Of a stretch of DNA of 64,000 bases, positions 1 to 64,000 are shown in pieces. The notes beneath the pieces are model-generated. The model saw only the letters and a list, made by a program, of their open reading frames with translations, made no database searches and had not been told where the DNA came from. Origin of the DNA: Oceaniovalibus guishaninsula JLT2003 (lineage in GTDB: Bacteria; Pseudomonadota; Alphaproteobacteria; Rhodobacterales; Rhodobacteraceae); NCBI RefSeq assembly GCF_000299575.1, contig NZ_AMGO01000036.1:124001-188000 (forward strand), in the 5' to 3' direction. Numbering within the stretch: the stretch's first letter is position 1; each line of letters begins with the position of its first letter. The position numbers were made by a program, and so were the translations under genes.

Positions 1-1722
1 AACCCGGACTGGCCCGGCCTCGACTATCTGCGGGAACGGACCGAGGCGTCGCTGCCGGCGGCGCCGCGGGATGCCGCGCAGGCGGCGGATGTGGTGGCGC
101 TGTTCGACGGGGCGATCCCGAAAAGCGGCAAGGGGATGCTGGCGCTGATCGCGGCGTTCCGAGCGCTGGACCGCGACGGGGACGCGCAGGCGCTGGCGGC
201 GCTGGCCTGGCTGGACAACCCGCTGGACACCGAGACCGAGGGCGCGCTGCGGGCCATCTATCCCGACCTGTTGGCGGGGCTGGACGGGCGGCGGCTGGAC
301 GGGATGCTGTGGCAGGGCGCATCGCTGGCCGCCGGACGCGCGGCGCGGCGGGTGCCGCAGGCGGCCGCGCGTCTGGCCGAGGCGCGGCTGGCTTTGCGCG
401 CGCAGGCCCCGTCGGCCAGCGCCGCCGTCGAGGCCGTGCCGCCCGCGCTGGCGGACGATCCGGGGCTGGCCTATGAGCGGTTCCGCTGGCGGCTGGCCAA
501 GGGCCGGCGCGACGAGGCCATCGCCCTGCTGCGCGAACGCAGCGTTTCGGCCGAAAGCCTGGGGCGGCCCGAACGGTGGGCCGACCATCGCGGCGATCTG
601 GCGCGGCGGCTGATGCGCGAGGGGCGGGCCGAGGACGCGTATCTCGTGGCCTCGACGCACTGGCTGACCGGGGGCGGCACCTTCGCCGATCTGGAATGGC
701 TGTCGGGCTATCTGGCGCTGACCTATCTCGATCAGCCCGAACGCGCCGAGGATCATTTCGCGCGGATGGGCGCGGCGGTGGCCACGCCGATCTCGCTGGG
801 GCGGGCAGGCTATTGGCTGGGCCGGGCGCGCGATGCCAAGGGCGACGCCGCGGGCGCGGCCGAGGCCTGGCGGCTGGGCGCGCGGTATCAATCCAGCTTC
901 TACGGCTTGCTGGCGGCCGAGGCGGCGGGCCTGCCGCTGGATCCGGCGCTGGCCGGGCGCGAGGAATGGCCGCCCGTTTCCGAACTTCCCTTCCGCGACA
1001 GCAGCGTGCTGGCGGCGGGTCTGGCGCTGCAACGCGCGGGCGATCGCGACCTGGCCGAGCGGTTCCTGACGCATCTGGCCGAAAGCCTGACCGAAGCGGA
1101 GGCGGGAAGCCTGGCCGACCTGGCCCTGTCGCTGGACGAGCCGCATATCGCGCTGATGATCGCCAAGCGCGTGGCCGATCGCGGCATCACCCTGCCGCGC
1201 GCCTATTATCCCGTCATTGACTTGGGCGTGGCTGAATTGCCCGTCGATCGGGCGCTGGCCCTGTCCATCGCCCGCCGCGAAAGCGAGTTCGACCCGACGG
1301 TGCGCAGCCCGGTGGGCGCGGCGGGGCTGATGCAGGTGATGCCCGCCACCGCCGCCGAAACGGCGCGCAAGCTGGGCCTGCCCTATTCCGAACCGCGCCT
1401 GTTCGCCGATCCCGTCTATAACGCGACGCTGGGCAGCGCCTACCTGCGAGGGTTGATCGCGCGGTTCGGGCCAAGCCCGGTGCTGGTCGCGGCGGGCTAT
1501 AATGCCGGGCCGTCGCGCCCCGCCGCCTGGATCGAGGCGCGCGGCGATCCGCGCACGGCCCGCATCGACGTGGTGGACTGGATCGAGCATGTACCCTTCG
1601 ACGAGACGCGAAACTATATCATGCGGGTGGCGGAATCGCTGCCGGTCTATCGCGCGCGGTTGACAGGACAGACCGGCGCGCTGGAGTTCACCGCCGAACT
1701 GAAGGGCGCGGTCAGTCGGTGA
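1..1722 (+). CDS. Soluble lytic murein transglycosylase (5' end outside window)
   Basis: Periplasmic enzyme family that cleaves peptidoglycan glycan strands to 1,6-anhydro-muropeptides. The reading frame is open from base 1, so the N-terminus and signal peptide lie upstream; 573 residues are visible. The first ~400 are Ala/Leu/Arg-rich and look like the alpha-helical superhelix of Slt70-type enzymes. The C-terminal SLT domain carries 'ARRESEF' with the expected catalytic Glu at visible residue 427, then 'GLMQVMPATA' and 'AAGYNAGP'. The 3' end overlaps the convergent small gene by 11 bases. The ATG at 91 is internal to the frame and is unlikely to be the true start. Family assignment is secure; the exact subfamily is inferred. 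Confidence 0.93.
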   Translation, partial: NPDWPGLDYLRERTEASLPAAPRDAAQAADVVALFDGAIPKSGKGMLALIAAFRALDRDGDAQALAALAWLDNPLDTETEGALRAIYPDLLAGLDGRRLDGMLWQGASLAAGRAARRVPQAAARLAEARLALRAQAPSASAAVEAVPPALADDPGLAYERFRWRLAKGRRDEAIALLRERSVSAESLGRPERWADHRGDLARRLMREGRAEDAYLVASTHWLTGGGTFADLEWLSGYLALTYLDQPERAEDHFARMGAAVATPISLGRAGYWLGRARDAKGDAAGAAEAWRLGARYQSSFYGLLAAEAAGLPLDPALAGREEWPPVSELPFRDSSVLAAGLALQRAGDRDLAERFLTHLAESLTEAEAGSLADLALSLDEPHIALMIAKRVADRGITLPRAYYPVIDLGVAELPVDRALALSIARRESEFDPTVRSPVGAAGLMQVMPATAAETARKLGLPYSEPRLFADPVYNATLGSAYLRGLIARFGPSPVLVAAGYNAGPSRPAAWIEARGDPRTARIDVVDWIEHVPFDETRNYIMRVAESLPVYRARLTGQTGALEFTAELKGAVSR

Positions 1723-2104
1723 TGCCGATGTCGTCGGCCGTGGTGACGATGCCCGCCGCCGTGTCTGCGCAGGACGTGTATTTGAACGCCAGGCCGTCCC
1801 AGACCAGGATCAGCCCGCCATCGTCGGCGGTGGCGAAAAAGGCGCGTCCGGTGCCGCCGCCGCCTTCGCAGATCATGTCGTAAAGGACGGCTTCCATCCC
1901 GCGCACATCGACGGGCGCCGTCATCCGGCAGGTCGTGCCGGCGCCCGACAATTTGTCCCCCTCGATCCGTATCGCGCCGCCGGGCTGGCCCACCGCGCCG
2001 CAATCCGATGTCGGGGCCGCGCGCCACAGCCCGTCGAAGGGACTGTCCGCCCATACGGCCTGCGCCGCCAGACCGGCAGCAAGGGCGGCGGCGAAACGCT
2101 TCAT
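1712..2104 (-). CDS. Small secreted protein of unknown function
   Basis: I do not recognise this 130-residue protein. The chosen ATG gives a clean signal peptide: a charged 'MKRF' start, an Ala-rich core and an 'AVWADS' cleavage region near residue 20. The mature part has four Cys, at about residues 37, 60, 79 and 114, which could form two disulfides in the periplasm. A longer frame reaches 2326 but adds a Cys/Arg-rich stretch without a signal peptide and would run into the divergent exporter gene. The gene ends convergently inside the transglycosylase 3' end. A periplasmic or cell-surface location is inferred only from the signal peptide. Confidence 0.7.
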   Translation of the reverse strand: MKRFAAALAAGLAAQAVWADSPFDGLWRAAPTSDCGAVGQPGGAIRIEGDKLSGAGTTCRMTAPVDVRGMEAVLYDMICEGGGGTGRAFFATADDGGLILVWDGLAFKYTSCADTAAGIVTTADDIGITD

Positions 2105-2219
2105 CTGATCGTGAAGACCGGCATGGGGGTAACGGATCCGAAAGAAGATCTGGTATAGGCGTTCGACCATAGGGGCGTCGCAGGGGCGCGGCAAGCGGGC
2201 CACGGGGGACGGGCACAGG

Positions 2220-3959
2220 ATGCAGCGGCAGATCGACGACGCGGCCGGACAGGCCGAATTGCGGGGCATCCGCGCCGAAAGCCGCGCGCTGTTCTGGGCG
2301 GTGGGACTGTTCAGCCTGTTCGTCAACCTGCTGATGCTGACCGGGCCGATCTACATGCTTCAGGTCTATGACCGCGTGCTCGGCTCGCGGTCCGAGGAGA
2401 CGCTGCTGGCGCTGACCGTCCTGCTGGCCTTCCTGTTCCTCATCATGGGCCTGCTGGATTTCGCGCGCGGCCGGATCCTGGCGCGGATCGGGGCGCGGTT
2501 TCAGGCGCGGCTGGACCGGCGCGTCTTTGCCGCCATGGTCCGTCGCAACGCCGTGGCGCCCGAATCCGACCAGGGGCAGAACCACCTGCGCGATCTGGAA
2601 TCGGTGCAGCGATTGCTTTCGGCGCCGGTACTGACGGCGCTGTTCGACATGCCGTGGACGCCGATCTTCTTATTCGCAATCTTCGTCTTCCATCCCTGGC
2701 TGGGGATGCTGGCGGTCACGGGCGGCGGCATCCTGATCGGGGTGGCGGTGCTGAACCAGCTGACCACCTCCGGCCCCGTCGCCCGCGCCAACCAGGCCGG
2801 CGCGCGGGCCGAGCGGATGTCGGAACAGATCCGGTCCGAAGCGGAAATGGTCCGCTCGCTTGGGATGCAGGAGGCGACGTTCGGGCGTTGGAACAAGCTG
2901 CGCGACGCCTCGCTGGACGAGACGATCCGCGCCAGCGACCTCGGCGGCGGCTACAGCGTCGGCACCAAGACGTTCCGGCTGTTCCTGCAATCGGCGATGC
3001 TGGGGCTGGGGGCCTATCTGGTATTGCAGGGACAGATGACCGCGGGCGGCATCATCGCCGGATCCATCCTGCTGGGCCGGGCGCTGGCGCCGGTGGATCT
3101 GGCGCTGGGCCAGTGGCAGTTGATCCAGCGCGCGCAGCAGGGATGGAACAGCCTGGCGCGGCTTCTGTCCACCGTCCCGGTCGAGCCGCCGCGCACGTCC
3201 CTGCCCCGCCCCCGCGCCCTGCTCAGCGTGAACCAGGTGACGATCATCCCGCCCGGACAGCAGCAGGCATCGGTGCGTCTGGTGTCGTTCGAGGTGGCAC
3301 CGGGCGAGGCGGTGGGCATCATCGGGCCGTCGGGATCGGGCAAATCGACGCTGGCGCGGGCGATCACCGGGGTCTGGCGCGTCTCGGGCGGCAAGATCCG
3401 CCTCGACGGGGCGGCGCTGGATCAATACGAACCCGACGTTCTGGGCCGCCATATCGGCTATCTGCCGCAGCGGGTGCAGCTTTTCGACGGCACAATCGCG
3501 CAGAACATCGCCCGGCTGCGCGAGGACGCGGCCGATGCCGACATCGTCAAGGCGGCGCAGATGGCCGCCGCGCACGAGATGATCCTGCGCCTGCCCGACG
3601 GTTACGACACGCAGGTCAGCGCGGCGGGCGGGCGACTGTCGGGCGGACAGGTGCAGCGCATCGGGCTGGCGCGGGCGATGTTCGGCGACCCGGTGCTGCT
3701 GGTGCTGGACGAACCGAACTCGAACCTCGACAACGAGGGGACGATCGCGCTGAACCGCGCGATGGAGCAGGTGAAGGCGACGGGCGGCGCGATCCTGATC
3801 ATGGCGCACCGTCCCTCGGCCATTGAGACCTGCGAAAAGCTGCTGGTGCTGGATCAGGGGATGCGCCGGGCCTTCGGGCAGCGCGACGAGGTGCTGCGCG
3901 ACATGGTCAGCAACCACAGCCAGATCGCCGGCGCCGCCAACAGGGGTAGCGTGATATGA
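2220..3959 (+). CDS. Type I secretion system permease/ATPase (PrtD family)
   Basis: Inner-membrane ABC exporter that energises one-step export of a C-terminal-signal protein through a HlyD-type adaptor and a TolC-type outer-membrane channel. The protein has 579 residues, normal for PrtD/AprD. The N-terminal ~300 residues hold the membrane domain, with hydrophobic segments near residues 20-70, 145-180 and 250-290. The nucleotide-binding domain has Walker A 'GPSGSGKST' at 369-377, signature 'LSGGQ' at 473-477 and Walker B ending in Asp497-Glu498. It overlaps the adaptor gene by ATGA. No N-terminal C39 peptidase is present, so the cargo is probably not a double-glycine peptide. No cargo or outer-membrane gene is visible nearby. 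Confidence 0.93.
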
Positions 3960-5287
3960 CCGACAGCACGAAGGACCGCAGGGCGGCCGCAAGACGGGCC
4001 TGGTCCGCGACCGGCCCGCTGCTGATGGGGATGCTGTCGCTGGCGATCCTGGTGGGCGGGTTCGGAACCTGGGCCGCGATGACCAACATATCGGGCGCCA
4101 TCATCGCGCCCGGCCAGATCCGGGTGGACCGGAACCGGCAGGTCGTCCAGCATCCCGATGGCGGCGTGGTCGCCGCGATCCTTGTGGATGAAGGCGACCG
4201 GGTCGAGGCGGGACAGGTGCTGATCCGACTGGACCCGATGCTGTTGCGGTCGAAGCTGGCGACGTCCGAGGCGCAGCTTTACGAGATTCTGGCGCGCAAG
4301 GCCCGGCTGGAGGCCGAGCGCGACGTCGCCGACACCATCGCGTTTCCCGCGATCCTCACCGACATGCAGCAGCACGACGCGGCGGTGCGCGACCTGCTGG
4401 AAGGGCAGCGCCGCCTGTTCGAGGCGCGCGAGGAAACCGTCGGCCAGTCGGTCGAGCAACTAGGCACGAGGCGCGCGCAGATCGCCCGCCAGATCGAGGG
4501 GATCGAGGCGCAGCAGCATGCGCTCGATTCCCAACTGGCGCTGATGGCCGAGGAACTGGAGTCGCAGCAGACCCTGCTGGACCGGGGGCTGGCGCAGGCC
4601 AGCCGCGTCCTGGCCTTGCAGCGCGAGGAGGCGCGGCTGGAAGGATCGCGCGGCGAGCTTCTGTCGGCCAGCGCCGAGGCCGCCGAGCGGATCAGCGAAA
4701 TCGAGTTGCAGATCCTCGCCCTGCGGACCCAGCGCCGCGAGGAGGCGATCACCCAGCTGCGCGACCTGCAATTCCGCGAGGTCGAATATGTGGAAACCGT
4801 TGCCAGCCTGCGCGAACAACTGTCGCGGCTGGATATCACGGCGCCGGTGGCGGGCATCGTCTATGACCTGGCGGTATTCGCCGAACGGTCGGTGATCCGC
4901 CCGGCCGATCCGGTGCTTTACATCGTGCCGCAGGACCGGGCGCTGGTGATCACCGCGCAGGTCGAGCCGATCCACGTGGATCAGGTGCGCGTCGGGCAGG
5001 AGGTGGTGCTGCGCTTTCCCGCCTTCGACCAGCGCACGACGCCCGAACTGCGCGGCCGTGTCCTGCAAATCTCGGCCGACAGCTTCGAGGACGAACGGCG
5101 CGGCAACGCCTATTACCGCGCCGAGGTCGAGATGCTGCCGGGTCAGGCCGACCGGCTGCCCGATACGGTGACGCTGATCCCCGGCATGCCGGTGGAAACC
5201 TATCTGCGCACCGCCGACCGCACGCCGCTGGCCTATCTGGTCAAGCCGTTCACCGATTATTTCAACAAGGCGTTCCGCGAAAGCTGA
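3956..5287 (+). CDS. HlyD-family type I secretion periplasmic adaptor
   Basis: Membrane-fusion protein that bridges the PrtD-type ATPase and an outer-membrane channel. The 443 residues match PrtE/AprE length. A short cytoplasmic N-terminus is followed by one membrane anchor near residues 18-42. A split biotinyl-lipoyl-like domain follows ('[19 protein letters not shown]' near residues 63-81, and '[15 protein letters not shown]' after the hairpin). Between them lies a long Glu/Arg/Leu/Gln-rich coiled-coil hairpin at about residues 95-290, then the beta-barrel. Its ATG overlaps the ATPase stop (ATGA), so the two are translated together. It may export an RTX-like or S-layer-like protein encoded elsewhere; that is inference. 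Confidence 0.92.
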
Positions 5288-5354
5288 GGACCGCATATCG
5301 GTATCGCGTCCGCCGCGCCCCGATGGCATAAGGGCCGCGAAACGGAGGATCGCC

Positions 5355-5816
5355 ATGACCGATATCGAATCCCGCCTGAAGGATATGGGGCTGGACCTGC
5401 CCGACGCGCCGATGCCCGCGGCCAATTACGTGCCCTTCGTCCGGGCGGGCGATCTGCTGCATGTCTCGGGGCAGATCAGCCAGGGGCCGGACGGCATGAT
5501 CAAGGGCAAGCTGGGCGCGGATATGGGCATCGAAGACGGCGCCGCCGCCGCAAGGCATTGCGCGCTGAGCCTTCTGGCGCAGGTGCGCCGGGCCTGCGAC
5601 GGCGATCTGGGGCGGCTGGTGCAGGTGGTCAAGCTGACCGGCTTCGTCAATTCGACCCCCGATTTCACCGATCAGCCCAAGGTCATCAACGGCGCGTCGG
5701 ATCTGCTGGCCGACCTGCTGGGCGATGCGGGCCGGCATGCCCGATCCGCCGTCAGCGCCGCGTCGCTGCCCTTTGGCGTCGCGGTCGAGATCGAAGGCAT
5801 CTTCCAGATCCGATGA
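5355..5816 (+). CDS. RidA/YjgF-family protein
   Basis: Member of the RidA/YER057c/UK114 family; the archetype hydrolyses reactive enamine/imine intermediates such as 2-aminoacrylate. The 153 residues are somewhat longer than canonical RidA (~130) and fit the longer subgroup often annotated as 'RidA family'. Visible family features are 'LLHVSGQISQGPDG' near residues 35-48 and the 'LVQVVKLTGFVNSTPDF' strand near residues 87-103. The canonical substrate-binding Arg-x-Cys region is not obvious, so deaminase activity is uncertain. A strong GGAGG stands 7 bases before the ATG. Its stop overlaps the start of the glycerophosphodiesterase gene (ATGA). Confidence 0.88.
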   Translation: MTDIESRLKDMGLDLPDAPMPAANYVPFVRAGDLLHVSGQISQGPDGMIKGKLGADMGIEDGAAAARHCALSLLAQVRRACDGDLGRLVQVVKLTGFVNSTPDFTDQPKVINGASDLLADLLGDAGRHARSAVSAASLPFGVAVEIEGIFQIR

Positions 5817-6565
5817 CGCTGCCCGCGCCGTTTCTTGGGCTGCCGCTGGCGCATCGCGGGCTGCACGGGGCGGGCCGGCCGGAAAACAGCCGCGGCGCGA
5901 TCCGCGCCGCCATCGACGCTGGCTATGGCATCGAAATCGACGTTCAGAGCACCGCGGACGGTGACGCGATGGTGTTCCACGATGCCACTTTGGATCGCCT
6001 GACCGCGCATCGCGGCCCGGTGCGCCACCGCGGCCGCGCGGACCTGTCGCGCATCGTCCTGCGGGACAGCGACGAAACGATCCCGCCCTTGACCGAGGTG
6101 CTGAAACTCGTCGCCGGACGCACGCCGCTGCTGATCGAGGTGAAGGACCAGACCGGCGCGATGGCGGCGGGCGACGGCAGGCTGGAGGCCGCGACGGCGC
6201 GCGCTTTGGCAGGCTATGCGGGGCCGGTTGCGGTGATGTCGTTCAACCCCCACAGCGTCGCGCGGCTGGCCGAATTGCTGCCGCATGTGCCGCGCGGCCT
6301 GATCACCGGAAGCTGGGGCGACACATGGTCCGCGCCCGTGGACACGCGCAACCGGCTGCGCGCTATCCCCGATTACGACATTTGCGGCGCGTCGTTCATC
6401 AGCCACGAGGCGGACGACCTGGCCCGACCGCGCGTCGCCGAATTGAAGGCGCGGGGCGCCGCGATCCTGTGCTGGACGATCCGGTCGCCCGAAGCGGAAC
6501 GCGCGGCGCGGCGCATCGCGGACAACATCACCTTCGAGGGATATGCCGCGCCCCTGCCCGCTTGA
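5813..6565 (+). CDS. Glycerophosphodiester phosphodiesterase family protein
   Basis: Probable hydrolase of deacylated phospholipids (glycerophosphodiesters) to glycerol-3-phosphate and an alcohol. The 250-residue TIM-barrel protein shows the family motif in order: 'HRG' at residues 14-16, 'ENS' at 24-26, 'EID' at 41-43 and a metal/acid-base His at 56 in 'FHDATLDRLT'. 'LIEVK' follows near residue 105. There is no signal peptide, so it is cytoplasmic, like UgpQ. The start is fixed by the ATGA overlap with RidA. A longer upstream frame exists but is only a shadow of the RidA gene. The pairing with RidA has no obvious metabolic logic. Confidence 0.92.
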   Translation: MTLPAPFLGLPLAHRGLHGAGRPENSRGAIRAAIDAGYGIEIDVQSTADGDAMVFHDATLDRLTAHRGPVRHRGRADLSRIVLRDSDETIPPLTEVLKLVAGRTPLLIEVKDQTGAMAAGDGRLEAATARALAGYAGPVAVMSFNPHSVARLAELLPHVPRGLITGSWGDTWSAPVDTRNRLRAIPDYDICGASFISHEADDLARPRVAELKARGAAILCWTIRSPEAERAARRIADNITFEGYAAPLPA

Positions 6566-6612
6566 AACCCGGCGGGACGGAACCACATGGCGCGGGTGCA
6601 GAAAGGCCCCCG

Positions 6613-7797
6613 ATGACCGCCACGACGATAGAACTGACCGCCCATCCTTCCATCGACGAGATCGGCGCGGATGTCTGGGACGCCTGCGCCTGCCCCGAAA
6701 CCGCGGATGGCGGACGGCCCCGCGACCCGTTCACCACGTTCCGCTTTCTGTCGGCGCTGGAACGCAGCGGATCGGTCGGGCCCGGCACCGGCTGGCAACC
6801 GCAATACCTGGCGGCGCGGATCGACGGGCAGATAATCGCGGTGGCCCCGCTTTACGCCAAGGGGCACAGCCAGGGCGAATACGTCTTCGACCATAACTGG
6901 GCGCATGCCTATGAACGGGCGGGCAACCGCTATTACCCCAAATTGCAGATCGCCGTCCCCTTCACGCCGGCCACCGGGCGGCGGTTCCTGACCTTGCCCG
7001 GCTTCGAGGAGACGGGGCGCAACGCCCTGATCCAGGGCGCGACCCGGATTGCGGCGGATAACGGCCTGTCGTCGCTGCATGTCACATTCTGCACCGCCGA
7101 CGAAGCCGCGCAGGGCGCGCAAATGGGGCTGATGCATCGGACCGGCCAGCAATTTCACTGGATCGACGAGGAATATGGCGACTTCGCGGGGTTCCTGTCG
7201 TCGCTGTCCAGCCGCAAACGCAAGACCCTGCGCAAGGAACGCGAGGCGGCCCAGAACTTCGGCGGCACGATCGTCCACCTGACAGGCGACGCGATCCGGC
7301 CCGCGCACTGGGACGCGTTCTGGCGGTTCTATCAGGATACCGGCGCGCGCAAATGGGGCAGGCCCTATCTGACGCGGGCCTTCTTTCAGGCGGCGCATGA
7401 AACGCTGCGCGACGATATCCTGCTGGTGCTGGCGATGGATGGCGACAGGCCCGTCGCGGGCGCGATGAACCTGATCGGGCGCGACACGCTTTACGGCCGC
7501 TATTGGGGTTGCGTCGAGGATCATCCGTTCCTGCATTTCGAACTGTGCTATTATCAGGCCATCGACTGGGCGCTGGCGCATGGGCTGACCCGCGTCGAGG
7601 CGGGCGCGCAGGGCGAGCACAAGCTGGCCCGCGGCTATCTTCCGGTGCAGACCCATTCGCTGCACTGGATCGCCGATGCGGGCTTCGCGCGGGCCGTGAG
7701 CGCCTATCTGGAGGCCGAGCGCCGCGCCGTAGACGATGAGATCGAGGTGCTGACCGCCTATGGTCCGTTCCGCAAGACGCAAGGGGATGCCGGATGA
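6613..7797 (+). CDS. FemAB-like GNAT-fold acyltransferase (DUF482 family)
   Basis: 394-residue member of the FemAB_like (DUF482/COG3146) group, often labelled GNAT family or peptidoglycan-biosynthesis-like protein; no member has a firmly known reaction to my knowledge. Landmarks are '[15 protein letters not shown]' near residues 90-104, the basic patch '[13 protein letters not shown]' near 200-212, '[15 protein letters not shown]' near 246-260 and '[14 protein letters not shown]' near 330-343. The start is supported by AAAGG just upstream; a longer frame overlaps the previous gene and is rejected. The gene overlaps the pterin dehydratase by ATGA. The substrate is unknown; amino-acid or acyl transfer is inferred from the fold. 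Confidence 0.88.
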
Positions 7798-8096
7798 CAC
7801 GCCATGCCAGACTGGACGAGGACGCGCGAGACGAAGATCTGGCCCCGCTTCTGTCGGAAGGCTGGCGCATGGCCGAGGACCGCGACGCCATCGTCCGCAG
7901 CTTCCGCTTCGCGGATTTCAGCGCCGCCTGGGGCTTCATGACCCGCGTGGCGCTGGAAGCCGAAAAGCTTGACCATCATCCCGAATGGTCGAACGTCTGG
8001 AACCGCGTGGACATCGTACTCAGCACCCACGACGCGGGCGGACTGACCGCGCTGGACGTCGCGCTGGCGCGCCGGATCGACGCGCTGGCCGGCTGA
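7794..8096 (+). CDS. phhB: 4a-hydroxytetrahydrobiopterin dehydratase
   Basis: Pterin-4a-carbinolamine dehydratase, which dehydrates the 4a-hydroxypterin left by aromatic amino-acid hydroxylases so that the cofactor can be recycled. The 100-residue length is typical. The active-site signature is complete: '[13 protein letters not shown]' with the His pair at 61-62, and the third His at 79 in 'STHDAGGLT'. It begins inside the previous gene's stop (ATGA). No phenylalanine hydroxylase is visible in the window, so the partner is elsewhere, or this member serves another role such as molybdopterin metabolism, which has been proposed for some homologues. Confidence 0.94.
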
Positions 8097-8104
8097 TCGG
8101 GCGG

Positions 8105-8593
8105 TCAGATCGCCGCGAGCAGGGATTCGCCGCCGGACGTTTCGCAGGTGCCGGGGCTTTCCTCGGCATGCAGGACGCGGACGATGCCGTCCTCGACCAG
8201 CATCGCATAGCGGCGCGACCGGTCGTAGAATCCCGGCGGCGGCGCGGTGAAGGCCATGCCCATTGCCTTGGTGAATTCGGACGCCGGATCGGCCAGCATG
8301 ACGATCCCCGCCTCGGTCGCGCCGGTGCTGTCGCCCCAGGCCTTCATCACGAAGGGATCGTTGACCGAAACGCAAAGGATGCGATCCACGCCTTTGTCGG
8401 CGAAGGCCTGTTTCGTGCGGATGAAACTGGGCACATGCGCCGTTGTGCAGACGCCGGTATAAGCACCCGGAACGGCGAAGACCACGACGCGGCCCGTCCC
8501 GGCCAGATCGCGCATCGCGACCGTTTCGGGGCCGTTGTCGCCCAGCCGCGTCAGATCGGCATCGGGTAGCCTGTCGCCTTCGGATATCGCCAT
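8105..8593 (-). CDS. Prx5-type peroxiredoxin (atypical 2-Cys)
   Basis: Thiol peroxidase that reduces hydrogen and organic peroxides. The 162 residues fit the AhpC/TSA Prx5 subgroup. The peroxidatic Cys49 lies in 'VPGAYTGVCTTAHVPSF', matching the family P-x3-T/S-x2-C pattern. Cys150 near the C-terminus ('PGTCETSG') is the candidate resolving Cys, and Cys74 is also present. The chosen ATG has GGGGAG 8-9 bases upstream; a frame eight codons longer lacks this. It is divergently arranged with the ferredoxin-reductase-like gene across an 86-base gap, which suggests shared control but not proof of pairing. Confidence 0.92.
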   Translation of the reverse strand: MAISEGDRLPDADLTRLGDNGPETVAMRDLAGTGRVVVFAVPGAYTGVCTTAHVPSFIRTKQAFADKGVDRILCVSVNDPFVMKAWGDSTGATEAGIVMLADPASEFTKAMGMAFTAPPPGFYDRSRRYAMLVEDGIVRVLHAEESPGTCETSGGESLLAAI

Positions 8594-8679
8594 TCTCGTT
8601 CTCCCCGGATCGCGCATTGCGTTGCGCCGGGGGCGTTTATAGGGTCGCCGCGCCGCAACCGCCAGCCCGGGGGAACGCC

Positions 8680-9882
8680 ATGACGCATATCATCGTGATC
8701 GGCGCCGGACAGGCGGGCGCGTCGTTGACCGCGCGCCTGCGCGACCGGGGCTTCGACGGGCAGGTGACGCTGATCGGCGGCGAACCCGTGCCGCCCTATC
8801 AGCGCCCGCCGCTGTCCAAGGCCTATCTGCTGGGCGAGATGACGCGCGACCGGCTGTTCCTGCGGTCGGACGATTGGTATGCCGATCAGGGCATTACGCT
8901 GATGCTGGGCCAACGGGCCGAGGCGCTGGACCTTCGCGCGCGCACTCTGCGCGTAGGCGGCGAGACGCTGCATTACGACCGTCTGGCGCTGACCACGGGG
9001 CTGGAAGCGCGGCGATTGCCCGCCGAGGCCGGGGGCGCCCTGGGTGGCGTGTACGGGGTGCGCACGCTGGCGGACGTGGATGCGATGGCCGCCCCCTTGC
9101 GGCAGGCGCGGCAGGCGGTGATCGTCGGCGGCGGCTATATCGGACTGGAGGCGGCGGCGGTCGCGCGCAAGCTGGGGGTCACCGTCACGGTGATCGAGGG
9201 GGGCGCGCGGATCCTGGGCCGCGTCGCCGCGCCCGAAACGAGCGCCTGGTTCGCCGCGCTGCATCGTCGCCACGGCGTAGAGGTTCTGGAAGGCGCGACG
9301 CTGGACCGGCTGACGGGGGGCGACCGTGTGGACGGCGCGCTGCTGGCGGACGGTCGCCACATCGCGGCGGATATCGCCATCGTCGGCATCGGCCTGTCGC
9401 CGCATTGCGCCATCGCCGAGAATGCGGGACTGGCGATGGAGGGCGGCATCCGCGTCGATGCCTGCGGGCGCACCAGCGACGCCCATGTCTGGGCGGCGGG
9501 CGATTGCGCGGCGCTGTCCTGGCGGGGGCGGCGGATGCGGATCGAATCCGTGCAGAACGCCATCGAGATGGCCGAGAGGGTAGCCGGCAACATGCTGGGC
9601 GACGCCCAGCCCTACGATCCGCACCCCTGGTTCTGGTCCGATCAGTACGACGTGAAGTTGCAGATCGCGGGGCTGCATTCCGGGCACGACCGGGTGATCG
9701 TGCGACCGGGTGACAGGGGCGGGGTATCGCACTGGTATTATGGCGCGGGGCGGCTGCTGGCGGTGGACGCGATGAACGATCCGCGCGCCTACATGACCGG
9801 CAAGCGGCTGATCGAGAACGGCCTTTCGCCCGATCCGGCGACGGTCGCGGGGGGCGACCTCAAGGCCCTGCTGAAGGCATGA
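8680..9882 (+). CDS. FAD-dependent NAD(P)H:ferredoxin/rubredoxin reductase
   Basis: Flavoprotein of the ferredoxin reductase (oxygenase-coupled) family, passing electrons from NAD(P)H through FAD to a ferredoxin or rubredoxin. The 400 residues contain an N-terminal FAD-binding 'GAGQAGAS' near residues 7-14, the 'PPYQRPPLSKAYLLGE' segment near 37-52, and a central NAD-binding 'GGGYIGLEAAAVARKLG' near 150-166. The second FAD motif ends 'VWAAGDCA', and a C-terminal reductase dimerisation domain begins at 'PWFWSDQYDVKLQIAG'. The electron acceptor is not encoded beside it. It overlaps rsmD by ATGA, an unusual coupling with an rRNA methylase. Confidence 0.92.
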   Translation: MTHIIVIGAGQAGASLTARLRDRGFDGQVTLIGGEPVPPYQRPPLSKAYLLGEMTRDRLFLRSDDWYADQGITLMLGQRAEALDLRARTLRVGGETLHYDRLALTTGLEARRLPAEAGGALGGVYGVRTLADVDAMAAPLRQARQAVIVGGGYIGLEAAAVARKLGVTVTVIEGGARILGRVAAPETSAWFAALHRRHGVEVLEGATLDRLTGGDRVDGALLADGRHIAADIAIVGIGLSPHCAIAENAGLAMEGGIRVDACGRTSDAHVWAAGDCAALSWRGRRMRIESVQNAIEMAERVAGNMLGDAQPYDPHPWFWSDQYDVKLQIAGLHSGHDRVIVRPGDRGGVSHWYYGAGRLLAVDAMNDPRAYMTGKRLIENGLSPDPATVAGGDLKALLKA

Positions 9883-10427
9883 GGATCGTCGGCGGCACGT
9901 TTCGCGGCCGCACCCTGACGCCGCTGGGCAAGGGCGATCCGGCGGCGCAGCTGCGACCGACCACCGACCGCGTGCGCGAGACGCTGTTCAACCTGCTGGG
10001 CAATCACGGCGCCCCGGCGGAAGGGCAGCGCGTACTGGATCTGTTCGCCGGCACCGGAGCGCTGGGGTTCGAGGCGCTGTCGCGCGGCGCGGAACGGGTG
10101 ACGTTCGTGGAAAACGGGCGGCGCGCGCTGGACATCCTGCGGGCGAACGCGGTGCGGCTGGATGTGGGGGACCGTGCGACGATCTTGCGCCGCGATGCGA
10201 CGCGGCTTGGCCGGGGCGACGCGCACGATCTGATCCTGCTCGACCCGCCTTATGGCCGCGGGCTGGGCGAACGGGCCTTGCACGCGGCGATGGATGGCGG
10301 CTGGATCGCGCAGGACGCGCTGATCGCGTGGGAGGAGGCCGTGCCGCCGCGCCTGCCCGAAGGTTTGCGGCAGATCGACCAGCGGCGCTATGGCGATACG
10401 GTGCTGACGCTGGCGCGGACGGGCTGA
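9879..10427 (+). CDS. rsmD: 16S rRNA (guanine966-N2)-methyltransferase
   Basis: SAM-dependent methylase that modifies G966 of 16S rRNA during small-subunit assembly. The 182-residue length is typical. It starts with the family 'MRIVGGTFRGRTL', has 'LRPTTDRVRETLFNLL' near residues 27-42, the SAM loop 'VLDLFAGTGALGFEAL' near 52-67 and the N2-guanine 'DPPYGRG' motif near residue 123. It overlaps the flavoprotein gene by four bases. It converges with map, with only two bases between the stop codons, so no independent terminator fits between them. Confidence 0.95.
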   Translation: MRIVGGTFRGRTLTPLGKGDPAAQLRPTTDRVRETLFNLLGNHGAPAEGQRVLDLFAGTGALGFEALSRGAERVTFVENGRRALDILRANAVRLDVGDRATILRRDATRLGRGDAHDLILLDPPYGRGLGERALHAAMDGGWIAQDALIAWEEAVPPRLPEGLRQIDQRRYGDTVLTLARTG

Positions 10428-10429
10428 AA

Positions 10430-11242
10430 TCAGGCGAAGGCCGCGCGATAGAGGCCGCCGGGCGACAGCGTGAAGATCTCGGCTCCCTCGGCGGTGACGC
10501 CCACGGAATGCTCGTATTGCGCCGAAAGCGACTTGTCCCGCGTCACCGCCGTCCAGTCGTCGGCCAGCACCTTGGTTTCGGGCCGGCCGAGATTGATCAT
10601 CGGCTCGATGGTGAAGAACATGCCTTCTTCCAGCACCGGGCCGGTGCCCGGCCGCCCGTAATGCAGCACGTTGGGCGGCGCGTGAAAGACCCGTCCCAGC
10701 CCGTGACCGCAGAAATCGCGCACGACGCTCATCCGGTGGCTTTCCGCGAAGGTCTGGATGGCATGGCCAATATCGCCGAAGGTGTTGCCGGGCCGAACCG
10801 CGTCGATCCCCGCCATCAGCGCGTCATGCGTGACGGCGATCAGGCGTTCGGCCTTGCGGCCCAGTTTGCCGGCCACATACATCCGGCTCGAATCCCCGAA
10901 CCAGCCATCGACGATCACGGTCACGTCGATGTTCAGGATATCGCCGTCCTTCAGCGTCTTGTCGCCGGGGATGCCGTGGCAGACCACGTGATTGACGCTG
11001 ATGCAGCTGGCGTGCCGATACCCCTTGTAGCCGATGGTGGCCGAAACCGCCCCGGCCTTTTCGACCCATTCGGTGATCAGGCGATCAAGCGCGCCCGTCG
11101 TCTGCCCCACCGCGACATGCGGCCCGATATCGTCGAGGATCCGCGCAGCCAGCGCGCCCGCCCGGCGCATTCCTGCGAAATCCGACCTGTCGTAAATACG
11201 TATTCCGTCCCGTGTGAGACGGGCATGGGCGTTCTTGTCCAC
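10430..11242 (-). CDS. map: Type I methionine aminopeptidase
   Basis: Essential cytosolic metalloprotease that removes the initiator Met from nascent proteins. The 270 residues show all five dinuclear metal ligands: Asp106, Asp117, His180, Glu213 and Glu244 ('NIDVTV', 'GDSSR', 'CGHGLG', 'IEPM', 'YEHSVGV'). The start codon is GTG, preceded by GGAG at good distance; no ATG lies before the conserved region. There is no N-terminal zinc-finger extension, as usual for bacterial MAP-Ia. A good sigma70-like promoter is visible upstream (see 11268-11296). It converges with rsmD. Confidence 0.96.
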   Translation of the reverse strand: MDKNAHARLTRDGIRIYDRSDFAGMRRAGALAARILDDIGPHVAVGQTTGALDRLITEWVEKAGAVSATIGYKGYRHASCISVNHVVCHGIPGDKTLKDGDILNIDVTVIVDGWFGDSSRMYVAGKLGRKAERLIAVTHDALMAGIDAVRPGNTFGDIGHAIQTFAESHRMSVVRDFCGHGLGRVFHAPPNVLHYGRPGTGPVLEEGMFFTIEPMINLGRPETKVLADDWTAVTRDKSLSAQYEHSVGVTAEGAEIFTLSPGGLYRAAFA

Positions 11243-11267
11243 GTCACACTCCGTTCCTGCAATGGGC

Positions 11268-11296
11268 AGTATAAGGACGCAAAACCGCTATTTCCA
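11268..11296 (-). promoter_or_regulatory. Candidate sigma70 promoter of map
   Basis: On the minus strand TGGAAA (-35, 4 of 6 consensus) and TATACT (-10, 5 of 6) are separated by exactly 17 bases, about 25 bases upstream of the map GTG codon. Position and spacing fit a housekeeping promoter; this is by eye only. Confidence 0.5.
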
Positions 11297-11395
11297 GTGC
11301 TTCGCGGCGTCAGGCCCGCGATATGCGTCCAAATCGCCTTTCGCCCGCGATCCGCAGGGCCTAGGATGTCCGAAACCACCCAGACGAGGACTACG

Positions 11396-12118
11396 ATGCA
11401 CAATCCCCGCGCCGCCATGCTGGTGATCGGCGACGAAATCCTGTCGGGCCGCACCCGCGACGCGAACATGCATCATCTGGCCGGCCGGCTGACCGAAAGC
11501 GGCGTGGAGCTGGCCGAAATCCGGGTGGTGCACGACGATCCCGACGCCATCGTCGGGGCGATCCGGGCGCTGTCGGACGCCTATGACCATGTATTCACCA
11601 GCGGCGGCATCGGGCCGACGCACGACGACATCACCGCCGATGCGGTCGCCGCCGCCTTTGGCGTGCCCATCGACGTGCGCGACGACGCCCGCGCGATCCT
11701 TCAGGCCCATTACGACGCCCGCGGGACCGAGTTGAACGAGGCGCGCCTGCGCATGGCCCGCATCCCCGAGGGCGCGACGCTGATCGAGAACCCCGTCTCG
11801 GCCGCGCCGGGATTTTCGTTGCGCAACGTGCATGTCATGGCCGGCGTGCCGCAGATCTTCGCGGCGATGGTGGCGTCGGTCCTGCCCCGGATCACCGGGG
11901 GCGCGCCGTTGATCAGCCGGTCTTTGGTGGTCGAACGCGGCGAGGGCGACATCGCAGGACCGCTGCGCAGGCTGGCCGAAGCCCATCCCGATTTGTCCTT
12001 CGGCAGCTACCCCTTCTTCCGCGACGGCCGTTTCGGGGCCGAGGTGGTGGCGCGCGGCCCCGACCCGGCGGCGCTCGACGCGGCTTTGGCGCGGTTGCGC
12101 GCGATGCTGGGCGAATGA
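11396..12118 (+). CDS. Molybdopterin-binding domain protein (CinA N-terminal / MoaB-like)
   Basis: 240-residue stand-alone MoCF-biosynthesis fold protein, usually annotated as competence/damage-inducible protein A or molybdopterin-binding protein. The N-terminus 'AAMLVIGDEILSGRTRDAN' and the loop 'SGGIGPTHDDITADAV' near residues 70-85 are diagnostic. The C-terminal amidohydrolase half of full CinA is absent, so no pyridine-nucleotide deamidation is implied. The chosen ATG has GAGGA 7 bases upstream. Another ATG at 11366 lies in frame but has only AGG directly before it. The stop overlaps the GNAT gene by ATGA. The true ligand is unknown. Confidence 0.85.
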   Translation: MHNPRAAMLVIGDEILSGRTRDANMHHLAGRLTESGVELAEIRVVHDDPDAIVGAIRALSDAYDHVFTSGGIGPTHDDITADAVAAAFGVPIDVRDDARAILQAHYDARGTELNEARLRMARIPEGATLIENPVSAAPGFSLRNVHVMAGVPQIFAAMVASVLPRITGGAPLISRSLVVERGEGDIAGPLRRLAEAHPDLSFGSYPFFRDGRFGAEVVARGPDPAALDAALARLRAMLGE

Positions 12119-12849
12119 CCGACGCGACGGCGGCCGATCTTCTGGCGGCCGACGAAGCGACATGGCCCGCCGCCGCCGTGATCCGGACAGGGCCCTGGTC
12201 GATCCGCAAGGGGATGGGCGGCGGCAGGCGCGTATCGTCGGCGCGGCTGGAGGGGGCGCTGCGGCCGGACGACATCGCCCGTGCCGCCGATGCGATGACG
12301 GCGCTGGGCCAGGCGCCGATCTTTCTGGTGCCCGACGACGACAGCGAACTGGACGCCGCGCTGGCGGCGGCGGGCTATGCCGCGACCGCCGCGACCGATT
12401 TCATGGCCGTCGATTGCGCGCCCATTGCCGTGCCGACGCCGCGCCTGACCGCGTTCTCGGTCTTTCCGCCCTTGCAGGTACAGCGGGACATCTGGGCGGC
12501 GGGCGGCGTCGGCGCGGCACGGCTGGCGATCATGGACCGCGCCGTGGAACCGAAGACCACGCTGCTGGGCCGCACCGACGACCGGCCGGCCGGCACGGTC
12601 TTCGTCGCGGTGCATCGCGGCATCGGCATGGTTCACGCGCTGGAGGTTCTGCCGGCGCATCGCCGCCGCGGCACGGCGCGCCATCTGCTTCGGGCCGCGG
12701 CGCGCTGGTGCCGGGACCGGGAATGCCGCACGATGGGTCTGGCCGTGCTGTGCGAGAACGCGGCGGCCAGGGCCGTCTATGCCGCGCTCGGCTTCCGGCG
12801 CGTGGGCGGTTATCACTACAGATCGAAGGATGGAACGCATGACGCCTGA
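12115..12849 (+). CDS. GNAT-family N-acetyltransferase
   Basis: 244-residue acyl-CoA-dependent acetyltransferase. The first ~130 residues form a degenerate N-terminal half. The C-terminal GNAT core has motif A 'EVLPAHRRRGTARHLL' near residues 178-193 and motif B 'ENAAARAVYAALGFRRVGGYHY' near 219-240 (split here only to show the order). The pyrophosphate-binding loop is R-R-R-G-T-A. Its start overlaps the MoaB-like gene and its end overlaps the AhpD-like gene by 11 bases, so the three form one translational unit. The acceptor substrate cannot be read from the sequence. Confidence 0.9.
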   Translation: MTDATAADLLAADEATWPAAAVIRTGPWSIRKGMGGGRRVSSARLEGALRPDDIARAADAMTALGQAPIFLVPDDDSELDAALAAAGYAATAATDFMAVDCAPIAVPTPRLTAFSVFPPLQVQRDIWAAGGVGAARLAIMDRAVEPKTTLLGRTDDRPAGTVFVAVHRGIGMVHALEVLPAHRRRGTARHLLRAAARWCRDRECRTMGLAVLCENAAARAVYAALGFRRVGGYHYRSKDGTHDA

Positions 12850-13414
12850 CACCGACCCGCCGACCGCGCTGGACCTGCCGCCCGTCGATCCGCTGCCCGA
12901 CGCGACGCGCAAGTATTTCGACATCTGCCGGGACAAGCTGGGCATGGTGCCCAACGTCCTGCGCGCCTATGCCTTCGACATCGACAAGCTGAACGCGTTC
13001 AGTGCCTTCTATAACGACCTGATGCTTGGCGACAGCGACCTGACCAAGCTGGAGCGCGAGATGATCGCGGTCGTCGTGTCCTCGTGCAACCGGTGCTACT
13101 ATTGCCTTGTCGCGCACGGGGCCGCGGTGCGCGAATTGTCGGGCGACCCGATGCTGGGCGAAAAGCTGGTGATGAACTGGCGCGCCGCCGATCTGCCCGC
13201 CCGGCAGACGGCGATGCTGGCCTTTGCGGAAAAGCTGACCCTTGCCTGCCCGGAAGTGACGGAAACCGACCGTCAGGCCTTGCGCGAGGCCGGGTTCACC
13301 GACCGCGACATCTGGGACATCGCGTCGGTCGCGGCCTTCTTCAACATGACGAACCGCGTCGCCACGGCGGTCGAGATGAAACCGAACGACGAATATCACG
13401 CGTCGCATCGCTAG
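12839..13414 (+). CDS. AhpD-like peroxidase-related protein (carboxymuconolactone decarboxylase fold)
   Basis: 191-residue alpha-helical protein of the 'uncharacterized peroxidase-related enzyme' group. The redox centre is intact: Cys86-Tyr-Tyr-Cys89 followed by His93 in 'CNRCYYCLVAHG', the C-x-x-C-x3-H pattern of AhpD; an additional Cys83 stands just before. The N-terminal 'LPDATRKYFD' and 'KLGMVPNVLRAYA' are typical. AAGGA eight bases before the chosen ATG supports this start over an ATG nine bases upstream. A role in peroxide or thiol metabolism is inferred. The LysR gene on the other strand ends 22 bases away. Confidence 0.9.
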   Translation: MTPDTDPPTALDLPPVDPLPDATRKYFDICRDKLGMVPNVLRAYAFDIDKLNAFSAFYNDLMLGDSDLTKLEREMIAVVVSSCNRCYYCLVAHGAAVRELSGDPMLGEKLVMNWRAADLPARQTAMLAFAEKLTLACPEVTETDRQALREAGFTDRDIWDIASVAAFFNMTNRVATAVEMKPNDEYHASHR

Positions 13415-13418
13415 GGCG

Positions 13419-13436
13419 GGCCGGGTTCACCCGGCC
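13419..13436. terminator. GC hairpin between convergent genes
   Basis: Perfect 7-base stem (GGCCGGG / CCCGGCC) with a TTCA loop between the stops of the AhpD-like gene and the LysR gene. It has no T-tract on either side, so it may act as a weak bidirectional terminator or only as an RNA 3' end stabiliser. Confidence 0.35.
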
Positions 13437-14341
13437 TACCATCGGTCGGGGCCCTTGCCGGCGAAGGCGTCCACCAGGAAATCGACGAAGGCGCGCACCT
13501 TGGGCTGGACGAAGCGCCCCGGCGGATAGACGGCATGGATGCCCTTCACGTCGTCGGGAAGATCGGGCAGCGCTTCGATCACCTTGCCGGCGCGCAGCGC
13601 GTCGGCGTAAAGGAATGTCGGCAAATAGGCGATGCCCAGCCCCGAAATCGCCGCGTTCAACAGCGATTGTCCGTCGTTCACGCTGAGCCAGCCTGCCGTG
13701 CGCACCTGCCGCTTTTCCCCGCTGGGGGCGGTCAGGTGCCAGACGGCGCCGTTCGACTGGCTGGTGTAATGCAGCAGCTTGTGATCGCTCAGATCGTCGA
13801 TCTTGCGCGGGCGGCCGAAGCGTTCGAAATAGGAGGGCGCGGCGATCATCCGCCTTGCGGTATCGGCCAGACGCCGCGCGCGCAGGCTGGAATCGTCCAC
13901 CTCGCCGATGCGGACGGCCATGTCGAACCCTTCGCTGACCAGTTCGACGAAGCGGTTGTTCAGCACCATGTTCACCGTCACGTCGGGATGGCGGTGCAGG
14001 AAATCGCCCAGCAGAGGCGACAGCAAATTCACGCCGAAATCGGTCGCGACGCTGATCCGCAGCAGCCCCGAGGGCGCCGATTGCATCGCGGTGACAAGGC
14101 TGTCGGCCTCGTCCGCGTTGTCGAGGACGCGGCGCGCGCGGTCGTAATAGGCCAGCCCGATCTCGGTCGGGCTGACGCGGCGGGTGGTGCGGTTCAGCAG
14201 GCGAGCGCCGAGACGCGCCTCGAGGCTGCTGACATGCTTGGACACGGCGGATTTCGACAGGCCCATCTTGCGCGCGGCATCGGTGAACCCGCCCTGGTCC
14301 ACGACGGTCGCGAACGCCTCCATCTCGGTCAACCTGTCCAT
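13436..14341 (-). CDS. LysR-family transcriptional regulator
   Basis: 301-residue DNA-binding regulator. The winged helix-turn-helix is at residues ~3-60 ('FTDAARKMGLSKSAVSKHVSSLE'-type region, read in parts), and the rest is the periplasmic-binding-like effector domain. Sequence style ('LLNRTTRRVSPTEIG', then 'SGLLRISVATDFG') matches the CrgA/DsdC-like LysR subgroup. The chosen ATG removes 25 codons of upstream frame that look non-coding. It is divergent from the GAF histidine kinase gene across 145 bases and convergent with the AhpD-like gene. Its targets are unknown; LysR proteins often control the divergent neighbour. Confidence 0.93.
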   Translation of the reverse strand: MDRLTEMEAFATVVDQGGFTDAARKMGLSKSAVSKHVSSLEARLGARLLNRTTRRVSPTEIGLAYYDRARRVLDNADEADSLVTAMQSAPSGLLRISVATDFGVNLLSPLLGDFLHRHPDVTVNMVLNNRFVELVSEGFDMAVRIGEVDDSSLRARRLADTARRMIAAPSYFERFGRPRKIDDLSDHKLLHYTSQSNGAVWHLTAPSGEKRQVRTAGWLSVNDGQSLLNAAISGLGIAYLPTFLYADALRAGKVIEALPDLPDDVKGIHAVYPPGRFVQPKVRAFVDFLVDAFAGKGPDRW

Positions 14342-14486
14342 GCTTTTCCCGCCCGTCCTGTGGTTGAGGACAGGCTGCCGAAACAATCGGGCAGGATTAC
14401 GGTCTTCGTTCGGCATTCGCGGGAAAGCGGCTTACCGGATTTTAACGTCCATGCGGTTCAATGACCGGACTTGCGGAGGTTTCAGC

Positions 14487-15722
14487 ATGGATCACTGTTC
14501 CTATCCCGTTCCGTCGAACGACGCCGCCCGGCGGGCCGTTCTGGCCGAACTCGACCTGATCGCGCGGCGCGACGATCCGTTCTTTTCGCATGTCACCGCA
14601 CTGACGCGGCAGATCTTCGGAACGCCCATCGCGTTTGTCGGACTGATCCATGACGAGGTGCAGGATTTTCTGGCGCTGGACGGGGCCGACCAGCGACAAA
14701 GCCCGCGCCGCGCGTCGATGTGCGCCTTCACGGTGGCCGTCAAGCGCACCATCGTCCTGCCCGACACGCTGGCCGATCCGCGGTTCCGCCATCACCCGGC
14801 CGTCACCGAAGCCCCGCATCTGCGCTTTTCGGCCAGCGCGCCGGTCGTCCTGGCGTCGGGCTTCTGCCTCGGCACGGTCTGCGCGGTCGATGTCGTGCCG
14901 CACGATCCGCCGTCGGACGCGCAGGTGGCGGCGCTGGAATCGGTGGCCGCGATGATCGCGCGGTTCGTCGAAGTGCCGAAAGAACCGGACGCGGCGCAGG
15001 CCGCGCGGCTGGCCGCCGTGGCGGAACGCGCGCAGGCCGAGTTTCTGGCGCTGATCGGACACGAATTGCGCACGCCGCTGAACGGGATCACCGGGCTGGC
15101 ACAGTGCCTCGACCCGGACGACCCCGCGACGGGCGACATCGCCGAAGCGATCGGGGCATCGGCGGGGCATCTCGACGCGATCGTCGGGGCGATCCTGTCG
15201 TTCACCGAACTGGGATCGGGCGATGTGCAGTTGCAGGACGAAACCGTCGGTCTGGACGAGGTGCTGGACAGCGTGGCGCAGACGGCGCTGCCGCAGGCGA
15301 AGGCCGCGGGCAAGCGGCTGGGCTTTCCGCCGCCCACCGGCATCGCGGTGCTGGCCGACCGGGCGCGGCTGGAACTGGCGCTGACCTGCCTCGTGACCAA
15401 CGTGCTGATCCACGGCGGCACCGATTGCAGTCTTACGGTCGCGCCCGATGCGGACGGCCATCTGGCTATCGCCGTTACGGATAACGGTCCGGGCATCGCC
15501 GCCGGGCGGACGCAGGCGGCACTGTCGGCGTTCGCGGTCGGCGAGGACGTCCACCAGCGCCGCGCCGACGGGCTGGGGCTGGGTCTGCCGCTGGCGCGGC
15601 GGATCGCTGAATTGCACGGCGGGAACCTGGCGCTGGGGATGGACGGGCCGGGCCTGACCGCGACCCTGACGCTGCCCGCCTGGCGGCTGGCCGTGGCGAA
15701 CGCGGACGACCGGGCCGCCTGA
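14487..15722 (+). CDS. Soluble GAF-domain sensor histidine kinase
   Basis: 411-residue cytoplasmic kinase without transmembrane segments. A GAF domain spans about residues 20-165 ('GTPIAFVGLIHDEVQDFLA' near 45-63). The dimerisation/phosphoacceptor helix has 'GHELRTPLNG' with His192. The ATP-binding domain has an unusual N-box ('LTCLVTNVLIHGG'), G1 'VTDNGPGI' and G2 'GLGLGLPLARRIAELHGG'. GGAGG precedes the ATG by 7 bases. No response regulator is adjacent, so it is an orphan kinase. GAF domains of this kind bind small ligands or chromophores; conserved bilin-binding features are not evident. It is read away from the LysR gene. Confidence 0.92.
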   Translation: MDHCSYPVPSNDAARRAVLAELDLIARRDDPFFSHVTALTRQIFGTPIAFVGLIHDEVQDFLALDGADQRQSPRRASMCAFTVAVKRTIVLPDTLADPRFRHHPAVTEAPHLRFSASAPVVLASGFCLGTVCAVDVVPHDPPSDAQVAALESVAAMIARFVEVPKEPDAAQAARLAAVAERAQAEFLALIGHELRTPLNGITGLAQCLDPDDPATGDIAEAIGASAGHLDAIVGAILSFTELGSGDVQLQDETVGLDEVLDSVAQTALPQAKAAGKRLGFPPPTGIAVLADRARLELALTCLVTNVLIHGGTDCSLTVAPDADGHLAIAVTDNGPGIAAGRTQAALSAFAVGEDVHQRRADGLGLGLPLARRIAELHGGNLALGMDGPGLTATLTLPAWRLAVANADDRAA

Positions 15723-15761
15723 CCCCCTTCGCCACCCCACCCCATGACAGGATTCCGAGCC

Positions 15762-15884
15762 ATGCCCGACGACGGACACGATCGCTTCCCGCCCAGGGCG
15801 CACGGCCTCGACCGGGCGGTGCTTTGCGCGGCGGGATTGTCGCTGGTGCTGGCAATTCTGGGCGTGATCTTCCTTTATACCTGA
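15762..15884 (+). CDS. Possible 40-residue single-pass membrane protein
   Basis: Short open frame right after the histidine kinase. A charged N-terminus (Asp/His/Arg-rich, ~18 residues) is followed by one hydrophobic helix of about 20 residues ('AAGLSLVLAILGVIFLYT' at the C-terminus). AGGA lies nine bases before the ATG; another in-frame ATG at 15744 would add six residues. The gene is plausible because the hydrophobic run is clean and the RBS is well placed, but no family is recognised. It could be a small subunit of a membrane complex or non-coding. Confidence 0.45.
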   Translation: MPDDGHDRFPPRAHGLDRAVLCAAGLSLVLAILGVIFLYT

Positions 15885-15904
15885 CCGCGCCGGCCCGGCC
15901 CGCC

Positions 15905-17107
15905 CTATAGCAGCAGGCCCGGATCGCGGCCCATATCGAGACCGGGAAACACGGCGCCCTCCAGCACCGAACGGTCCAGTCCGAACAGACCGCGCATCGT
16001 CCAGGCGGCCATCGCGCGCACGTCGCGGGTCGGCATCAGGTCGCGGCGTTCGTAAAGCGCGCTTTCGGACAGGCCGGGCCAGTCGCCATACACACGCCCG
16101 CCCCGGATCGCGCCGCCGGCCATCACCGCCGCGCCGCCGGTGCCGTGATCCGTGCCCTTGCTGCCGTTCTCGCGCACCGTGCGGCCGAATTCGGTCATCG
16201 CCAGCACCACGGTCTTGTCCCAGACATCCCCCAGGCCGGCCCGCAGCGTCAGGATCGCATCGGCCAGATCGGCCACGCTGTCCTTCATGAAACGCCCCTG
16301 GTCGCGATGGGTGTCCCAGCCCTGGATCGAGAACGCCGCGATGCGCGCATCGTTGTAAAGCCGATCCGCCGCAAAGGCCGCCATCGCCGCCGTGCCGGTG
16401 CCGCCCCGCACGGCCATGCGCTGGGCCAGCATCGCGCCGCGTTCGGTGCCGGGATCGGGCGGCTCGAGCTCGGTCAGGGCAATGGCTTCGGTCGCGGTGT
16501 CGCGGAACAGCGGATCATCGTGATAGATTTCGTCCAGCAGCCGGCGGGTCTGCGATGTCAGTTTAAGTTCGGCATGCGGCGACCATTCGGCGACCCGCGC
16601 CGGCCCGATCAGCAGCTTCATCTCGCCGCTGCCGATGGCATAGGCCGTGCGCCCATCCAAATGAGGAACCGTCTGAAGCATCCGGTTCAGCCAGCCATCG
16701 CGCGGCTGCGCCATATCCATGCCCGACCCGGCCTCGAGCAGATCCTGGCCGTCGAAATGGCTGCGCTTGCCGCGATAGGGGGTCGAGACGGCCTGCATGA
16801 AGGCCAGTTGGCCCGCATCCCAAAGCGGCATCAGCGGCGCCAGCGACGGATGCGCCTCGTAGAACCCATTGAGCGGCAGCGACGCATCGCCCTGCTGACG
16901 CAGGATCCCCGAGCGCAGGGATGCGAAATCGGGATCGCCCGCGGGCTGCACAAGCCCCAGCCCATCCATAGCCCCGCGCAGGATCAGGACGACCAGCCGC
17001 GTGTCCCAGGGCGCGCTGGCGAAGGTGACGGTGGTCATCAGCGGATGCGCGGCGGCGGAACAGCCGATCAGGGCAGCGCCGCGCGACAGGAAGTTGCGTC
17101 TGTCCAT
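15905..17107 (-). CDS. DUF1501 protein with Tat signal
   Basis: 400-residue member of the DUF1501 family, structurally related to alkaline phosphatase/sulfatase folds. The N-terminus 'DRRNFLSRGAALIGCSAAA' is a twin-arginine export signal, so the mature protein is periplasmic or outside. Diagnostic segments are 'VVLILRGAMDGLGLVQP' near residues 34-50, 'IQGWDTHRDQGRFM' and 'AMTEFGRTVRENGSKGTDHGTGG' (mid to late protein, read in parts). Its start is nine bases after the DUF1800 stop, so the two form an operon; such pairs are common in Proteobacteria and have no proven biochemical role. The start codon is fixed by the Tat motif. Confidence 0.93.
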   Translation of the reverse strand: MDRRNFLSRGAALIGCSAAAHPLMTTVTFASAPWDTRLVVLILRGAMDGLGLVQPAGDPDFASLRSGILRQQGDASLPLNGFYEAHPSLAPLMPLWDAGQLAFMQAVSTPYRGKRSHFDGQDLLEAGSGMDMAQPRDGWLNRMLQTVPHLDGRTAYAIGSGEMKLLIGPARVAEWSPHAELKLTSQTRRLLDEIYHDDPLFRDTATEAIALTELEPPDPGTERGAMLAQRMAVRGGTGTAAMAAFAADRLYNDARIAAFSIQGWDTHRDQGRFMKDSVADLADAILTLRAGLGDVWDKTVVLAMTEFGRTVRENGSKGTDHGTGGAAVMAGGAIRGGRVYGDWPGLSESALYERRDLMPTRDVRAMAAWTMRGLFGLDRSVLEGAVFPGLDMGRDPGLLL

Positions 17108-17116
17108 TGCGCTCTC

Positions 17117-18484
17117 CTAGCGTCGGTTGAATTCGGGCGAGGCGACGACGAGGCCGATGCCCTGCTGCGGCGTTTCGGCGGCTTCGGCGGCGAAGCGCAA
17201 CCGTTCGCTTGCCGCATCGCCCAGCGCGACCGTCAGGAAATCGCGCGGATCGGGCAGTTGCGGCACCAGCCGGCCGGGCGCATCCATCGCCCAGCGGATA
17301 CGGAAGGCCAATCTTTGCGGGGTGATCCAGCCGCGCGGGTTTTCGGGCCAGCCATCGGGCCCCGGCGCTTGAAAGAAGGGCTGGCCCATCGCGCTCATCG
17401 GTCCGACAACCTTCTGGTCCAGCAGCCCTTCGTCCATCCGCATGATGTCCTGGCCGGTCAGGCCCAGCGCGTTCAGCGTCGAAAGCACCAGATCGAACGG
17501 CGGCTTGATCTTCGCCCGCGGGCGCGACCATGCCGCGGGATGGTCCAGCATCGCGGCATAGACGGACGGCAGGTCGCCCCCGCTGGCCTGCCACGCATCG
17601 GCCATCGCATCGACCAGATCCGCGTCGGGGTCGTCGGACACGAAATGGACGGCCAGCTTGTGCGAAATGTGGCGCGCGGTATCGGGATGAACGGCGATGT
17701 CGTCCATCGCCGCCAGAATGTCGCGGAACAGGGGGCGCGGGCCGCCATAGGTGCGGCCCAGCACGTTCTCGCCCCCCGGTTCGGCGATCTCGATATCGAA
17801 GCGGAAGCCCGTCTCGTTCGAGTAGCTGAGCCCGGTCAGCAGTTCCGCCATCTCGCGGATGTCGGTCTGGGTATAGCGGCCGCCGACGCCCAGCGTGTGC
17901 AGTTCGATGAATTCGCGGGCCAGGTTTTCGTTCAGGCCGCGCTTGCTGCCGATACCCGCGCGGGAATGGGGACCTATGGAGCTGAGCTGATCGAGATAGG
18001 TCAGCATCATCGGCTCGGTTATGACGGCCTTCAGAAGGTCCGCGAAGGGGCCAGCCATGTTGGCCGCGATCGTCTGGTCGAGAAAGCCGCCGATATAAAG
18101 CTGCTGGTCCAGCGCAGTGGTGCTGACGGTGAAATGATCGGCCCAGAACATCGTCAACCGTTGCCGGAACGGAACCTGCGAATCGAGAGCGCGCGCGACG
18201 ACCGTGCGATGGATGGTTTTCAGAAACGCGCGCTTTTCCGCACGGATAACGGCATCGCGGGCCACGGCGGCCGGGTCACCCGCCTCGACCTTCTTGCGCA
18301 TGCGGCGCAGTTCGGCCTGGTGCGAATCGACGATTTCCCTCGGCGGCAGGGGGAATGCCTGTTCCGTCGGGTCCGGGCGGCGCAGGGCATCCGCGATTCC
18401 CGATGCGGGGGGAGGCGCGCGGTCGGGCCGCAGCCCGTAACCGAAGCGGATCGCCCCCAGGGCGTCATCGTCACTGGTCGGCAT
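17117..18484 (-). CDS. DUF1800 protein
   Basis: 455-residue DUF1800 protein, the usual operon partner of DUF1501. Diagnostic pieces are 'RHISHKLAVHFVSDDPDADLV' (read in parts), 'NENLAREFIELHTLGV' and 'RMWADHF'-like 'TMFWADHFTVS' in the first half. The chosen ATG ('MPTSDDDALGAIRFGYG') has an AAAGG-type RBS; a nine-codon longer frame does not improve it. No signal peptide is visible, unlike the Tat-tagged partner, so the protein may ride through Tat bound to DUF1501 or stay inside. It reads first in the operon. Function unknown. Confidence 0.92.
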   Translation of the reverse strand: MPTSDDDALGAIRFGYGLRPDRAPPPASGIADALRRPDPTEQAFPLPPREIVDSHQAELRRMRKKVEAGDPAAVARDAVIRAEKRAFLKTIHRTVVARALDSQVPFRQRLTMFWADHFTVSTTALDQQLYIGGFLDQTIAANMAGPFADLLKAVITEPMMLTYLDQLSSIGPHSRAGIGSKRGLNENLAREFIELHTLGVGGRYTQTDIREMAELLTGLSYSNETGFRFDIEIAEPGGENVLGRTYGGPRPLFRDILAAMDDIAVHPDTARHISHKLAVHFVSDDPDADLVDAMADAWQASGGDLPSVYAAMLDHPAAWSRPRAKIKPPFDLVLSTLNALGLTGQDIMRMDEGLLDQKVVGPMSAMGQPFFQAPGPDGWPENPRGWITPQRLAFRIRWAMDAPGRLVPQLPDPRDFLTVALGDAASERLRFAAEAAETPQQGIGLVVASPEFNRR

Positions 18485-18628
18485 CACCGGCCCTTTCTGC
18501 GAACCCGGCAAGTATAGGCGACGAGGCCGGACTTGTTAAGGCGGCAGGATCGCCACGGCGGCGGCCCGTTGTCGATGTTCGCTAAATGTTTGCGTGACTT
18601 CGGGCGGAAGCCGGCCCATATATCGCAG

Positions 18629-19261
18629 ATGACGACGGATCCCGCCCAAGACCTCGCCACGTTCCTCGGACCCGACCGGTTCGGATGCGTGCTGGCCGAT
18701 CCGCCTTGGCGGTTCACCAACCGCACCGGCAAGGTCGCGCCCGAACACAAGCGCCTGTCGCGCTATCCGACGATGACGCTGGACGAGATTTGCGCCCTGC
18801 CGGTGGCCGACCATCTGGCGGATCGGGCGCATTGCTACATGTGGGTGCCCAACGCGCTGCTGCCCGACGGGTTGACGGTGCTGGACGCCTGGGGGTTCGA
18901 ATACAAGTCGAACATCGTCTGGCACAAGGTGCGCAAGGACGGCGGCAGCGACGGGCGCGGCGTGGGGTTCTATTTCCGCAATGTGACCGAGATCCTGCTG
19001 TTCGGCACGCGGGGCCGCAATGTGCGCACGCAGGCGCCGGGGCGGCGGCAGGTCAACATGATCCAGACCCGCAAGCGCGAACATTCGCGCAAGCCGGACG
19101 AACAATACCGGCTGATCGAGGATTGTTCGTGGGGACCGTATCTGGAGCTGTTCGGCCGCGGCATCCGCGACGGCTGGACCGTCTGGGGCAATCAGGCCGA
19201 TGCGGACTGGAAGCCGGACTGGAAGACCTACGCCTACAACTCGTCGCTGGCGGCGGAATAG
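18629..19261 (+). CDS. MT-A70-family adenine-N6 methyltransferase
   Basis: 210-residue SAM-dependent methyltransferase of the MT-A70/IME4 superfamily, which includes bacterial DNA m6A methylases such as M.MunI-like enzymes. The catalytic motif IV is 'LADPPWRF' with DPPW at residues 24-27. 'NALLPDGLTVLDAWGFEYK' and 'FRNVTEILLFGTRG' follow, also family-typical. The start is uncertain: 18629 begins just before the conserved core, while in-frame ATGs at 18575 and 18533 would add N-terminal residues; none has a good RBS. It faces the BglII-like endonuclease gene with one base between the stop codons. I infer that it protects that enzyme's recognition site. Confidence 0.88.
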   Translation: MTTDPAQDLATFLGPDRFGCVLADPPWRFTNRTGKVAPEHKRLSRYPTMTLDEICALPVADHLADRAHCYMWVPNALLPDGLTVLDAWGFEYKSNIVWHKVRKDGGSDGRGVGFYFRNVTEILLFGTRGRNVRTQAPGRRQVNMIQTRKREHSRKPDEQYRLIEDCSWGPYLELFGRGIRDGWTVWGNQADADWKPDWKTYAYNSSLAAE

Positions 19262-19262
19262 G

Positions 19263-20000
19263 TCACGGCTCGTCGGTCAGGATCGCGTCCGGCAGCCCAA
19301 TCAGCAGCAGCGGACAGGGATTGCCGACGCCGCGCGTCACCCGCGCTTCCAGTTTGGCCCAGTGGGTCGTCGCCTGACCGAACTTGTCGGCGGCGAACTT
19401 GCGCGCGAAGGCGTCGGCGAACGGCACGCCGCGGGCGACCTGCTTGGCGACGTGACGGCGCTGGGTGCCGGTGCGCGCGCCGATGCCCAGCCGGTCCAGA
19501 TCGGCCTCGGAGCCCAGGCCGCGCCGCTGCATCCAGTCGCGGATCCGGGTCGGCAGGCGGGCCTGCATCGACGCGCCGCGCGTCACGACGATGCCAAGGC
19601 TGATGGCCGACAAGGCATGCAGGCGCTGAAAGTTCTCGAGATCGCGGTCGAAGAACGGATCCTTGTTGTTCCATTCGATTTCCAGCGCCAGCGCGCCCTG
19701 CGGGGCGAACAGGACGTGATCGACCTCGTGGCTGACGCCTTCGCGCGGGGTGCCGTCCACGACGATCTGCACGGCGAAATTGTGCTTGCGCCAGCCCAGA
19801 TGCGACAGCGCGCGACGCAGGCGCTGGGTCTGACCGCTTTCGCCGCCGCCGCCGCCGATCAGTTCGGCCATGCCGATGCGGTAATCGGCCAAGACGCCGG
19901 CCAGCGCGGCGGTCTCGTCCGCGAAATCGTGCGACAGGATGGCGTCGGCGTGGTTGCGCGTCAGGATGTCGAAGCCCCGCGCGCGCAATTCCGCCAGCAC
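19263..20000 (-). CDS. BglII/BstYI-like type II restriction endonuclease
   Basis: 245-residue candidate nuclease. The central 'HEVDHVLF...ALEIEWNNKDPFFDRDL' region resembles the catalytic core of the BglII/BstYI family: Asp94 followed by Glu107-x-Glu109 in a PD-(D/E)xK-type arrangement, then Asp114, Asp118 and Asp120. A Gly-rich stretch lies near residues 49-54. Start: GTG with GAGGGA nine bases upstream, five bases after the aspS stop; no ATG fits. It converges on the MT-A70 gene. Base composition resembles the neighbours. Family assignment is from memory of the 'EWNNKDPFFDRDL' signature; recognition sequence unknown. Confidence 0.75.
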   Translation of the reverse strand: MLAELRARGFDILTRNHADAILSHDFADETAALAGVLADYRIGMAELIGGGGGESGQTQRLRRALSHLGWRKHNFAVQIVVDGTPREGVSHEVDHVLFAPQGALALEIEWNNKDPFFDRDLENFQRLHALSAISLGIVVTRGASMQARLPTRIRDWMQRRGLGSEADLDRLGIGARTGTQRRHVAKQVARGVPFADAFARKFAADKFGQATTHWAKLEARVTRGVGNPCPLLLIGLPDAILTDEP

Positions 20001-20005
20001 CGGCG

Positions 20006-21778
20006 CTAGTCCCTCGGCAGAACCCGGATCCCGAGATCGCGCAACTGCGCCGGGGTCGGGTCGGACGGCGCGCCCATCATCAGATCCTCGGCCTGCTGGT
20101 TCATCGGAAACATGATTACCTCGCGGATGTTCGCCTCGTCCGCCAGCAGCATGACCATGCGGTCGATGCCCGCGGCGCAACCCCCGTGCGGCGGCGCGCC
20201 ATAGGTAAAGGCGTTGACCATCCCGCCGAAGCGGCGGCGCACCTCGTCCTCGCCATAGCCCGCGATCTCGAACGCCTTGAACATGATCTCGGGCTGGTGG
20301 TTGCGGATGGCGCCGCTGATCAGCTCGTATCCATTGCAGGCCAGATCGTACTGGTAGCCCAGCACCTTCAGCGGATCGCCCTGCAACGCGTCCATGCCCC
20401 CCTGCGGCATGGAAAAGGGGTTGTGGCTGAAGTCGATGGCGCCGTCGTCGGTCCGTTCGAACATCGGAAAATCGACGATCCAGGCGAATGCGAAACGGTC
20501 TTCGTCGATCAGGCCCAGTTCCTGCCCGATGACAGTCCGCGCGCGGCCCGCGACGCCCTCGAAATCCTCGGGCCGTCCGCCCAGGAAGAACGCGGCGTCG
20601 CCCACGCCGAGGCAGAGCTGCTGGCGGATGGCTTCTGTCCGTTCGGGGCCGATATTCTTGGCGAGGGGGCCGGCCGCTTCGACGTCGCCCGCATTGTCCC
20701 GCCAGAAGATATACCCCATCCCCGGCAGGCCCTGTTCCTGCGCGAACTTGTTCATGCGGTCGCAGAACTTGCGCGAACCGCCGCCGGGGGCGGGGATGGC
20801 GCGCACTTCGGTGCCCGGCTTTTCCAGCAGGTTGGCGAAGATGGCGAAACCGCTGCCGCGGAAATGGTCGCTGACGACCTGCATCTCGATCGGGTTGCGC
20901 AGATCCGGCTTGTCGGTGCCGTATTTCAGCGCGCTGTCGGCATAGGAGATCAGCGGCCAGTCGGCATCGACCTTGCGGCCCTCGCCGAAACGCTCGAAAC
21001 AGCCCTGGATGACCGGCTGGATCGTGGCGAACACGTCTTCCTGCGTCACGAACGACATTTCCATGTCGAGCTGATAGAAATCGGTGGGCGAGCGGTCGGC
21101 GCGCGGATCCTCGTCGCGGAAACACGGCGCGATCTGAAAATACTTGTCGAAGCCCGACACCATGATCAGCTGCTTGAACTGCTGCGGGGCCTGCGGCAGC
21201 GCATAGAACTTGCCCGGATGCAGGCGCGACGGCACCAGGAAATCGCGCGCGCCCTCGGGGCTGGATGCGGTCAGAATCGGCGTCTGGTATTCGTTGAACC
21301 CCTGCCCCCACATGCGTTCGCGCAGGTCGCGCACCACGTCCGACCGCAGCACCATGTTGTCGTGCAGCCCCTGCCGCCGCAGATCGAGGAAGCGGTAGCG
21401 CAGGCGCGTTTCCTCGGGATAGTCCTGTTCGCCGAAGACGGGCAGCGGCAGCTCGGCCGCCTTGCCCAGAACGTCGATCTCGCGCACGAAAACCTCGATC
21501 TCGCCCGTGGGAATCTTGGGGTTGACCAGCGACGGATCGCGCTTCTTCACGGTCCCCGCGATGCTGACGCACCATTCCGACCGGACCTTCTCGACCTCGG
21601 GGAAGGCGGGGGAGTCGGGGTCGCAGATCAGCTGCGTCATGCCGTAGTGGTCGCGCAGGTCGATGAACAGCACGCCACCGTGGTCGCGCACGCGATGCAC
21701 CCAACCCGCCAGCCGGACATCGTTTCCGGCATCCGAGGCGTCCAGATCGGCGCAGGTCCGGGTGCGATAGGGGTTCAT
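20006..21778 (-). CDS. aspS: Aspartyl-tRNA synthetase
   Basis: 590-residue class II synthetase of the bacterial type. In order: OB-fold anticodon domain ('[18 protein letters not shown]' near residues 22-39), motif 2 ('[19 protein letters not shown]', residues ~215-235), the inserted GAD domain, and motif 3 ('[19 protein letters not shown]') near the end. The wording '[12 protein letters not shown]' in place of the gamma-proteobacterial 'ADRQPEFTQID' is typical of alphaproteobacterial enzymes, many of which also charge tRNA-Asn; whether this one is non-discriminating depends on the rest of the genome. AAGGA seven bases before the ATG confirms the start. It probably shares a transcript with the nuclease gene. 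Confidence 0.96.
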
Positions 21779-21922
21779 GGCACGTTCCTTCATGGGTCGC
21801 GCCGATACACCTTGGCGATGCGCGCATGTCAAGCAAAGGTCCGCACACGCACCGACTTGGGTTGGAACCGGCGGACAAGTATGGACATTCTGTCGCAGAG
21901 AGGAAATCCGGGGGGGGACGCC

Positions 21923-23155
21923 ATGTGGGGCCGCATCTTCGAACGCACGATCCGCCACATCATCCGCCGCGGGACGCTGCACGTCACGCTGCCCGACGGG
22001 CGGACATTCACCGCAGGCGATGGAAACGCGCCGGAAATCGCGGTTCGCATCACCGATCCGTCGCTTCTGCGCCGCATCGTCCTGCTGCCTGACATGGGGC
22101 TGGGCGAGGGATACATGGATGGCGGCCTGACGATCGAGGGCGACGACATCCGCGGCCTGCTGGAGCTTGGGGTCAGCAACATCTGGGCGGACAACCACCT
22201 GCGGCTGAACGGGCCGGCGCACCGGATCCGGCAGCGGCTGCGCGCGGTGGATCAGTGGAACACCGCCCGGCGCGCGCGCGCCAACGTCGCGCATCACTAC
22301 GATCTGTCGGCCGAGCTTTACGACATCTTCCTCGACCGCGACCGTCAGTATAGCTGCGCCTATTTCCTGCACGACACCGACACGCTGGAAGAAGCGCAGG
22401 AACAGAAGAAGGCCCATATCGCCGCCAAGCTGCTGCTGGAACCGGGGATGCGGGTGCTGGATATCGGTTGCGGCTGGGGCGGCATGGCGCTGACGCTGGC
22501 GCGCGATCACGGCGCACATGTCACCGGCGTCACGCTGAGCGAGGAACAGCACGCCATCGCCACGCGCCGCGCCGCCGAGGCGGGGCTGGCCGACCGCTGC
22601 GATTTCCGCCTGATGGATTACCGCGCGCTCGACGGCACGTTCGACCGCATCGTGTCGGTCGGCATGTTCGAGCATGTGGGCGTGCCGCATTACGACGAAT
22701 ATTTCGGGCGCGTGCACGACCTGCTGCCCGAGGACGGAATCGCGCTGATCCATACCATCGGGCGGTGCGGCCCGCCGGGCACCACCTCGGCATGGATCGC
22801 GAAATACATCTTCCCCGGCGGCTATGTCCCCGCCCTGTCGGAAATGTCCGCCGCGTTCGAACGCGCGGGCCTGACCGCCACCGATGTCGAGGTGTGGCGC
22901 TTGCATTACGCCAAGACGCTGCGGCATTGGGACGACCGCTTCGTCGCCGGGATCGAGAAGGCCCGCGCGCTTTACGACGACCGCTTCTGCCGGATGTGGC
23001 GGTTCTATCTGATCGCCTGCGAGATGACGTTCCGCTATGGCGGGCAGGTGGTGTTCCAGGCGCAGCTTGCGCGCGACAAGGCGCAGGTGCCGATCACGCG
23101 CGAATACCTCTATCCCCATCCGTTGGAACGCGAAATGGCCCGCGCGGCCGAGTGA
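21923..23155 (+). CDS. cfa: Cyclopropane-fatty-acyl-phospholipid synthase
   Basis: SAM-dependent enzyme that adds a methylene bridge across the double bond of unsaturated phospholipid acyl chains. The 410 residues include an N-terminal lipid-binding region, '[24 protein letters not shown]' (read in parts, near residues 126-149), the SAM motif '[10 protein letters not shown]' at 178-187 and '[12 protein letters not shown]' near 245. The ATG at 21923 has a G-rich RBS; an in-frame ATG at 21881 is weaker. It is divergent from aspS across 144 bases. In other bacteria such enzymes act in stationary phase or acid stress. Confidence 0.94.
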
Positions 23156-23181
23156 CCGCAGGCGGCTTTGTCCGAACGCGC

Positions 23182-23209
23182 TTGCGCAGCGGTCGGGCGT
23201 CCCTATAAC
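23182..23209 (+). promoter_or_regulatory. Candidate promoter of carB
   Basis: TTGCGC and TATAAC are separated by 16 bases, ending 26 bases before the carB ATG. The -10 matches consensus at 5 of 6 positions; the -35 keeps TTG. Seen by eye only. Confidence 0.4.
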
Positions 23210-23235
23210 GCGGGCGGATTTGTCCGGGGGATGCC

Positions 23236-26532
<3,297 letters not shown>

Positions 26533-26534
26533 GG

Positions 26535-27233
26535 ATGGCCGACAGCGAACGGCGCGTCTTTCTGGAGCTGGAGCTTGCGGCCGTCCAGCGCCTTTACGAC
26601 GGCGAGAAGGCCCGGCGCGAGACGGTAAGAACGTCGCTGGCCATCCCCTTCGCGTCGGTGACGCTGATCGTCCTAACCATCGGCAACCTGGTGCGCTTCG
26701 TCGATGCCGCGCCGGGCGAACCGCTGGGATGGCTGCATCTGGCGGGCATCGCGGCCGGATCGCTTTCGGTGCTACTGCTGCTTTGGGCGCTGTGGCTGAT
26801 CTATGCGCTGGACTATGCCGCCATCGAGGCGGACGGATTGCTGCTCGATCTTTCGGCTCAGGCCGCCGCCATCGAGGAGGAGCTTGAAGAGTCGATCCCC
26901 GACCCCGATATCAGGCAGGCGGATGCCGAGTTTGCCGCCGTCCAGGGCGCCATCTTCGCCTATGGCGCGGTGATCGGGAAGTTGCAGCGCAGCAACGAAG
27001 GAAATCTGGACCGTCAGGGCAGAAGTTTACGACTTCTGGTCTGTTGTGTGGGAACAATCGTTCTGGCCATCGTTTTGGTCTTCGCAAGCAGGATGTCGGA
27101 TGCAGTCGGCCCCAGCGCTGCGTCGCGGGCCACAGAGGGTTTGCCAGGGATGGCCGACCGCGATAGTCTTGCATCACCCTTGGAGGAAAAGCAGAATGTT
27201 CTTCCATCTGACGAAACCGAAGCAGGGCCATGA
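26535..27233 (+). CDS. Unrecognised three-helix membrane protein
   Basis: I do not recognise this 232-residue protein. It starts with a charged amphipathic region (residues 1-33), then two transmembrane segments (about 34-55 and 66-92), a long acidic/Ala-rich cytoplasmic helix (about 93-165) and a third transmembrane segment (about 169-189), ending in a polar tail of ~40 residues. It begins two bases after the carB stop and its last 38 bases overlap the next gene in another frame. The 3' third is less GC-rich than its surroundings. The topology is loosely like small SLATT-type membrane proteins, but no motif proves this. Confidence 0.75.
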   Translation: MADSERRVFLELELAAVQRLYDGEKARRETVRTSLAIPFASVTLIVLTIGNLVRFVDAAPGEPLGWLHLAGIAAGSLSVLLLLWALWLIYALDYAAIEADGLLLDLSAQAAAIEEELEESIPDPDIRQADAEFAAVQGAIFAYGAVIGKLQRSNEGNLDRQGRSLRLLVCCVGTIVLAIVLVFASRMSDAVGPSAASRATEGLPGMADRDSLASPLEEKQNVLPSDETEAGP

Positions 27234-27504
27234 TCGCCCCGAAATCTCGCTGTCGTCCGAACCGTCCATTCAGCCGCTCGACCTTGGCGATCTGGAAAAG
27301 CTGGACGAGACGGCGATGGCCGACCGCGACCGCCGTATCGACGACGCCATCAAGGCCATCGCGTCGGCCCGCAAGGTGCAGGGCCGCCGATTCGATGCGG
27401 CTTTGGCCACTCGTCTTGCACGCCTGACCGCCGAACGCCGCAAGATCAGAATGGTCAGGGCATCGGACAAGGACAGGACGGAAGGTCTGCGGCACGCCTA
27501 TTGA
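27196..27504 (+). CDS. Unrecognised small polar protein
   Basis: 102 residues, no signal peptide or hydrophobic segment. The N-terminal 45 residues are polar and Ser/Pro-containing; the C-terminal ~60 are rich in Arg, Lys, Ala and Asp ('DRDRRIDDAIKAIASARK' near 47-64, 'RLARLTAERRKIRM' near 78-91) and should be helical and basic, perhaps nucleic-acid or membrane-surface binding. GGAGG stands 9 bases before the ATG, within the preceding gene, giving a 38-base out-of-phase overlap. That overlap implies translational coupling with the membrane protein. No family recognised; function cannot be given. Confidence 0.7.
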   Translation: MFFHLTKPKQGHDRPEISLSSEPSIQPLDLGDLEKLDETAMADRDRRIDDAIKAIASARKVQGRRFDAALATRLARLTAERRKIRMVRASDKDRTEGLRHAY

Positions 27505-27567
27505 CCGGCTTGCGCCATCGCGGATGCAGGCTTGTCCGCAAGGGCGCGCATGGCTAGGCAGCGGGCC

Positions 27568-28149
27568 ATGGCCAAGCTCTATTTTCACTACTCGACGATG
27601 AACGCCGGCAAATCGACGCTGCTTTTGCAGGCGTCGCACAATTACCGCGAGCGGGGGATGGCGACGATCCTGCTGACGGCGGCACATGACGACCGCGACG
27701 GCCCGGCGCGGATCGCCAGCCGCATCGGCATCGGGGCCGAGGCGGAAACCTATGGGCCGGACGACGATCTGTTCGATATGCTCGACCGGCGCGTCGCGGC
27801 CGAGGGGCCGGCCTGCATCTTCGTGGACGAGGCGCAGTTTCTGACCGAGGCGCAGGTCTGGCAATTGTCCCGCGTGGTGGACGAATTGAACGTGCCGGTT
27901 ATGTGCTATGGGCTGCGCGTGGACTTCATGGGTCAGCTCTTCCCCGGATCGGCGGCCCTGCTGGCCATCGCCGACGAGATGCGCGAGGTGCGCACCATCT
28001 GTCATTGCGGGCGCAAGGCGACGATGGTGGTGCGCCGCGACGCGCAGGGGCGCGCCATGACCACGGGCGCGCAGGTGCAGATCGGCGGGAACGAAACCTA
28101 TGTCAGCCTCTGCCGCCGGCACTGGAAGGAAGCGGTCGGTCGTCAGTAA
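27568..28149 (+). CDS. tdk: Thymidine kinase (type II, TK1-like)
   Basis: Salvage enzyme that phosphorylates thymidine with ATP. The 193 residues show the P-loop 'MNAGKST' at 11-17, 'VDEAQF' near residue 88, and a zinc site made by 'CHCGRKA' and 'CRRHW' near the C-terminus, as in TK1-type enzymes. The chosen ATG begins exactly at the conserved 'AKLYFHYSTMNAGKS'. A frame twelve codons longer has no family support. Its last seven bases overlap the convergent csaA gene. Confidence 0.96.
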   Translation: MAKLYFHYSTMNAGKSTLLLQASHNYRERGMATILLTAAHDDRDGPARIASRIGIGAEAETYGPDDDLFDMLDRRVAAEGPACIFVDEAQFLTEAQVWQLSRVVDELNVPVMCYGLRVDFMGQLFPGSAALLAIADEMREVRTICHCGRKATMVVRRDAQGRAMTTGAQVQIGGNETYVSLCRRHWKEAVGRQ

Positions 28150-28478
28150 AGCCGCCCGCCGATCGGCACCTCGCGGTCCGGGCCGACCAGAACCACATGG
28201 CCGTCCGCGTCGGGCACGCCCAGCACCAGAACCTCGGACAGGACGGGGCCGATCCGGCGGGGCGGGAAGTTCACGACCGCCAGCACCTGACGGCCCGGCA
28301 GGTCGTCCGCATCGTAAAGGGCGGTGATCTGGGCCGAGCTGGCGCGCACCCCAAGATCGCCGCCGAAATCCACCCACAGCTTGAAGGCGGGCTTGCGGGC
28401 TTCGGGGAAGGGTTCGGCGCGCACGATTCGCCCAACCCGGATGTCGAGGCGCATCAGGTCGTCGATCGTGGCGGTCAT
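28143..28478 (-). CDS. csaA: tRNA-binding protein, CsaA family
   Basis: 111-residue stand-alone EMAPII/OB-fold domain. 'LDIRVGRIVRAEPFPEARKPAFKL' (read in parts, residues 10-33), 'SSAQIT' near 48, and 'AVVNFPPRRIGPVLSEVLVLG' (in parts) are the family landmarks. CsaA homologues bind tRNA and have been proposed to act as an export-related chaperone in Bacillus; the real role in Proteobacteria is unclear. Its ATG overlaps the proC stop (ATGA), so both are read from one message. The end overlaps tdk on the opposite strand by seven bases. Confidence 0.92.
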   Translation of the reverse strand: MTATIDDLMRLDIRVGRIVRAEPFPEARKPAFKLWVDFGGDLGVRASSAQITALYDADDLPGRQVLAVVNFPPRRIGPVLSEVLVLGVPDADGHVVLVGPDREVPIGGRLY

Positions 28479-29281
28479 CCGCGCAGTTCCCGCGATCTGT
28501 CCGCCGCCGCAGCCACGGCCCGGCGCATCAGCGGGGCCAGCCCATCCTCGGCCATCAGCACCTCCAGCGCCGCCTGCGTGGTGCCGTTGGGCGACGTGAC
28601 CGCGCGGCGCAGATCGCCGGGGCTTTCGCCCGCATCCTCGGCCAGATGGCCCGCGCCGCCGACCGTCGCGCGGGCCAGCCGCAGGGCAAGGTCGGGCGCA
28701 AGGCCCTGCGCCTCGCCCGCCGCAGCCAGACACTCGATCAGGTGAAACACATAGGCCGGCCCCGACCCCGAAACGGCGGTGACGGCATCCATCTGGGCCT
28801 CGTCGTCCAACCGGACGACCTGCCCGACCGCGCCCATCAACTCGTCCGCCAGATCGAGCGACGGCACACCTTCGGAATTGGCGACCAGCGCCGTGATGCC
28901 CCGCCCGATGGCGGCCGGGGTGTTCGGCATCGCACGGATTACGGGCGTGCCCTGCCCCAGCGCCGCCTCGAACGCGGCTATGGGGGTGCCGGCAGCCACG
29001 GACAGGAACACCGTCGCGCCGCCGCCAAGGGCCCGGATCGACGGCAGCGCGTCCGTCATCATCTGCGGCTTGACGGCCACCAGCACGATGCCGGGCGCAT
29101 CGGGCAGCGGTTCGTTCAGATGCACGCCGGTTCCGGTCAGCCAGTCCGCCGGGTCGGGGTCGATCACATGGACCGCTCCAGGGGGAAAGCCGCCCGCCAG
29201 CCAGCCGCGCAGCAGCGCGCCGCCCATCCGTCCGCATCCCAGCAACACCAGCCCCCGCGCGCGCAGCGTTTCCATATCCAT
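28475..29281 (-). CDS. proC: Pyrroline-5-carboxylate reductase
   Basis: Last step of proline synthesis: NAD(P)H reduction of 1-pyrroline-5-carboxylate. The 268-residue protein has the Rossmann loop 'LGCGRMGGALL' near residues 14-24, 'AVKPQMM' near 71, 'AMPNTPAAIGRG' near 117 and the signature 'VSGSGPAYVFHLIE' near 158. The chosen ATG has AAAGGA upstream; a 17-codon longer frame starts in a hydrophobic stretch without support. An ATG two codons downstream is also possible. It precedes csaA with a four-base overlap. ybjN lies 75 bases upstream on the same strand. Confidence 0.96.
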   Translation of the reverse strand: MDMETLRARGLVLLGCGRMGGALLRGWLAGGFPPGAVHVIDPDPADWLTGTGVHLNEPLPDAPGIVLVAVKPQMMTDALPSIRALGGGATVFLSVAAGTPIAAFEAALGQGTPVIRAMPNTPAAIGRGITALVANSEGVPSLDLADELMGAVGQVVRLDDEAQMDAVTAVSGSGPAYVFHLIECLAAAGEAQGLAPDLALRLARATVGGAGHLAEDAGESPGDLRRAVTSPNGTTQAALEVLMAEDGLAPLMRRAVAAAADRSRELRG

Positions 29282-29356
29282 CGGCGTTCCTTTCGCTGGG
29301 GGGATCACATACGAAAGGGCCGCCCGCTGCAATATGGGGCGTCGGAAGATCAGCCT

Positions 29357-29860
29357 TCAGGCGTGGCCATAGGCCTCGGCCATGGCGACCTGCATCGCAT
29401 TCTCGACCGAACGGTTGCCCCAGCAGACAAGCTGGAACGCAGGATAGAACCGTTCGGCGGATTGCACGGCGGTCGCGATCATCCGCTCGATCTGCTCGGG
29501 CGCGGCACTCTGGCCGCCGGACAGCGCCAGACCATAGCGGAACACCATCAGCCGCTGCTCGGCCCAGAAGGTGAACGCTCCCATCCACACATTGTCGTTC
29601 GCGGCGTTGAGCGCGGCGTAAAGCTGTGGCCAGGTTTCCTTGGGCGGATCCATCTCGAACGTGCAGATCAGGCGCAGCGTCTCGTCGCGGGGCGACCAGG
29701 CCAGGGTCATGGAATAGGTGCGCCACTGACCCTCGACCGCCATGGCGATCTGATCGTCATCGACACGGTCAAATTCCCATTCGCGGTATTCGGCGATGTG
29801 CTCGACGATGTCGATCGGGTCCAGATCGTCGGTCTGGAAAAACTGCTCGCTCAGGGACAT
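29357..29860 (-). CDS. YbjN domain-containing protein
   Basis: 167-residue soluble protein of the YbjN/T3SS-chaperone-like fold group. 'EGQWRTYSMTLAWSPRDETLRL' (in parts, near 44-65) and 'NDNVWMGAFTFWAEQRLMVFRYGLAL' (in parts, near 88-113) are typical of alphaproteobacterial YbjN proteins, which commonly sit beside proC. In E. coli YbjN affects motility and stress phenotypes, but the molecular function is unknown. A GAGAGG RBS precedes the ATG. It is the first gene of a likely ybjN-proC-csaA transcript, starting from the AT-rich 180-base gap after recR. Confidence 0.9.
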   Translation of the reverse strand: MSLSEQFFQTDDLDPIDIVEHIAEYREWEFDRVDDDQIAMAVEGQWRTYSMTLAWSPRDETLRLICTFEMDPPKETWPQLYAALNAANDNVWMGAFTFWAEQRLMVFRYGLALSGGQSAAPEQIERMIATAVQSAERFYPAFQLVCWGNRSVENAMQVAMAEAYGHA

Positions 29861-30041
29861 TGCCGCCTCTCGCTGAAAGGTTTGGGTCTGGCCTGTCGCC
29901 CAAGACCTAGCCGCATGGTCTAGGGCACGATGCGTTCTCGAAATGCCCTCACCAGATATGGTGTGCGAAATGGTGAATCCTGTAAAGCCTTTATTCAGAC
30001 CTTCACACGATAAGTTGTGGATGAAAGGCGCTTTCGGACGG

Positions 30042-30641
30042 CTAGAACGCCTTGCGCGCCTTCAGGGCGGCGGTGATCGTCCCGTCGTCGAGGTAATCCA
30101 GCTCGCCGCCGACGGGCACGCCCTGCGCAAGGCTCGTCACCGCGACGCCGCGCCCCTCGATCCGGTCGGCGATGTAATGTGCGGTCGTCTGACCCTCGAC
30201 CGTGGCGCCCAGCGCCAGGATCACCTCGATCACGGCTTCGTCCTTCAGCCGGTCCAGAAGGCGCGGGATGCGCAAATCCTCGGGGCCGACAGCGTCGAGG
30301 GCGGACAGCGTGCCGCCCAGAACGTGATAGCGGCCCCGGAACACCCCCGCGCGTTCCATCGCCCACAGATCCGCGACGTCCTCGACCACGCAGATTTCGC
30401 CCGTGGCGCGCTTGGGGGACGCGCAGATCGCGCAAAGGTCGGTGGTGCCGACATTACCGCAGGTCAGGCATTCGCGCGCATTCGACGCGACATCGGCCAT
30501 CGCGGCGGCCAGCGGCGCCATCAGCGGCCCGCGCTTCTTGATCAGATGCAGCACCGCGCGCCGTGCCGACCGCGGGCCGAGGCCCGGCAACCGCGCCATC
30601 AGGTCGATCAGCGTCTGGATGTCGCCCCTGGCTTCGGTCAC
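30042..30641 (-). CDS. recR: Recombination protein RecR
   Basis: Ring-forming protein that with RecO (and RecF) loads RecA on gapped DNA. The 199 residues contain an N-terminal helix-hairpin-helix ('[18 protein letters not shown]', near 16-33), a four-Cys zinc site (Cys58, 61, 70, 73), a Toprim domain ('[13 protein letters not shown]' onward) and a C-terminal Walker-B-like region. The start codon is GTG, with AAGG eight bases upstream inside the region after ybaB. It follows ybaB by 13 bases; dnaX-ybaB-recR is a widely conserved operon. Confidence 0.96.
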
Positions 30642-30654
30642 GCGGCGGCGGCCT

Positions 30655-30999
30655 TCAGAACGGCAGTTTCATGCCCGCCGGCAGCCCCAGACCTTCGGTC
30701 AGGCGGCGCATCTCTTCCTGGCTGCGGTCGCTGGCCTTGCCCTGCGCGTCCTTGATCGCGGCCAGGATCAGATCCTCGACCACTTCTTTCTCGTCGGCAT
30801 TGAAGATCGACGGGTCGATGTCGAGACCCACAAGCTCGCCCTTGGCGGTGGCCGTCGCCTTGACCAGACCGGCGCCGCTTTCGCCGGTGACGGTGATGCT
30901 GGCCAGTTCTTCTTGCAGGGATTCCATCTTGCCCTGCATCTCCTGCGCGGCCTTCATCATCTTGCCCATATCGCCCAGGCCGCCCAATCCCTTGAACAT
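30655..30999 (-). CDS. YbaB/EbfC nucleoid-associated protein
   Basis: 114-residue DNA-binding protein of the YbaB/EbfC family. '[25 protein letters not shown]' (in parts, residues 1-25) gives the N-terminal helix, followed by the beta-sheet and the conserved '[20 protein letters not shown]' type tail ('[17 protein letters not shown]'). It lies between dnaX and recR in the usual order. The first 25 residues hold seven Met, a common feature of the family. GGGGAC precedes the ATG. Confidence 0.95.
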
Positions 31000-31068
31000 C
31001 GTTTGTCCCCTTCAATGCACCGTCGCATCGCAGATACGTAGTGGAACGCCGCCGCGCAAGGCGCGCGG

Positions 31069-32805
<1,737 letters not shown>

Positions 32806-32863
32806 GGGCACCTGAAGGGATTCGGTCAGGTCCAGCGTATCGGGCCGGCAGGCCGTGGACCAG

Positions 32864-33229
32864 TCACAGAAGCCAGAGGATGACCCCGACCGCCACCGTC
32901 CCGAATGCCAGGATCGCGGCCATCGCGGTCATGCGGCTGTTGGATTGCGGCTCGGCCGACCGCGCCTCCATCCGGTCGCGCGTGGCCGCCGCCTGCTGGC
33001 GGGCCGACCAGAAGATATAAAGCGCCGCGGCCAGAAACAGCGACGCGACGGCCTTGGCCATCCATGTCGGGGTGAAGTCGCCGAAAACCGCCTTGAGGCC
33101 GATGGCGACGGCGACGGCGGCCATGCCGGTGCGCATCCACCCCGCGAACGTCCGCTCGTTGGCGAGGATCGTGCGATCCTCGGCCCAGTCGGTGCGGTCC
33201 TCGGCCATGTCCTGTTTGGGCGGCGCCAT
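32864..33229 (-). CDS. DUF202 small membrane protein (YidH-like)
   Basis: 121-residue inner-membrane protein. The family signature 'DRTILANERTFAGWMRTGM' is present (near residues 17-35), and three transmembrane helices follow (about 34-52, 58-78 and 99-119). The start is uncertain: ATG at 33229 precedes the conserved region by 16 residues. A longer frame begins at 33289, inside the SRP RNA gene, and is rejected. A shorter start at 33208 has no well-spaced RBS. Function of DUF202 proteins in bacteria is unknown; related SPX-associated domains in eukaryotes take part in phosphate polymer metabolism. Confidence 0.85.
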   Translation of the reverse strand: MAPPKQDMAEDRTDWAEDRTILANERTFAGWMRTGMAAVAVAIGLKAVFGDFTPTWMAKAVASLFLAAALYIFWSARQQAAATRDRMEARSAEPQSNSRMTAMAAILAFGTVAVGVILWLL

Positions 33230-33273
33230 GCCTGCCCAAGCAAGCAAGGCGGCTTTCGTTCCGAAGGGAAAGC

Positions 33274-33372
33274 GGTGAGAGGCTGACAACGACCCAAGCG
33301 GGGCTCGTTACGGCTGCTTCCTTCCGGACCTGACCGGGTTGGCGAGGCGCCTGCCCGCGCCAACCTCTCACC
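33274..33372 (-). ncRNA. ffs: Signal recognition particle RNA (4.5S-type)
   Basis: The minus strand carries the universal SRP core, with GGTCAGGTCCGGAAGGAAGC at its centre and CAGCC after it: the asymmetric loop, the conserved bulge and the GGAA tetraloop of domain IV. The ends are perfectly complementary over nine bases (GGTGAGAGG at 33364-33372 pairs with CCTCTCACC at 33274-33282), giving a ~99-nt hairpin. It binds Ffh for cotranslational membrane targeting. It lies beside dnaX, as in many Proteobacteria. Exact ends are inferred from the pairing. Confidence 0.95.
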
Positions 33373-33401
33373 CGCTCAGCTAAGGCAGCGAGGGCGGGAT
33401 T

Positions 33402-35276
33402 TCAAGCGCTGTCGTCTGGATACGGCAGCGCGCCCAAATCCAGCCGGAAGCGGTGGAATCCGTCGCCGCACGGCCCCAGATGCGTCAGCGGCAGGTTGCC
33501 CACGTCATCCATATATGCCGATGCGCCCGGCCCGGTATCGAATACCGCCGTGCATCCCGGCACGGGCGCGAACCGCCAGGATCGCCGGAAACGCCACGCC
33601 GCCCCGTGCGAGGCGACGAACGATTCCAGCGCCGTCCTGACCGGCAGGTCCGGCAAGTCGATCCGCGCGTCTTCGGGCAGAACTGGATAGCCGCCCCCGC
33701 CCGCCGCGCGATGGCTGTTGATTGCCAGGACGAAGCTGTCGTCGGGTCCGACCGCGCGGCCCCGCCAGCGCAGGTCGGCGATCCGGCCGGATCGGCGCGA
33801 CAGGTCGATGGCATGATGCAGGCCCGAAACGGTATCGAGGTTGAACAGGGGGTATTCGGGGTCGATCAACGGACCGTCACGACCGTCCGTTTCCATGACA
33901 CTGAAGGCCGACGCGGCGGTTTCCAGCCAGTCGCGCAGCAGCGCGCCCGTCACGCGATAGGCGTGGATGCGGTTGGGATGGGGATGCAGGTCGGCGATCC
34001 GGCGCATCGTCAGGCGGCCGGCGGGGATGTCGGTATAGTCGTTCGCGCCGCCCCGCCCCCCGACACGCAGCGACGAAGCGGCGGCGACGACCGGGCCTGC
34101 CTCGATCCCCCAATCCCGCAGGGCATCCGCCACCTGCCGCCGCATCGCGGTGCCGACGATCGCGGCGGCCGGCGACGCGCCAACGGCCGCGAAATAGGAA
34201 TGCAGCGCGCCCTGCGTCGTGCCGACGATCCGGTCGCCGCGGTCGCGCGCGCGCATGAAGGCATCGGCGGCGGCGCGCAGCACGGCAGGCGCCCCGCGAA
34301 AGGCGGTCGGACCGTCGCCCATGCAGGGGCAGGCCAGGATCGGATGGGACCGCGCCGCGTGGCCGGTGACGACGAAGCGCCCGGCATCGTGGGTCAACCG
34401 CAGGTCGATGCTGGCGACGCTGGCGCCCCAGCGCCCCGGCATCGCGGCGGGCACGCCGCAAAGCGTTCCCGCCGCCGCATCGACGCCCGGAAGGCCCGCG
34501 TGATCGGGGCCGGGAAAGGTCAGATGGGTGTGGCCCGCGACGATGGCGTCGATGCCGCCGATGCCCGCAAGCGCCGTTGCCGCATTCTCCATCCCCGGCC
34601 GGGGCACGGCAGCCCCGATGCCCGAATGGCAAAGTGCCACGACAATATCCGCCCCCGCCCCGCGCAAGGCGGGAACAGCACGACGGGCGGCGTCCACGAT
34701 ATCCCCGACCGCGACCGATCCGGCCAGGGCGGCACGGTTCCAGTCGGCGGTCTGGGGCGGCAGGAAGCCGATGACGCCGATCCGCAGCAGGCCGGTCCCG
34801 CCGCCATCGTGCACGATCTGCCGCTGAAGGATCGTCCAGGGCGGCACCCAGTCGCGAAGGCCGAAGGGCCGGTTCGCGCCGACCGGGCGGGCATTCGCGC
34901 ACACGACCGGAAAGGCGGCGTCGGCAAGGGTCGCCCCCAGCGTGGACAGCCCATGATCGAATTCGTGGTTGCCCAGAGTGGCCGCGTCATAGCCGGTGGC
35001 GTTCATCGCGGCGATCATCGGATGGACATGCCCGCCAAGGCCCGCAGGATCGGACAGAAGCGTTCCGAACAGGAAATCGCCGTTGTCCAGCAGGACGGAA
35101 TTCGGCGCCTCGGCACGCAGCCGGGCGATACAGGTGGCGGCAAGCGACAGACCGTGCGTCTCGACCGGGCGGTCGGCATAGAAATCGTGCGACAGGACGT
35201 GACCGTGCAGATCGCTGGTGGCGACGATCCGCAGGTTTACGATAGTGCCCTGCCCGAAGTCCGGTCGCGTGGCCAT
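33402..35276 (-). CDS. CpdB-like 2',3'-cyclic-nucleotide phosphodiesterase/3'-nucleotidase
   Basis: 624-residue metallophosphoesterase plus 5'-nucleotidase C-terminal domain. The metal motifs are in order: 'ATSDLHGH' near residues 18-25, 'LLDNGDFLFGT' near 62-72, 'LGNHEFDHGL' near 104-113 and 'VAGHTHL' near 247-253. The C-terminal domain has 'AINSHRAAGGGGYP' near 560, as in CpdB. Classical CpdB is periplasmic, but neither this start nor the longer frame (to 35372) shows a signal peptide. The start at 35276 is chosen because the conserved domain begins shortly after. It may salvage cyclic nucleotides from RNA decay. Divergent from nudC. Confidence 0.88.
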   Translation of the reverse strand: MATRPDFGQGTIVNLRIVATSDLHGHVLSHDFYADRPVETHGLSLAATCIARLRAEAPNSVLLDNGDFLFGTLLSDPAGLGGHVHPMIAAMNATGYDAATLGNHEFDHGLSTLGATLADAAFPVVCANARPVGANRPFGLRDWVPPWTILQRQIVHDGGGTGLLRIGVIGFLPPQTADWNRAALAGSVAVGDIVDAARRAVPALRGAGADIVVALCHSGIGAAVPRPGMENAATALAGIGGIDAIVAGHTHLTFPGPDHAGLPGVDAAAGTLCGVPAAMPGRWGASVASIDLRLTHDAGRFVVTGHAARSHPILACPCMGDGPTAFRGAPAVLRAAADAFMRARDRGDRIVGTTQGALHSYFAAVGASPAAAIVGTAMRRQVADALRDWGIEAGPVVAAASSLRVGGRGGANDYTDIPAGRLTMRRIADLHPHPNRIHAYRVTGALLRDWLETAASAFSVMETDGRDGPLIDPEYPLFNLDTVSGLHHAIDLSRRSGRIADLRWRGRAVGPDDSFVLAINSHRAAGGGGYPVLPEDARIDLPDLPVRTALESFVASHGAAWRFRRSWRFAPVPGCTAVFDTGPGASAYMDDVGNLPLTHLGPCGDGFHRFRLDLGALPYPDDSA

Positions 35277-35503
35277 TGCTTCGACCGGATCGGCGGTCGC
35301 GATCGTCCGCGCGGACCCGTCGGCAGGGTCGCCGCAGTCGGAGATGTTTCGCCGCATGCAGATTCCGGACAATCAAACCCTTGAAACACCAAGACTTCTA
35401 CTTGGGGTTGTGCGATGTCAATGCCGGTTTTCTTGCATTTCATCGCATTGCGGCGCAAATGCTGCTGTTAGCGTCGTTCCGGGGCAAGGATGGTCATCAG
35501 AAA

Positions 35504-36475
35504 ATGAAGCGGGCCGAAGCGGTCGCCTTTGGCGGATCGGGTCTGGACCGCGCCGCACATCTTAGAGGCGAGAAGCATGTTCTCGATACCCTGATGCGGG
35601 ACAGCCGTGCGGGGGTTCTGCCGCTGTGGCGCGGCAAGCCGCTTCTGGTCGCCGACCCGCGCTCGGGGCGCGACGAACTGGGCTGGCTGTCGGGCAACAG
35701 CCTGGCGCTGGTCGGCGCGACAAGCCGGGTGTTTCTGGGCCTCGACGGGGACGCGCCGCGGTTCGCGGCGGACGTGTCGGCCTGGCAACCCGACCTGCTG
35801 CCCGACACGCTGGACGCCTATCGCGATCCGTCCGAACAGCGGCATCCCGCCCTGCCCGACACCTATCGGTTTTCGGAACTGCGCATGGCGGTGCCCCGGC
35901 TTGCCCCGCGCGCGGCGGAACTGGCGGCGACGGCGCGCGCGGTTCTCAACTGGCACCGCACCCACCGATTCTGCGCAGCCTGCGGGGCGGAATCCGACAT
36001 CTCGCTTGGCGGTTGGCAGCGTCTCTGCCCCGCCTGCGGCACGCACCATCATCCGCGCACCGATCCTGTCGTCATCATGCTGGTAACGCGGGGCAATTCG
36101 GTGCTGATCGGACGGTCGCCCGGATGGCCCGAGGGGATGTATTCCCTTCTGGCCGGTTATGTCGAACCCGGCGAAACCATCGAGGCCGCCGTCCGTCGCG
36201 AGACGCTGGAGGAGGCCGGGATCAAGATCGGCCATGTCGCCTATCTGGCCAGCCAGCCCTGGCCGTTTCCCGCATCGCTGATGATCGGCTGCCATGCCGA
36301 GGCGACGAGCGAGGCGATTACCGTCGATCCGGCCGAACTTGAGGATGCGATCTGGGTCACGCGCGAGGAGATGGCCCGGATCCATGCAGGCGCGCATCCC
36401 CGCATCGCCGCCGCGCGCGAGGGGGCCATTGCGCGATTCCTGCTGGGCAACTGGCTTGCGGATACGCTCGATTGA
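35504..36475 (+). CDS. nudC: NAD+ diphosphatase (Nudix, NudC)
   Basis: Hydrolyses NAD(H) to NMN(H) and AMP and, in known homologues, removes NAD caps from RNA. The 323 residues have an N-terminal domain, a zinc ribbon ('CAACG' and 'CPACG' near residues 159-182), the Nudix box 'GYVEPGETIEAAVRRETLEEAG' (in parts, near 222-243) and the NudC-specific 'SQPWPFPASLM' near 255-265. The ATG is at the expected place but has no strong RBS; the frame extends upstream to 35276 through non-coding sequence. Divergent from the cpdB-like gene across 227 bases. Confidence 0.95.
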   Translation: MKRAEAVAFGGSGLDRAAHLRGEKHVLDTLMRDSRAGVLPLWRGKPLLVADPRSGRDELGWLSGNSLALVGATSRVFLGLDGDAPRFAADVSAWQPDLLPDTLDAYRDPSEQRHPALPDTYRFSELRMAVPRLAPRAAELAATARAVLNWHRTHRFCAACGAESDISLGGWQRLCPACGTHHHPRTDPVVIMLVTRGNSVLIGRSPGWPEGMYSLLAGYVEPGETIEAAVRRETLEEAGIKIGHVAYLASQPWPFPASLMIGCHAEATSEAITVDPAELEDAIWVTREEMARIHAGAHPRIAAAREGAIARFLLGNWLADTLD

Positions 36476-36514
36476 CGCGACAGGGGCGGGGACGACGCGA
36501 CGGACGGTGCCCCA

Positions 36515-36976
36515 ATGATCCTGACCAGCACGACCGACATTGCCTTGCCGCCCCTGGCGGTTTTCGACGGATTGGCCGATTTCGCCCTGTTCGAGGCATT
36601 GCTGCGCGAGCGCGGCATCGACGTTGCCCGGACCGATCACGGCTCCGATGCCAGGCAGGCAAGCTGGCGGCTGCAATTCGACCGGGGCGGCAAGCGCCGG
36701 GACATGGGGGCACATGTGACGGCGCTGCATCGCCCGTCCGACTTGGCGTTGGAGGGTGTTCTGGACGGCGTGGCGATCCGGCCGCATATGCGGATCGAAG
36801 CGCTGGACCAAGACCGCTCGCGGCTGACCGTCACGATCGAAGCGCGGCCGATGACGGTCTATGCCCGCGTGCTGCTGCAACCGCTGAAACTGGCCGCCGG
36901 AACGCTGAACCGGCGGCTGGATGCCCGCCTGGACGACCTGGCGCGCAGGCTGGAACGGCGTGCCGGACCGACCTGA
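36515..36976 (+). CDS. SRPBCC-family protein
   Basis: 153-residue protein with the START/Bet v1-like (SRPBCC) pattern: 'MILTSTTDIALPPLAVFDGLADF' (in parts) at the N-terminus, alternating strands in the middle, and a long C-terminal helix ('LNRRLDARLDDLARRLERR' near 131-149). Such proteins bind lipids or other hydrophobic ligands. No catalytic motif can be read. It lies 39 bases after nudC and 52 bases before pcs on the same strand, which fits a nudC-SRPBCC-pcs transcript. Confidence 0.85.
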   Translation: MILTSTTDIALPPLAVFDGLADFALFEALLRERGIDVARTDHGSDARQASWRLQFDRGGKRRDMGAHVTALHRPSDLALEGVLDGVAIRPHMRIEALDQDRSRLTVTIEARPMTVYARVLLQPLKLAAGTLNRRLDARLDDLARRLERRAGPT

Positions 36977-37028
36977 CGGCCCCATGCCGCCCGTTGCGCA
37001 TGGGGCGCGATTGGGGCAAGACGGTGCG

Positions 37029-37724
37029 ATGACACGTCGCATCAAAGCCTTGGCCGTTCATCTTCTGACTGCGACCGGCGCGGTCTTTGCCATGCTGGCC
37101 ATGCTGGCGGCCGTCGATCAGGAATGGAGCCTGATGTGGCTCTGGCTGGTCGTGGCGTTTCTGGTGGACGGCATCGACGGGCCCTTGGCGCGCCGCTATG
37201 ACGTGACGGAAAACGCCCCGGTCTATGACGGCGTCCTGATGGACCTGATCATCGACTATCTGACCTATGTGTTCATCCCGGCCTTCGCGTTGTTCAAGTC
37301 CGACCTTCTGCCGGGCTGGACGGGGTGGATCGCGATCATCGTCATCACCTTCACCAGCGTCCTTTACTTTTCCGATACCCGTATGAAGACGCGGGATTAT
37401 TCGTTCTCGGGCTTTCCGGGCTGCTGGAACATGGCGGTGCTGGTCTTCTTCGCGCTGGCGCCGAATTTCTGGATTATCCTCGGAATCGTCATCCTGCTGT
37501 CGGTGGCGATGTTCCTGCCGCTGAAATTCGTCCACCCCGTGCGGACCGAACGCTGGCGGGCGCTAACGCTGCCGATGGCGCTGGGCTGGGTGTTCTTCGC
37601 GGGCTGGGCGGCCTGGATCGACTTCGATCAGGCAAGCTGGGCGCATTGGGGGCTGGTGGTGACGACCGTTTACCTGAGCCTTGCAGGCATCGTGCAGCAG
37701 GCGATCTACGGGTCTGACGGCTAG
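37029..37724 (+). CDS. pcs: Phosphatidylcholine synthase
   Basis: Integral membrane enzyme that condenses CDP-diacylglycerol with choline to make phosphatidylcholine, a route known from Rhizobium, Agrobacterium and other host- or sea-associated alphaproteobacteria. The 231 residues have about eight hydrophobic segments and the CDP-alcohol phosphatidyltransferase motif: Asp47, Asp50-Gly51, Ala54-Arg55, Gly68, Asp72, Asp76. The gap between Arg55 and Gly68 is 12 residues, as in Pcs proteins, rather than the 8 of most family members. The ATG at 37029 starts the first helix; the longer frame overlaps the SRPBCC gene. Confidence 0.93.
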   Translation: MTRRIKALAVHLLTATGAVFAMLAMLAAVDQEWSLMWLWLVVAFLVDGIDGPLARRYDVTENAPVYDGVLMDLIIDYLTYVFIPAFALFKSDLLPGWTGWIAIIVITFTSVLYFSDTRMKTRDYSFSGFPGCWNMAVLVFFALAPNFWIILGIVILLSVAMFLPLKFVHPVRTERWRALTLPMALGWVFFAGWAAWIDFDQASWAHWGLVVTTVYLSLAGIVQQAIYGSDG

Positions 37725-37742
37725 GGCCGCATCGGGCCACAA

Positions 37743-37979
37743 TCACTTCCGCAGACCCAGGCGGATGGGGCCGCGGGCGGTGGCGGGATCGACCGGCGCG
37801 CCCTTCTGCGTTGCTTTCAAAGGAAAATCGGCAGCGACGCGGCGGATGTCGGGCATTAGCGGGCGCCAGTCGCCGGCCAGGGCACGGGCCGCTTCGGACG
37901 GGCAGAAGGTGGCGTTCGGGCCGCGCCGATGGGCCAGATCCATCAGCGCGGCGGTGATTTCGTCATCCGAGGGCTTCAT
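37743..37979 (-). CDS. DUF3253 protein
   Basis: 78-residue soluble protein with DUF3253-type segments: 'MKPSDDEITAALMDLAHRRG' (residues 1-20), 'FCPSEAARALAGDWRPLMPDIRRVA' (in parts), and 'PLKATQKGAPVDPATARGPIRL'-type C-terminus. The 'CPSEAAR' helix-turn-helix-like region suggests nucleic-acid binding, but the function is unknown. Its first 17 bases overlap the ileS 3' end, so it is translated from the ileS message. It converges with pcs at 18 bases. Confidence 0.88.
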   Translation of the reverse strand: MKPSDDEITAALMDLAHRRGPNATFCPSEAARALAGDWRPLMPDIRRVAADFPLKATQKGAPVDPATARGPIRLGLRK

Positions 37980-40923
37980 CGCAGCGCGCGCAGGTGGCGG
38001 GGTGCGGATGGGTGCCGACATCGGGCAAAACCTTCCAGCAGCGGGCGCATTTGGCGCCCTTGGCGGGCGCGAAGACCACGGCGACACCCGGCACGTCGTC
38101 CAGCCGGAATGCCCCTTCGGGGGCCGGATCGGTGGTCAGATGCACGCCGGACGTGATGCAGAGGTCGGCGAAGGTGTCCGCGTCTTGTACAATTTGTACA
38201 TTTGAGGGCGTCAGATGTACAACTGGCGCGGCTTCGAGGGATGCGCCGATGATCTTGTCGCGGCGCATCCCTTCCAGCGCGCCGGTGACGACGCGGCGCA
38301 TCGCGCGCAGACGGCGCATCCGGTCGGCCAGCGCGTCGTCGCGCCAGTCGTCGGGGGTGGCGGGCATGTCGTGCAGGTGCACGCTGCTGTCCGGGCCGGG
38401 ATGACGGTCGAGCCAGATCTCCTCGGTCGTGAAGGGCAGGATCGGGGCCAGCCATGTGACCATGCGGTCGTAGATGGCGCCCAGAACCGACTCGCACGCG
38501 GTGCGGCGGGGGGTGCCCTGCGGGTCGCAATAAAGCGCGTCCTTGCGAACGTCGAAATAGAAGGCCGAGAGATCCAGCGTGGCGAAATCGAAGATCGTCC
38601 GCCAGACCCGCTGAAAGTCGTAGGCGGCGTATGCGGTGCGGACGTGACCGTCGATTTCCCACAGGCGGTGCAGGATGTAGCGGTCGAGGTCGGGCGCGTC
38701 CTTTGGCATGGCGGGCACGTCTTGGGGCAGCGAGCCCAGGACGAAGCGCAGCGTGTTGCGCAGGCGGCGATAGCTGTCGGCGACGCCCTTGAGGATTTCG
38801 TCGCCGATGCGCAGGTCGGCGGTATAGTCCGACTGCGCCACCCAGAGCCGCAGGATGTCGGCGCCGTACTGGCCGACGACCTTTTCGGGGGCCACGGTAT
38901 TGCCGACGGACTTGGACATCTTCATGCCCTTTTCGTCCAGCGTGAAGCCGTGGGTCAGCACCCCGCGATAGGGTGCGCGGCCAATCGTGCCGCAGCCTTG
39001 CAGCATCGAGGAATGGAACCAGCCGCGATGCTGGTCGGTGCCTTCGAGATAGAGATCGGCCAGACCGTCCTTCGATCCGTCCGGGCGGTCGCGCAGCACA
39101 AAGGCATGGGTCGAGCCCGAGTCGAACCACACGTCGAGGATGTCGAACACCTGATCGTAATCATCGGGGTCGTGGTCGGGGGCGAGGAAACGTTCCTTGG
39201 CCCCGTCGCGATACCAGGCATCCGCGCCTTCGGCCTCGAACGCGGCAAGGATGCGGGCGTTGACGGCCGGGTCGCGCAGAAGGAAATCGGCATCGTCGGG
39301 ATTGGCGCCCTTGCGGGTGAAACAGGTCATCGGTACGCCCCAGGCGCGCTGACGCGACAGCACCCAGTCGGGGCGCGACTGGATCATGGAATGCAGGCGG
39401 TTGCGCCCGGTGCGCGGCGTCCATGTCACCAGGTCGTCGATGCTGGTCAGCGCGCGGTCGCGGATCGTCGTGCCGTATTCGTCCAGCCCGTCGCCCACGG
39501 GGCGGTCGATGGCGGCGAACCATTGCGGACGGTTCAGGCGGATGACCGGGGCCTTGGACCGCCAGCTATGGGCGTCGGACAGGGTGATGCGGCGGGTTGC
39601 GGCCAGCGCGCCGACCTCGCGCAGCTTGTCGATGACCGCGCGGTTGGCGCCGCCCGGCTTGCCGTTGTCCTTGAGCACGCGCTGCCCGCCGAAGAACGGC
39701 AGGTCGGGGCGCAGCGCGCTGTCGTCCATCACGTTCCAGGTCAGCGCGATGCCGTGCTTGCGGGCCAGCGCATAATCGTCGTCGCCGTGGCTGGGCGCGG
39801 AATGGACGAACCCGGTGCCGGTATCGGCGGTGACGTGATCGCCGGCGAGAAGCGGTTCGTCGTAATCCCATTCGCCGTTCGCGCCCTCGGCCCCGCGCAG
39901 CGGATGCGCGCAGGCGGCGCCGTCGGGGTTGAAGCCGATGACGCGGTGCCAGTCGTCGATGCGGGCGGCTTCCTTGGCGCTGGCGGCCAGATCGTCCGCG
40001 ACGATCAGAACCTCGTCCTTTTTCACCCAGTTGTCGTCGGCGGCGTCCGTCACCTGATAGACGCCATAGGAAATGGCCGGGTTGAAGGCCAGAAAGCGGC
40101 TTTGCGGGATGGTCCAGGGGGTCGTCGTCCAGGCGAGGATCGACGCCTGCCGCAGCGCGCGGTCGATGCCCGCCACCTCGAACTGGCCCTCGTCGTCGCC
40201 GATGGACATGATCGCGTCCATCATCGTCGCGGGCAGCTTGACCAGCGGGAACTTCACCCAGATCGCGTCGGCCTGGCGGTCGTGATACTCGACCTCGGCC
40301 TCGGCCAGCGCGGTCTTTTCGACGGGCGACCACATGACGGGCTTCGATCCCTGATAAAGCGTGCCGTTCATCAGGAACTTCTGGAATTCCTCGGCGATGA
40401 CGCGTTCGGCGTGGAAATCCATCGTGAGATAGGGGGCGTCCCATTTGCCGGTGACGCCCAGGCGGCGAAACTCGTCGCGCTGGATGTCCACCCAGCCGGC
40501 GGCGAAGTCGCGGCATTCCTGCCTGAACTCGATCACCGGAACGGCGTCCTTGTCCTGGCCCCTGGCGCGATACTTCTCCTCGATCTTCCATTCGATGGGC
40601 AGGCCGTGGCAATCCCAGCCGGGAATATAGCGCGCGTCGCGGCCCATCATCTGCTGGGACCGCACCACCATGTCCTTGAGGATCTTGTTGAGCGCGTGGC
40701 CGATATGCAGGTGCCCGTTGGCGTAGGGCGGGCCGTCATGCAGCGTGAAGGGGGTGCGCCCCGTCTTGTCGCGCAGGCGGTCGTAGATGCCGATGCGGTT
40801 CCAGCGGTCCAGCCATTCGGGTTCGCGCCTGGGCAGGCCGGCGCGCATGGGAAAGCCGGTTTGCGGCAGGTTCAGCGTGTCGCGGTAATCGGGGGCGGTG
40901 TGGTCAGGCGTGTCGGCGCACAT
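37963..40923 (-). CDS. ileS: Isoleucyl-tRNA synthetase
   Basis: 986-residue class I synthetase of the bacterial (mupirocin-sensitive-like) type. 'HLHIGH' is at residues 71-76, 'KMSKS' at 668-672, and the CP1 editing domain lies between, with 'TGFVHSAPSHGDDD' recognisable. A C-terminal zinc ribbon 'CARCWK...CARCDEALG' ends the protein. The start ATG is followed by 'CADTPDH'. An AT-rich patch with a perfect inverted repeat interrupts the otherwise GC-rich codon usage near residues 900-912 (see the repeat entry). DUF3253 overlaps its end. Confidence 0.97.
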   Translation of the reverse strand: MCADTPDHTAPDYRDTLNLPQTGFPMRAGLPRREPEWLDRWNRIGIYDRLRDKTGRTPFTLHDGPPYANGHLHIGHALNKILKDMVVRSQQMMGRDARYIPGWDCHGLPIEWKIEEKYRARGQDKDAVPVIEFRQECRDFAAGWVDIQRDEFRRLGVTGKWDAPYLTMDFHAERVIAEEFQKFLMNGTLYQGSKPVMWSPVEKTALAEAEVEYHDRQADAIWVKFPLVKLPATMMDAIMSIGDDEGQFEVAGIDRALRQASILAWTTTPWTIPQSRFLAFNPAISYGVYQVTDAADDNWVKKDEVLIVADDLAASAKEAARIDDWHRVIGFNPDGAACAHPLRGAEGANGEWDYDEPLLAGDHVTADTGTGFVHSAPSHGDDDYALARKHGIALTWNVMDDSALRPDLPFFGGQRVLKDNGKPGGANRAVIDKLREVGALAATRRITLSDAHSWRSKAPVIRLNRPQWFAAIDRPVGDGLDEYGTTIRDRALTSIDDLVTWTPRTGRNRLHSMIQSRPDWVLSRQRAWGVPMTCFTRKGANPDDADFLLRDPAVNARILAAFEAEGADAWYRDGAKERFLAPDHDPDDYDQVFDILDVWFDSGSTHAFVLRDRPDGSKDGLADLYLEGTDQHRGWFHSSMLQGCGTIGRAPYRGVLTHGFTLDEKGMKMSKSVGNTVAPEKVVGQYGADILRLWVAQSDYTADLRIGDEILKGVADSYRRLRNTLRFVLGSLPQDVPAMPKDAPDLDRYILHRLWEIDGHVRTAYAAYDFQRVWRTIFDFATLDLSAFYFDVRKDALYCDPQGTPRRTACESVLGAIYDRMVTWLAPILPFTTEEIWLDRHPGPDSSVHLHDMPATPDDWRDDALADRMRRLRAMRRVVTGALEGMRRDKIIGASLEAAPVVHLTPSNVQIVQDADTFADLCITSGVHLTTDPAPEGAFRLDDVPGVAVVFAPAKGAKCARCWKVLPDVGTHPHPATCARCDEALG
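38185..38222. repeat. TTGTACAT/ATGTACAA inverted repeat inside ileS
   Basis: TTGTACAT at 38194-38201 and ATGTACAA at 38215-38222 are perfect inverse complements around a 13-base spacer. A further full palindrome TTGTACAA sits at 38185-38192. All three share the core TGTACA. The stretch is in frame within ileS and uses codons (GTA, CAA, AAT, ATT) that are rare nearby. Confidence 0.7.
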
Positions 40924-41083
40924 CGGGGCGGTCCTGCGATGGGTTCGGTCGGGGCAAGGCGGTGCGCGGTCGCGGCACCTGGATCCGGCGCGGTCAGGGC
41001 GCCGGGGCGGTAATTCGGGCGATGGCGGCGGGCCGTATCGTCATGTCCCGGCGTATAGGACGCGCACGGCGCAGGGTAAAGGC

Positions 41084-41118
41084 AAGCGAAAGGGGCCCGC
41101 GGCGATGCCGGGGCCCCT
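41084..41118 (-). terminator. Candidate intrinsic terminator downstream of the VPLPA-CTERM gene
   Basis: On the minus strand an 8-base GC stem (AGGGGCCC / GGGCCCCT) with a 12-base loop is followed by TTTCGCTT. The U-run is short, so termination is plausible but not certain. It ends the transcript of the VPLPA-CTERM gene before ileS. Confidence 0.5.
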
Positions 41119-41134
41119 GTCGGTGACTTGCGAT

Positions 41135-41155
41135 GGCGCCCGGCGGCCGGGCGCC
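41135..41155. repeat. Strong GC hairpin after the VPLPA-CTERM gene
   Basis: Perfect 9-base stem (GGCGCCCGG / CCGGGCGCC) with a 3-base CGG loop, starting five bases past the VPLPA-CTERM stop codon. No T-tract follows directly. It is likely an mRNA 3'-end stabiliser or part of a double terminator with 41084-41118. Confidence 0.5.
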
Positions 41156-41160
41156 GCGAA

Positions 41161-41733
41161 TCAGGCGCGCGCGCGGCGGCGCAGGACGCCGAAGACCGCG
41201 ATGCCGCCCATCAGCAGCGGCAGACCGGCCGGCAGCGGCACGGCGGGAACCGGCGGCAGTTCTTCCGGCGGCGTCGCGACGAACAGGCTGAACGTGCCCG
41301 AGCTGGACGTGTTCTGCTGCGCGCCCGCGATGGTCAGGCGATAGCTGGAGGGGCTGGGATCGAACCCGCCGCCGGTGACGGTGCCGAGGCCGAAGATTTC
41401 ATAGGCCACGTTGTCGAGCGTGGAAACTTCGGTCGAGTCGATCTCGAACGTGAAGGCGCCGAAGGTGAAGGTCGTGCCGTCGTTCAGCGTGTTCGGCGCG
41501 GCAGCCGTCTGCAACGAGAACGAGGACGTGCCCATCATGATGCCGGCATAGTCGTCGGTGCCGGTCGAGAAGGACGGCGCGCCGATCGTGATGGTGTCGC
41601 CGATGTTGAACCGGGTGCCGTCATCGACCGTGTAGAGGCCAGCGGCGCTGAGCTGGCCGATCGTCGTGGCGGCCGAAGCGATCCCGGTGGTCGCCAGCAG
41701 CGCAACAGCCGCGATCTTGAGGTTCTGCAACAT
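41161..41733 (-). CDS. VPLPA-CTERM sorting-signal protein
   Basis: 190-residue exported protein of unknown function. It has a signal peptide ('MLQNLKIAAVALLATTGIASA', cut near residue 21), a Thr/Ser/Gly/Asp-rich beta-type body with many Thr-Phe-x repeats and no Cys, and a C-terminal sorting tag: 'VPLPAGLPLL' from residue 165, a short hydrophobic helix and the basic 'RRRARA' end. This tripartite tag is the VPLPA-CTERM class, known to be processed by an XrtD-type exosortase in Rhodobacterales. The start is set by the signal peptide. The AT-rich 160 bases upstream probably hold its promoter. Confidence 0.9.
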   Translation of the reverse strand: MLQNLKIAAVALLATTGIASAATTIGQLSAAGLYTVDDGTRFNIGDTITIGAPSFSTGTDDYAGIMMGTSSFSLQTAAAPNTLNDGTTFTFGAFTFEIDSTEVSTLDNVAYEIFGLGTVTGGGFDPSPSSYRLTIAGAQQNTSSSGTFSLFVATPPEELPPVPAVPLPAGLPLLMGGIAVFGVLRRRARA

Positions 41734-41893
41734 GTTCAAACTATCCCTTTTTTTCCGTTTAGCCAAACGAGACGCCCAGCCTGTTGGTGATGATCTACAC
41801 GACGCCTGTCGACCGATCAACCGCTAACGAATGATTTTCCAAAAAGTTTCAAAGCTTTGCGTTGACAATACCTTAGCAGGGCGCTTATTGTCT

Positions 41894-43063
41894 TCAGGGC
41901 GTTGCAGCGGCCTTGCCTTCCGGCTCCTCTGCGGGGCCGGTATCGACCTCGATCCGCGACGACCCCAGGAAGTTCCCGAGCGTCTGCCAGCCTTCGACGT
42001 TGTCGCAGATGACCTTGACGATGACGAGGAACGGCACCGCCATCAGCGCGCCGGCGATGCCCCACATCCAGCCCCAGAAGACAACGGTGATGAAGACCGA
42101 CACCGTGTTCATCTCCAGCCGCCGGCCGAGGATGGTGGGCGTGACGATCTGCCCCTCGACCGCGGTCGCGGTCAGATAGAGCGCGGGCGCCAGCGCCGCC
42201 TGCGACAATTGGTCGAAGCTGAGGATGGCATAGGCGCCCACCAGCAGGGTGCCCGCGACGGCGCCGAGAAACGGCAGGAAGTTCAGGATGAAGGCGACGA
42301 AGCCCCAGATATAGCCGTTGGGCAGGCCGATCAGCGTCATCAGCGTTCCGATGACGATGCCGAGGCCCGCATTGATGGCGGTGATCGTCAGCAGATAGCG
42401 CGAGATCGCCTTTTCCACACCGTAGACGATGCGCAGCGCGCGCTTCTTCTCGCTCATCTTCGGGAACGTCTCGACCAGCTTGACATAGAACATCTCGCCC
42501 GAGGCCAGAAGGAACAGCGCCAGCACCAGCGCCACGGCGACGGTGGTGCCGATGCTGGCGGCGTTGCTGACGGCCGAGCTGAGGATGCCGGGCTGCTGGA
42601 TGGCGACCTTCTGGACGCCACCACCCGTCTGCTCGGCGATCTCGCCCACCTCCTCGGACGCTTCGCGGACCTTTTCGACCGACCGGAAGATGCCCTCGAG
42701 CTTTTGCCGCAGAACGTCGCCCATTTCGGGGGCCTCGGCGATCCAGTTGCTGACCGGGCCGCTCATGGCGTAGCCGCCGAAGGCCAGCGCGGTGGCCAGC
42801 GACACGATGAGGCCCGCGGCGGTCAGCGGGGCGGGGATGCCGATGCGGCCCGCGCCGCGCACCACGGGGCTGAGCGTCAGCGCAAGCATGGTGCCGAGGA
42901 TGATGGGAAGAAGAACGTCCTTGGCGAAGAAGCATGTGATGACGAGGCCCAGAAGCAGCGTCGCCACCAGCAGGCGACGGACGCGCCGCACCTCGCGCGC
43001 GATGTCGGCGGCGGGCCGAAGCTGGGGGGTGCCGGTCGCCGCTTCGCCTGCCTCAGCCTTCAT
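41894..43063 (-). CDS. AI-2E family transporter (permease)
   Basis: 389-residue inner-membrane protein of the PF01594 family (YdiK/PerM/TqsA-like). About eight transmembrane segments are visible: two near 35-75, one near 85-105, then after a long periplasmic/cytoplasmic helical stretch (about 115-180) several between 190 and 350. 'GLPNGYIWGFVAFILNFLPFLGAVAG' (in parts) is the family hallmark. The ligand is unknown; despite the family name, members also transport ions or other small molecules. The frame extends upstream to 43207 into Arg/Pro-rich shadow sequence; ATG 43063 is chosen. dapB ends 83 bases upstream on the same strand. Confidence 0.93.
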   Translation of the reverse strand: MKAEAGEAATGTPQLRPAADIAREVRRVRRLLVATLLLGLVITCFFAKDVLLPIILGTMLALTLSPVVRGAGRIGIPAPLTAAGLIVSLATALAFGGYAMSGPVSNWIAEAPEMGDVLRQKLEGIFRSVEKVREASEEVGEIAEQTGGGVQKVAIQQPGILSSAVSNAASIGTTVAVALVLALFLLASGEMFYVKLVETFPKMSEKKRALRIVYGVEKAISRYLLTITAINAGLGIVIGTLMTLIGLPNGYIWGFVAFILNFLPFLGAVAGTLLVGAYAILSFDQLSQAALAPALYLTATAVEGQIVTPTILGRRLEMNTVSVFITVVFWGWMWGIAGALMAVPFLVIVKVICDNVEGWQTLGNFLGSSRIEVDTGPAEEPEGKAAATP

Positions 43064-43146
43064 GTCCCGTATGCCCCCAGGCGGCCCCCGGCGACCGCGA
43101 TCTGCCGTAACGCGGCAGCGGCGCGGCGGTTCCGGTCGGGGTGCCG

Positions 43147-43947
43147 TCAGGTCAGGCCCAGCACGTCGGTCATCGCGTAGTGGCCGGGCGCGCGGCCTGC
43201 GGTCCAATGCGCGGCCCGGAGCGCGCCGCGCGCGAACAGCGCGCGGTCGGTGGCGACGTGGCGCAGGGTCAGAACCTCGCCCGGACCGGCGAAGATCACG
43301 TCGTGTTCGCCGACGATGTCGCCGCCGCGAACGCTGGCGAAGCCGATATGGCCGGGGGCGCGCGCGCCGGTGATGCCGTCGCGGCCCCGGTCGGAATGGC
43401 CGGCCAGATCGACGCCGCGCCCGTCGGCGGCCGCCTGCCCCAGCATCAGCGCGGTGCCCGAGGGCGCATCGACCTTGCGGCGGTGATGCGCCTCGACCAC
43501 CTCGATGTCGTAATCGTCGCCCAGGGTGGCCGCGACCCGGCGCACCAGCGCCGTCAGCAGGTTGACCCCGAGGCTCATGTTGCCGGCGCGCACGACGGGG
43601 ATGCGCCGGGCGGCGGCGTCGATGACGGCGATGTCGTCGTCCGACAGACCGGTGGTGCCGACGATATGCGCCGCGCCGGCCTGCGCCGCGGCGGCGGAAA
43701 GGGTCAGCGTGGCGGCGGGGGCGGTGAAGTCGATGACGGCATCGGCGTCGCGCAGGGCGGCGGCCAGATCGTCGGTCACGGGAATGCCCCGAGGCGCGCC
43801 GCCCAGCGCCGCGCCCAGATCGCGGCCGATCCAGTCATGGCCTTCGCGTTCGGTGGCCGCGACGATGCGCGCGGACGGATCGTCCGACGCGGCGGCGACC
43901 AGCATCCGGCCCATTCGCCCCGAAACGCCGGCGATGACGAGTTTCAT
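43147..43947 (-). CDS. dapB: 4-Hydroxy-tetrahydrodipicolinate reductase
   Basis: NAD(P)H-dependent step of the diaminopimelate/lysine pathway, supplying peptidoglycan and lysine. The 266 residues start with the Rossmann motif '[11 protein letters not shown]' (residues 4-14), have '[10 protein letters not shown]' near 70-79, 'GTTGLSD' near 97, and the active-site '[15 protein letters not shown]' near 149-163. A strong GGAGGGG precedes the ATG; the 18-codon longer frame is rejected. It is divergent from rbfA (97 bases). Confidence 0.96.
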
Positions 43948-44044
43948 GGCCCCTCCTGCCCCTTGCCGGACGCTGCTAGCGCCCCGGCCCGGCTCACGCA
44001 ACGGTGCGGTTGCGTCGGGCGGGCCTGCGGCCTATCCCGTCGCC

Positions 44045-44455
44045 ATGGCAAGATCGCGCTTTTCCGAAGGGTCCGGCCCGTCGCAGCGGCAGTTGCGCGT
44101 GGGCGAACTGATCCGCCGCACGCTGTCGGACGTGCTGAACCGGGGCGACATTCACGACCCCGAACTGAACGCGCTGTCGATCACCGTCAGCGAGGTGCGC
44201 GCGTCGCCCGACCTGAAGATCGCCACGGCCTATGTGCTGCCGCTGGGCGGCGGCCACCGGACCGAGGCCATCGCCGCGCTGAAGCGGAACAAGCACGAAT
44301 TGCGGCGCGCGGTCTCCAGGGAGATGACGCTGAAATACGCGCCCGACCTGCGGTTCCTGATCGACGACACGTTCGACCGGATGGACCGCACGCGCGAATT
44401 GTTCGCCCGCGACGAGGTGCGGCGCGACTTGAATACCGGCGACGCGGAGGAATGA
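44045..44455 (+). CDS. rbfA: Ribosome-binding factor A
   Basis: KH-fold assembly factor for the 30S subunit, needed for 16S 5' maturation and cold growth. The 136-residue protein has the family segments '[16 protein letters not shown]' (residues 15-30), '[22 protein letters not shown]' (in parts, 48-69) and '[14 protein letters not shown]' near 99-112. It starts the rbfA-truB-rpsO-pnp cluster; infB, its usual upstream partner in enterics, is not here. Its stop overlaps the next gene's start. Confidence 0.95.
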
Positions 44456-45201
44456 TGCGCGGGCTGCTTGCGCTTGTGCTGGGCGCTTGGGTCGCGCTGC
44501 CCGCCGCCGCCGATCCTTGCGAGAGCGTCGCGTTCGACGGGGCGGATTTCACGGTGTGCCGCATCGACGTCGCGCGGGACGATCTGCGGCTGTTCCGGGC
44601 GGATGCGGACGGCAACCCCTATGGCAGCTTCCGCGCCCTGGACCGGGCGCTGGCGCAGCGCGGCGAAAGGCTGGGCGTGGCGATGAACGGGGGGATGTAT
44701 CACCCCGACCGCGCGCCGGTGGGGCTGTATGTCGAGGATCACGTCGAGGGGGCGGGCATCGTCACCCGCGAGGGGCCGGGCAATTTCGGGCTGCTGCCCA
44801 ACGGCGTCTTCTGCGTGCAGCAGGGCCGCGCGGCGGTGATCGAAAGCCGCGCCTTCGCCGCCGATCCGCCTGACTGCGCCTATGCGACGCAATCGGGACC
44901 GATGCTGGTGCTGGGGGGCGCGCTGCATCCCCGGTTCCTGGAGGACGGCACGTCGCTTTACCGTCGCAACGGGGTGGGGGTCAGCGCGGATGGCAGCACG
45001 GTCTATCTGGCGATCTCGGACGAGCCGGTGAATTTCCACCATTTCGCGCGGCTGTTCCGCGACGCGCTGGACGTGCCCGACGCGCTGTTTCTGGACGGCA
45101 ATATCTCGCGCCTCTATTCGCGGGGGGACGGGCGGCATGACGGCGGCTGGCCGATGGGGCCGATCCTGGGCACGGTCGAGCCGCTGGACGGCGCGGGCTG
45201 A
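44455..45201 (+). CDS. Secreted phosphodiester glycosidase (NAGPA-like) family protein
   Basis: 248-residue protein with a signal peptide ('[17 protein letters not shown]', cut near residue 20) and the NAGPA/exopolysaccharide-related glycosidase pattern (PF09992): '[23 protein letters not shown]' (in parts, near 78-100), 'ATQSGPMLV' near 143, '[11 protein letters not shown]' near 168-178 and '[10 protein letters not shown]' near 213. Members cleave phosphodiester-linked sugars; the substrate here is unknown. Two tandem ATGs (44452, 44455) overlap the rbfA stop; GGAGG favours the second. Its stop overlaps truB, so a secreted enzyme is translationally locked between two RNA genes. Confidence 0.9.
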
Positions 45202-46106
45202 TGGGGCGGCGCAAGGGGCGCGATCTGTCGGGCTGGCTGATCGTGGACAAGCCCGCGGGGCCGACATCGACCGACGTGGTGAACAAGGTGCGCTGGGCGC
45301 TGGAGGCGCGCAAGGCGGGCCATGCGGGCACGCTGGACCCGGCGGCGACGGGGCTGCTGGCGGTGGCCCTGGGCGAGGCGACGAAGGTGATCCCTTACGT
45401 CACCGATGCGCTGAAATGCTATGAGTTCACGGTGCGCTGGGGGGCGGCGACCGATACCGACGACGCCGAGGGCGCGGTGATCGAGACATCCGGGCGACGG
45501 CCCGACGCGCCGGGGATCGCCGCCGCGCTGCCGGCGCTGACGGGCGACATCCGGCAGGTGCCGCCGCAATATTCCGCCGTCAGGATCGCGGGCGAGCGGG
45601 CCTATGACATGGCGCGCGAGGGGCGCGCGGCCGACATCGCGGCGCGCGATCTGCATGTGGCCGAACTGGCGCTTCTGGGCTGCGACGGGCCGGATCTGGC
45701 GCGGCTGCGGATGGTCTGCGGCAAAGGCGGCTATGTGCGGGCCATCGCGCGCGATCTGGGGCGGATGATGGGATGCCTCGGCCATGTGCAAAGCCTGCGG
45801 CGGGTCTGGTCGGGGCCGTTCGACCTGGACCGCGCGGTGACGCTGGATACGGTGCAGGCCGAGGCGCGGACGGACGCGCTGGACGCGCGGCTGCTGCCGG
45901 TCGAGGCGGGGCTGGCGAAGCTGGGGCGCGTCACCGTCACCGCGCCGGCCGCCGAGCGGCTGCGCAACGGCAACCCCGCCGAGGTGCTGACCAGCGAGGT
46001 CGATTACGGCGACACGGCCTGGGCGTCGGCGCAGGGCCGCGCCGTCGCCATCGGCGCCTATCGCGCGGGCGTGCTGCACCCCGCCCGCGTGCTGCTGCAC
46101 CGATGA
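45201..46106 (+). CDS. truB: tRNA pseudouridine55 synthase
   Basis: Converts U55 to pseudouridine in the T-loop of tRNAs. The 301 residues show the catalytic Asp46 in '[11 protein letters not shown]', preceded by '[14 protein letters not shown]' (15-28), and the '[16 protein letters not shown]' region near 205-220. A C-terminal extension with beta strands resembles PUA-related TruB tails. Start and upstream stop share bases (TGATG), and the stop overlaps the DUF1643 gene. Confidence 0.96.
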
Positions 46107-46609
46107 TCGAGCGGCACGCGCTGAAGGGCGACGCGGAAAGCCGCGCGGTCTATTCCCCCTGCGAGCGGTATCGCTATGAGCTGACGCGGGTCTGGGACGC
46201 GGATGGTGGGCGGGTGCTGTTCGTGATGCTGAACCCCTCGACCGCGACCGAAGCGCAGAACGATCCGTCGGTCGAACGGTGCGAAAGGCGGGCGCGGGCG
46301 CTGGGCTTCGGCGCGTTCCGGGTCTGCAACATATTCGCCTGGCGCGACACCGATCCGCGCGCTTTGCGCCGCACGCCCGATCCGGTCGGCCCTGGTAACG
46401 ACGCGGCCATCGTCGCGGGGTGCGGCTGGGCGGATGCGGCGATCTGCGCCTGGGGCACGCATGGCGCCTATCTGGATCGCGGTCGGGACGTGCTGGCGCT
46501 GATGCGGGGCACCGGCCAGCCGCTGTCGCATCTGGGACTGACGCAAGGCGGTCATCCGCGCCACCCGCTTTACATCCCCTACGCCCAGCAGCCCGAGCCG
46601 TGGGTCTGA
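46103..46609 (+). CDS. DUF1643 protein
   Basis: 168-residue soluble protein of the DUF1643 family. '[26 protein letters not shown]' (in parts, near 39-64), '[12 protein letters not shown]' near 73-84 and 'HPLYIPY' near the end are the family hallmarks. Members resemble nucleobase-binding or glycosylase-like folds, but no activity is established. Its ATG overlaps the truB stop (ATGA), so it is part of the translation cluster. The conserved Asn-Pro-Ser-Thr loop is intact. Confidence 0.92.
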
Positions 46610-46625
46610 CGGTTCCGGCGGGGGC

Positions 46626-46654
46626 TTTTCATCGTCCGCACGATCCCCTATAGG
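46626..46654 (+). promoter_or_regulatory. Candidate promoter of rpsO
   Basis: TTTTCA and TATAGG separated by 17 bases, about 93 bases before the rpsO ATG. Both boxes match only partly; listed because rpsO is normally transcribed from its own promoter. Confidence 0.3.
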
Positions 46655-46747
46655 CGCGCATCCGGCCCGGTGCCGGAAAACGGGCCTGCGCTGGACGACA
46701 TCCCGGCCTGCGCCGTCATCGCAACCCTGACCACAAGGAGATCCCCG

Positions 46748-47017
46748 ATGTCGATCACCGCCGAAGAAAAGACCCGTTTGATGAAGGAATTCGCCACCAA
46801 GGAAGGCGATACCGGATCCCCCGAGGTGCAGGTCGCGATCCTGACCAGCCGCATCTCGACCCTGACCGAGCACTTCAAGACGCACAAGAAGGACAACCAT
46901 TCGCGCCGCGGCCTGCTGAAGCTGGTGGCGCTGCGCCGCAAGCTGCTGGACTACACCAAGGCCCGCGACGAGGCGCGCTATCAGGATCTGATCAAGCGGC
47001 TGGGCATCCGGCGCTGA
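46748..47017 (+). CDS. rpsO: Ribosomal protein uS15
   Basis: 89-residue primary 16S rRNA-binding protein of the 30S platform. The sequence '[20 protein letters not shown]' opens a full-length S15, with '[14 protein letters not shown]' near 22-35, '[19 protein letters not shown]' near 46-64 and '[12 protein letters not shown]' at the end. AAGGAG lies 7 bases upstream of the ATG. A terminator hairpin follows at 47043. In E. coli S15 represses its own translation through a leader pseudoknot; a 90-base leader is available here but no pseudoknot was verified. Confidence 0.98.
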
Positions 47018-47042
47018 ACCGACGGCACCCTGCGACCGCATG

Positions 47043-47068
47043 ACGCCCGCCATCGCGCGGGCGTTTTC
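47043..47068 (+). terminator. Intrinsic terminator of rpsO
   Basis: Perfect 8-base stem ACGCCCGC / GCGGGCGT with a CATCGC loop, followed by TTTTC, 25 bases after the rpsO stop. Partial read-through into pnp is usual for this gene pair. Confidence 0.75.
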
Positions 47069-47162
47069 GTGCCGGCCTTCCCACATGGACACAAACCGTG
47101 TAAGGCGCGGCAATCTGCGACGTGACGCTTCGCCCCGGCGTCGTGCGATAGGACCAGGGGCC

Positions 47163-47180
47163 GGCGGCAATGGGGCCGCC
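47163..47180 (+). promoter_or_regulatory. Hairpin in the pnp leader
   Basis: GGCGGC and GCCGCC form a 6-base stem with a 6-base loop 50 bases before the pnp ATG. In E. coli a leader hairpin cut by RNase III mediates pnp autoregulation; this could be an analogue, by position only. Confidence 0.3.
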
Positions 47181-47230
47181 ATGAAACGGGACTGCCGGAC
47201 CGCCGGACAGATCCCAGATGGGATACGACA

Positions 47231-49363
47231 ATGTTCAACGAAACCAGGAAATCGATCCAGTGGGGCGAGGAAACGCTGACGCTGGAAACGGGCAAGGTCG
47301 CCCGCCAGGCCGATGGCAGCGTCATCGCCACCCTGGGCGAGACCAGCGTGATGGCCAACGTCACCTTCGCCAAGACGCAGAAGCCGGGGCAGGACTTCTT
47401 CCCGCTGACCGTGCATTACAACGAGAAATACTATGCCGCGGGCAAGGTGCCGGGCGGCTTTTTCAAGCGCGAGGCGCGTCCGACCGAGAAGGAGACGCTG
47501 ACCTCGCGGCTGATCGACCGGCCGATCCGTCCGTTGTTCGTGCCCGGCTTCAAGAACGAGGTTCTGGTCATCTGCACGGTGCTGAGCCACGATCTGGTCA
47601 ACGATCCCGACATCGTGGCGATGATCGCCGCGTCGGCGGCGCTGACGCTGTCGGGCGCGCCGTTCATGGGACCGATCGCCGGCTGCCGCGTGGGTTACGA
47701 GGGCGGCGAATACGTCCTGAATCCCGACCTGGAGGACATGCACAACCTCAAGACCAAGCCCGAGCAGCGGCTGGACCTTGTGGTCGCGGGCACCAAGGAC
47801 GCGGTGATGATGGTCGAATCGGAAGCCTATGAGCTGTCCGAGGCCGAGATGCTGGGCGCGGTGAACTTCGCGCACCAGCAGATTCAGCCGGTGATCGACC
47901 TGATCATCGACCTGGCCGAGGAAGCCGCGAAAGAACCGTTCGATTTCGAGCCGGCCGATTATTCCGCGCTTTACGACGCGGTGAAGCAGGCGGGCGAGCA
48001 GAAGATGCGCGCGGCCTTCGCCATCACCGACAAGCAGGAGCGCACGACCGCCATTTCCGACGCGCGCCAGGCCATTATCGACGGCCTGACGGACGAGCAG
48101 AAGGCGGACGAGAACCTGGGTTCGGCGCTGAAGAAGCTGGAATCGTCGGTTCTGCGCGGCGATGTGGTGAAGTCGGGCAAGCGCATCGACGGACGCCGCA
48201 CCGACGAGGTGCGTCCGATCGTGGCCGAGACCGGGCTGCTGCCGCGCACGCACGGATCGGCCCTGTTCACGCGCGGCGAGACGCAGGCGTTGGCCGTGAC
48301 CACGCTGGGCACCGGCGACGACGAGCAGATGATCGACGCGTTGCAGGGCACCTACAAGTCCAACTTCCTGCTGCACTACAACTTCCCCCCCTATTCGGTG
48401 GGCGAGGTCGGACGCTTCGGCCCTCCGGGCCGGCGCGAGATCGGGCACGGCAAGCTGGCCTGGCGGGCCTTGCAGGCGGTGCTGCCGGCGGCGACGGATT
48501 TCCCCTATACGATCCGCGTCGTGTCCGAGATCACGGAATCGAACGGATCGTCGTCGATGGCGTCGGTCTGCGGCGGATCGCTGTCGATGATGGATGCGGG
48601 CGTGCCGCTGAAGGCCCCCGTGGCCGGCGTCGCGATGGGCCTGATCCTTGAGGATGACGGCGAATACGCCATCCTGACGGACATCCTGGGCGACGAGGAT
48701 CATCTGGGCGACATGGACTTCAAGGTGGCTGGCACCGAGAAGGGCATCACGTCGCTGCAAATGGACATCAAGGTGGCGGGCATCACGTCCGAGATCATGG
48801 AAAAGGCGCTGGATCAGGCCAAGGCCGGGCGTCTGCACATCCTGGGCGAGATGAACAAGGCGCTGTCCGAAGCCGGATCGTTCAGCCAGCACGCGCCCAA
48901 GATCGAAACGATGCAGATCCCCACCGACAAGATCCGCGAAGTCATCGGATCGGGCGGCAAGGTCATCCGCGAGATCGTCGAGACATCGGGCGCCAAGGTG
49001 GACATCAACGACGACGGGGTCATCAAGATCGCTTCGTCCTCGGCCGATGCGATCCAGCGGGCCCATGACATGATCCATTCCATCGTGGCCGAGCCGGAGG
49101 CCGGCAAGGTCTATAAGGGCACGGTGGTGAAGATCGTCGATTTCGGCGCCTTCGTGAACTTCTTCGGCAAGCGCGACGGTCTGGTCCATGTCAGCCAGAT
49201 CGACGAGAAGCGCCTGAACCATCCGTCGGATGCGCTGAAGGAAGGCCAAGAAGTCTGGGTCAAGCTGCTGGGCTTCGACGATCGCGGCAAGGTGCGGCTG
49301 GCCATGAAGATGGTCGATCAGGAGACCGGACAGGAAAAGACCGCCGAGGAAGCGGCCGAATAA
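47231..49363 (+). CDS. pnp: Polyribonucleotide nucleotidyltransferase (PNPase)
   Basis: Phosphorolytic 3'-5' exoribonuclease of the RNA degradosome. The 710 residues comprise two RNase PH domains (about 1-210 and 310-540), the intervening helical domain, a KH domain ('[15 protein letters not shown]' near 565-579) and an S1 domain ('[18 protein letters not shown]' near 624-641). '[18 protein letters not shown]' (in parts, near 437-454) holds the second-domain active-site region. The start has only a weak RBS in the leader. rpsO lies upstream and a clear terminator downstream. Confidence 0.98.
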
Positions 49364-49390
49364 GGCCCCTGCCCTTCGGCGCGAATGACG

Positions 49391-49418
49391 AACCCCGGCA
49401 GCGATGCCGGGGTTTTTT
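49391..49418 (+). terminator. Intrinsic terminator of pnp
   Basis: A 9-base stem (AACCCCGGC / GCCGGGGTT) with an AGCGAT loop and a run of six T, 27 bases after the pnp stop. Textbook rho-independent signal, and possibly also usable by the convergent SH3 gene, because A-rich sequence precedes the stem only weakly. Confidence 0.9.
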
Positions 49419-49429
49419 CGTATGCGCGG

Positions 49430-49771
49430 TCAGGGGACGAAGTCGCCCAGCCAGTTGCCATGCGCCCAGCCAAGCCGGTTGCCCGGACCGAAGCTGATCG
49501 CGTACCAGGCGCCGCGCTTGTCGTAGATGCCGACGCGGTCGCCGTTATGGACCGCGCCGATCTGGGGATAGTCGGATCCCGGCCCGGTCCTGACGGCCAG
49601 AAACCCGTCGCCCTGCGGGTCCAGACCCATCACCCGCGCCACGCCGAAACACGCGGCTTCGGCATCGGGCGGGCAGTAGGTATCGAAGGGAACGGCAGGC
49701 TGCTGGGCGGCGGCGGCCCCCGGCAGGGCCAGAAATGCGATGGGGACGATGCGCGACAGGAACGGGTGCAT
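49430..49771 (-). CDS. Secreted bacterial SH3-domain protein
   Basis: 113-residue protein: signal peptide ('FLSRIVPIAFLALPGAAAAQ', cut near residue 22), a short Cys-containing linker (Cys33 and Cys41), then one SH3_3 domain from 'FLAVRTGPGSDYPQIGAVHNGD' (in parts, near residue 57) to 'GWAHGNWL' near 101-108. Such domains bind peptidoglycan or other envelope ligands. GAGG precedes the ATG by 7 bases. It is divergent from the esterase gene across 142 bases. Confidence 0.9.
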   Translation of the reverse strand: MHPFLSRIVPIAFLALPGAAAAQQPAVPFDTYCPPDAEAACFGVARVMGLDPQGDGFLAVRTGPGSDYPQIGAVHNGDRVGIYDKRGAWYAISFGPGNRLGWAHGNWLGDFVP

Positions 49772-49913
49772 GGGAAACCTCGCTTGGTAGGAATGTGCCC
49801 CACGATACGACGGTTCCCTAGCGTCAACAACATCGCGATGCGGGCGGCAAATGGGTTTGGCGCAGGCGTCTTTATCGGGCAGGATGGGACAGGTTCATTC
49901 GGGGGGAGCGAAC

Positions 49914-50918
49914 GTGCGGAACTTCATCACGGTGCTGGCGGTCGCGGGGACGGTCGCGGGACAGGCGGGGGCGGCGACGCTGGCCGATGTCTATTCCAGC
50001 TATTTCGCCTTTGGCGACAGCCTCAGCGACAACGGCAATCTGGGGGTTGCGCCCGCGCCGCCCTATTACCTGAACCCCGAAAAGGGCCGCAGCGAGTTTT
50101 CCAACGACAAGGTGTTCGCCGACGTTCTGGATGACGGGTTCGTCGTGGGATCGACGACGCAGAATTACGCCTTCGGCGGCGCGCGGGCGACGGGCGCATC
50201 GGCGGTGCCCGGAGTTTCGGGGCAGATCGGCCTCTTTTCGCTGGATATTGGGGGGTTCGACGCGCCGGGCGCCCCTTTCCCCGGCACGCCGTCGCCGGGC
50301 GCGCGGCCGCTGGCATCGGTCTGGTTCGGCGGCAACGACGTGATCGCCGCGACCCAAAGCCTGGCGGCGGGCGCGGATTTCGATGCCGCCCAGGCGTCTG
50401 TCGAGGCGGCGGCGGGCATTGTGGTGGTGGGCGTGGCCGAGTTGTGGAGCATCGGGTTCACCGACATCGCGGTTCTCAACGTGCCGGATCTGGGGGCGGT
50501 GCCGCTGTTCAACGCGACGCCGCTGGCCCCGCAGGCGACGCGGCTTGCGCGGGCCTTCAACGCGGCGCTGGGGACGGGGCTGGACGCGTTCGGCCTGCCG
50601 GGCGCGACCGTGACGCAGATCGACGTCTTCTCGATCCTGGACGGGGTGCGGACGGGGGCGGACACGCTGGGTCTGTCGCTGGACAACGTCACGGATGCGT
50701 GTCTGACGCCGCTATCGGTTTGCGACCCCGACCGCTATCTGTTCTGGGACGCGGTGCACCCGACGGGGATCGTCCACGCGACGCTGGCGGGCGCGGTCGA
50801 GGATCGGCTGCTGGCGGATGTGACGCCCGTTCCGCTGCCGGCGGGATTGCCGCTGCTGGGCGGCACGCTGGCATTGCTGGCCGGGCTGGGGGCTGCGCGC
50901 GGACGGCGGATGCGATAA
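49914..50918 (+). CDS. SGNH/GDSL-family esterase with VPLPA-CTERM tag
   Basis: 334-residue exported hydrolase. A signal peptide ends near residue 21. Block I is 'FAFGDSLSDNGN' with nucleophile Ser36, block III is 'WFGGNDV' near residue 140, and block V 'DAVHPTG' supplies the catalytic Asp and His near 282-286. The C-terminus is the VPLPA sorting tag: 'VPLPAGLPLL' from residue 306, a hydrophobic helix and 'RGRRMR'. The start is GTG with GGGGAG upstream; a frame from 49851 lacks this RBS. It is related to secreted lecithinase/esterases; the substrate is unknown. Confidence 0.9.
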   Translation: MRNFITVLAVAGTVAGQAGAATLADVYSSYFAFGDSLSDNGNLGVAPAPPYYLNPEKGRSEFSNDKVFADVLDDGFVVGSTTQNYAFGGARATGASAVPGVSGQIGLFSLDIGGFDAPGAPFPGTPSPGARPLASVWFGGNDVIAATQSLAAGADFDAAQASVEAAAGIVVVGVAELWSIGFTDIAVLNVPDLGAVPLFNATPLAPQATRLARAFNAALGTGLDAFGLPGATVTQIDVFSILDGVRTGADTLGLSLDNVTDACLTPLSVCDPDRYLFWDAVHPTGIVHATLAGAVEDRLLADVTPVPLPAGLPLLGGTLALLAGLGAARGRRMR

Positions 50919-50989
50919 CGGGCGTGTTACGAAACACATCTGTCTTGCCGGTGTTGGACGACCGACAGGACGGCGAAAGGGGACGGAAC

Positions 50990-51610
50990 ATGGACAGACG
51001 CGACTTCATCTCGGCGGGTTTTGCCGCCTTCGGCGCGGCGCTGGCCGCGGGAAGCGCCGCGGCGCAGGCCACGGCGGGCGCAGTGCCTTCGGATACGGTG
51101 CTGCCCGCGCGGCTTCAGCCCGCTTTGGTGCGGCTGCGCGCGCCGCTTCCGCCGGGCGAGGTGCATGTCTTTCCCAACCATTTCCAGCTTTACTGGACGC
51201 TGCCCGATGGGCAGGCATGGCGTTACGGCATCCGCGTGGGCCGGGACCGGCTCTACGAATCGGGCACCTATTATGTCGGCGCCAAGAAGGAATGGCCGTC
51301 CTGGACGCCGACGCCCGACATGATCGCGCGCGAACCCGAGCGTTACAAGAAGTGGGAAGACGGGATGCCGGGCGGGCCGAACAACCCGCTGGGCGCGCGC
51401 GCGCTTTATCTGTTCGAGCCGGGGCGCGGCGACACCTATCTGCGCATCCACGGCACCGCCGATACCTGGACCATCGGCCGGGCGGTGTCGAACGGCTGCG
51501 CCGGGCTGACGAACGAGCATATCAAGCTGCTTTACGCCCAGGTGCCGATGAACGCGCGCGTCGTTCTTTATCCCAAGATGGGGCCCGAGCCGGTTCCGCT
51601 GCAAAGCTAG
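50990..51610 (+). CDS. L,D-transpeptidase (YkuD family), Tat-exported
   Basis: 206-residue periplasmic enzyme family that forms 3-3 peptidoglycan cross-links or anchors proteins to peptidoglycan. The N-terminus 'DRRDFISAGFAAFGAALAAG' carries a twin-arginine-type signal, with an Ala-x-Ala cut near residue 26. The catalytic core has His154 in 'RIHGTADTW' and the nucleophile Cys170 in 'SNGCAGL'. The usual Arg after the Cys (SxGCxR) is replaced: 'CAG' in place of 'CIR'. A purine-rich GGACGGAAC lies before the ATG. It is read between the VPLPA esterase and the bd oxidase. Confidence 0.93.
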   Translation: MDRRDFISAGFAAFGAALAAGSAAAQATAGAVPSDTVLPARLQPALVRLRAPLPPGEVHVFPNHFQLYWTLPDGQAWRYGIRVGRDRLYESGTYYVGAKKEWPSWTPTPDMIAREPERYKKWEDGMPGGPNNPLGARALYLFEPGRGDTYLRIHGTADTWTIGRAVSNGCAGLTNEHIKLLYAQVPMNARVVLYPKMGPEPVPLQS

Positions 51611-51700
51611 GTCTGCACTTCCTGCATGGCCGATCTTCCGGCGGGTGACATCCCGCCGGAAGCGCCTACATCCCCCACGTCTGGATGGAGGACGCGGAAG

Positions 51701-53128
51701 ATGGACACGTTCCTCGGGCTCGACGCGCTTATGCTGGCGCGGATTCAGTTCGGCTTCACCATCGCGTTCCATTTCATCTTTCCGGCCTTCACCATCGGTC
51801 TGGCCAGCTATCTGGCCGTTCTGAACGGCATCTATCTGTGGACCAAGGACAGCCGGTATCTCGATCTGTTCTCTTATTGGGTGAAGATCTTCGCCATCAC
51901 GTTCGCCATGGGCGTCGTGTCGGGCATCGTGATGTCCTATCAGTTCGGCACCAACTGGTCGGTCTTTTCCGACCGGGCGGGGCCGATCATCGGGCCGCTG
52001 ATGGCCTATGAGGTTCTGACGGCCTTCTTCCTGGAAGCGGGGTTTCTGGGCATCATGCTGTTCGGGCGCGACCGGGTCGGCCCGGCCCTGCACATGACGG
52101 CCTGTCTGATGGTGGCGGCGGGCACGGCCATTTCGGCCACCTGGATCCTGAGCGTGAACAGCTGGATGCACACGCCCGTGGGCTTTGCCATGGGCGATAA
52201 CGGGCAGTTCCTGCCGCAGGACTGGTGGGCCATCGTGTTCAACCCGTCCTTCCCCTATCGGCTGGCGCACACGCTGATCGCCGCCTATCTGGCCACCGCC
52301 TTCATCGTCGGCGGGGTCGGCGCATGGCATCTGCTGCGCCGGCGGGCCGACGCGCACGGGGTGCGCAAGATGTATTCGATGGCGATGTGGATGGCGCTGC
52401 TGGTCGCGCCCCTGCAAATCGTCGCGGGGCATGAGCAGGGGTTGAACACGCTGGAATACCAGCCGCCCAAGATCATGGCGATGGAAGGGCATTTCGAAAG
52501 CCACGAGAACGGCATTCCGCTAGTGCTGCTGGGCCTGCCCAATCAGGAGGAAGGGCGCGTCGATTACAAGATCGAGATCCCGCGAGTGGGCGGGCTGATA
52601 CTGGGACAGGGATGGAACGGCAGCATGGCGGGGCTGGACACGGTGCCCGACGCGCTGGAGCCGCCGGTCGCCGTCGTCTTCTGGTCCTTTCGGGTGATGG
52701 TGGGTCTGGGCCTGCTGATGCTGGCGGTCGGCCTGTGGTCGGGCTGGGCGCGCTGGCGCGGCACGCTTTACACCGATCGCTGGCTGCACCGCGCATCGGT
52801 GCTGATGGCGCCGGCGGGGCTGGTGGCGATCATCGCCGGCTGGATCACAACCGAAGTGGGCCGCCAGCCCTTCACCGTCTACGGCGAGATGATGACGGCC
52901 GATTCCGCGTCACCCATCGCCGCGTCGGCCGTCGGCGCGTCGCTGATGGCGTTCATCGTGATCTATTTCGCGGTGTTCGGGGCGGGCATCCTCTATATCC
53001 TGCGGCTGATGTGGTATCCCCCGCACCGCCGCGAACCGGATGCCAAGTCCGAACCCGGACCGATCCGAACGGCGGGCAGCACGCCCGCGCAGCAGGTCGA
53101 GGAATCCACCTCGCAACCGGCGGAGTAG
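51701..53128 (+). CDS. cydA: Cytochrome bd-type quinol oxidase subunit I (CIO type)
   Basis: Heme-bearing subunit of a quinol:O2 oxidoreductase. The 475 residues, shorter than E. coli CydA (522), fit the short Q-loop, cyanide-insensitive group. The heme b595-type ligand His24 is in 'AFHFIFPAF'; further His and Met ligands are in place in helices with 'SVNSWMHTPVG' near 147-157 and 'GHEQGLN'. The normally invariant 'GRQPW' reads 'GRQPF' (387-391). The ATG at 51701 starts the first helix; the longer frame from 51626 lacks support. cydB follows four bases after the stop. Confidence 0.95.
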   Translation: MDTFLGLDALMLARIQFGFTIAFHFIFPAFTIGLASYLAVLNGIYLWTKDSRYLDLFSYWVKIFAITFAMGVVSGIVMSYQFGTNWSVFSDRAGPIIGPLMAYEVLTAFFLEAGFLGIMLFGRDRVGPALHMTACLMVAAGTAISATWILSVNSWMHTPVGFAMGDNGQFLPQDWWAIVFNPSFPYRLAHTLIAAYLATAFIVGGVGAWHLLRRRADAHGVRKMYSMAMWMALLVAPLQIVAGHEQGLNTLEYQPPKIMAMEGHFESHENGIPLVLLGLPNQEEGRVDYKIEIPRVGGLILGQGWNGSMAGLDTVPDALEPPVAVVFWSFRVMVGLGLLMLAVGLWSGWARWRGTLYTDRWLHRASVLMAPAGLVAIIAGWITTEVGRQPFTVYGEMMTADSASPIAASAVGASLMAFIVIYFAVFGAGILYILRLMWYPPHRREPDAKSEPGPIRTAGSTPAQQVEESTSQPAE

Positions 53129-53132
53129 GGCC

Positions 53133-54152
53133 ATGGATATCAGCTTCGATCTGACGATCGCCTGGGCGCTGCTGCTGGCCTTCGCCGTCTATGTCTATGT
53201 GGCGCTGGACGGGTTCGATCTGGGCATCGGCATCCTTTATCCGTTCTTTCCCGAAAAGCGCGACCGCGACCTGCTGATGAATTCGGTCGCCCCCGTCTGG
53301 GACGGCAACGAGACATGGCTGGTGCTGGGCGGCGGCGGGTTGTTCGCCGCATTCCCGCTGGCCTATGCGATCATCATGCCGGCGGTCTATCCGCTGATCA
53401 TCGCCATGCTGCTGGCGCTGATCTTCCGCGGCGTGGCGTTCGAGTTCCGCTTTCGGGCCGAGCATCGCTGGGCGCAGAAACTCTGGGACGGCGCGTTCAT
53501 CGGCGGATCGGTCCTGGCGGCTTTCGTGCAGGGCGTGATCCTTGGCGCGCTGTTGCAGGGGATCGAGGTGGACGGGCGCGCCTATGGCGGCGGCTGGTGG
53601 GACTGGCTGACGCCGTTCACGCAAGTCTGTGGGCTGGCCGTGGTGTGCGGCTATGCGCTGCTGGGGGCGTGCTGGCTGAACATCAAGGTCGAGGGCGCGA
53701 TCCAGGCGCGTGTGCGGCGGCTGGCGCGGATCGCGGCGCTGCTGACGGTGGGATTCATCGTCGCGGTCAGCCTTTGGACGCCGTTCCTCGACCCGGCCTA
53801 TTTCGAGCGGTGGCTGGGCTGGCCCGATATCCTGAAGGTCGCGGCGGTGCCGATCGTGGTGGCGGTGCTGATCCTGGCGCTGGGCCGCGCGTTGCTGCGC
53901 GAAGGGCGCGACTGGCTGCCGCTGGGTCTGGCGCTGGCGCTGTTCCTGTTGTGCTTCATCGGCCTTGGTGTCAGCATGTGGCCCTATGTCATCCCGCCCT
54001 CGGTCACGATCTGGGACGCGGCGAGCCCGTTCAAGTCGCAGCTTTTCATGTTCGTGGGCGCGGTCGTGCTGGTGCCGATCATCCTAGCCTATACCGGCTA
54101 TGCCTATTGGGTGTTCCGCGGCAAGCTGGACCCCGAGCAAGGCTATCATTGA
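53133..54152 (+). CDS. cydB: Cytochrome bd-type quinol oxidase subunit II
   Basis: 339-residue membrane partner of CydA with about eight to nine transmembrane helices. Family landmarks are 'LDGFDLGIGIL' near 23-33, 'NSVAPVWDGNETWLVLGGGGLFAAFP' (in parts, near 49-74) and 'FRGVAFEFRFR' near 98-108. The four-base gap after cydA and the TGATG overlap with the DUF2474 gene indicate one operon. The assembled oxidase uses O2 at high affinity and does not pump protons; cyanide resistance is inferred from the short CydA. Confidence 0.95.
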   Translation: MDISFDLTIAWALLLAFAVYVYVALDGFDLGIGILYPFFPEKRDRDLLMNSVAPVWDGNETWLVLGGGGLFAAFPLAYAIIMPAVYPLIIAMLLALIFRGVAFEFRFRAEHRWAQKLWDGAFIGGSVLAAFVQGVILGALLQGIEVDGRAYGGGWWDWLTPFTQVCGLAVVCGYALLGACWLNIKVEGAIQARVRRLARIAALLTVGFIVAVSLWTPFLDPAYFERWLGWPDILKVAAVPIVVAVLILALGRALLREGRDWLPLGLALALFLLCFIGLGVSMWPYVIPPSVTIWDAASPFKSQLFMFVGAVVLVPIILAYTGYAYWVFRGKLDPEQGYH

Positions 54153-54253
54153 TGCGAACCCTGCGGCGGCTGGCCTGGTTCGTCGCCCTCTGGGTGCTGA
54201 GCGTGGCCGCGCTGGGGATCGTCGCCTGGGGCATCCGGCTGATGATCCTGTAA
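54152..54253 (+). CDS. DUF2474 small membrane subunit (CydX-like position)
   Basis: 33-residue single-pass protein ('MRTLRRLAWFVALWVLSVAA' start, hydrophobic helix at ~9-31). Its ATG overlaps the cydB stop (TGATG). DUF2474 is the typical third gene of CIO-type cydAB operons and is thought to be a small subunit like CydX. It is too short for many gene finders; the position, Arg-rich N-terminus and Trp pattern make it convincing. Confidence 0.9.
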   Translation: MRTLRRLAWFVALWVLSVAALGIVAWGIRLMIL

Positions 54254-54276
54254 GGGGGCCGCGCGGGGCGGCCCCC
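54254..54276. terminator. GC hairpin between the oxidase operon and the peroxiredoxin gene
   Basis: Perfect 8-base stem GGGGGCCG / CGGCCCCC with a CGCGGGG loop, directly after the DUF2474 stop. There is no T-run, so termination is uncertain; it sits between convergent genes. Confidence 0.45.
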
Positions 54277-54283
54277 GGCCGGG

Positions 54284-54940
54284 TCAGCCCGGCTGCTTGA
54301 CGGTGCGAAGATAGGGCAGTTTCTTGTCGAAGCTGCCGAACTTCTCGGTCGCTTCCTCGTCGCTGACGGCACCCGTGACGATCACGTCGCCGCCCTGCAC
54401 CCAGCCCGCGGGCGTGGCGACCTTATGCTCGGCCGTCAGGCGGATGCTGTCGAGCGCGCGCAGGATCTCGTCGAAGTTGCGGCCCGTCGTCATCGGATAG
54501 GTGAGCGACAGCTTGACCTTCTTGTCCGGCCCGATGACGAAGACGGTTCGGACGGTCTGATTGTCCGCAGGGGTGCGGTTGGCGGGATCGCCCGACGCCT
54601 CGGCCGGCAGCATGTCGTAAAGCTTGGCCACCTTCATGTCGGGATCGCCGATCATGGGATAGGACACCTCGTTCCCGGTATAGGACGCGATGTCGGACTT
54701 CCATTTCATGTGATCCTCGACCGGATCGACGCTGATGCCGATGATCTTGGCGTTCCGCTTGGCGAATTCGTCCATCATTCCGGCCATCATCCCCAGCTCG
54801 GTCGTGCAGACCGGGGTAAAATCCTTGGGGTGGCTGAACAGGATGGCATAACCGTCGCCGATCCATTCGTGAAAGCGGATTTCGCCTTCGGTCGTGTCGG
54901 CGGTGAAATCGGGGGCGGTGTCGCCCAGTCGCAATGCCAT
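54284..54940 (-). CDS. 1-Cys peroxiredoxin (Prx6 type)
   Basis: 218-residue thiol peroxidase. The only Cys is Cys45 in 'HPKDFTPVCTTELG', so an external thiol or protein must resolve the sulfenic acid. The C-terminal Prx domain ('EGYLRTVKQP'-like end, here 'LPYLRTVKQPG') is typical of Prx6/AhpC-TSA 1-Cys enzymes. 'ISVDPVEDHMKW' near 69-80 is also diagnostic. It lies convergent with the bd-oxidase operon and is the second peroxiredoxin in the window. Confidence 0.95.
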   Translation of the reverse strand: MALRLGDTAPDFTADTTEGEIRFHEWIGDGYAILFSHPKDFTPVCTTELGMMAGMMDEFAKRNAKIIGISVDPVEDHMKWKSDIASYTGNEVSYPMIGDPDMKVAKLYDMLPAEASGDPANRTPADNQTVRTVFVIGPDKKVKLSLTYPMTTGRNFDEILRALDSIRLTAEHKVATPAGWVQGGDVIVTGAVSDEEATEKFGSFDKKLPYLRTVKQPG

Positions 54941-55007
54941 GTCGGCCTCCGTCGTTGGTGATGGGTGTCACATAGGCGATGCGGCCCCTTTACCAAAGCC
55001 CCCGCTG

Positions 55008-55667
55008 TCAGAAGGGCGCCGGCGCGCGAAACCGCATGCCGCGCCCGCCATCGGGATGGCGCAGTTGCAGAACCTCGGAATGCAGCATCAGGCGGGGATG
55101 ATCGCGCGCCGCCCCCGTCGCATAGAAGGGATCGCCCAAGATCGGGTGGCCCAGCGACAGCATGTGCACGCGCAACTGGTGGGACCGGCCCGTGCGCGGG
55201 CTGAGACGCACGCGGCTTTCGGTGTCGGACGCCTTCAGCACGCGCCAGGCGGTCTGCGCGGGCCGTCCATCGGGGTGGATCATCTGGCGGGGGCGGTTTT
55301 CCCAATCGACCATGATCGGGGCATCAACCTCGCCCGTCGCGGGGGTCAGGCGGCCGGCGACGCGCGCGACATAGGTTTTCCTGACCTGCCGGTTCTCGAA
55401 TTGCAGGCCAAGATGGCGCTGGGCATGGGGGGTCAGCGCGAAGACCATGACGCCGCTGGTGTCGCGGTCCAGCCGATGCACCAGCAGCGCGGTCGGATAG
55501 GCGGAGAGGATCCGCGTCATCAGGCAATCGGCCAGATGCGCCCCCTTCCCCGGCACCGACAGAAGGCCCGCGGGCTTGGCCACGGCGAGGATCTGGTGAT
55601 CCTCGTGCAGGACATCCAGCGGGGTGTCGGGGGGCGCATAGGCCCCGGCATCCGCCATGGCGGTCAT
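55008..55667 (-). CDS. RluA-family pseudouridine synthase
   Basis: 219-residue RNA-modifying enzyme without an S4 domain. The catalytic Asp67 is in 'VHRLDRDTSG'; 'PAGLLSVPG' near 32-40 and 'PRTGRSHQLRVHMLSLGHPILGDP' (in parts, near 158-181) complete the family pattern. The size and lack of S4 match RluA-like enzymes acting on 23S rRNA position 746 and tRNA position 32, but the target cannot be proven. Its ATG overlaps the stop of the free methionine sulfoxide reductase gene. Confidence 0.93.
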   Translation of the reverse strand: MTAMADAGAYAPPDTPLDVLHEDHQILAVAKPAGLLSVPGKGAHLADCLMTRILSAYPTALLVHRLDRDTSGVMVFALTPHAQRHLGLQFENRQVRKTYVARVAGRLTPATGEVDAPIMVDWENRPRQMIHPDGRPAQTAWRVLKASDTESRVRLSPRTGRSHQLRVHMLSLGHPILGDPFYATGAARDHPRLMLHSEVLQLRHPDGGRGMRFRAPAPF

Positions 55668-56122
55668 CGGTGCGCGAAGGTCATGTGCAGGATCGCGCCC
55701 AGCGCCTCGGCATCGGCTTGGGTGAAGGCGGCGGGGCGGTCGCTGTCGATGTCGAGCACGGCGATCAGCGTCCCCGCCGCGTCGCGGACCGGCAGCACGA
55801 TTTCCGACCGGGTGGAGGCCGCGCAGGCGATATGGCCCGGAAAGGCGTCCACATCGTCCACGATCTGCACCTCGCCCGTGCGGGCGGCCGCCCCGCAGAC
55901 CCCGCGCGAGAACGGGATCGTCAGGCAGCCATGCCCGCCCTGATACGGTCCGATCTTCAGCAGCTCCGGCCCGACCACGCGATAGAACCCCGTCCAGTCG
56001 AAGCGCGGGTCGGAATGGTGCAGTTCGCAGGCCAGCGTCGCCATCAGCGCGATGGCGTCGGTTTCGCCTTCGGTCAGGCTGGCGATGCGGGCGGCAGTGG
56101 CGGGCCAGTGGGATTGGGTCAC
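55664..56122 (-). CDS. Free methionine-(R)-sulfoxide reductase (GAF fold)
   Basis: 152-residue GAF-domain enzyme of the fRMsr/YebR family, reducing free L-Met-(R)-sulfoxide. The three catalytic Cys are present at 66, 76 and 100, with exactly the 10- and 24-residue spacing of E. coli fRMsr (Cys84, 94, 118). 'GFYRV' near 45, 'GVCGAAA' near 74 and 'GHIACAAS' near 97-104 flank them; the usual 'HIACDA' here has Ala for Asp. The start is GTG, overlapping the thiolase stop (GTGA); no ATG lies in a sensible place. Confidence 0.93.
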   Translation of the reverse strand: MTQSHWPATAARIASLTEGETDAIALMATLACELHHSDPRFDWTGFYRVVGPELLKIGPYQGGHGCLTIPFSRGVCGAAARTGEVQIVDDVDAFPGHIACAASTRSEIVLPVRDAAGTLIAVLDIDSDRPAAFTQADAEALGAILHMTFAHR

Positions 56123-57282
56123 GGACGTTCCAGAGCGATGGCCGTGCCTTCGCCCCCGCCGATGCAGATGGCCGCGATGCCGCGCCGGACGTCGCGCGCC
56201 TCCATCGCGTTCAGCAGCGTAGCGATGATGCGCGCGCCCGACGCGCCGATGGGATGGCCCAGCGCGCAGGCCCCGCCATTGACGTTCATGCGGTCGTGGG
56301 AAACGCCCATTTCGTGCATGAAGGCCATCGGAACGACGGCGAAAGCCTCGTTCACCTCCCACAGATCGACATCGGCGACCGTCCAGCCCAGCCGGTCCAG
56401 CAACTTCTGCGCGGCGGGAACGGGGGCGGTGGTGAACCAGCCCGGCGCCTGCGCGTGGCTGGCATGGCCGCGGATATAGGCGCGGACCTTGCCCGACGCG
56501 CCATCGGCCGCCGCGATCACCAGCGCCGCCGCCCCGTCCGAGATGCTGGAGGCGTTGGCCGCCGTGACCGTCCCGCCGTCGCGGAAGGCGGGCTTGAGCG
56601 CGGGGATGCGGTCGGCGCGGGCAAGGGCGGGCTGCTCGTCGTGCGCGACCTCGGTGCTGCCCTTGCGGCCCGTCACCGTCACCGCCGCGATTTCGGCGTT
56701 GAAGGCGCCCGACGACTGCGCGGCCAGCGCGCGTTCCAGCGACGCCACGGCATAGTCGTCCTGCGCCTGGCGGGTGAACTGGAAGCGTTCGGCGCAATCC
56801 TCGGCGAAGGTGCCCATCAGGCGGCCCTTGTCATAGGCATCCTCCAGCCCGTCGAGGAACATCGAATCAACCACGCGGCCATGGCCCAGTCGCGCGCCGC
56901 CGCGCATCTTTTCAAGCAGATACGGGGCGTTGGTCATGCTTTCCATGCCGCCCGCGACGATGCAGCGCGCATCGCCCAGCGCGATGCGGTCATGCGCCAT
57001 CATCACCGCCTGCATCCCCGAGCCGCACATCTTGTTCAGCGTCAATGCCGGCACGCTGTCGTCCAGACCGCCGGCAAAGGCCGCCTGCCGCGCGGGCGCC
57101 TGGCCCAGACCGGCGGGCAGGACGCAGCCCATCAGAACCTCGTCCACGTTCGGATCGTCGGCATCGGCCAGGGCGGCGGCGATGGCGCGTCCCCCCAATT
57201 CGGGCGCCGAGGCGGCGGCAAGCGCGCCCTGCAACGCCCCCATCGGGGTGCGGCGGGCGGAAAGAATGGCGATATCGGTCAT
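56119..57282 (-). CDS. Acetyl-CoA C-acyltransferase (thiolase)
   Basis: 387-residue thiolase II family enzyme joining or cleaving acyl-CoA/acetyl-CoA. The nucleophile is Cys86 in 'NKMCGSGM'; the His of 'GGACALGHPIGASG' and the acid/base Cys373 in 'CIGGGEGTA' complete the active site. 'VNEAFAVV' is also present. AAAGG precedes the ATG. Degradative (FadA) and biosynthetic (PhaA) types cannot be separated by eye. It is the first gene of a three-gene unit ending with RluA. The reading frame upstream to 57936 is a shadow of the STAS/kinase genes. Confidence 0.95.
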   Translation of the reverse strand: MTDIAILSARRTPMGALQGALAAASAPELGGRAIAAALADADDPNVDEVLMGCVLPAGLGQAPARQAAFAGGLDDSVPALTLNKMCGSGMQAVMMAHDRIALGDARCIVAGGMESMTNAPYLLEKMRGGARLGHGRVVDSMFLDGLEDAYDKGRLMGTFAEDCAERFQFTRQAQDDYAVASLERALAAQSSGAFNAEIAAVTVTGRKGSTEVAHDEQPALARADRIPALKPAFRDGGTVTAANASSISDGAAALVIAAADGASGKVRAYIRGHASHAQAPGWFTTAPVPAAQKLLDRLGWTVADVDLWEVNEAFAVVPMAFMHEMGVSHDRMNVNGGACALGHPIGASGARIIATLLNAMEARDVRRGIAAICIGGGEGTAIALERP

Positions 57283-57366
57283 GACTGGCCTTTCGAGCGC
57301 GGATCTTAAGGCTTCGGTAGCGTTTTGCCGCCTAAGGTGGCGAAAGACGAACGGAAGGACAAGACG

Positions 57367-57723
57367 ATGCAGCTTGCCACGAGGGAAGAAGGCGGCGTTC
57401 GGATCATCACGGTTCTGGCGGACCGGGTGGATGCGGCCATCGCCGTGCAGTTCAAGGATGCCGTGCGCGACGCCGCGGCCGACCATGCCGGGCGCGTCAT
57501 CCTGGACATGGGACAGGTGGAGTTTCTGGACAGCAGCGGCCTGGGCGCGGTGATCGGCGCGCGCAAGCATCTGGCGGCCGGGGCGGTGCTGGAACTGGCG
57601 GCGCTGACGCCGGCGGTGCTGAAGGTGTTCCGCCTGACCCGGATGGACACGATCTTTGTCATCCATGACGGCCCGGCGGAAGGCTGGGTTCGTGCCGATG
57701 CGGAGGCTGTCCGTGCATCCTGA
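57367..57723 (+). CDS. STAS-domain anti-sigma factor antagonist
   Basis: 118-residue protein of the SpoIIAA/RsbV family. The phosphoacceptor region 'FLDSSGLGAV' (residues 53-62) has the conserved Asp-Ser-Ser-Gly. In partner switching, the unphosphorylated form binds the anti-sigma kinase and frees the sigma factor. AAGGA precedes the ATG. The kinase gene follows directly. It is divergent from the thiolase operon. Confidence 0.93.
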   Translation: MQLATREEGGVRIITVLADRVDAAIAVQFKDAVRDAAADHAGRVILDMGQVEFLDSSGLGAVIGARKHLAAGAVLELAALTPAVLKVFRLTRMDTIFVIHDGPAEGWVRADAEAVRAS

Positions 57724-57745
57724 CCGCGACCGGGGGACCGAACGC

Positions 57746-58231
57746 ATGGCAACCGCGCGCCGGACCGACCGCACGACCGTCACGGCGGGGCATCGCGAAT
57801 TGCGGGTGATCTTCCCCAGCGACAGCCTGTCGGTGCGCGATGCCCTGGCCTCGACCCTGCGCGGCCTGCGGCATCTGGAGCTGAGCGACGACGAAGCGTC
57901 CACCGTGGAACTGGTGCTGGCCGAGGTTCTGAACAATATCGTCGAACATGCCTATTCGGGCCGGTCGGAACGCATGATCGAATTGCAGGTCCGCCACGAT
58001 GCCGACGGGCTGAGCTGCGCGACCTTCGACGACGGCGATCCGCTGCCCGGATTGCAGGTGCCGCCCGGTCCGACCCCGCGCCCCGATGCCCCGACCGACC
58101 TGTTGCAGGAAGGCGGATTCGGCTGGTTCCTGATCCGCGAACTGTCCAGCGACCTGTCCTATCACCGCGAGGAGGGGCGCAACCATCTTTCGTTCCGGCT
58201 GGACGTGGCGCGGCAGATCCGGACGATGTGA
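57746..58231 (+). CDS. Anti-sigma factor serine kinase-like ATPase (RsbW/SpoIIAB type)
   Basis: 161-residue HATPase_c_2 protein. The N-box 'LVLAEVLNNIVEHAY' (near residues 58-72) and the G1-like 'TFDDGDPLP' near 91-99 are visible, then 'GGFGWFLIRELSSDLSY' as G2. It should phosphorylate the STAS partner and hold a sigma factor. An alternative GTG at 57713 has a better RBS (GGAGG, spacing 6) and would overlap the STAS gene by 11 bases, so the start is open. No sigma factor or PP2C phosphatase gene is in the window. Confidence 0.9.
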   Translation: MATARRTDRTTVTAGHRELRVIFPSDSLSVRDALASTLRGLRHLELSDDEASTVELVLAEVLNNIVEHAYSGRSERMIELQVRHDADGLSCATFDDGDPLPGLQVPPGPTPRPDAPTDLLQEGGFGWFLIRELSSDLSYHREEGRNHLSFRLDVARQIRTM

Positions 58232-58309
58232 CGGGACGGCGGCGCTTGCCTTGGGGCGCAATCCGGGCAAGCGTCGCAATCCAAGCGTTATGTCAGGCGG
58301 AGCGTCTCC

Positions 58310-58708
58310 ATGCCGATCACACCCGTCAGCGACCTTGTGGCGCGCGCCAAGGAGCGGATTGTCACCCTGCCCGTGGACGAGGTGCGCCGCCGCCACGAGG
58401 CGGGCAGCATCCTGCTGGTTGATATCCGCGATGTCCGCGAACTGGCGCGGACGGGCCGCATTCCGGGCGCGATCCATGCGCCCCGCGGGATGCTTGAATT
58501 CTGGGTCGACCCGGCCAGCCCCTATCACCGGCCGGATTTCGATACCGACCGGACGATCGTGCTGTTCTGCGCCGCGGCCCAGCGTTCGGCCCTGGCCGTG
58601 CTGACCTTGCAGGAGATGGGCGTCGCCGACATCGCCGAGATGGAAGGCGGGTTCGCCGGATGGCAGGCGGCGGGCGGCGCGGTGGAACAGCCGGACGGAT
58701 CGCGCTGA
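58310..58708 (+). CDS. Single-domain rhodanese-like protein
   Basis: 132-residue sulfurtransferase-fold protein. The active-site loop is 'LFCAAAQRSALA' with Cys87. N-terminal 'LVDIRDVRELARTGRIPGAIHAPRG' (in parts, near 36-60) and 'GGFAGWQAAGG' near the end are the rhodanese CH2A and closing motifs. It may move sulfane sulfur or act in redox sensing. GGAG lies before the ATG. It lies 78 bases after the anti-sigma kinase gene and converges with hspQ. Confidence 0.92.
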   Translation: MPITPVSDLVARAKERIVTLPVDEVRRRHEAGSILLVDIRDVRELARTGRIPGAIHAPRGMLEFWVDPASPYHRPDFDTDRTIVLFCAAAQRSALAVLTLQEMGVADIAEMEGGFAGWQAAGGAVEQPDGSR

Positions 58709-58718
58709 CGGCGAACCG

Positions 58719-59045
58719 TCAGTTGAGGCTGAACTGAAGCGGATAGGCGCCGTTCTCGAAATCGCCGAACATGTCGGGCAGATCGGGATGCCCGACCGGC
58801 ATCCCCGATTCGTCGGGCACCAGGTTCTGTTCGGACACATAGGCGACATAGAAGCTGTCGTCGTTCTCGGCCAGAAGGTGATAGAAGGGCTGGTCGCGAC
58901 GCGGGCGGCTGTCTTCGGGGATGGCGGCATACCATTCCTCGGTGTTGGAAAAGGTCGCATCGACATCGAAGATCACGCCGCGAAACGGGTGCTTGCGATG
59001 GCGGACGATCTGCCCGAGATGAAAGCGCGCGTGCTGTTTCAGCAT
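58719..59045 (-). CDS. hspQ: Heat shock protein HspQ (YccV/hemimethylated DNA-binding family)
   Basis: 108-residue small protein. 'ARFHLGQIVRHRKHPFRGVIFDVD' (in parts, residues 5-28), 'QPFYHLLAE' near 52-60 and 'YVAYVSEQNLVPD' near 66-78 are the YccV/HspQ signature. In enterics HspQ is a Lon specificity factor and heat-shock protein that binds mutant DnaA. AGGAGG stands five bases before the chosen ATG. The longer frame to 59096 lacks family similarity. Divergent from the lipoprotein gene (160 bases). Confidence 0.93.
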   Translation of the reverse strand: MLKQHARFHLGQIVRHRKHPFRGVIFDVDATFSNTEEWYAAIPEDSRPRRDQPFYHLLAENDDSFYVAYVSEQNLVPDESGMPVGHPDLPDMFGDFENGAYPLQFSLN

Positions 59046-59205
59046 CCCATCCTCCTGTCGGGCAGTGCTTAGACGGTCGGGCGGCCTTTTGTCCATGCGG
59101 CGGCGCGCCTGCCCTCGGGACAGGGCCGAACGGGGGATTTTCGTTTCACCGCAGGCCCGTTTTCGCTAGGATAGGGCAAAACGACAAAAACAATCGAGCA
59201 GCAGT

Positions 59206-59790
59206 ATGAACAAGACACTTCGGGCCCTGATTCTGTTGGTGTTCGTCGCCGGCTGCGGCAGCAGCGACCATACGGCGCCCAGGAATCTCGACAATGCGTG
59301 CGACATCGTTTCGCAAAGACCCGCATACCTGAAGGCGATGAAACGGGCGGAACGGCGCTGGGGCATCCCGGTGCCGGTGCAGATGGCGACGATCCATCAG
59401 GAATCGAAATTCATCGGCAATGCCCGGACGCCCTATCGGTTCGCGCTGGGGGTGATTCCCATGGGGCGGCAATCGTCCGCCTACGGCTATAGCCAGGCGC
59501 TGGACGGGACATGGGACGAATATGTGCGCGCCACCGGCAATCGCCGCGCCAAGCGCGACCGGATCGAGGACGCGACCGATTTCATGGGGTGGTACATGAA
59601 CGCCACCGCGCGCAGCCTGAACATCCCCCATTCGGACGCGACGAACCAGTATCTCGCCTATCACGAGGGCCGCAGCGGCTATGCCCGCGGCAGCCACAAC
59701 GGCAAGGCGTGGTTGATCACCGTATCGCAGAACGTGGGCGCGCGCGCCGTGCTTTACGACGCGCAGTTGCGGGCCTGCCGCAAACGCTGA
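59206..59790 (+). CDS. Lysozyme-like (SLT-fold) lipoprotein
   Basis: 194-residue outer-envelope protein. The lipobox 'FVAGC' puts the lipidated Cys at residue 17. The transglycosylase SLT-like domain has 'ATIHQESKF' with the putative catalytic Glu66, and 'YGYSQALDGTWDEY' near 93-106 in the place of the 'GLMQ..P' motif. 'YLAYHEGRSGY' near 148-158 replaces the usual 'YNAG'. Thus it is a divergent family of muramidase-like lipoproteins, common in alphaproteobacteria. The RBS is weak. It ends four bases from lolA on the other strand. Confidence 0.9.
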   Translation: MNKTLRALILLVFVAGCGSSDHTAPRNLDNACDIVSQRPAYLKAMKRAERRWGIPVPVQMATIHQESKFIGNARTPYRFALGVIPMGRQSSAYGYSQALDGTWDEYVRATGNRRAKRDRIEDATDFMGWYMNATARSLNIPHSDATNQYLAYHEGRSGYARGSHNGKAWLITVSQNVGARAVLYDAQLRACRKR

Positions 59791-59794
59791 GGCG

Positions 59795-60403
59795 TCAGCC
59801 CCGGCGGCGCGCAACCTCGGTCGGGATCGAGAAATAGCGCGACGGGAAGCTGCCGCCGGCCTCAAGCCCGCCCAGAACGACCGTCGTGCGGCTGCCCGAC
59901 CCGTCGGTGATGACCCACTGGCGCAGCTCGACCGGATTGCCGGTGAAGACCAGCTCGATCGTGCCGTATTCGGGGTTGGCGGGGTCCTGCGCGGTGACGA
60001 TCGTCTTGACCCCGTCCTGCCGGTGGCCGACCACCATGCCGCGCCGCGCCAGATCGACGTTGCGTTCGAGGATGATAGACAGCGGCGTGCGCGACAGCGG
60101 GTATTGTTCGGGCGTCACGCTGTTGGACTTGCCGTCGAAGATCGCGACCTGTCCGCCGCCCGCCATGACCAGCGTCCGTTCGGGCGGATTGTAGACGAAC
60201 CGCACCCGGCCCGGACGCTGGATGTAGATCGTCCCGGTCGAGATCGTGCCGTCGTCGTTGATCTGGGTGAAGTCCGACCGGGCGCTTTGCAGGGCGTTGA
60301 GATAGCGCGACAGATCGGCCAGCGGGATCGGCGCGGCGCGCGCCGGACCGGCAACGAGCGTCGCGGCAAGGCCCGTGGCGACAAGGGTTCGGCGGGTCAG
60401 CAT
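59795..60403 (-). CDS. LolA-family outer-membrane lipoprotein carrier
   Basis: 202-residue periplasmic lipoprotein chaperone. The signal 'MLTRRTLVATGLAATLVAG' ends in 'ARA' at ~23 and has a Tat-like Arg pair. 'LSRYLNALQSARSDFTQINDDGTIS' (in parts, near 30-54), 'PGRVRFVYNPPE' near 63-74 and 'IELVFTGNPVELRQWVITD' (near 149-167) follow the LolA pattern. AAAGGA precedes the ATG; the longer frame has no signal. It lies one gene pair away from ftsK, a common alphaproteobacterial arrangement. Confidence 0.92.
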   Translation of the reverse strand: MLTRRTLVATGLAATLVAGPARAAPIPLADLSRYLNALQSARSDFTQINDDGTISTGTIYIQRPGRVRFVYNPPERTLVMAGGGQVAIFDGKSNSVTPEQYPLSRTPLSIILERNVDLARRGMVVGHRQDGVKTIVTAQDPANPEYGTIELVFTGNPVELRQWVITDGSGSRTTVVLGGLEAGGSFPSRYFSIPTEVARRRG

Positions 60404-60555
60404 GGCGGTCCTTTCGGCGTGGTCTGCATCCCCGATATAGGGCCTTGCGCCCGGCGGTGCCATCGTTCGCCGATGACAGGCCGGTGAGGCGCGCGGCGGT
60501 GGAACTTCGCCCCGGTCCGCCGATTGACAGGGCGCAGACCAAAAGGAGAGTAACC

Positions 60556-61035
60556 ATGCCCGAAGTTTTCGTTTCCGGCCTCGACGATCAGTCCCGCCAC
60601 AAGATGATCGACCTGTTGAATGCGCGGCTGTCCGACATGATCGCGCTGACGCTGGCGGTGAAGCAGGCTCACTGGAACCTGAAGGGGGCGGGATTCATCG
60701 GTGTGCATGAATTGCTGGACGATGTCGCCGACCGCCTGCGCGACAGTTCCGACCTGATCGCCGAACGCGCGGTGATCCTGGGCGGTTTCGCCAAGGGCAC
60801 GGCCGAGGTCGTGGCCGAAAAGTCCGACATGGACGCCTATCCGGTCGAGCTGTCCGATCTTCAGGATCACGTCGCCGCGCTGAAGGAACGGTTCATGTCC
60901 GTGGGCGAGGCGCTGCGCGAGGCAATCGAGGAATCCGACGATGCAGACGACGAAGACACGTCCGACCTGTTCACCGAGGTCAGCCGTCAGGTGGACAAGG
61001 ACGCCTGGTTCATCGGTGCGAACGAACGGGTCTGA
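60556..61035 (+). CDS. dps: Dps-family ferritin
   Basis: 159-residue iron-storage and DNA-protection protein that oxidises Fe(II) with H2O2. The inter-subunit ferroxidase ligands are all seen: His39, His51, Asp66 and Glu70 ('KQAHWNLKG...VHELLDD...DLIAERA'). The tail contains an acidic 'EESDDADDEDTSD' stretch near 133-145 and no basic DNA-binding extension, so it may protect by iron handling more than by DNA coating. A strong AAGGAG precedes the ATG. It is divergent from lolA and convergent with exoD. Confidence 0.95.
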   Translation: MPEVFVSGLDDQSRHKMIDLLNARLSDMIALTLAVKQAHWNLKGAGFIGVHELLDDVADRLRDSSDLIAERAVILGGFAKGTAEVVAEKSDMDAYPVELSDLQDHVAALKERFMSVGEALREAIEESDDADDEDTSDLFTEVSRQVDKDAWFIGANERV

Positions 61036-61040
61036 GGACG

Positions 61041-61628
61041 CTACCGCAACAGCATCCACAGGCCGAAGCCGACTGCCCCCGCGGTGGCGGCAAAACCCAC
61101 CAGCATCAACAGCCCGTCGCGGGCCGTGATGGCCAGACCGATGGCGGCGATGGCCGCCGTCGGCGCGGTACTGGCGAACGGCACGATTTCCAGCGGCGGA
61201 ACGGTGAGGCACAGCAGCAGGCAGGCCCCCGCCGCCAGCCGCTGCATGCCCGGCCCCGTCAACCGCGTCAGCCGGTGCGAGAAGTGGCGATCCATCCATG
61301 CGCCGATCGGGCGCAGCTTGTCGGCCGCCGTCCTCAGCTTGCCGCCCTCGACGGAGCGTCGTTCGATCACGCCCGGCAGCCAGACGTGATCGCGCCCGAC
61401 GATCATCTGAATGGCGACAAGCGCGATGATGGCGGCCAGAAAGGTCGGCACGCCCGGAATGCCGCCGATGGGCGAGATTTCGATCAGCGCGGGCGTGAAC
61501 AGCAGCGGGCCGAAGCCCCGGCTGCCGATCGCCCCCAGCACGTCGCCGATGGAGGCCCTGTCGCTGTCGTCGCCCAGTTCCTGCAACCGGTCGAGGATAT
61601 CCTCGACCGCCGTCACGTCATCGCTCAT
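61041..61628 (-). CDS. ExoD-family membrane protein
   Basis: 195-residue inner-membrane protein of the exopolysaccharide synthesis ExoD family. 'SIGDVLGAIGSRGFGPLLFTPALIEISPIGGIPGVPT' (in parts, near residues 27-63) is the hallmark; about four transmembrane helices (58-80, 124-150, 155-172, 175-194). In Rhizobium exoD mutants are alkali-sensitive and make less polysaccharide; biochemistry is unknown. It follows ftsK on the same strand after 62 bases. Confidence 0.92.
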   Translation of the reverse strand: MSDDVTAVEDILDRLQELGDDSDRASIGDVLGAIGSRGFGPLLFTPALIEISPIGGIPGVPTFLAAIIALVAIQMIVGRDHVWLPGVIERRSVEGGKLRTAADKLRPIGAWMDRHFSHRLTRLTGPGMQRLAAGACLLLCLTVPPLEIVPFASTAPTAAIAAIGLAITARDGLLMLVGFAATAGAVGFGLWMLLR

Positions 61629-61690
61629 CGCCGCGTCCCCTGCCGTCGCTCCATGTGGATTCAGTCGCGGCAGGGCGCATGGTTCCAGGG

Positions 61691-64000
61691 TTACTGCGGT
61701 TCGGGCACCAGAATGTCGCGCTTGCCGACATGGTTGGCGGCGCTGACGATGCCCGCATCCTCCATCTGCTCGACCAGACGGGCGGCCTTGTTATAGCCGA
61801 TGGCCAGCTTGCGCTGGATATAGCTGGTCGAGCATTTGCGGTCCTTGATGGCGATGGCGACGGCCTGATCGTAAAGCGCATCGTCGCCGCCTTCGCCGCC
61901 AAGGCCCAGAACGGCATCGATGTCGCTTTCCTTGTCCTCGTCGGGGCCTTCGACCACGCCGGACAGATAATCGGGCGGACCGTAGGATTTCAGGTGATTG
62001 ACGATCTCCTCGACTTCCTCGTCGGAACAGAAGGGGCCGTGGACGCGGGTGATTTTGGACCCGCCCGCCATGTAAAGCATGTCGCCCATCCCCAGAAGCT
62101 GTTCGGCCCCCTGTTCGCCCAGGATGGTGCGGCTGTCGATCTTGGACGTGACCGAAAAGCTGATCCGGGTGGGGAAGTTGGCCTTGATCGTGCCGGTGAT
62201 GACATCGACCGAAGGCCGCTGCGTCGCCATGATGAGGTGGATGCCGCTGGCCCGCGCCATCTGTGCCAGGCGCTGGATGCAGGCCTCGATCTCCTTGCCG
62301 GCGACCATCATCAGGTCGGCCATCTCGTCCACGACGACGACGATGAAGGGCAGCAGTTCCGGCGTGATCTCCTCGGTCTCGAAGACGGGATCGCCGGTTT
62401 CGTCGTCAAATCCGGTCTGCACGGTGCGCGAGAACAGTTCGCCCCGGCCAAGCGCGTCGCGCACCCGGCCGTTATAACCCTCGATGTTGCGCACGCCCAT
62501 CTTCGACATCTTGCGATAGCGATCCTCCATCTCGCCCACCACCCATTTCAGGGCAACGACGGCCTTTTTCGGGTCGGTGACGACAGGGGACAGAAGATGC
62601 GGGATGCCGTCATAGACGCTGAGTTCCAGCATCTTGGGGTCGATCATGATCAGCCGGCATTCCTGCGGCGACAGGCGATAGAGCAACGACAGGATCATCG
62701 TGTTGATCGCCACCGACTTGCCCGATCCGGTCGTGCCCGCGATCAGCAGATGCGGCATCCGCGCCAGGTTGGCGACCACCGGATCGCCGCCGATATCCTT
62801 GCCCAGCGCCAGCGGCAGGGCGTGCTTGCCGTCGCCATATTCGCGCGCCGACAGGATTTCGCGCAGAACGCACATCTCGCGGTGTTCGTTCGGAAGTTCG
62901 ATCCCGATGACGCTGCGGCCGGGCACGGTCGAGACGCGCGCCGACAGCGCCGACATGCTACGGGCGATGTCGTCGGCCAGGCCGATCACGCGGCTGGCCT
63001 TGAGGCCGGGCGCCGGTTCCAGTTCGTACATCGTGACGACCGGGCCGGGGCGGACGCTGACGATTTCGCCCTTCACCCCGTAATCGTCCAGCACGCTTTC
63101 AAGCTGGCGGGCATTCTCCTCCAGCGCGTCGGCATCCAGAACCTGCCGCCGGACGGTGTCGGGGCTTGTCAGCAGCTCCAGCGGCGGCGGGGTGTAGTCC
63201 CCGGACGGCGCGGCGGATGCGGAGCGGGGCGGTGTCGCGGCGGCTGGCGGTTTCGGCGCGGGACGTGCGGCCGGGGCCGCATCTCGGCGCGAGTTGAACG
63301 AGGGCGGGCGCACCGGACCGGGCTCGACAAGCTCGGGCTCGGGCATGGGACGGGACGCATCGTCGTCGTCCTCCTGCGGGATGCGGACGCGGCTGGCGAC
63401 CAGCGGCGGTTCGTCCCGGCGCGGATTGGGGACGATCGACGGCTGGCGCATCCGCGGCGCGCGCGCCGGCGGCGCCGGTTCTTCCGGCGCGGTTTCGGGA
63501 AGGGCGTCGGCGGCCGGTTCGGCGTTGCGGCGGATGGACGGAAGGGGAGCGGACAGGCGCTGCCAGATCGTCGGGCGCGTGTCGTCCCCGTCCGGTTCGA
63601 CGACATCGAAATCCGGCTCGGCCCGGCGGCGCGCGCGGGCTTCGGCCAGATCGCCGGCGGCGCGCACGGAACGGTTCGCGCCCTTGGCCAGGCCCCGCCC
63701 CCCGACCGAGGCTGTTCGCATCAGCGCGTCATAGACCGTGACCGTGCCGCGCAGCAGCCAGCCGCCGATGGCGCGCAATTCGGCCAGCGAAAAGCCCAGC
63801 ACGAACAGCAGCATCGCCAGCGTCGCCAACGCGACCACCAGCGCGGCCAGTTTGAGCCCCGTCGCGCCATCGACCGACAGCAGACCCAGCATCGCACCCA
63901 GAGCGGTGTCGCCGAACAGTCCGCCCAGCCCGAAGCTTTGACCCCAATCCGGGCCGGGCGCATGGGTCGAGGCGTAGATCGACATAAGCGCCACGGCGAT
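61691..64000 (-). CDS. ftsK: DNA translocase FtsK (N-terminus outside window)
   Basis: Septal DNA pump that clears chromosome dimers at division. The frame is open to the window edge, so the start and the first transmembrane helices are missing; at least 769 residues are visible. Seen: the last membrane helices (near coordinates 63,750-63,900), a Pro/Arg/Ala-rich linker, the RecA-like motor with '[12 protein letters not shown]' (Walker A) and '[12 protein letters not shown]' (Walker B), and the C-terminal gamma winged-helix domain ('[21 protein letters not shown]'-type, read in parts) that reads KOPS. Any GTG/ATG near 63,990 is internal. Confidence 0.97.

Follow-up and report, generated by a model that had tools for sequence, protein, structure and literature searches.

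Organization of the Locus

The window, the whole 64-kb stretch of DNA that was analysed, lies on a contig of 226 kb and carries, behind aspS, a pair of convergent genes at positions 18629–20000. The plus-strand gene (18629..19261) opens with ATG at 18629, closes with a stop codon at 19259–19261, and encodes a predicted MT-A70 family DNA adenine methyltransferase of 210 residues. The minus-strand gene (19263..20000), which starts with GTG at 20000 and stops at 19263–19265, encodes a predicted BglII/BstYI-family restriction endonuclease of 245 residues. An earlier note on this DNA had placed the two stop codons one base apart and the GTG five bases past the aspS stop, and both readings hold: base 19262 separates the stops, and a gap of five bases (20001..20005, minus strand) runs from the aspS stop to the nuclease start. 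The aspS gene itself (20006..21778, minus strand) is identified as aspartate--tRNA ligase by NCBIfam model NF001750 (E 5.3e-234, the scanned stretch starting one codon 5′ of the ATG) and forms a genomic anchor outside the candidate restriction-modification system.

The base composition of the pair is not foreign, as had been suggested, with a G+C content of 0.65–0.70 lying within the flank range of 0.62–0.74. A promoter/terminator scan returned a single promoter-like site, directed away from the pair, and no terminator. On the other side of the methylase, genes encoding DUF1501 and DUF1800 proteins sit side by side and adjoin it (window 15905–18511, minus strand).

Methylase Identity

The methylase matches PF05063 over the entire Pfam model (positions 1–172 of 172) with an E value of 2.2e-28 and 99.8 bits, against a gathering cut-off of 23.9. 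The DPPW motif is present and intact at residues 24–27, which, together with the MT-A70 family match, bears out the earlier assignment as an adenine methyltransferase; DPPW is also found in 109 of the 110 methylase ORFs of the compared loci, some genes being counted twice. Two PADLOC Type II methyltransferase models are matched, PDLC03221 at 9.6e-90 and PDLC03262 at 3.5e-72. A search of NCBIfam gave no match for either the methylase or the nuclease.

The methylase is likened, by description rather than by the MunI sequence, to the M.MunI group, which is said to consist of prokaryotic DNA methylases related to MT-A70. In PMC2630997, this group of MT-A70-related DNA methylases is given a one-line mention with a citation of Bujnicki 2002. 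A link to NruI/Sbo13I was considered and dropped, the methylases there being placed, in PMC2890505, in a gamma subgroup with DPPY.

Nuclease Family, Predicted Fold and Putative Active Site

The nuclease matches PF09195 (Endonuc-BglII), the Pfam family named for BglII, along model positions 1–162 of 163 (E 6.2e-22, 78.5 bits against a gathering cut-off of 26). A structural model reached a mean pLDDT of 93.8; it was built from 56 aligned nucleases, made up of the window's own, 45 of the 80 contig-search relatives and 10 taken from whole genomes. Its best Foldseek match is BstYI (1vrr, E 1.9e-5, TM 0.51/0.60), with further matches to BamHI (1bhm, 5.1e-4) and OkrAI (3odh, 3e-3), so that the likeness to BglII, BstYI, BamHI and OkrAI lies in the predicted fold and the Pfam family; the fold matches to solved nucleases have TM values of about 0.5–0.6, and the window nuclease is only about 10% identical to BstYI, BamHI and OkrAI. 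The family match and the BstYI/BamHI-like predicted fold sustain the BglII/BstYI resemblance proposed from the letters alone. The earlier note had also called for a structure prediction and named the absence of any PD-(D/E)xK fold as grounds for giving up its reading; the prediction instead gives a known restriction-nuclease fold. By sequence, solved BglII/BstYI chains were not matched by the nuclease, the nuclease alignment searched against solved structures returned only four weak matches to unrelated proteins (E 0.47–1), and PADLOC and PHROGs contained no match for the nuclease.

D94, E107 and E109, together with the block EWNNKDPFFDRDL, are all present in the nuclease as originally described. 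Across the 56 aligned nucleases, 21 columns are invariant, including H91, D94, E109, W110, N111, K113, D114 and D118-R119-D120-L121, and this invariance is taken to reflect purifying selection on the nuclease family. In the putative acidic metal site, of the pattern D...[E/D]xE/Q, D94 and E109 are invariant and E107 is at least 90% conserved in the 56 rows, the site being assigned by pattern rather than by superposition on BglII or BamHI. BglII has ExQ and BamHI ExE, and both have N4-cytosine methylases. The D...ExE of the window nuclease would suit an active site of BamHI type, and its residues may be equivalent to those of BglII and BamHI.

Linkage of Methylase and Nuclease in Relatives

A nuclease-first search confirmed at least 521 relatives in species genomes, of which the best 80 were kept; this set is all class A by choice, because the query nuclease is class A (see below). 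All 80 nucleases are ORFs of 242–281 residues, and a methylase homologue is present in the examined locus of every one of these best 80 of at least 521. Their layouts comprise 75 convergent pairs, 3 tandem methylase-nuclease pairs, 1 divergent pair and 1 tandem pair separated by 6.7 kb.

A whole-genome search of 146 genomes, the window's included (nuclease E ≤ 0.001, methylase E ≤ 1e-30), returned a nuclease match in 15, a methylase match in 17 and both in 13. A methylase at least 60% identical occurs in 14 of the 146, and 13 of these also hold a nuclease match. A nuclease match accompanied by no methylase at 1e-30 was seen in G122 (E 1.1e-16) and G073 (weak, 2.8e-4), and a methylase match accompanied by no nuclease match in G121, plus more distant methylases in G103, G104 and G140. 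One of the 13 genomes with a methylase of at least 60% identity and a nuclease match, G138, has about 130 kb between the two genes, with the methylase at C2:1385267 and the BglII-type nuclease match, a weak one (E 6.8e-6), at C2:1517099; CTGCAG is very scarce in this genome, with 64 copies in 6.5 Mb.

Searching from the methylase in 394 genomes of the same family gave 60 positive genomes (E ≤ 1e-50) and 61 places. A PF09195-type nuclease lies in the examined flank of 50 places, a count that includes G063 (6.7 kb apart), G366 (a nuclease piece at the stretch end), G413 (methylase cut by a contig end) and G285 (methylase with an internal stop). Among the other 11, an HNH endonuclease directly follows the methylase in G298, G299 and G396, identified by Pfam HNH_2 in G299 and G396 and, in G298, by 63% identity to the G299 nuclease. 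The remaining eight comprise G304, where the methylase is cut at the contig edge; G236, where it is in pieces; G295, where it is about 50% identical; G148 and G276, with only 1.5 kb of flank each; and G239, G264 and the second copy in G296, whose flanks (one side as short as 1.2 kb) gave no class A, B, C or HNH match. Judged by sequence, the methylase-HNH loci are a sister system with an unrelated nuclease.

The pair thus recurs across genera (80/80 nuclease-first, 50/61 methylase-first), where the earlier note had proposed a co-occurrence check and would have yielded to homologues never found together. Its description of the pairing as unusual is not supported, since the BglII-type nuclease is the usual partner of this methylase family and NCBI labels such neighbours: adjacent genes are annotated there as 'MT-A70 family methyltransferase' and 'BglII/BstYI family type II restriction endonuclease'. 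Because that annotation names both genes side by side, the window's pair belongs to a kind already known.

The HNH systems (L225:3167-5168, L228:4498-6487 and L247:2942-4929) consist of an MT-A70 methylase followed in tandem by an HNH endonuclease of 430–438 residues, and in the two of these endonucleases scanned with NCBIfam the C-terminal part is weakly like phosphorothioated-DNA restriction endonucleases, below the model cut-off. Decayed-looking methylase pieces lie behind aspS at L250:4320-4929 (G236), and class B nuclease pieces, likewise decayed-looking, adjoin an open methylase at L259:5055-5456 (G121).

Nuclease Subfamilies

Three nuclease classes are distinguished: A, which includes the window's; B (189–197 residues in four members); and C (222–281 residues in five members). 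For complete members the best and second-best class profiles lie more than 100 bits apart, some members having built the profiles. A core of EWN-[NS]-KD...DRDL is common to the tested members of all three classes, and PF09195 is matched by every member tested in Pfam, namely two of class C (G003, G012), one of class B (G023) and one further of class A (G091). On a nuclease tree of 54 rows, from which the fragments G366 and G121 were dropped and in which long branches were flagged, A and C each form one side of a 100/100 branch, and B is not one clade. Gene order follows class across the 61 places: A is convergent in 29 of 32, B is nuclease-then-methylase in 13 of 13, and C is methylase-then-nuclease in 4 of 5.

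The methylase tree covers 64 of 68 places (61 from the family and 7 others), four of fewer than 180 residues having been dropped. The three classes require 8 changes on it. This number stays the same when four rows, long or distant, are removed, and becomes 10 if HNH is then counted as a further state, the respective minima being 2 and 3; with shuffled labels the mean is 21 changes, so that the classes also show clustering on this tree. Class C alone (seven rows) requires 6 or 7 changes on the full and reduced trees, respectively. Support on the methylase tree is weak for many branches (18/61 and 19/57 starred), but the starred branches alone force 6 changes for C and 6 for A.

The simplest cases of exchange, within the window's own genus, stand independently of the tree. 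Specifically, G003 and G012 carry methylases 89–90% identical to the window's, yet their nucleases are of class C, with identities to the window nuclease of 29% and 24% by tblastn and 32% and 26% by alignment, respectively. Additionally, the class C nuclease of G071 occupies the slot that class A occupies in the window: it begins right after aspS terminates, and 2 bases separate its end from the methylase stop. Among the nucleases it is nearest to those of G389 and G027 (support 93/65), which belong to tandem systems whose methylases share about 71–72% identity with the window's and whose examined stretches contain no aspS.

The aspS Anchor

The adjacency of nuclease and aspS reported for the window is recurrent. 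Among the best 80 nuclease relatives (of at least 521), 51 have aspS upstream on the strand of the nuclease, and in 33 it overlaps the nuclease or comes within 23 bases of it; in some of the remaining 29 loci the contig breaks off a short way from the nuclease (e.g. L084, L093). In the 45 loci where all three genes are long enough, median identities are 0.84 for the methylase, 0.61 for the nuclease and 0.84 for aspS, and distances correlate at r 0.53 between methylase and aspS, 0.40 between methylase and nuclease and 0.34 between nuclease and aspS, values never reached in 2000 permutations. These sequence distances fit a long residence with some exchange, and both vertical descent and recombination of the whole aspS region would be compatible with them. 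Presence is patchy, the methylase being found in 4 of the 14 searched genomes of the window's genus (G000, G003, G010 and G012).

Recognition-Site Search by Avoidance

Avoidance in the window's own genome, in other genomes and between methylase-bearing and methylase-free sets yielded no inferable recognition site for the pair. Palindromic hexamers are strongly avoided in general in G000, the window's own genome. When the hexamers in 442 kb of it are ranked by z, palindromes take every one of the 25 most avoided places, the lowest O/E values belonging to CCCGGG (0.03), CTGCAG (0.06) and ATCGAT (0.08). CTGCAG is absent from the 64-kb window, where about 30 are expected, and occurs only 107 times in 2.9 Mb of the own genome, clustered in places among the sites listed. 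It was rejected as the site: it is rare in methylase-bearing G000, G138 and G023, but not in G003 and G012, whose methylases are so close to the window's, and it is rare too in genomes with no methylase match (e.g. G028, G044 and G099).

Hexamers were also contrasted between 79 methylase-bearing sets and 35 methylase-free stretches, an unbalanced comparison in which the bearing stretches lie mostly around the pair and the controls at contig starts, 11 of 80 relatives' loci and 5 of 40 control stretches of less than 9 kb being excluded. Of the well-populated hexamers, ATCGAT differed most between the two groups (O/E 0.33 vs 0.53, p 0.0009 before correction for 64 tests), and GATATC gave a lower p (0.0005) with a weak effect. 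As a candidate site ATCGAT was set aside, its whole-genome counts not being low in methylase-bearing G003, G010, G027, G091 and G127. TNTANA, which had the lowest p of 421 patterns (80 sets, the own included, vs 35), was taken as noise.

Interpretation and Alternative Explanations

On sequence and predicted structure, the pair is very probably a type II restriction-modification system, a reading already put forward in the earlier note and now supported by both family matches, the BstYI/BamHI-like predicted fold and the recurrent linkage across genera. Three features of a type II system are found together here, namely a methylase with an intact motif, a separate nuclease of known fold and conserved physical linkage. 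The MT-A70 enzyme would methylate an adenine at N6 within a short DNA site, probably a palindrome, and the BglII/BstYI-type nuclease, acting as a dimer, would cut the same site when unmethylated through the putative D94/E107-x-E109 metal site. Unmethylated incoming phage or plasmid DNA would be destroyed and the host genome spared. The nuclease is likely co-transcribed with aspS, probably being expressed as the tail of that transcript, and the methylase would be transcribed towards it from the other side. Nothing in these analyses speaks for the epigenetic switch that the earlier note had also offered.

Two other accounts of the pair are far less probable. The window could hold a former restriction-modification system whose nuclease is inactive or silent and whose methylase is now an orphan epigenetic mark, and some relatives lend this a degree of plausibility: a methylase stands near aspS with no nuclease found in G239 and G276 (the latter with 1.5 kb of flank), the methylase is in pieces in G236, nuclease pieces lie by the open methylase of G121, and nucleases diverge faster than methylases (the median identities of 0.61 and 0.84 at the 45 loci). 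In the window, however, the nuclease ORF is open and retains all 21 invariant residues, which makes such decay here improbable. Scarcely credible is an MT-A70 protein that methylates RNA like METTL3, with the adjacent nuclease incidental. The solved structures matched by the methylase sequence do mostly bear the names MT-A70, METTL3 or METTL14, several being named RNA methyltransferases; yet the fit to the PADLOC Type II methyltransferase models is far closer (9.6e-90), and a restriction-type nuclease is linked in all of the best 80 nuclease-first loci (of at least 521) and, among the 61 methylase-first places, as a BglII-type enzyme in 50 and an HNH enzyme in 3.

With regard to the evolution of the restriction-modification pair, the methylase is probably the stable half, anchored behind aspS in many genera of one family, and the nuclease an exchangeable cartridge, which has come from any of three BglII-type subfamilies, each with its own layout, or from an unrelated HNH type, with one swap or more made in situ in the slot that separates aspS from the methylase. 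It is rather unlikely that subfamilies A, B and C were never swapped and simply diverged in place beside a slowly evolving methylase. Their common core and shared PF09195 matches, the faster evolution of the nucleases and the many weak branches of the methylase tree are all in keeping with divergence in place, whereas the 100/100 branches that split off A and C, set against the 6 or 7 methylase-tree changes needed for C and the 8 for the three classes, speak for exchange, as do the shift of gene orientation with subfamily and the presence of an unrelated HNH nuclease in three systems.

While the window pair is in itself one more type II system, exchange of the nuclease among its relatives is less expected. 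A methylase family whose members are 63–90% identical to the window's in paired systems and which is found with at least four nuclease types amounts to a natural experiment. If the methylase specificity is unchanged, the nucleases would be isospecific, a state reached from different sequences and folds; one methylome could then predict the site of all paired nuclease types, and the nucleases could reveal how different proteins arrive at one specificity. The locus also presents a restriction-modification system that would ride by an essential gene, aspS, in many genera.

Related Pairs on Plasmids and Phages

Among the papers listed by a literature search that covered few subscription journals, none described an MT-A70/BglII-type restriction-modification pair or nuclease exchange, and a search on the active-site residues of BamHI and BglII gave nothing relevant. 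In sequence records, the same two families occur on a Rhizobium sp. B230/85 plasmid (NZ_CP072159.1), where the pair is convergent with no gap, and on a Xanthomonas citri plasmid (NZ_CP011164.1). These pairs are plasmid-borne, with nucleases 52–54% identical to the window's, whereas the window pair lies behind aspS. Mesorhizobium phage vB_MloP_Lo5R7ANS and Nitratiruptor phages NrS-2 and NrS-3 encode methylases 68–69% identical to the window's with a BglII-type nuclease match adjoining. The phage nucleases are more distant, at 30% identity for the NrS phages and 37% over part of the length for Lo5R7ANS, and the tandem nuclease-methylase order of Lo5R7ANS is unlike the convergent arrangement of the window pair.

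Taken together, the plasmid and phage records suggest that the family of pairs is mobile, as expected for mobile restriction-modification systems. Nuclease matches with an adjoining methylase occur in five phage records; two of these are versions of the same phage, and another is a short metagenomic record that carries no annotation. Nuclease matches also come from 9 plasmid records (5 predicted to be conjugative), and among the plasmid-borne pairs one plasmid is typed conjugative.
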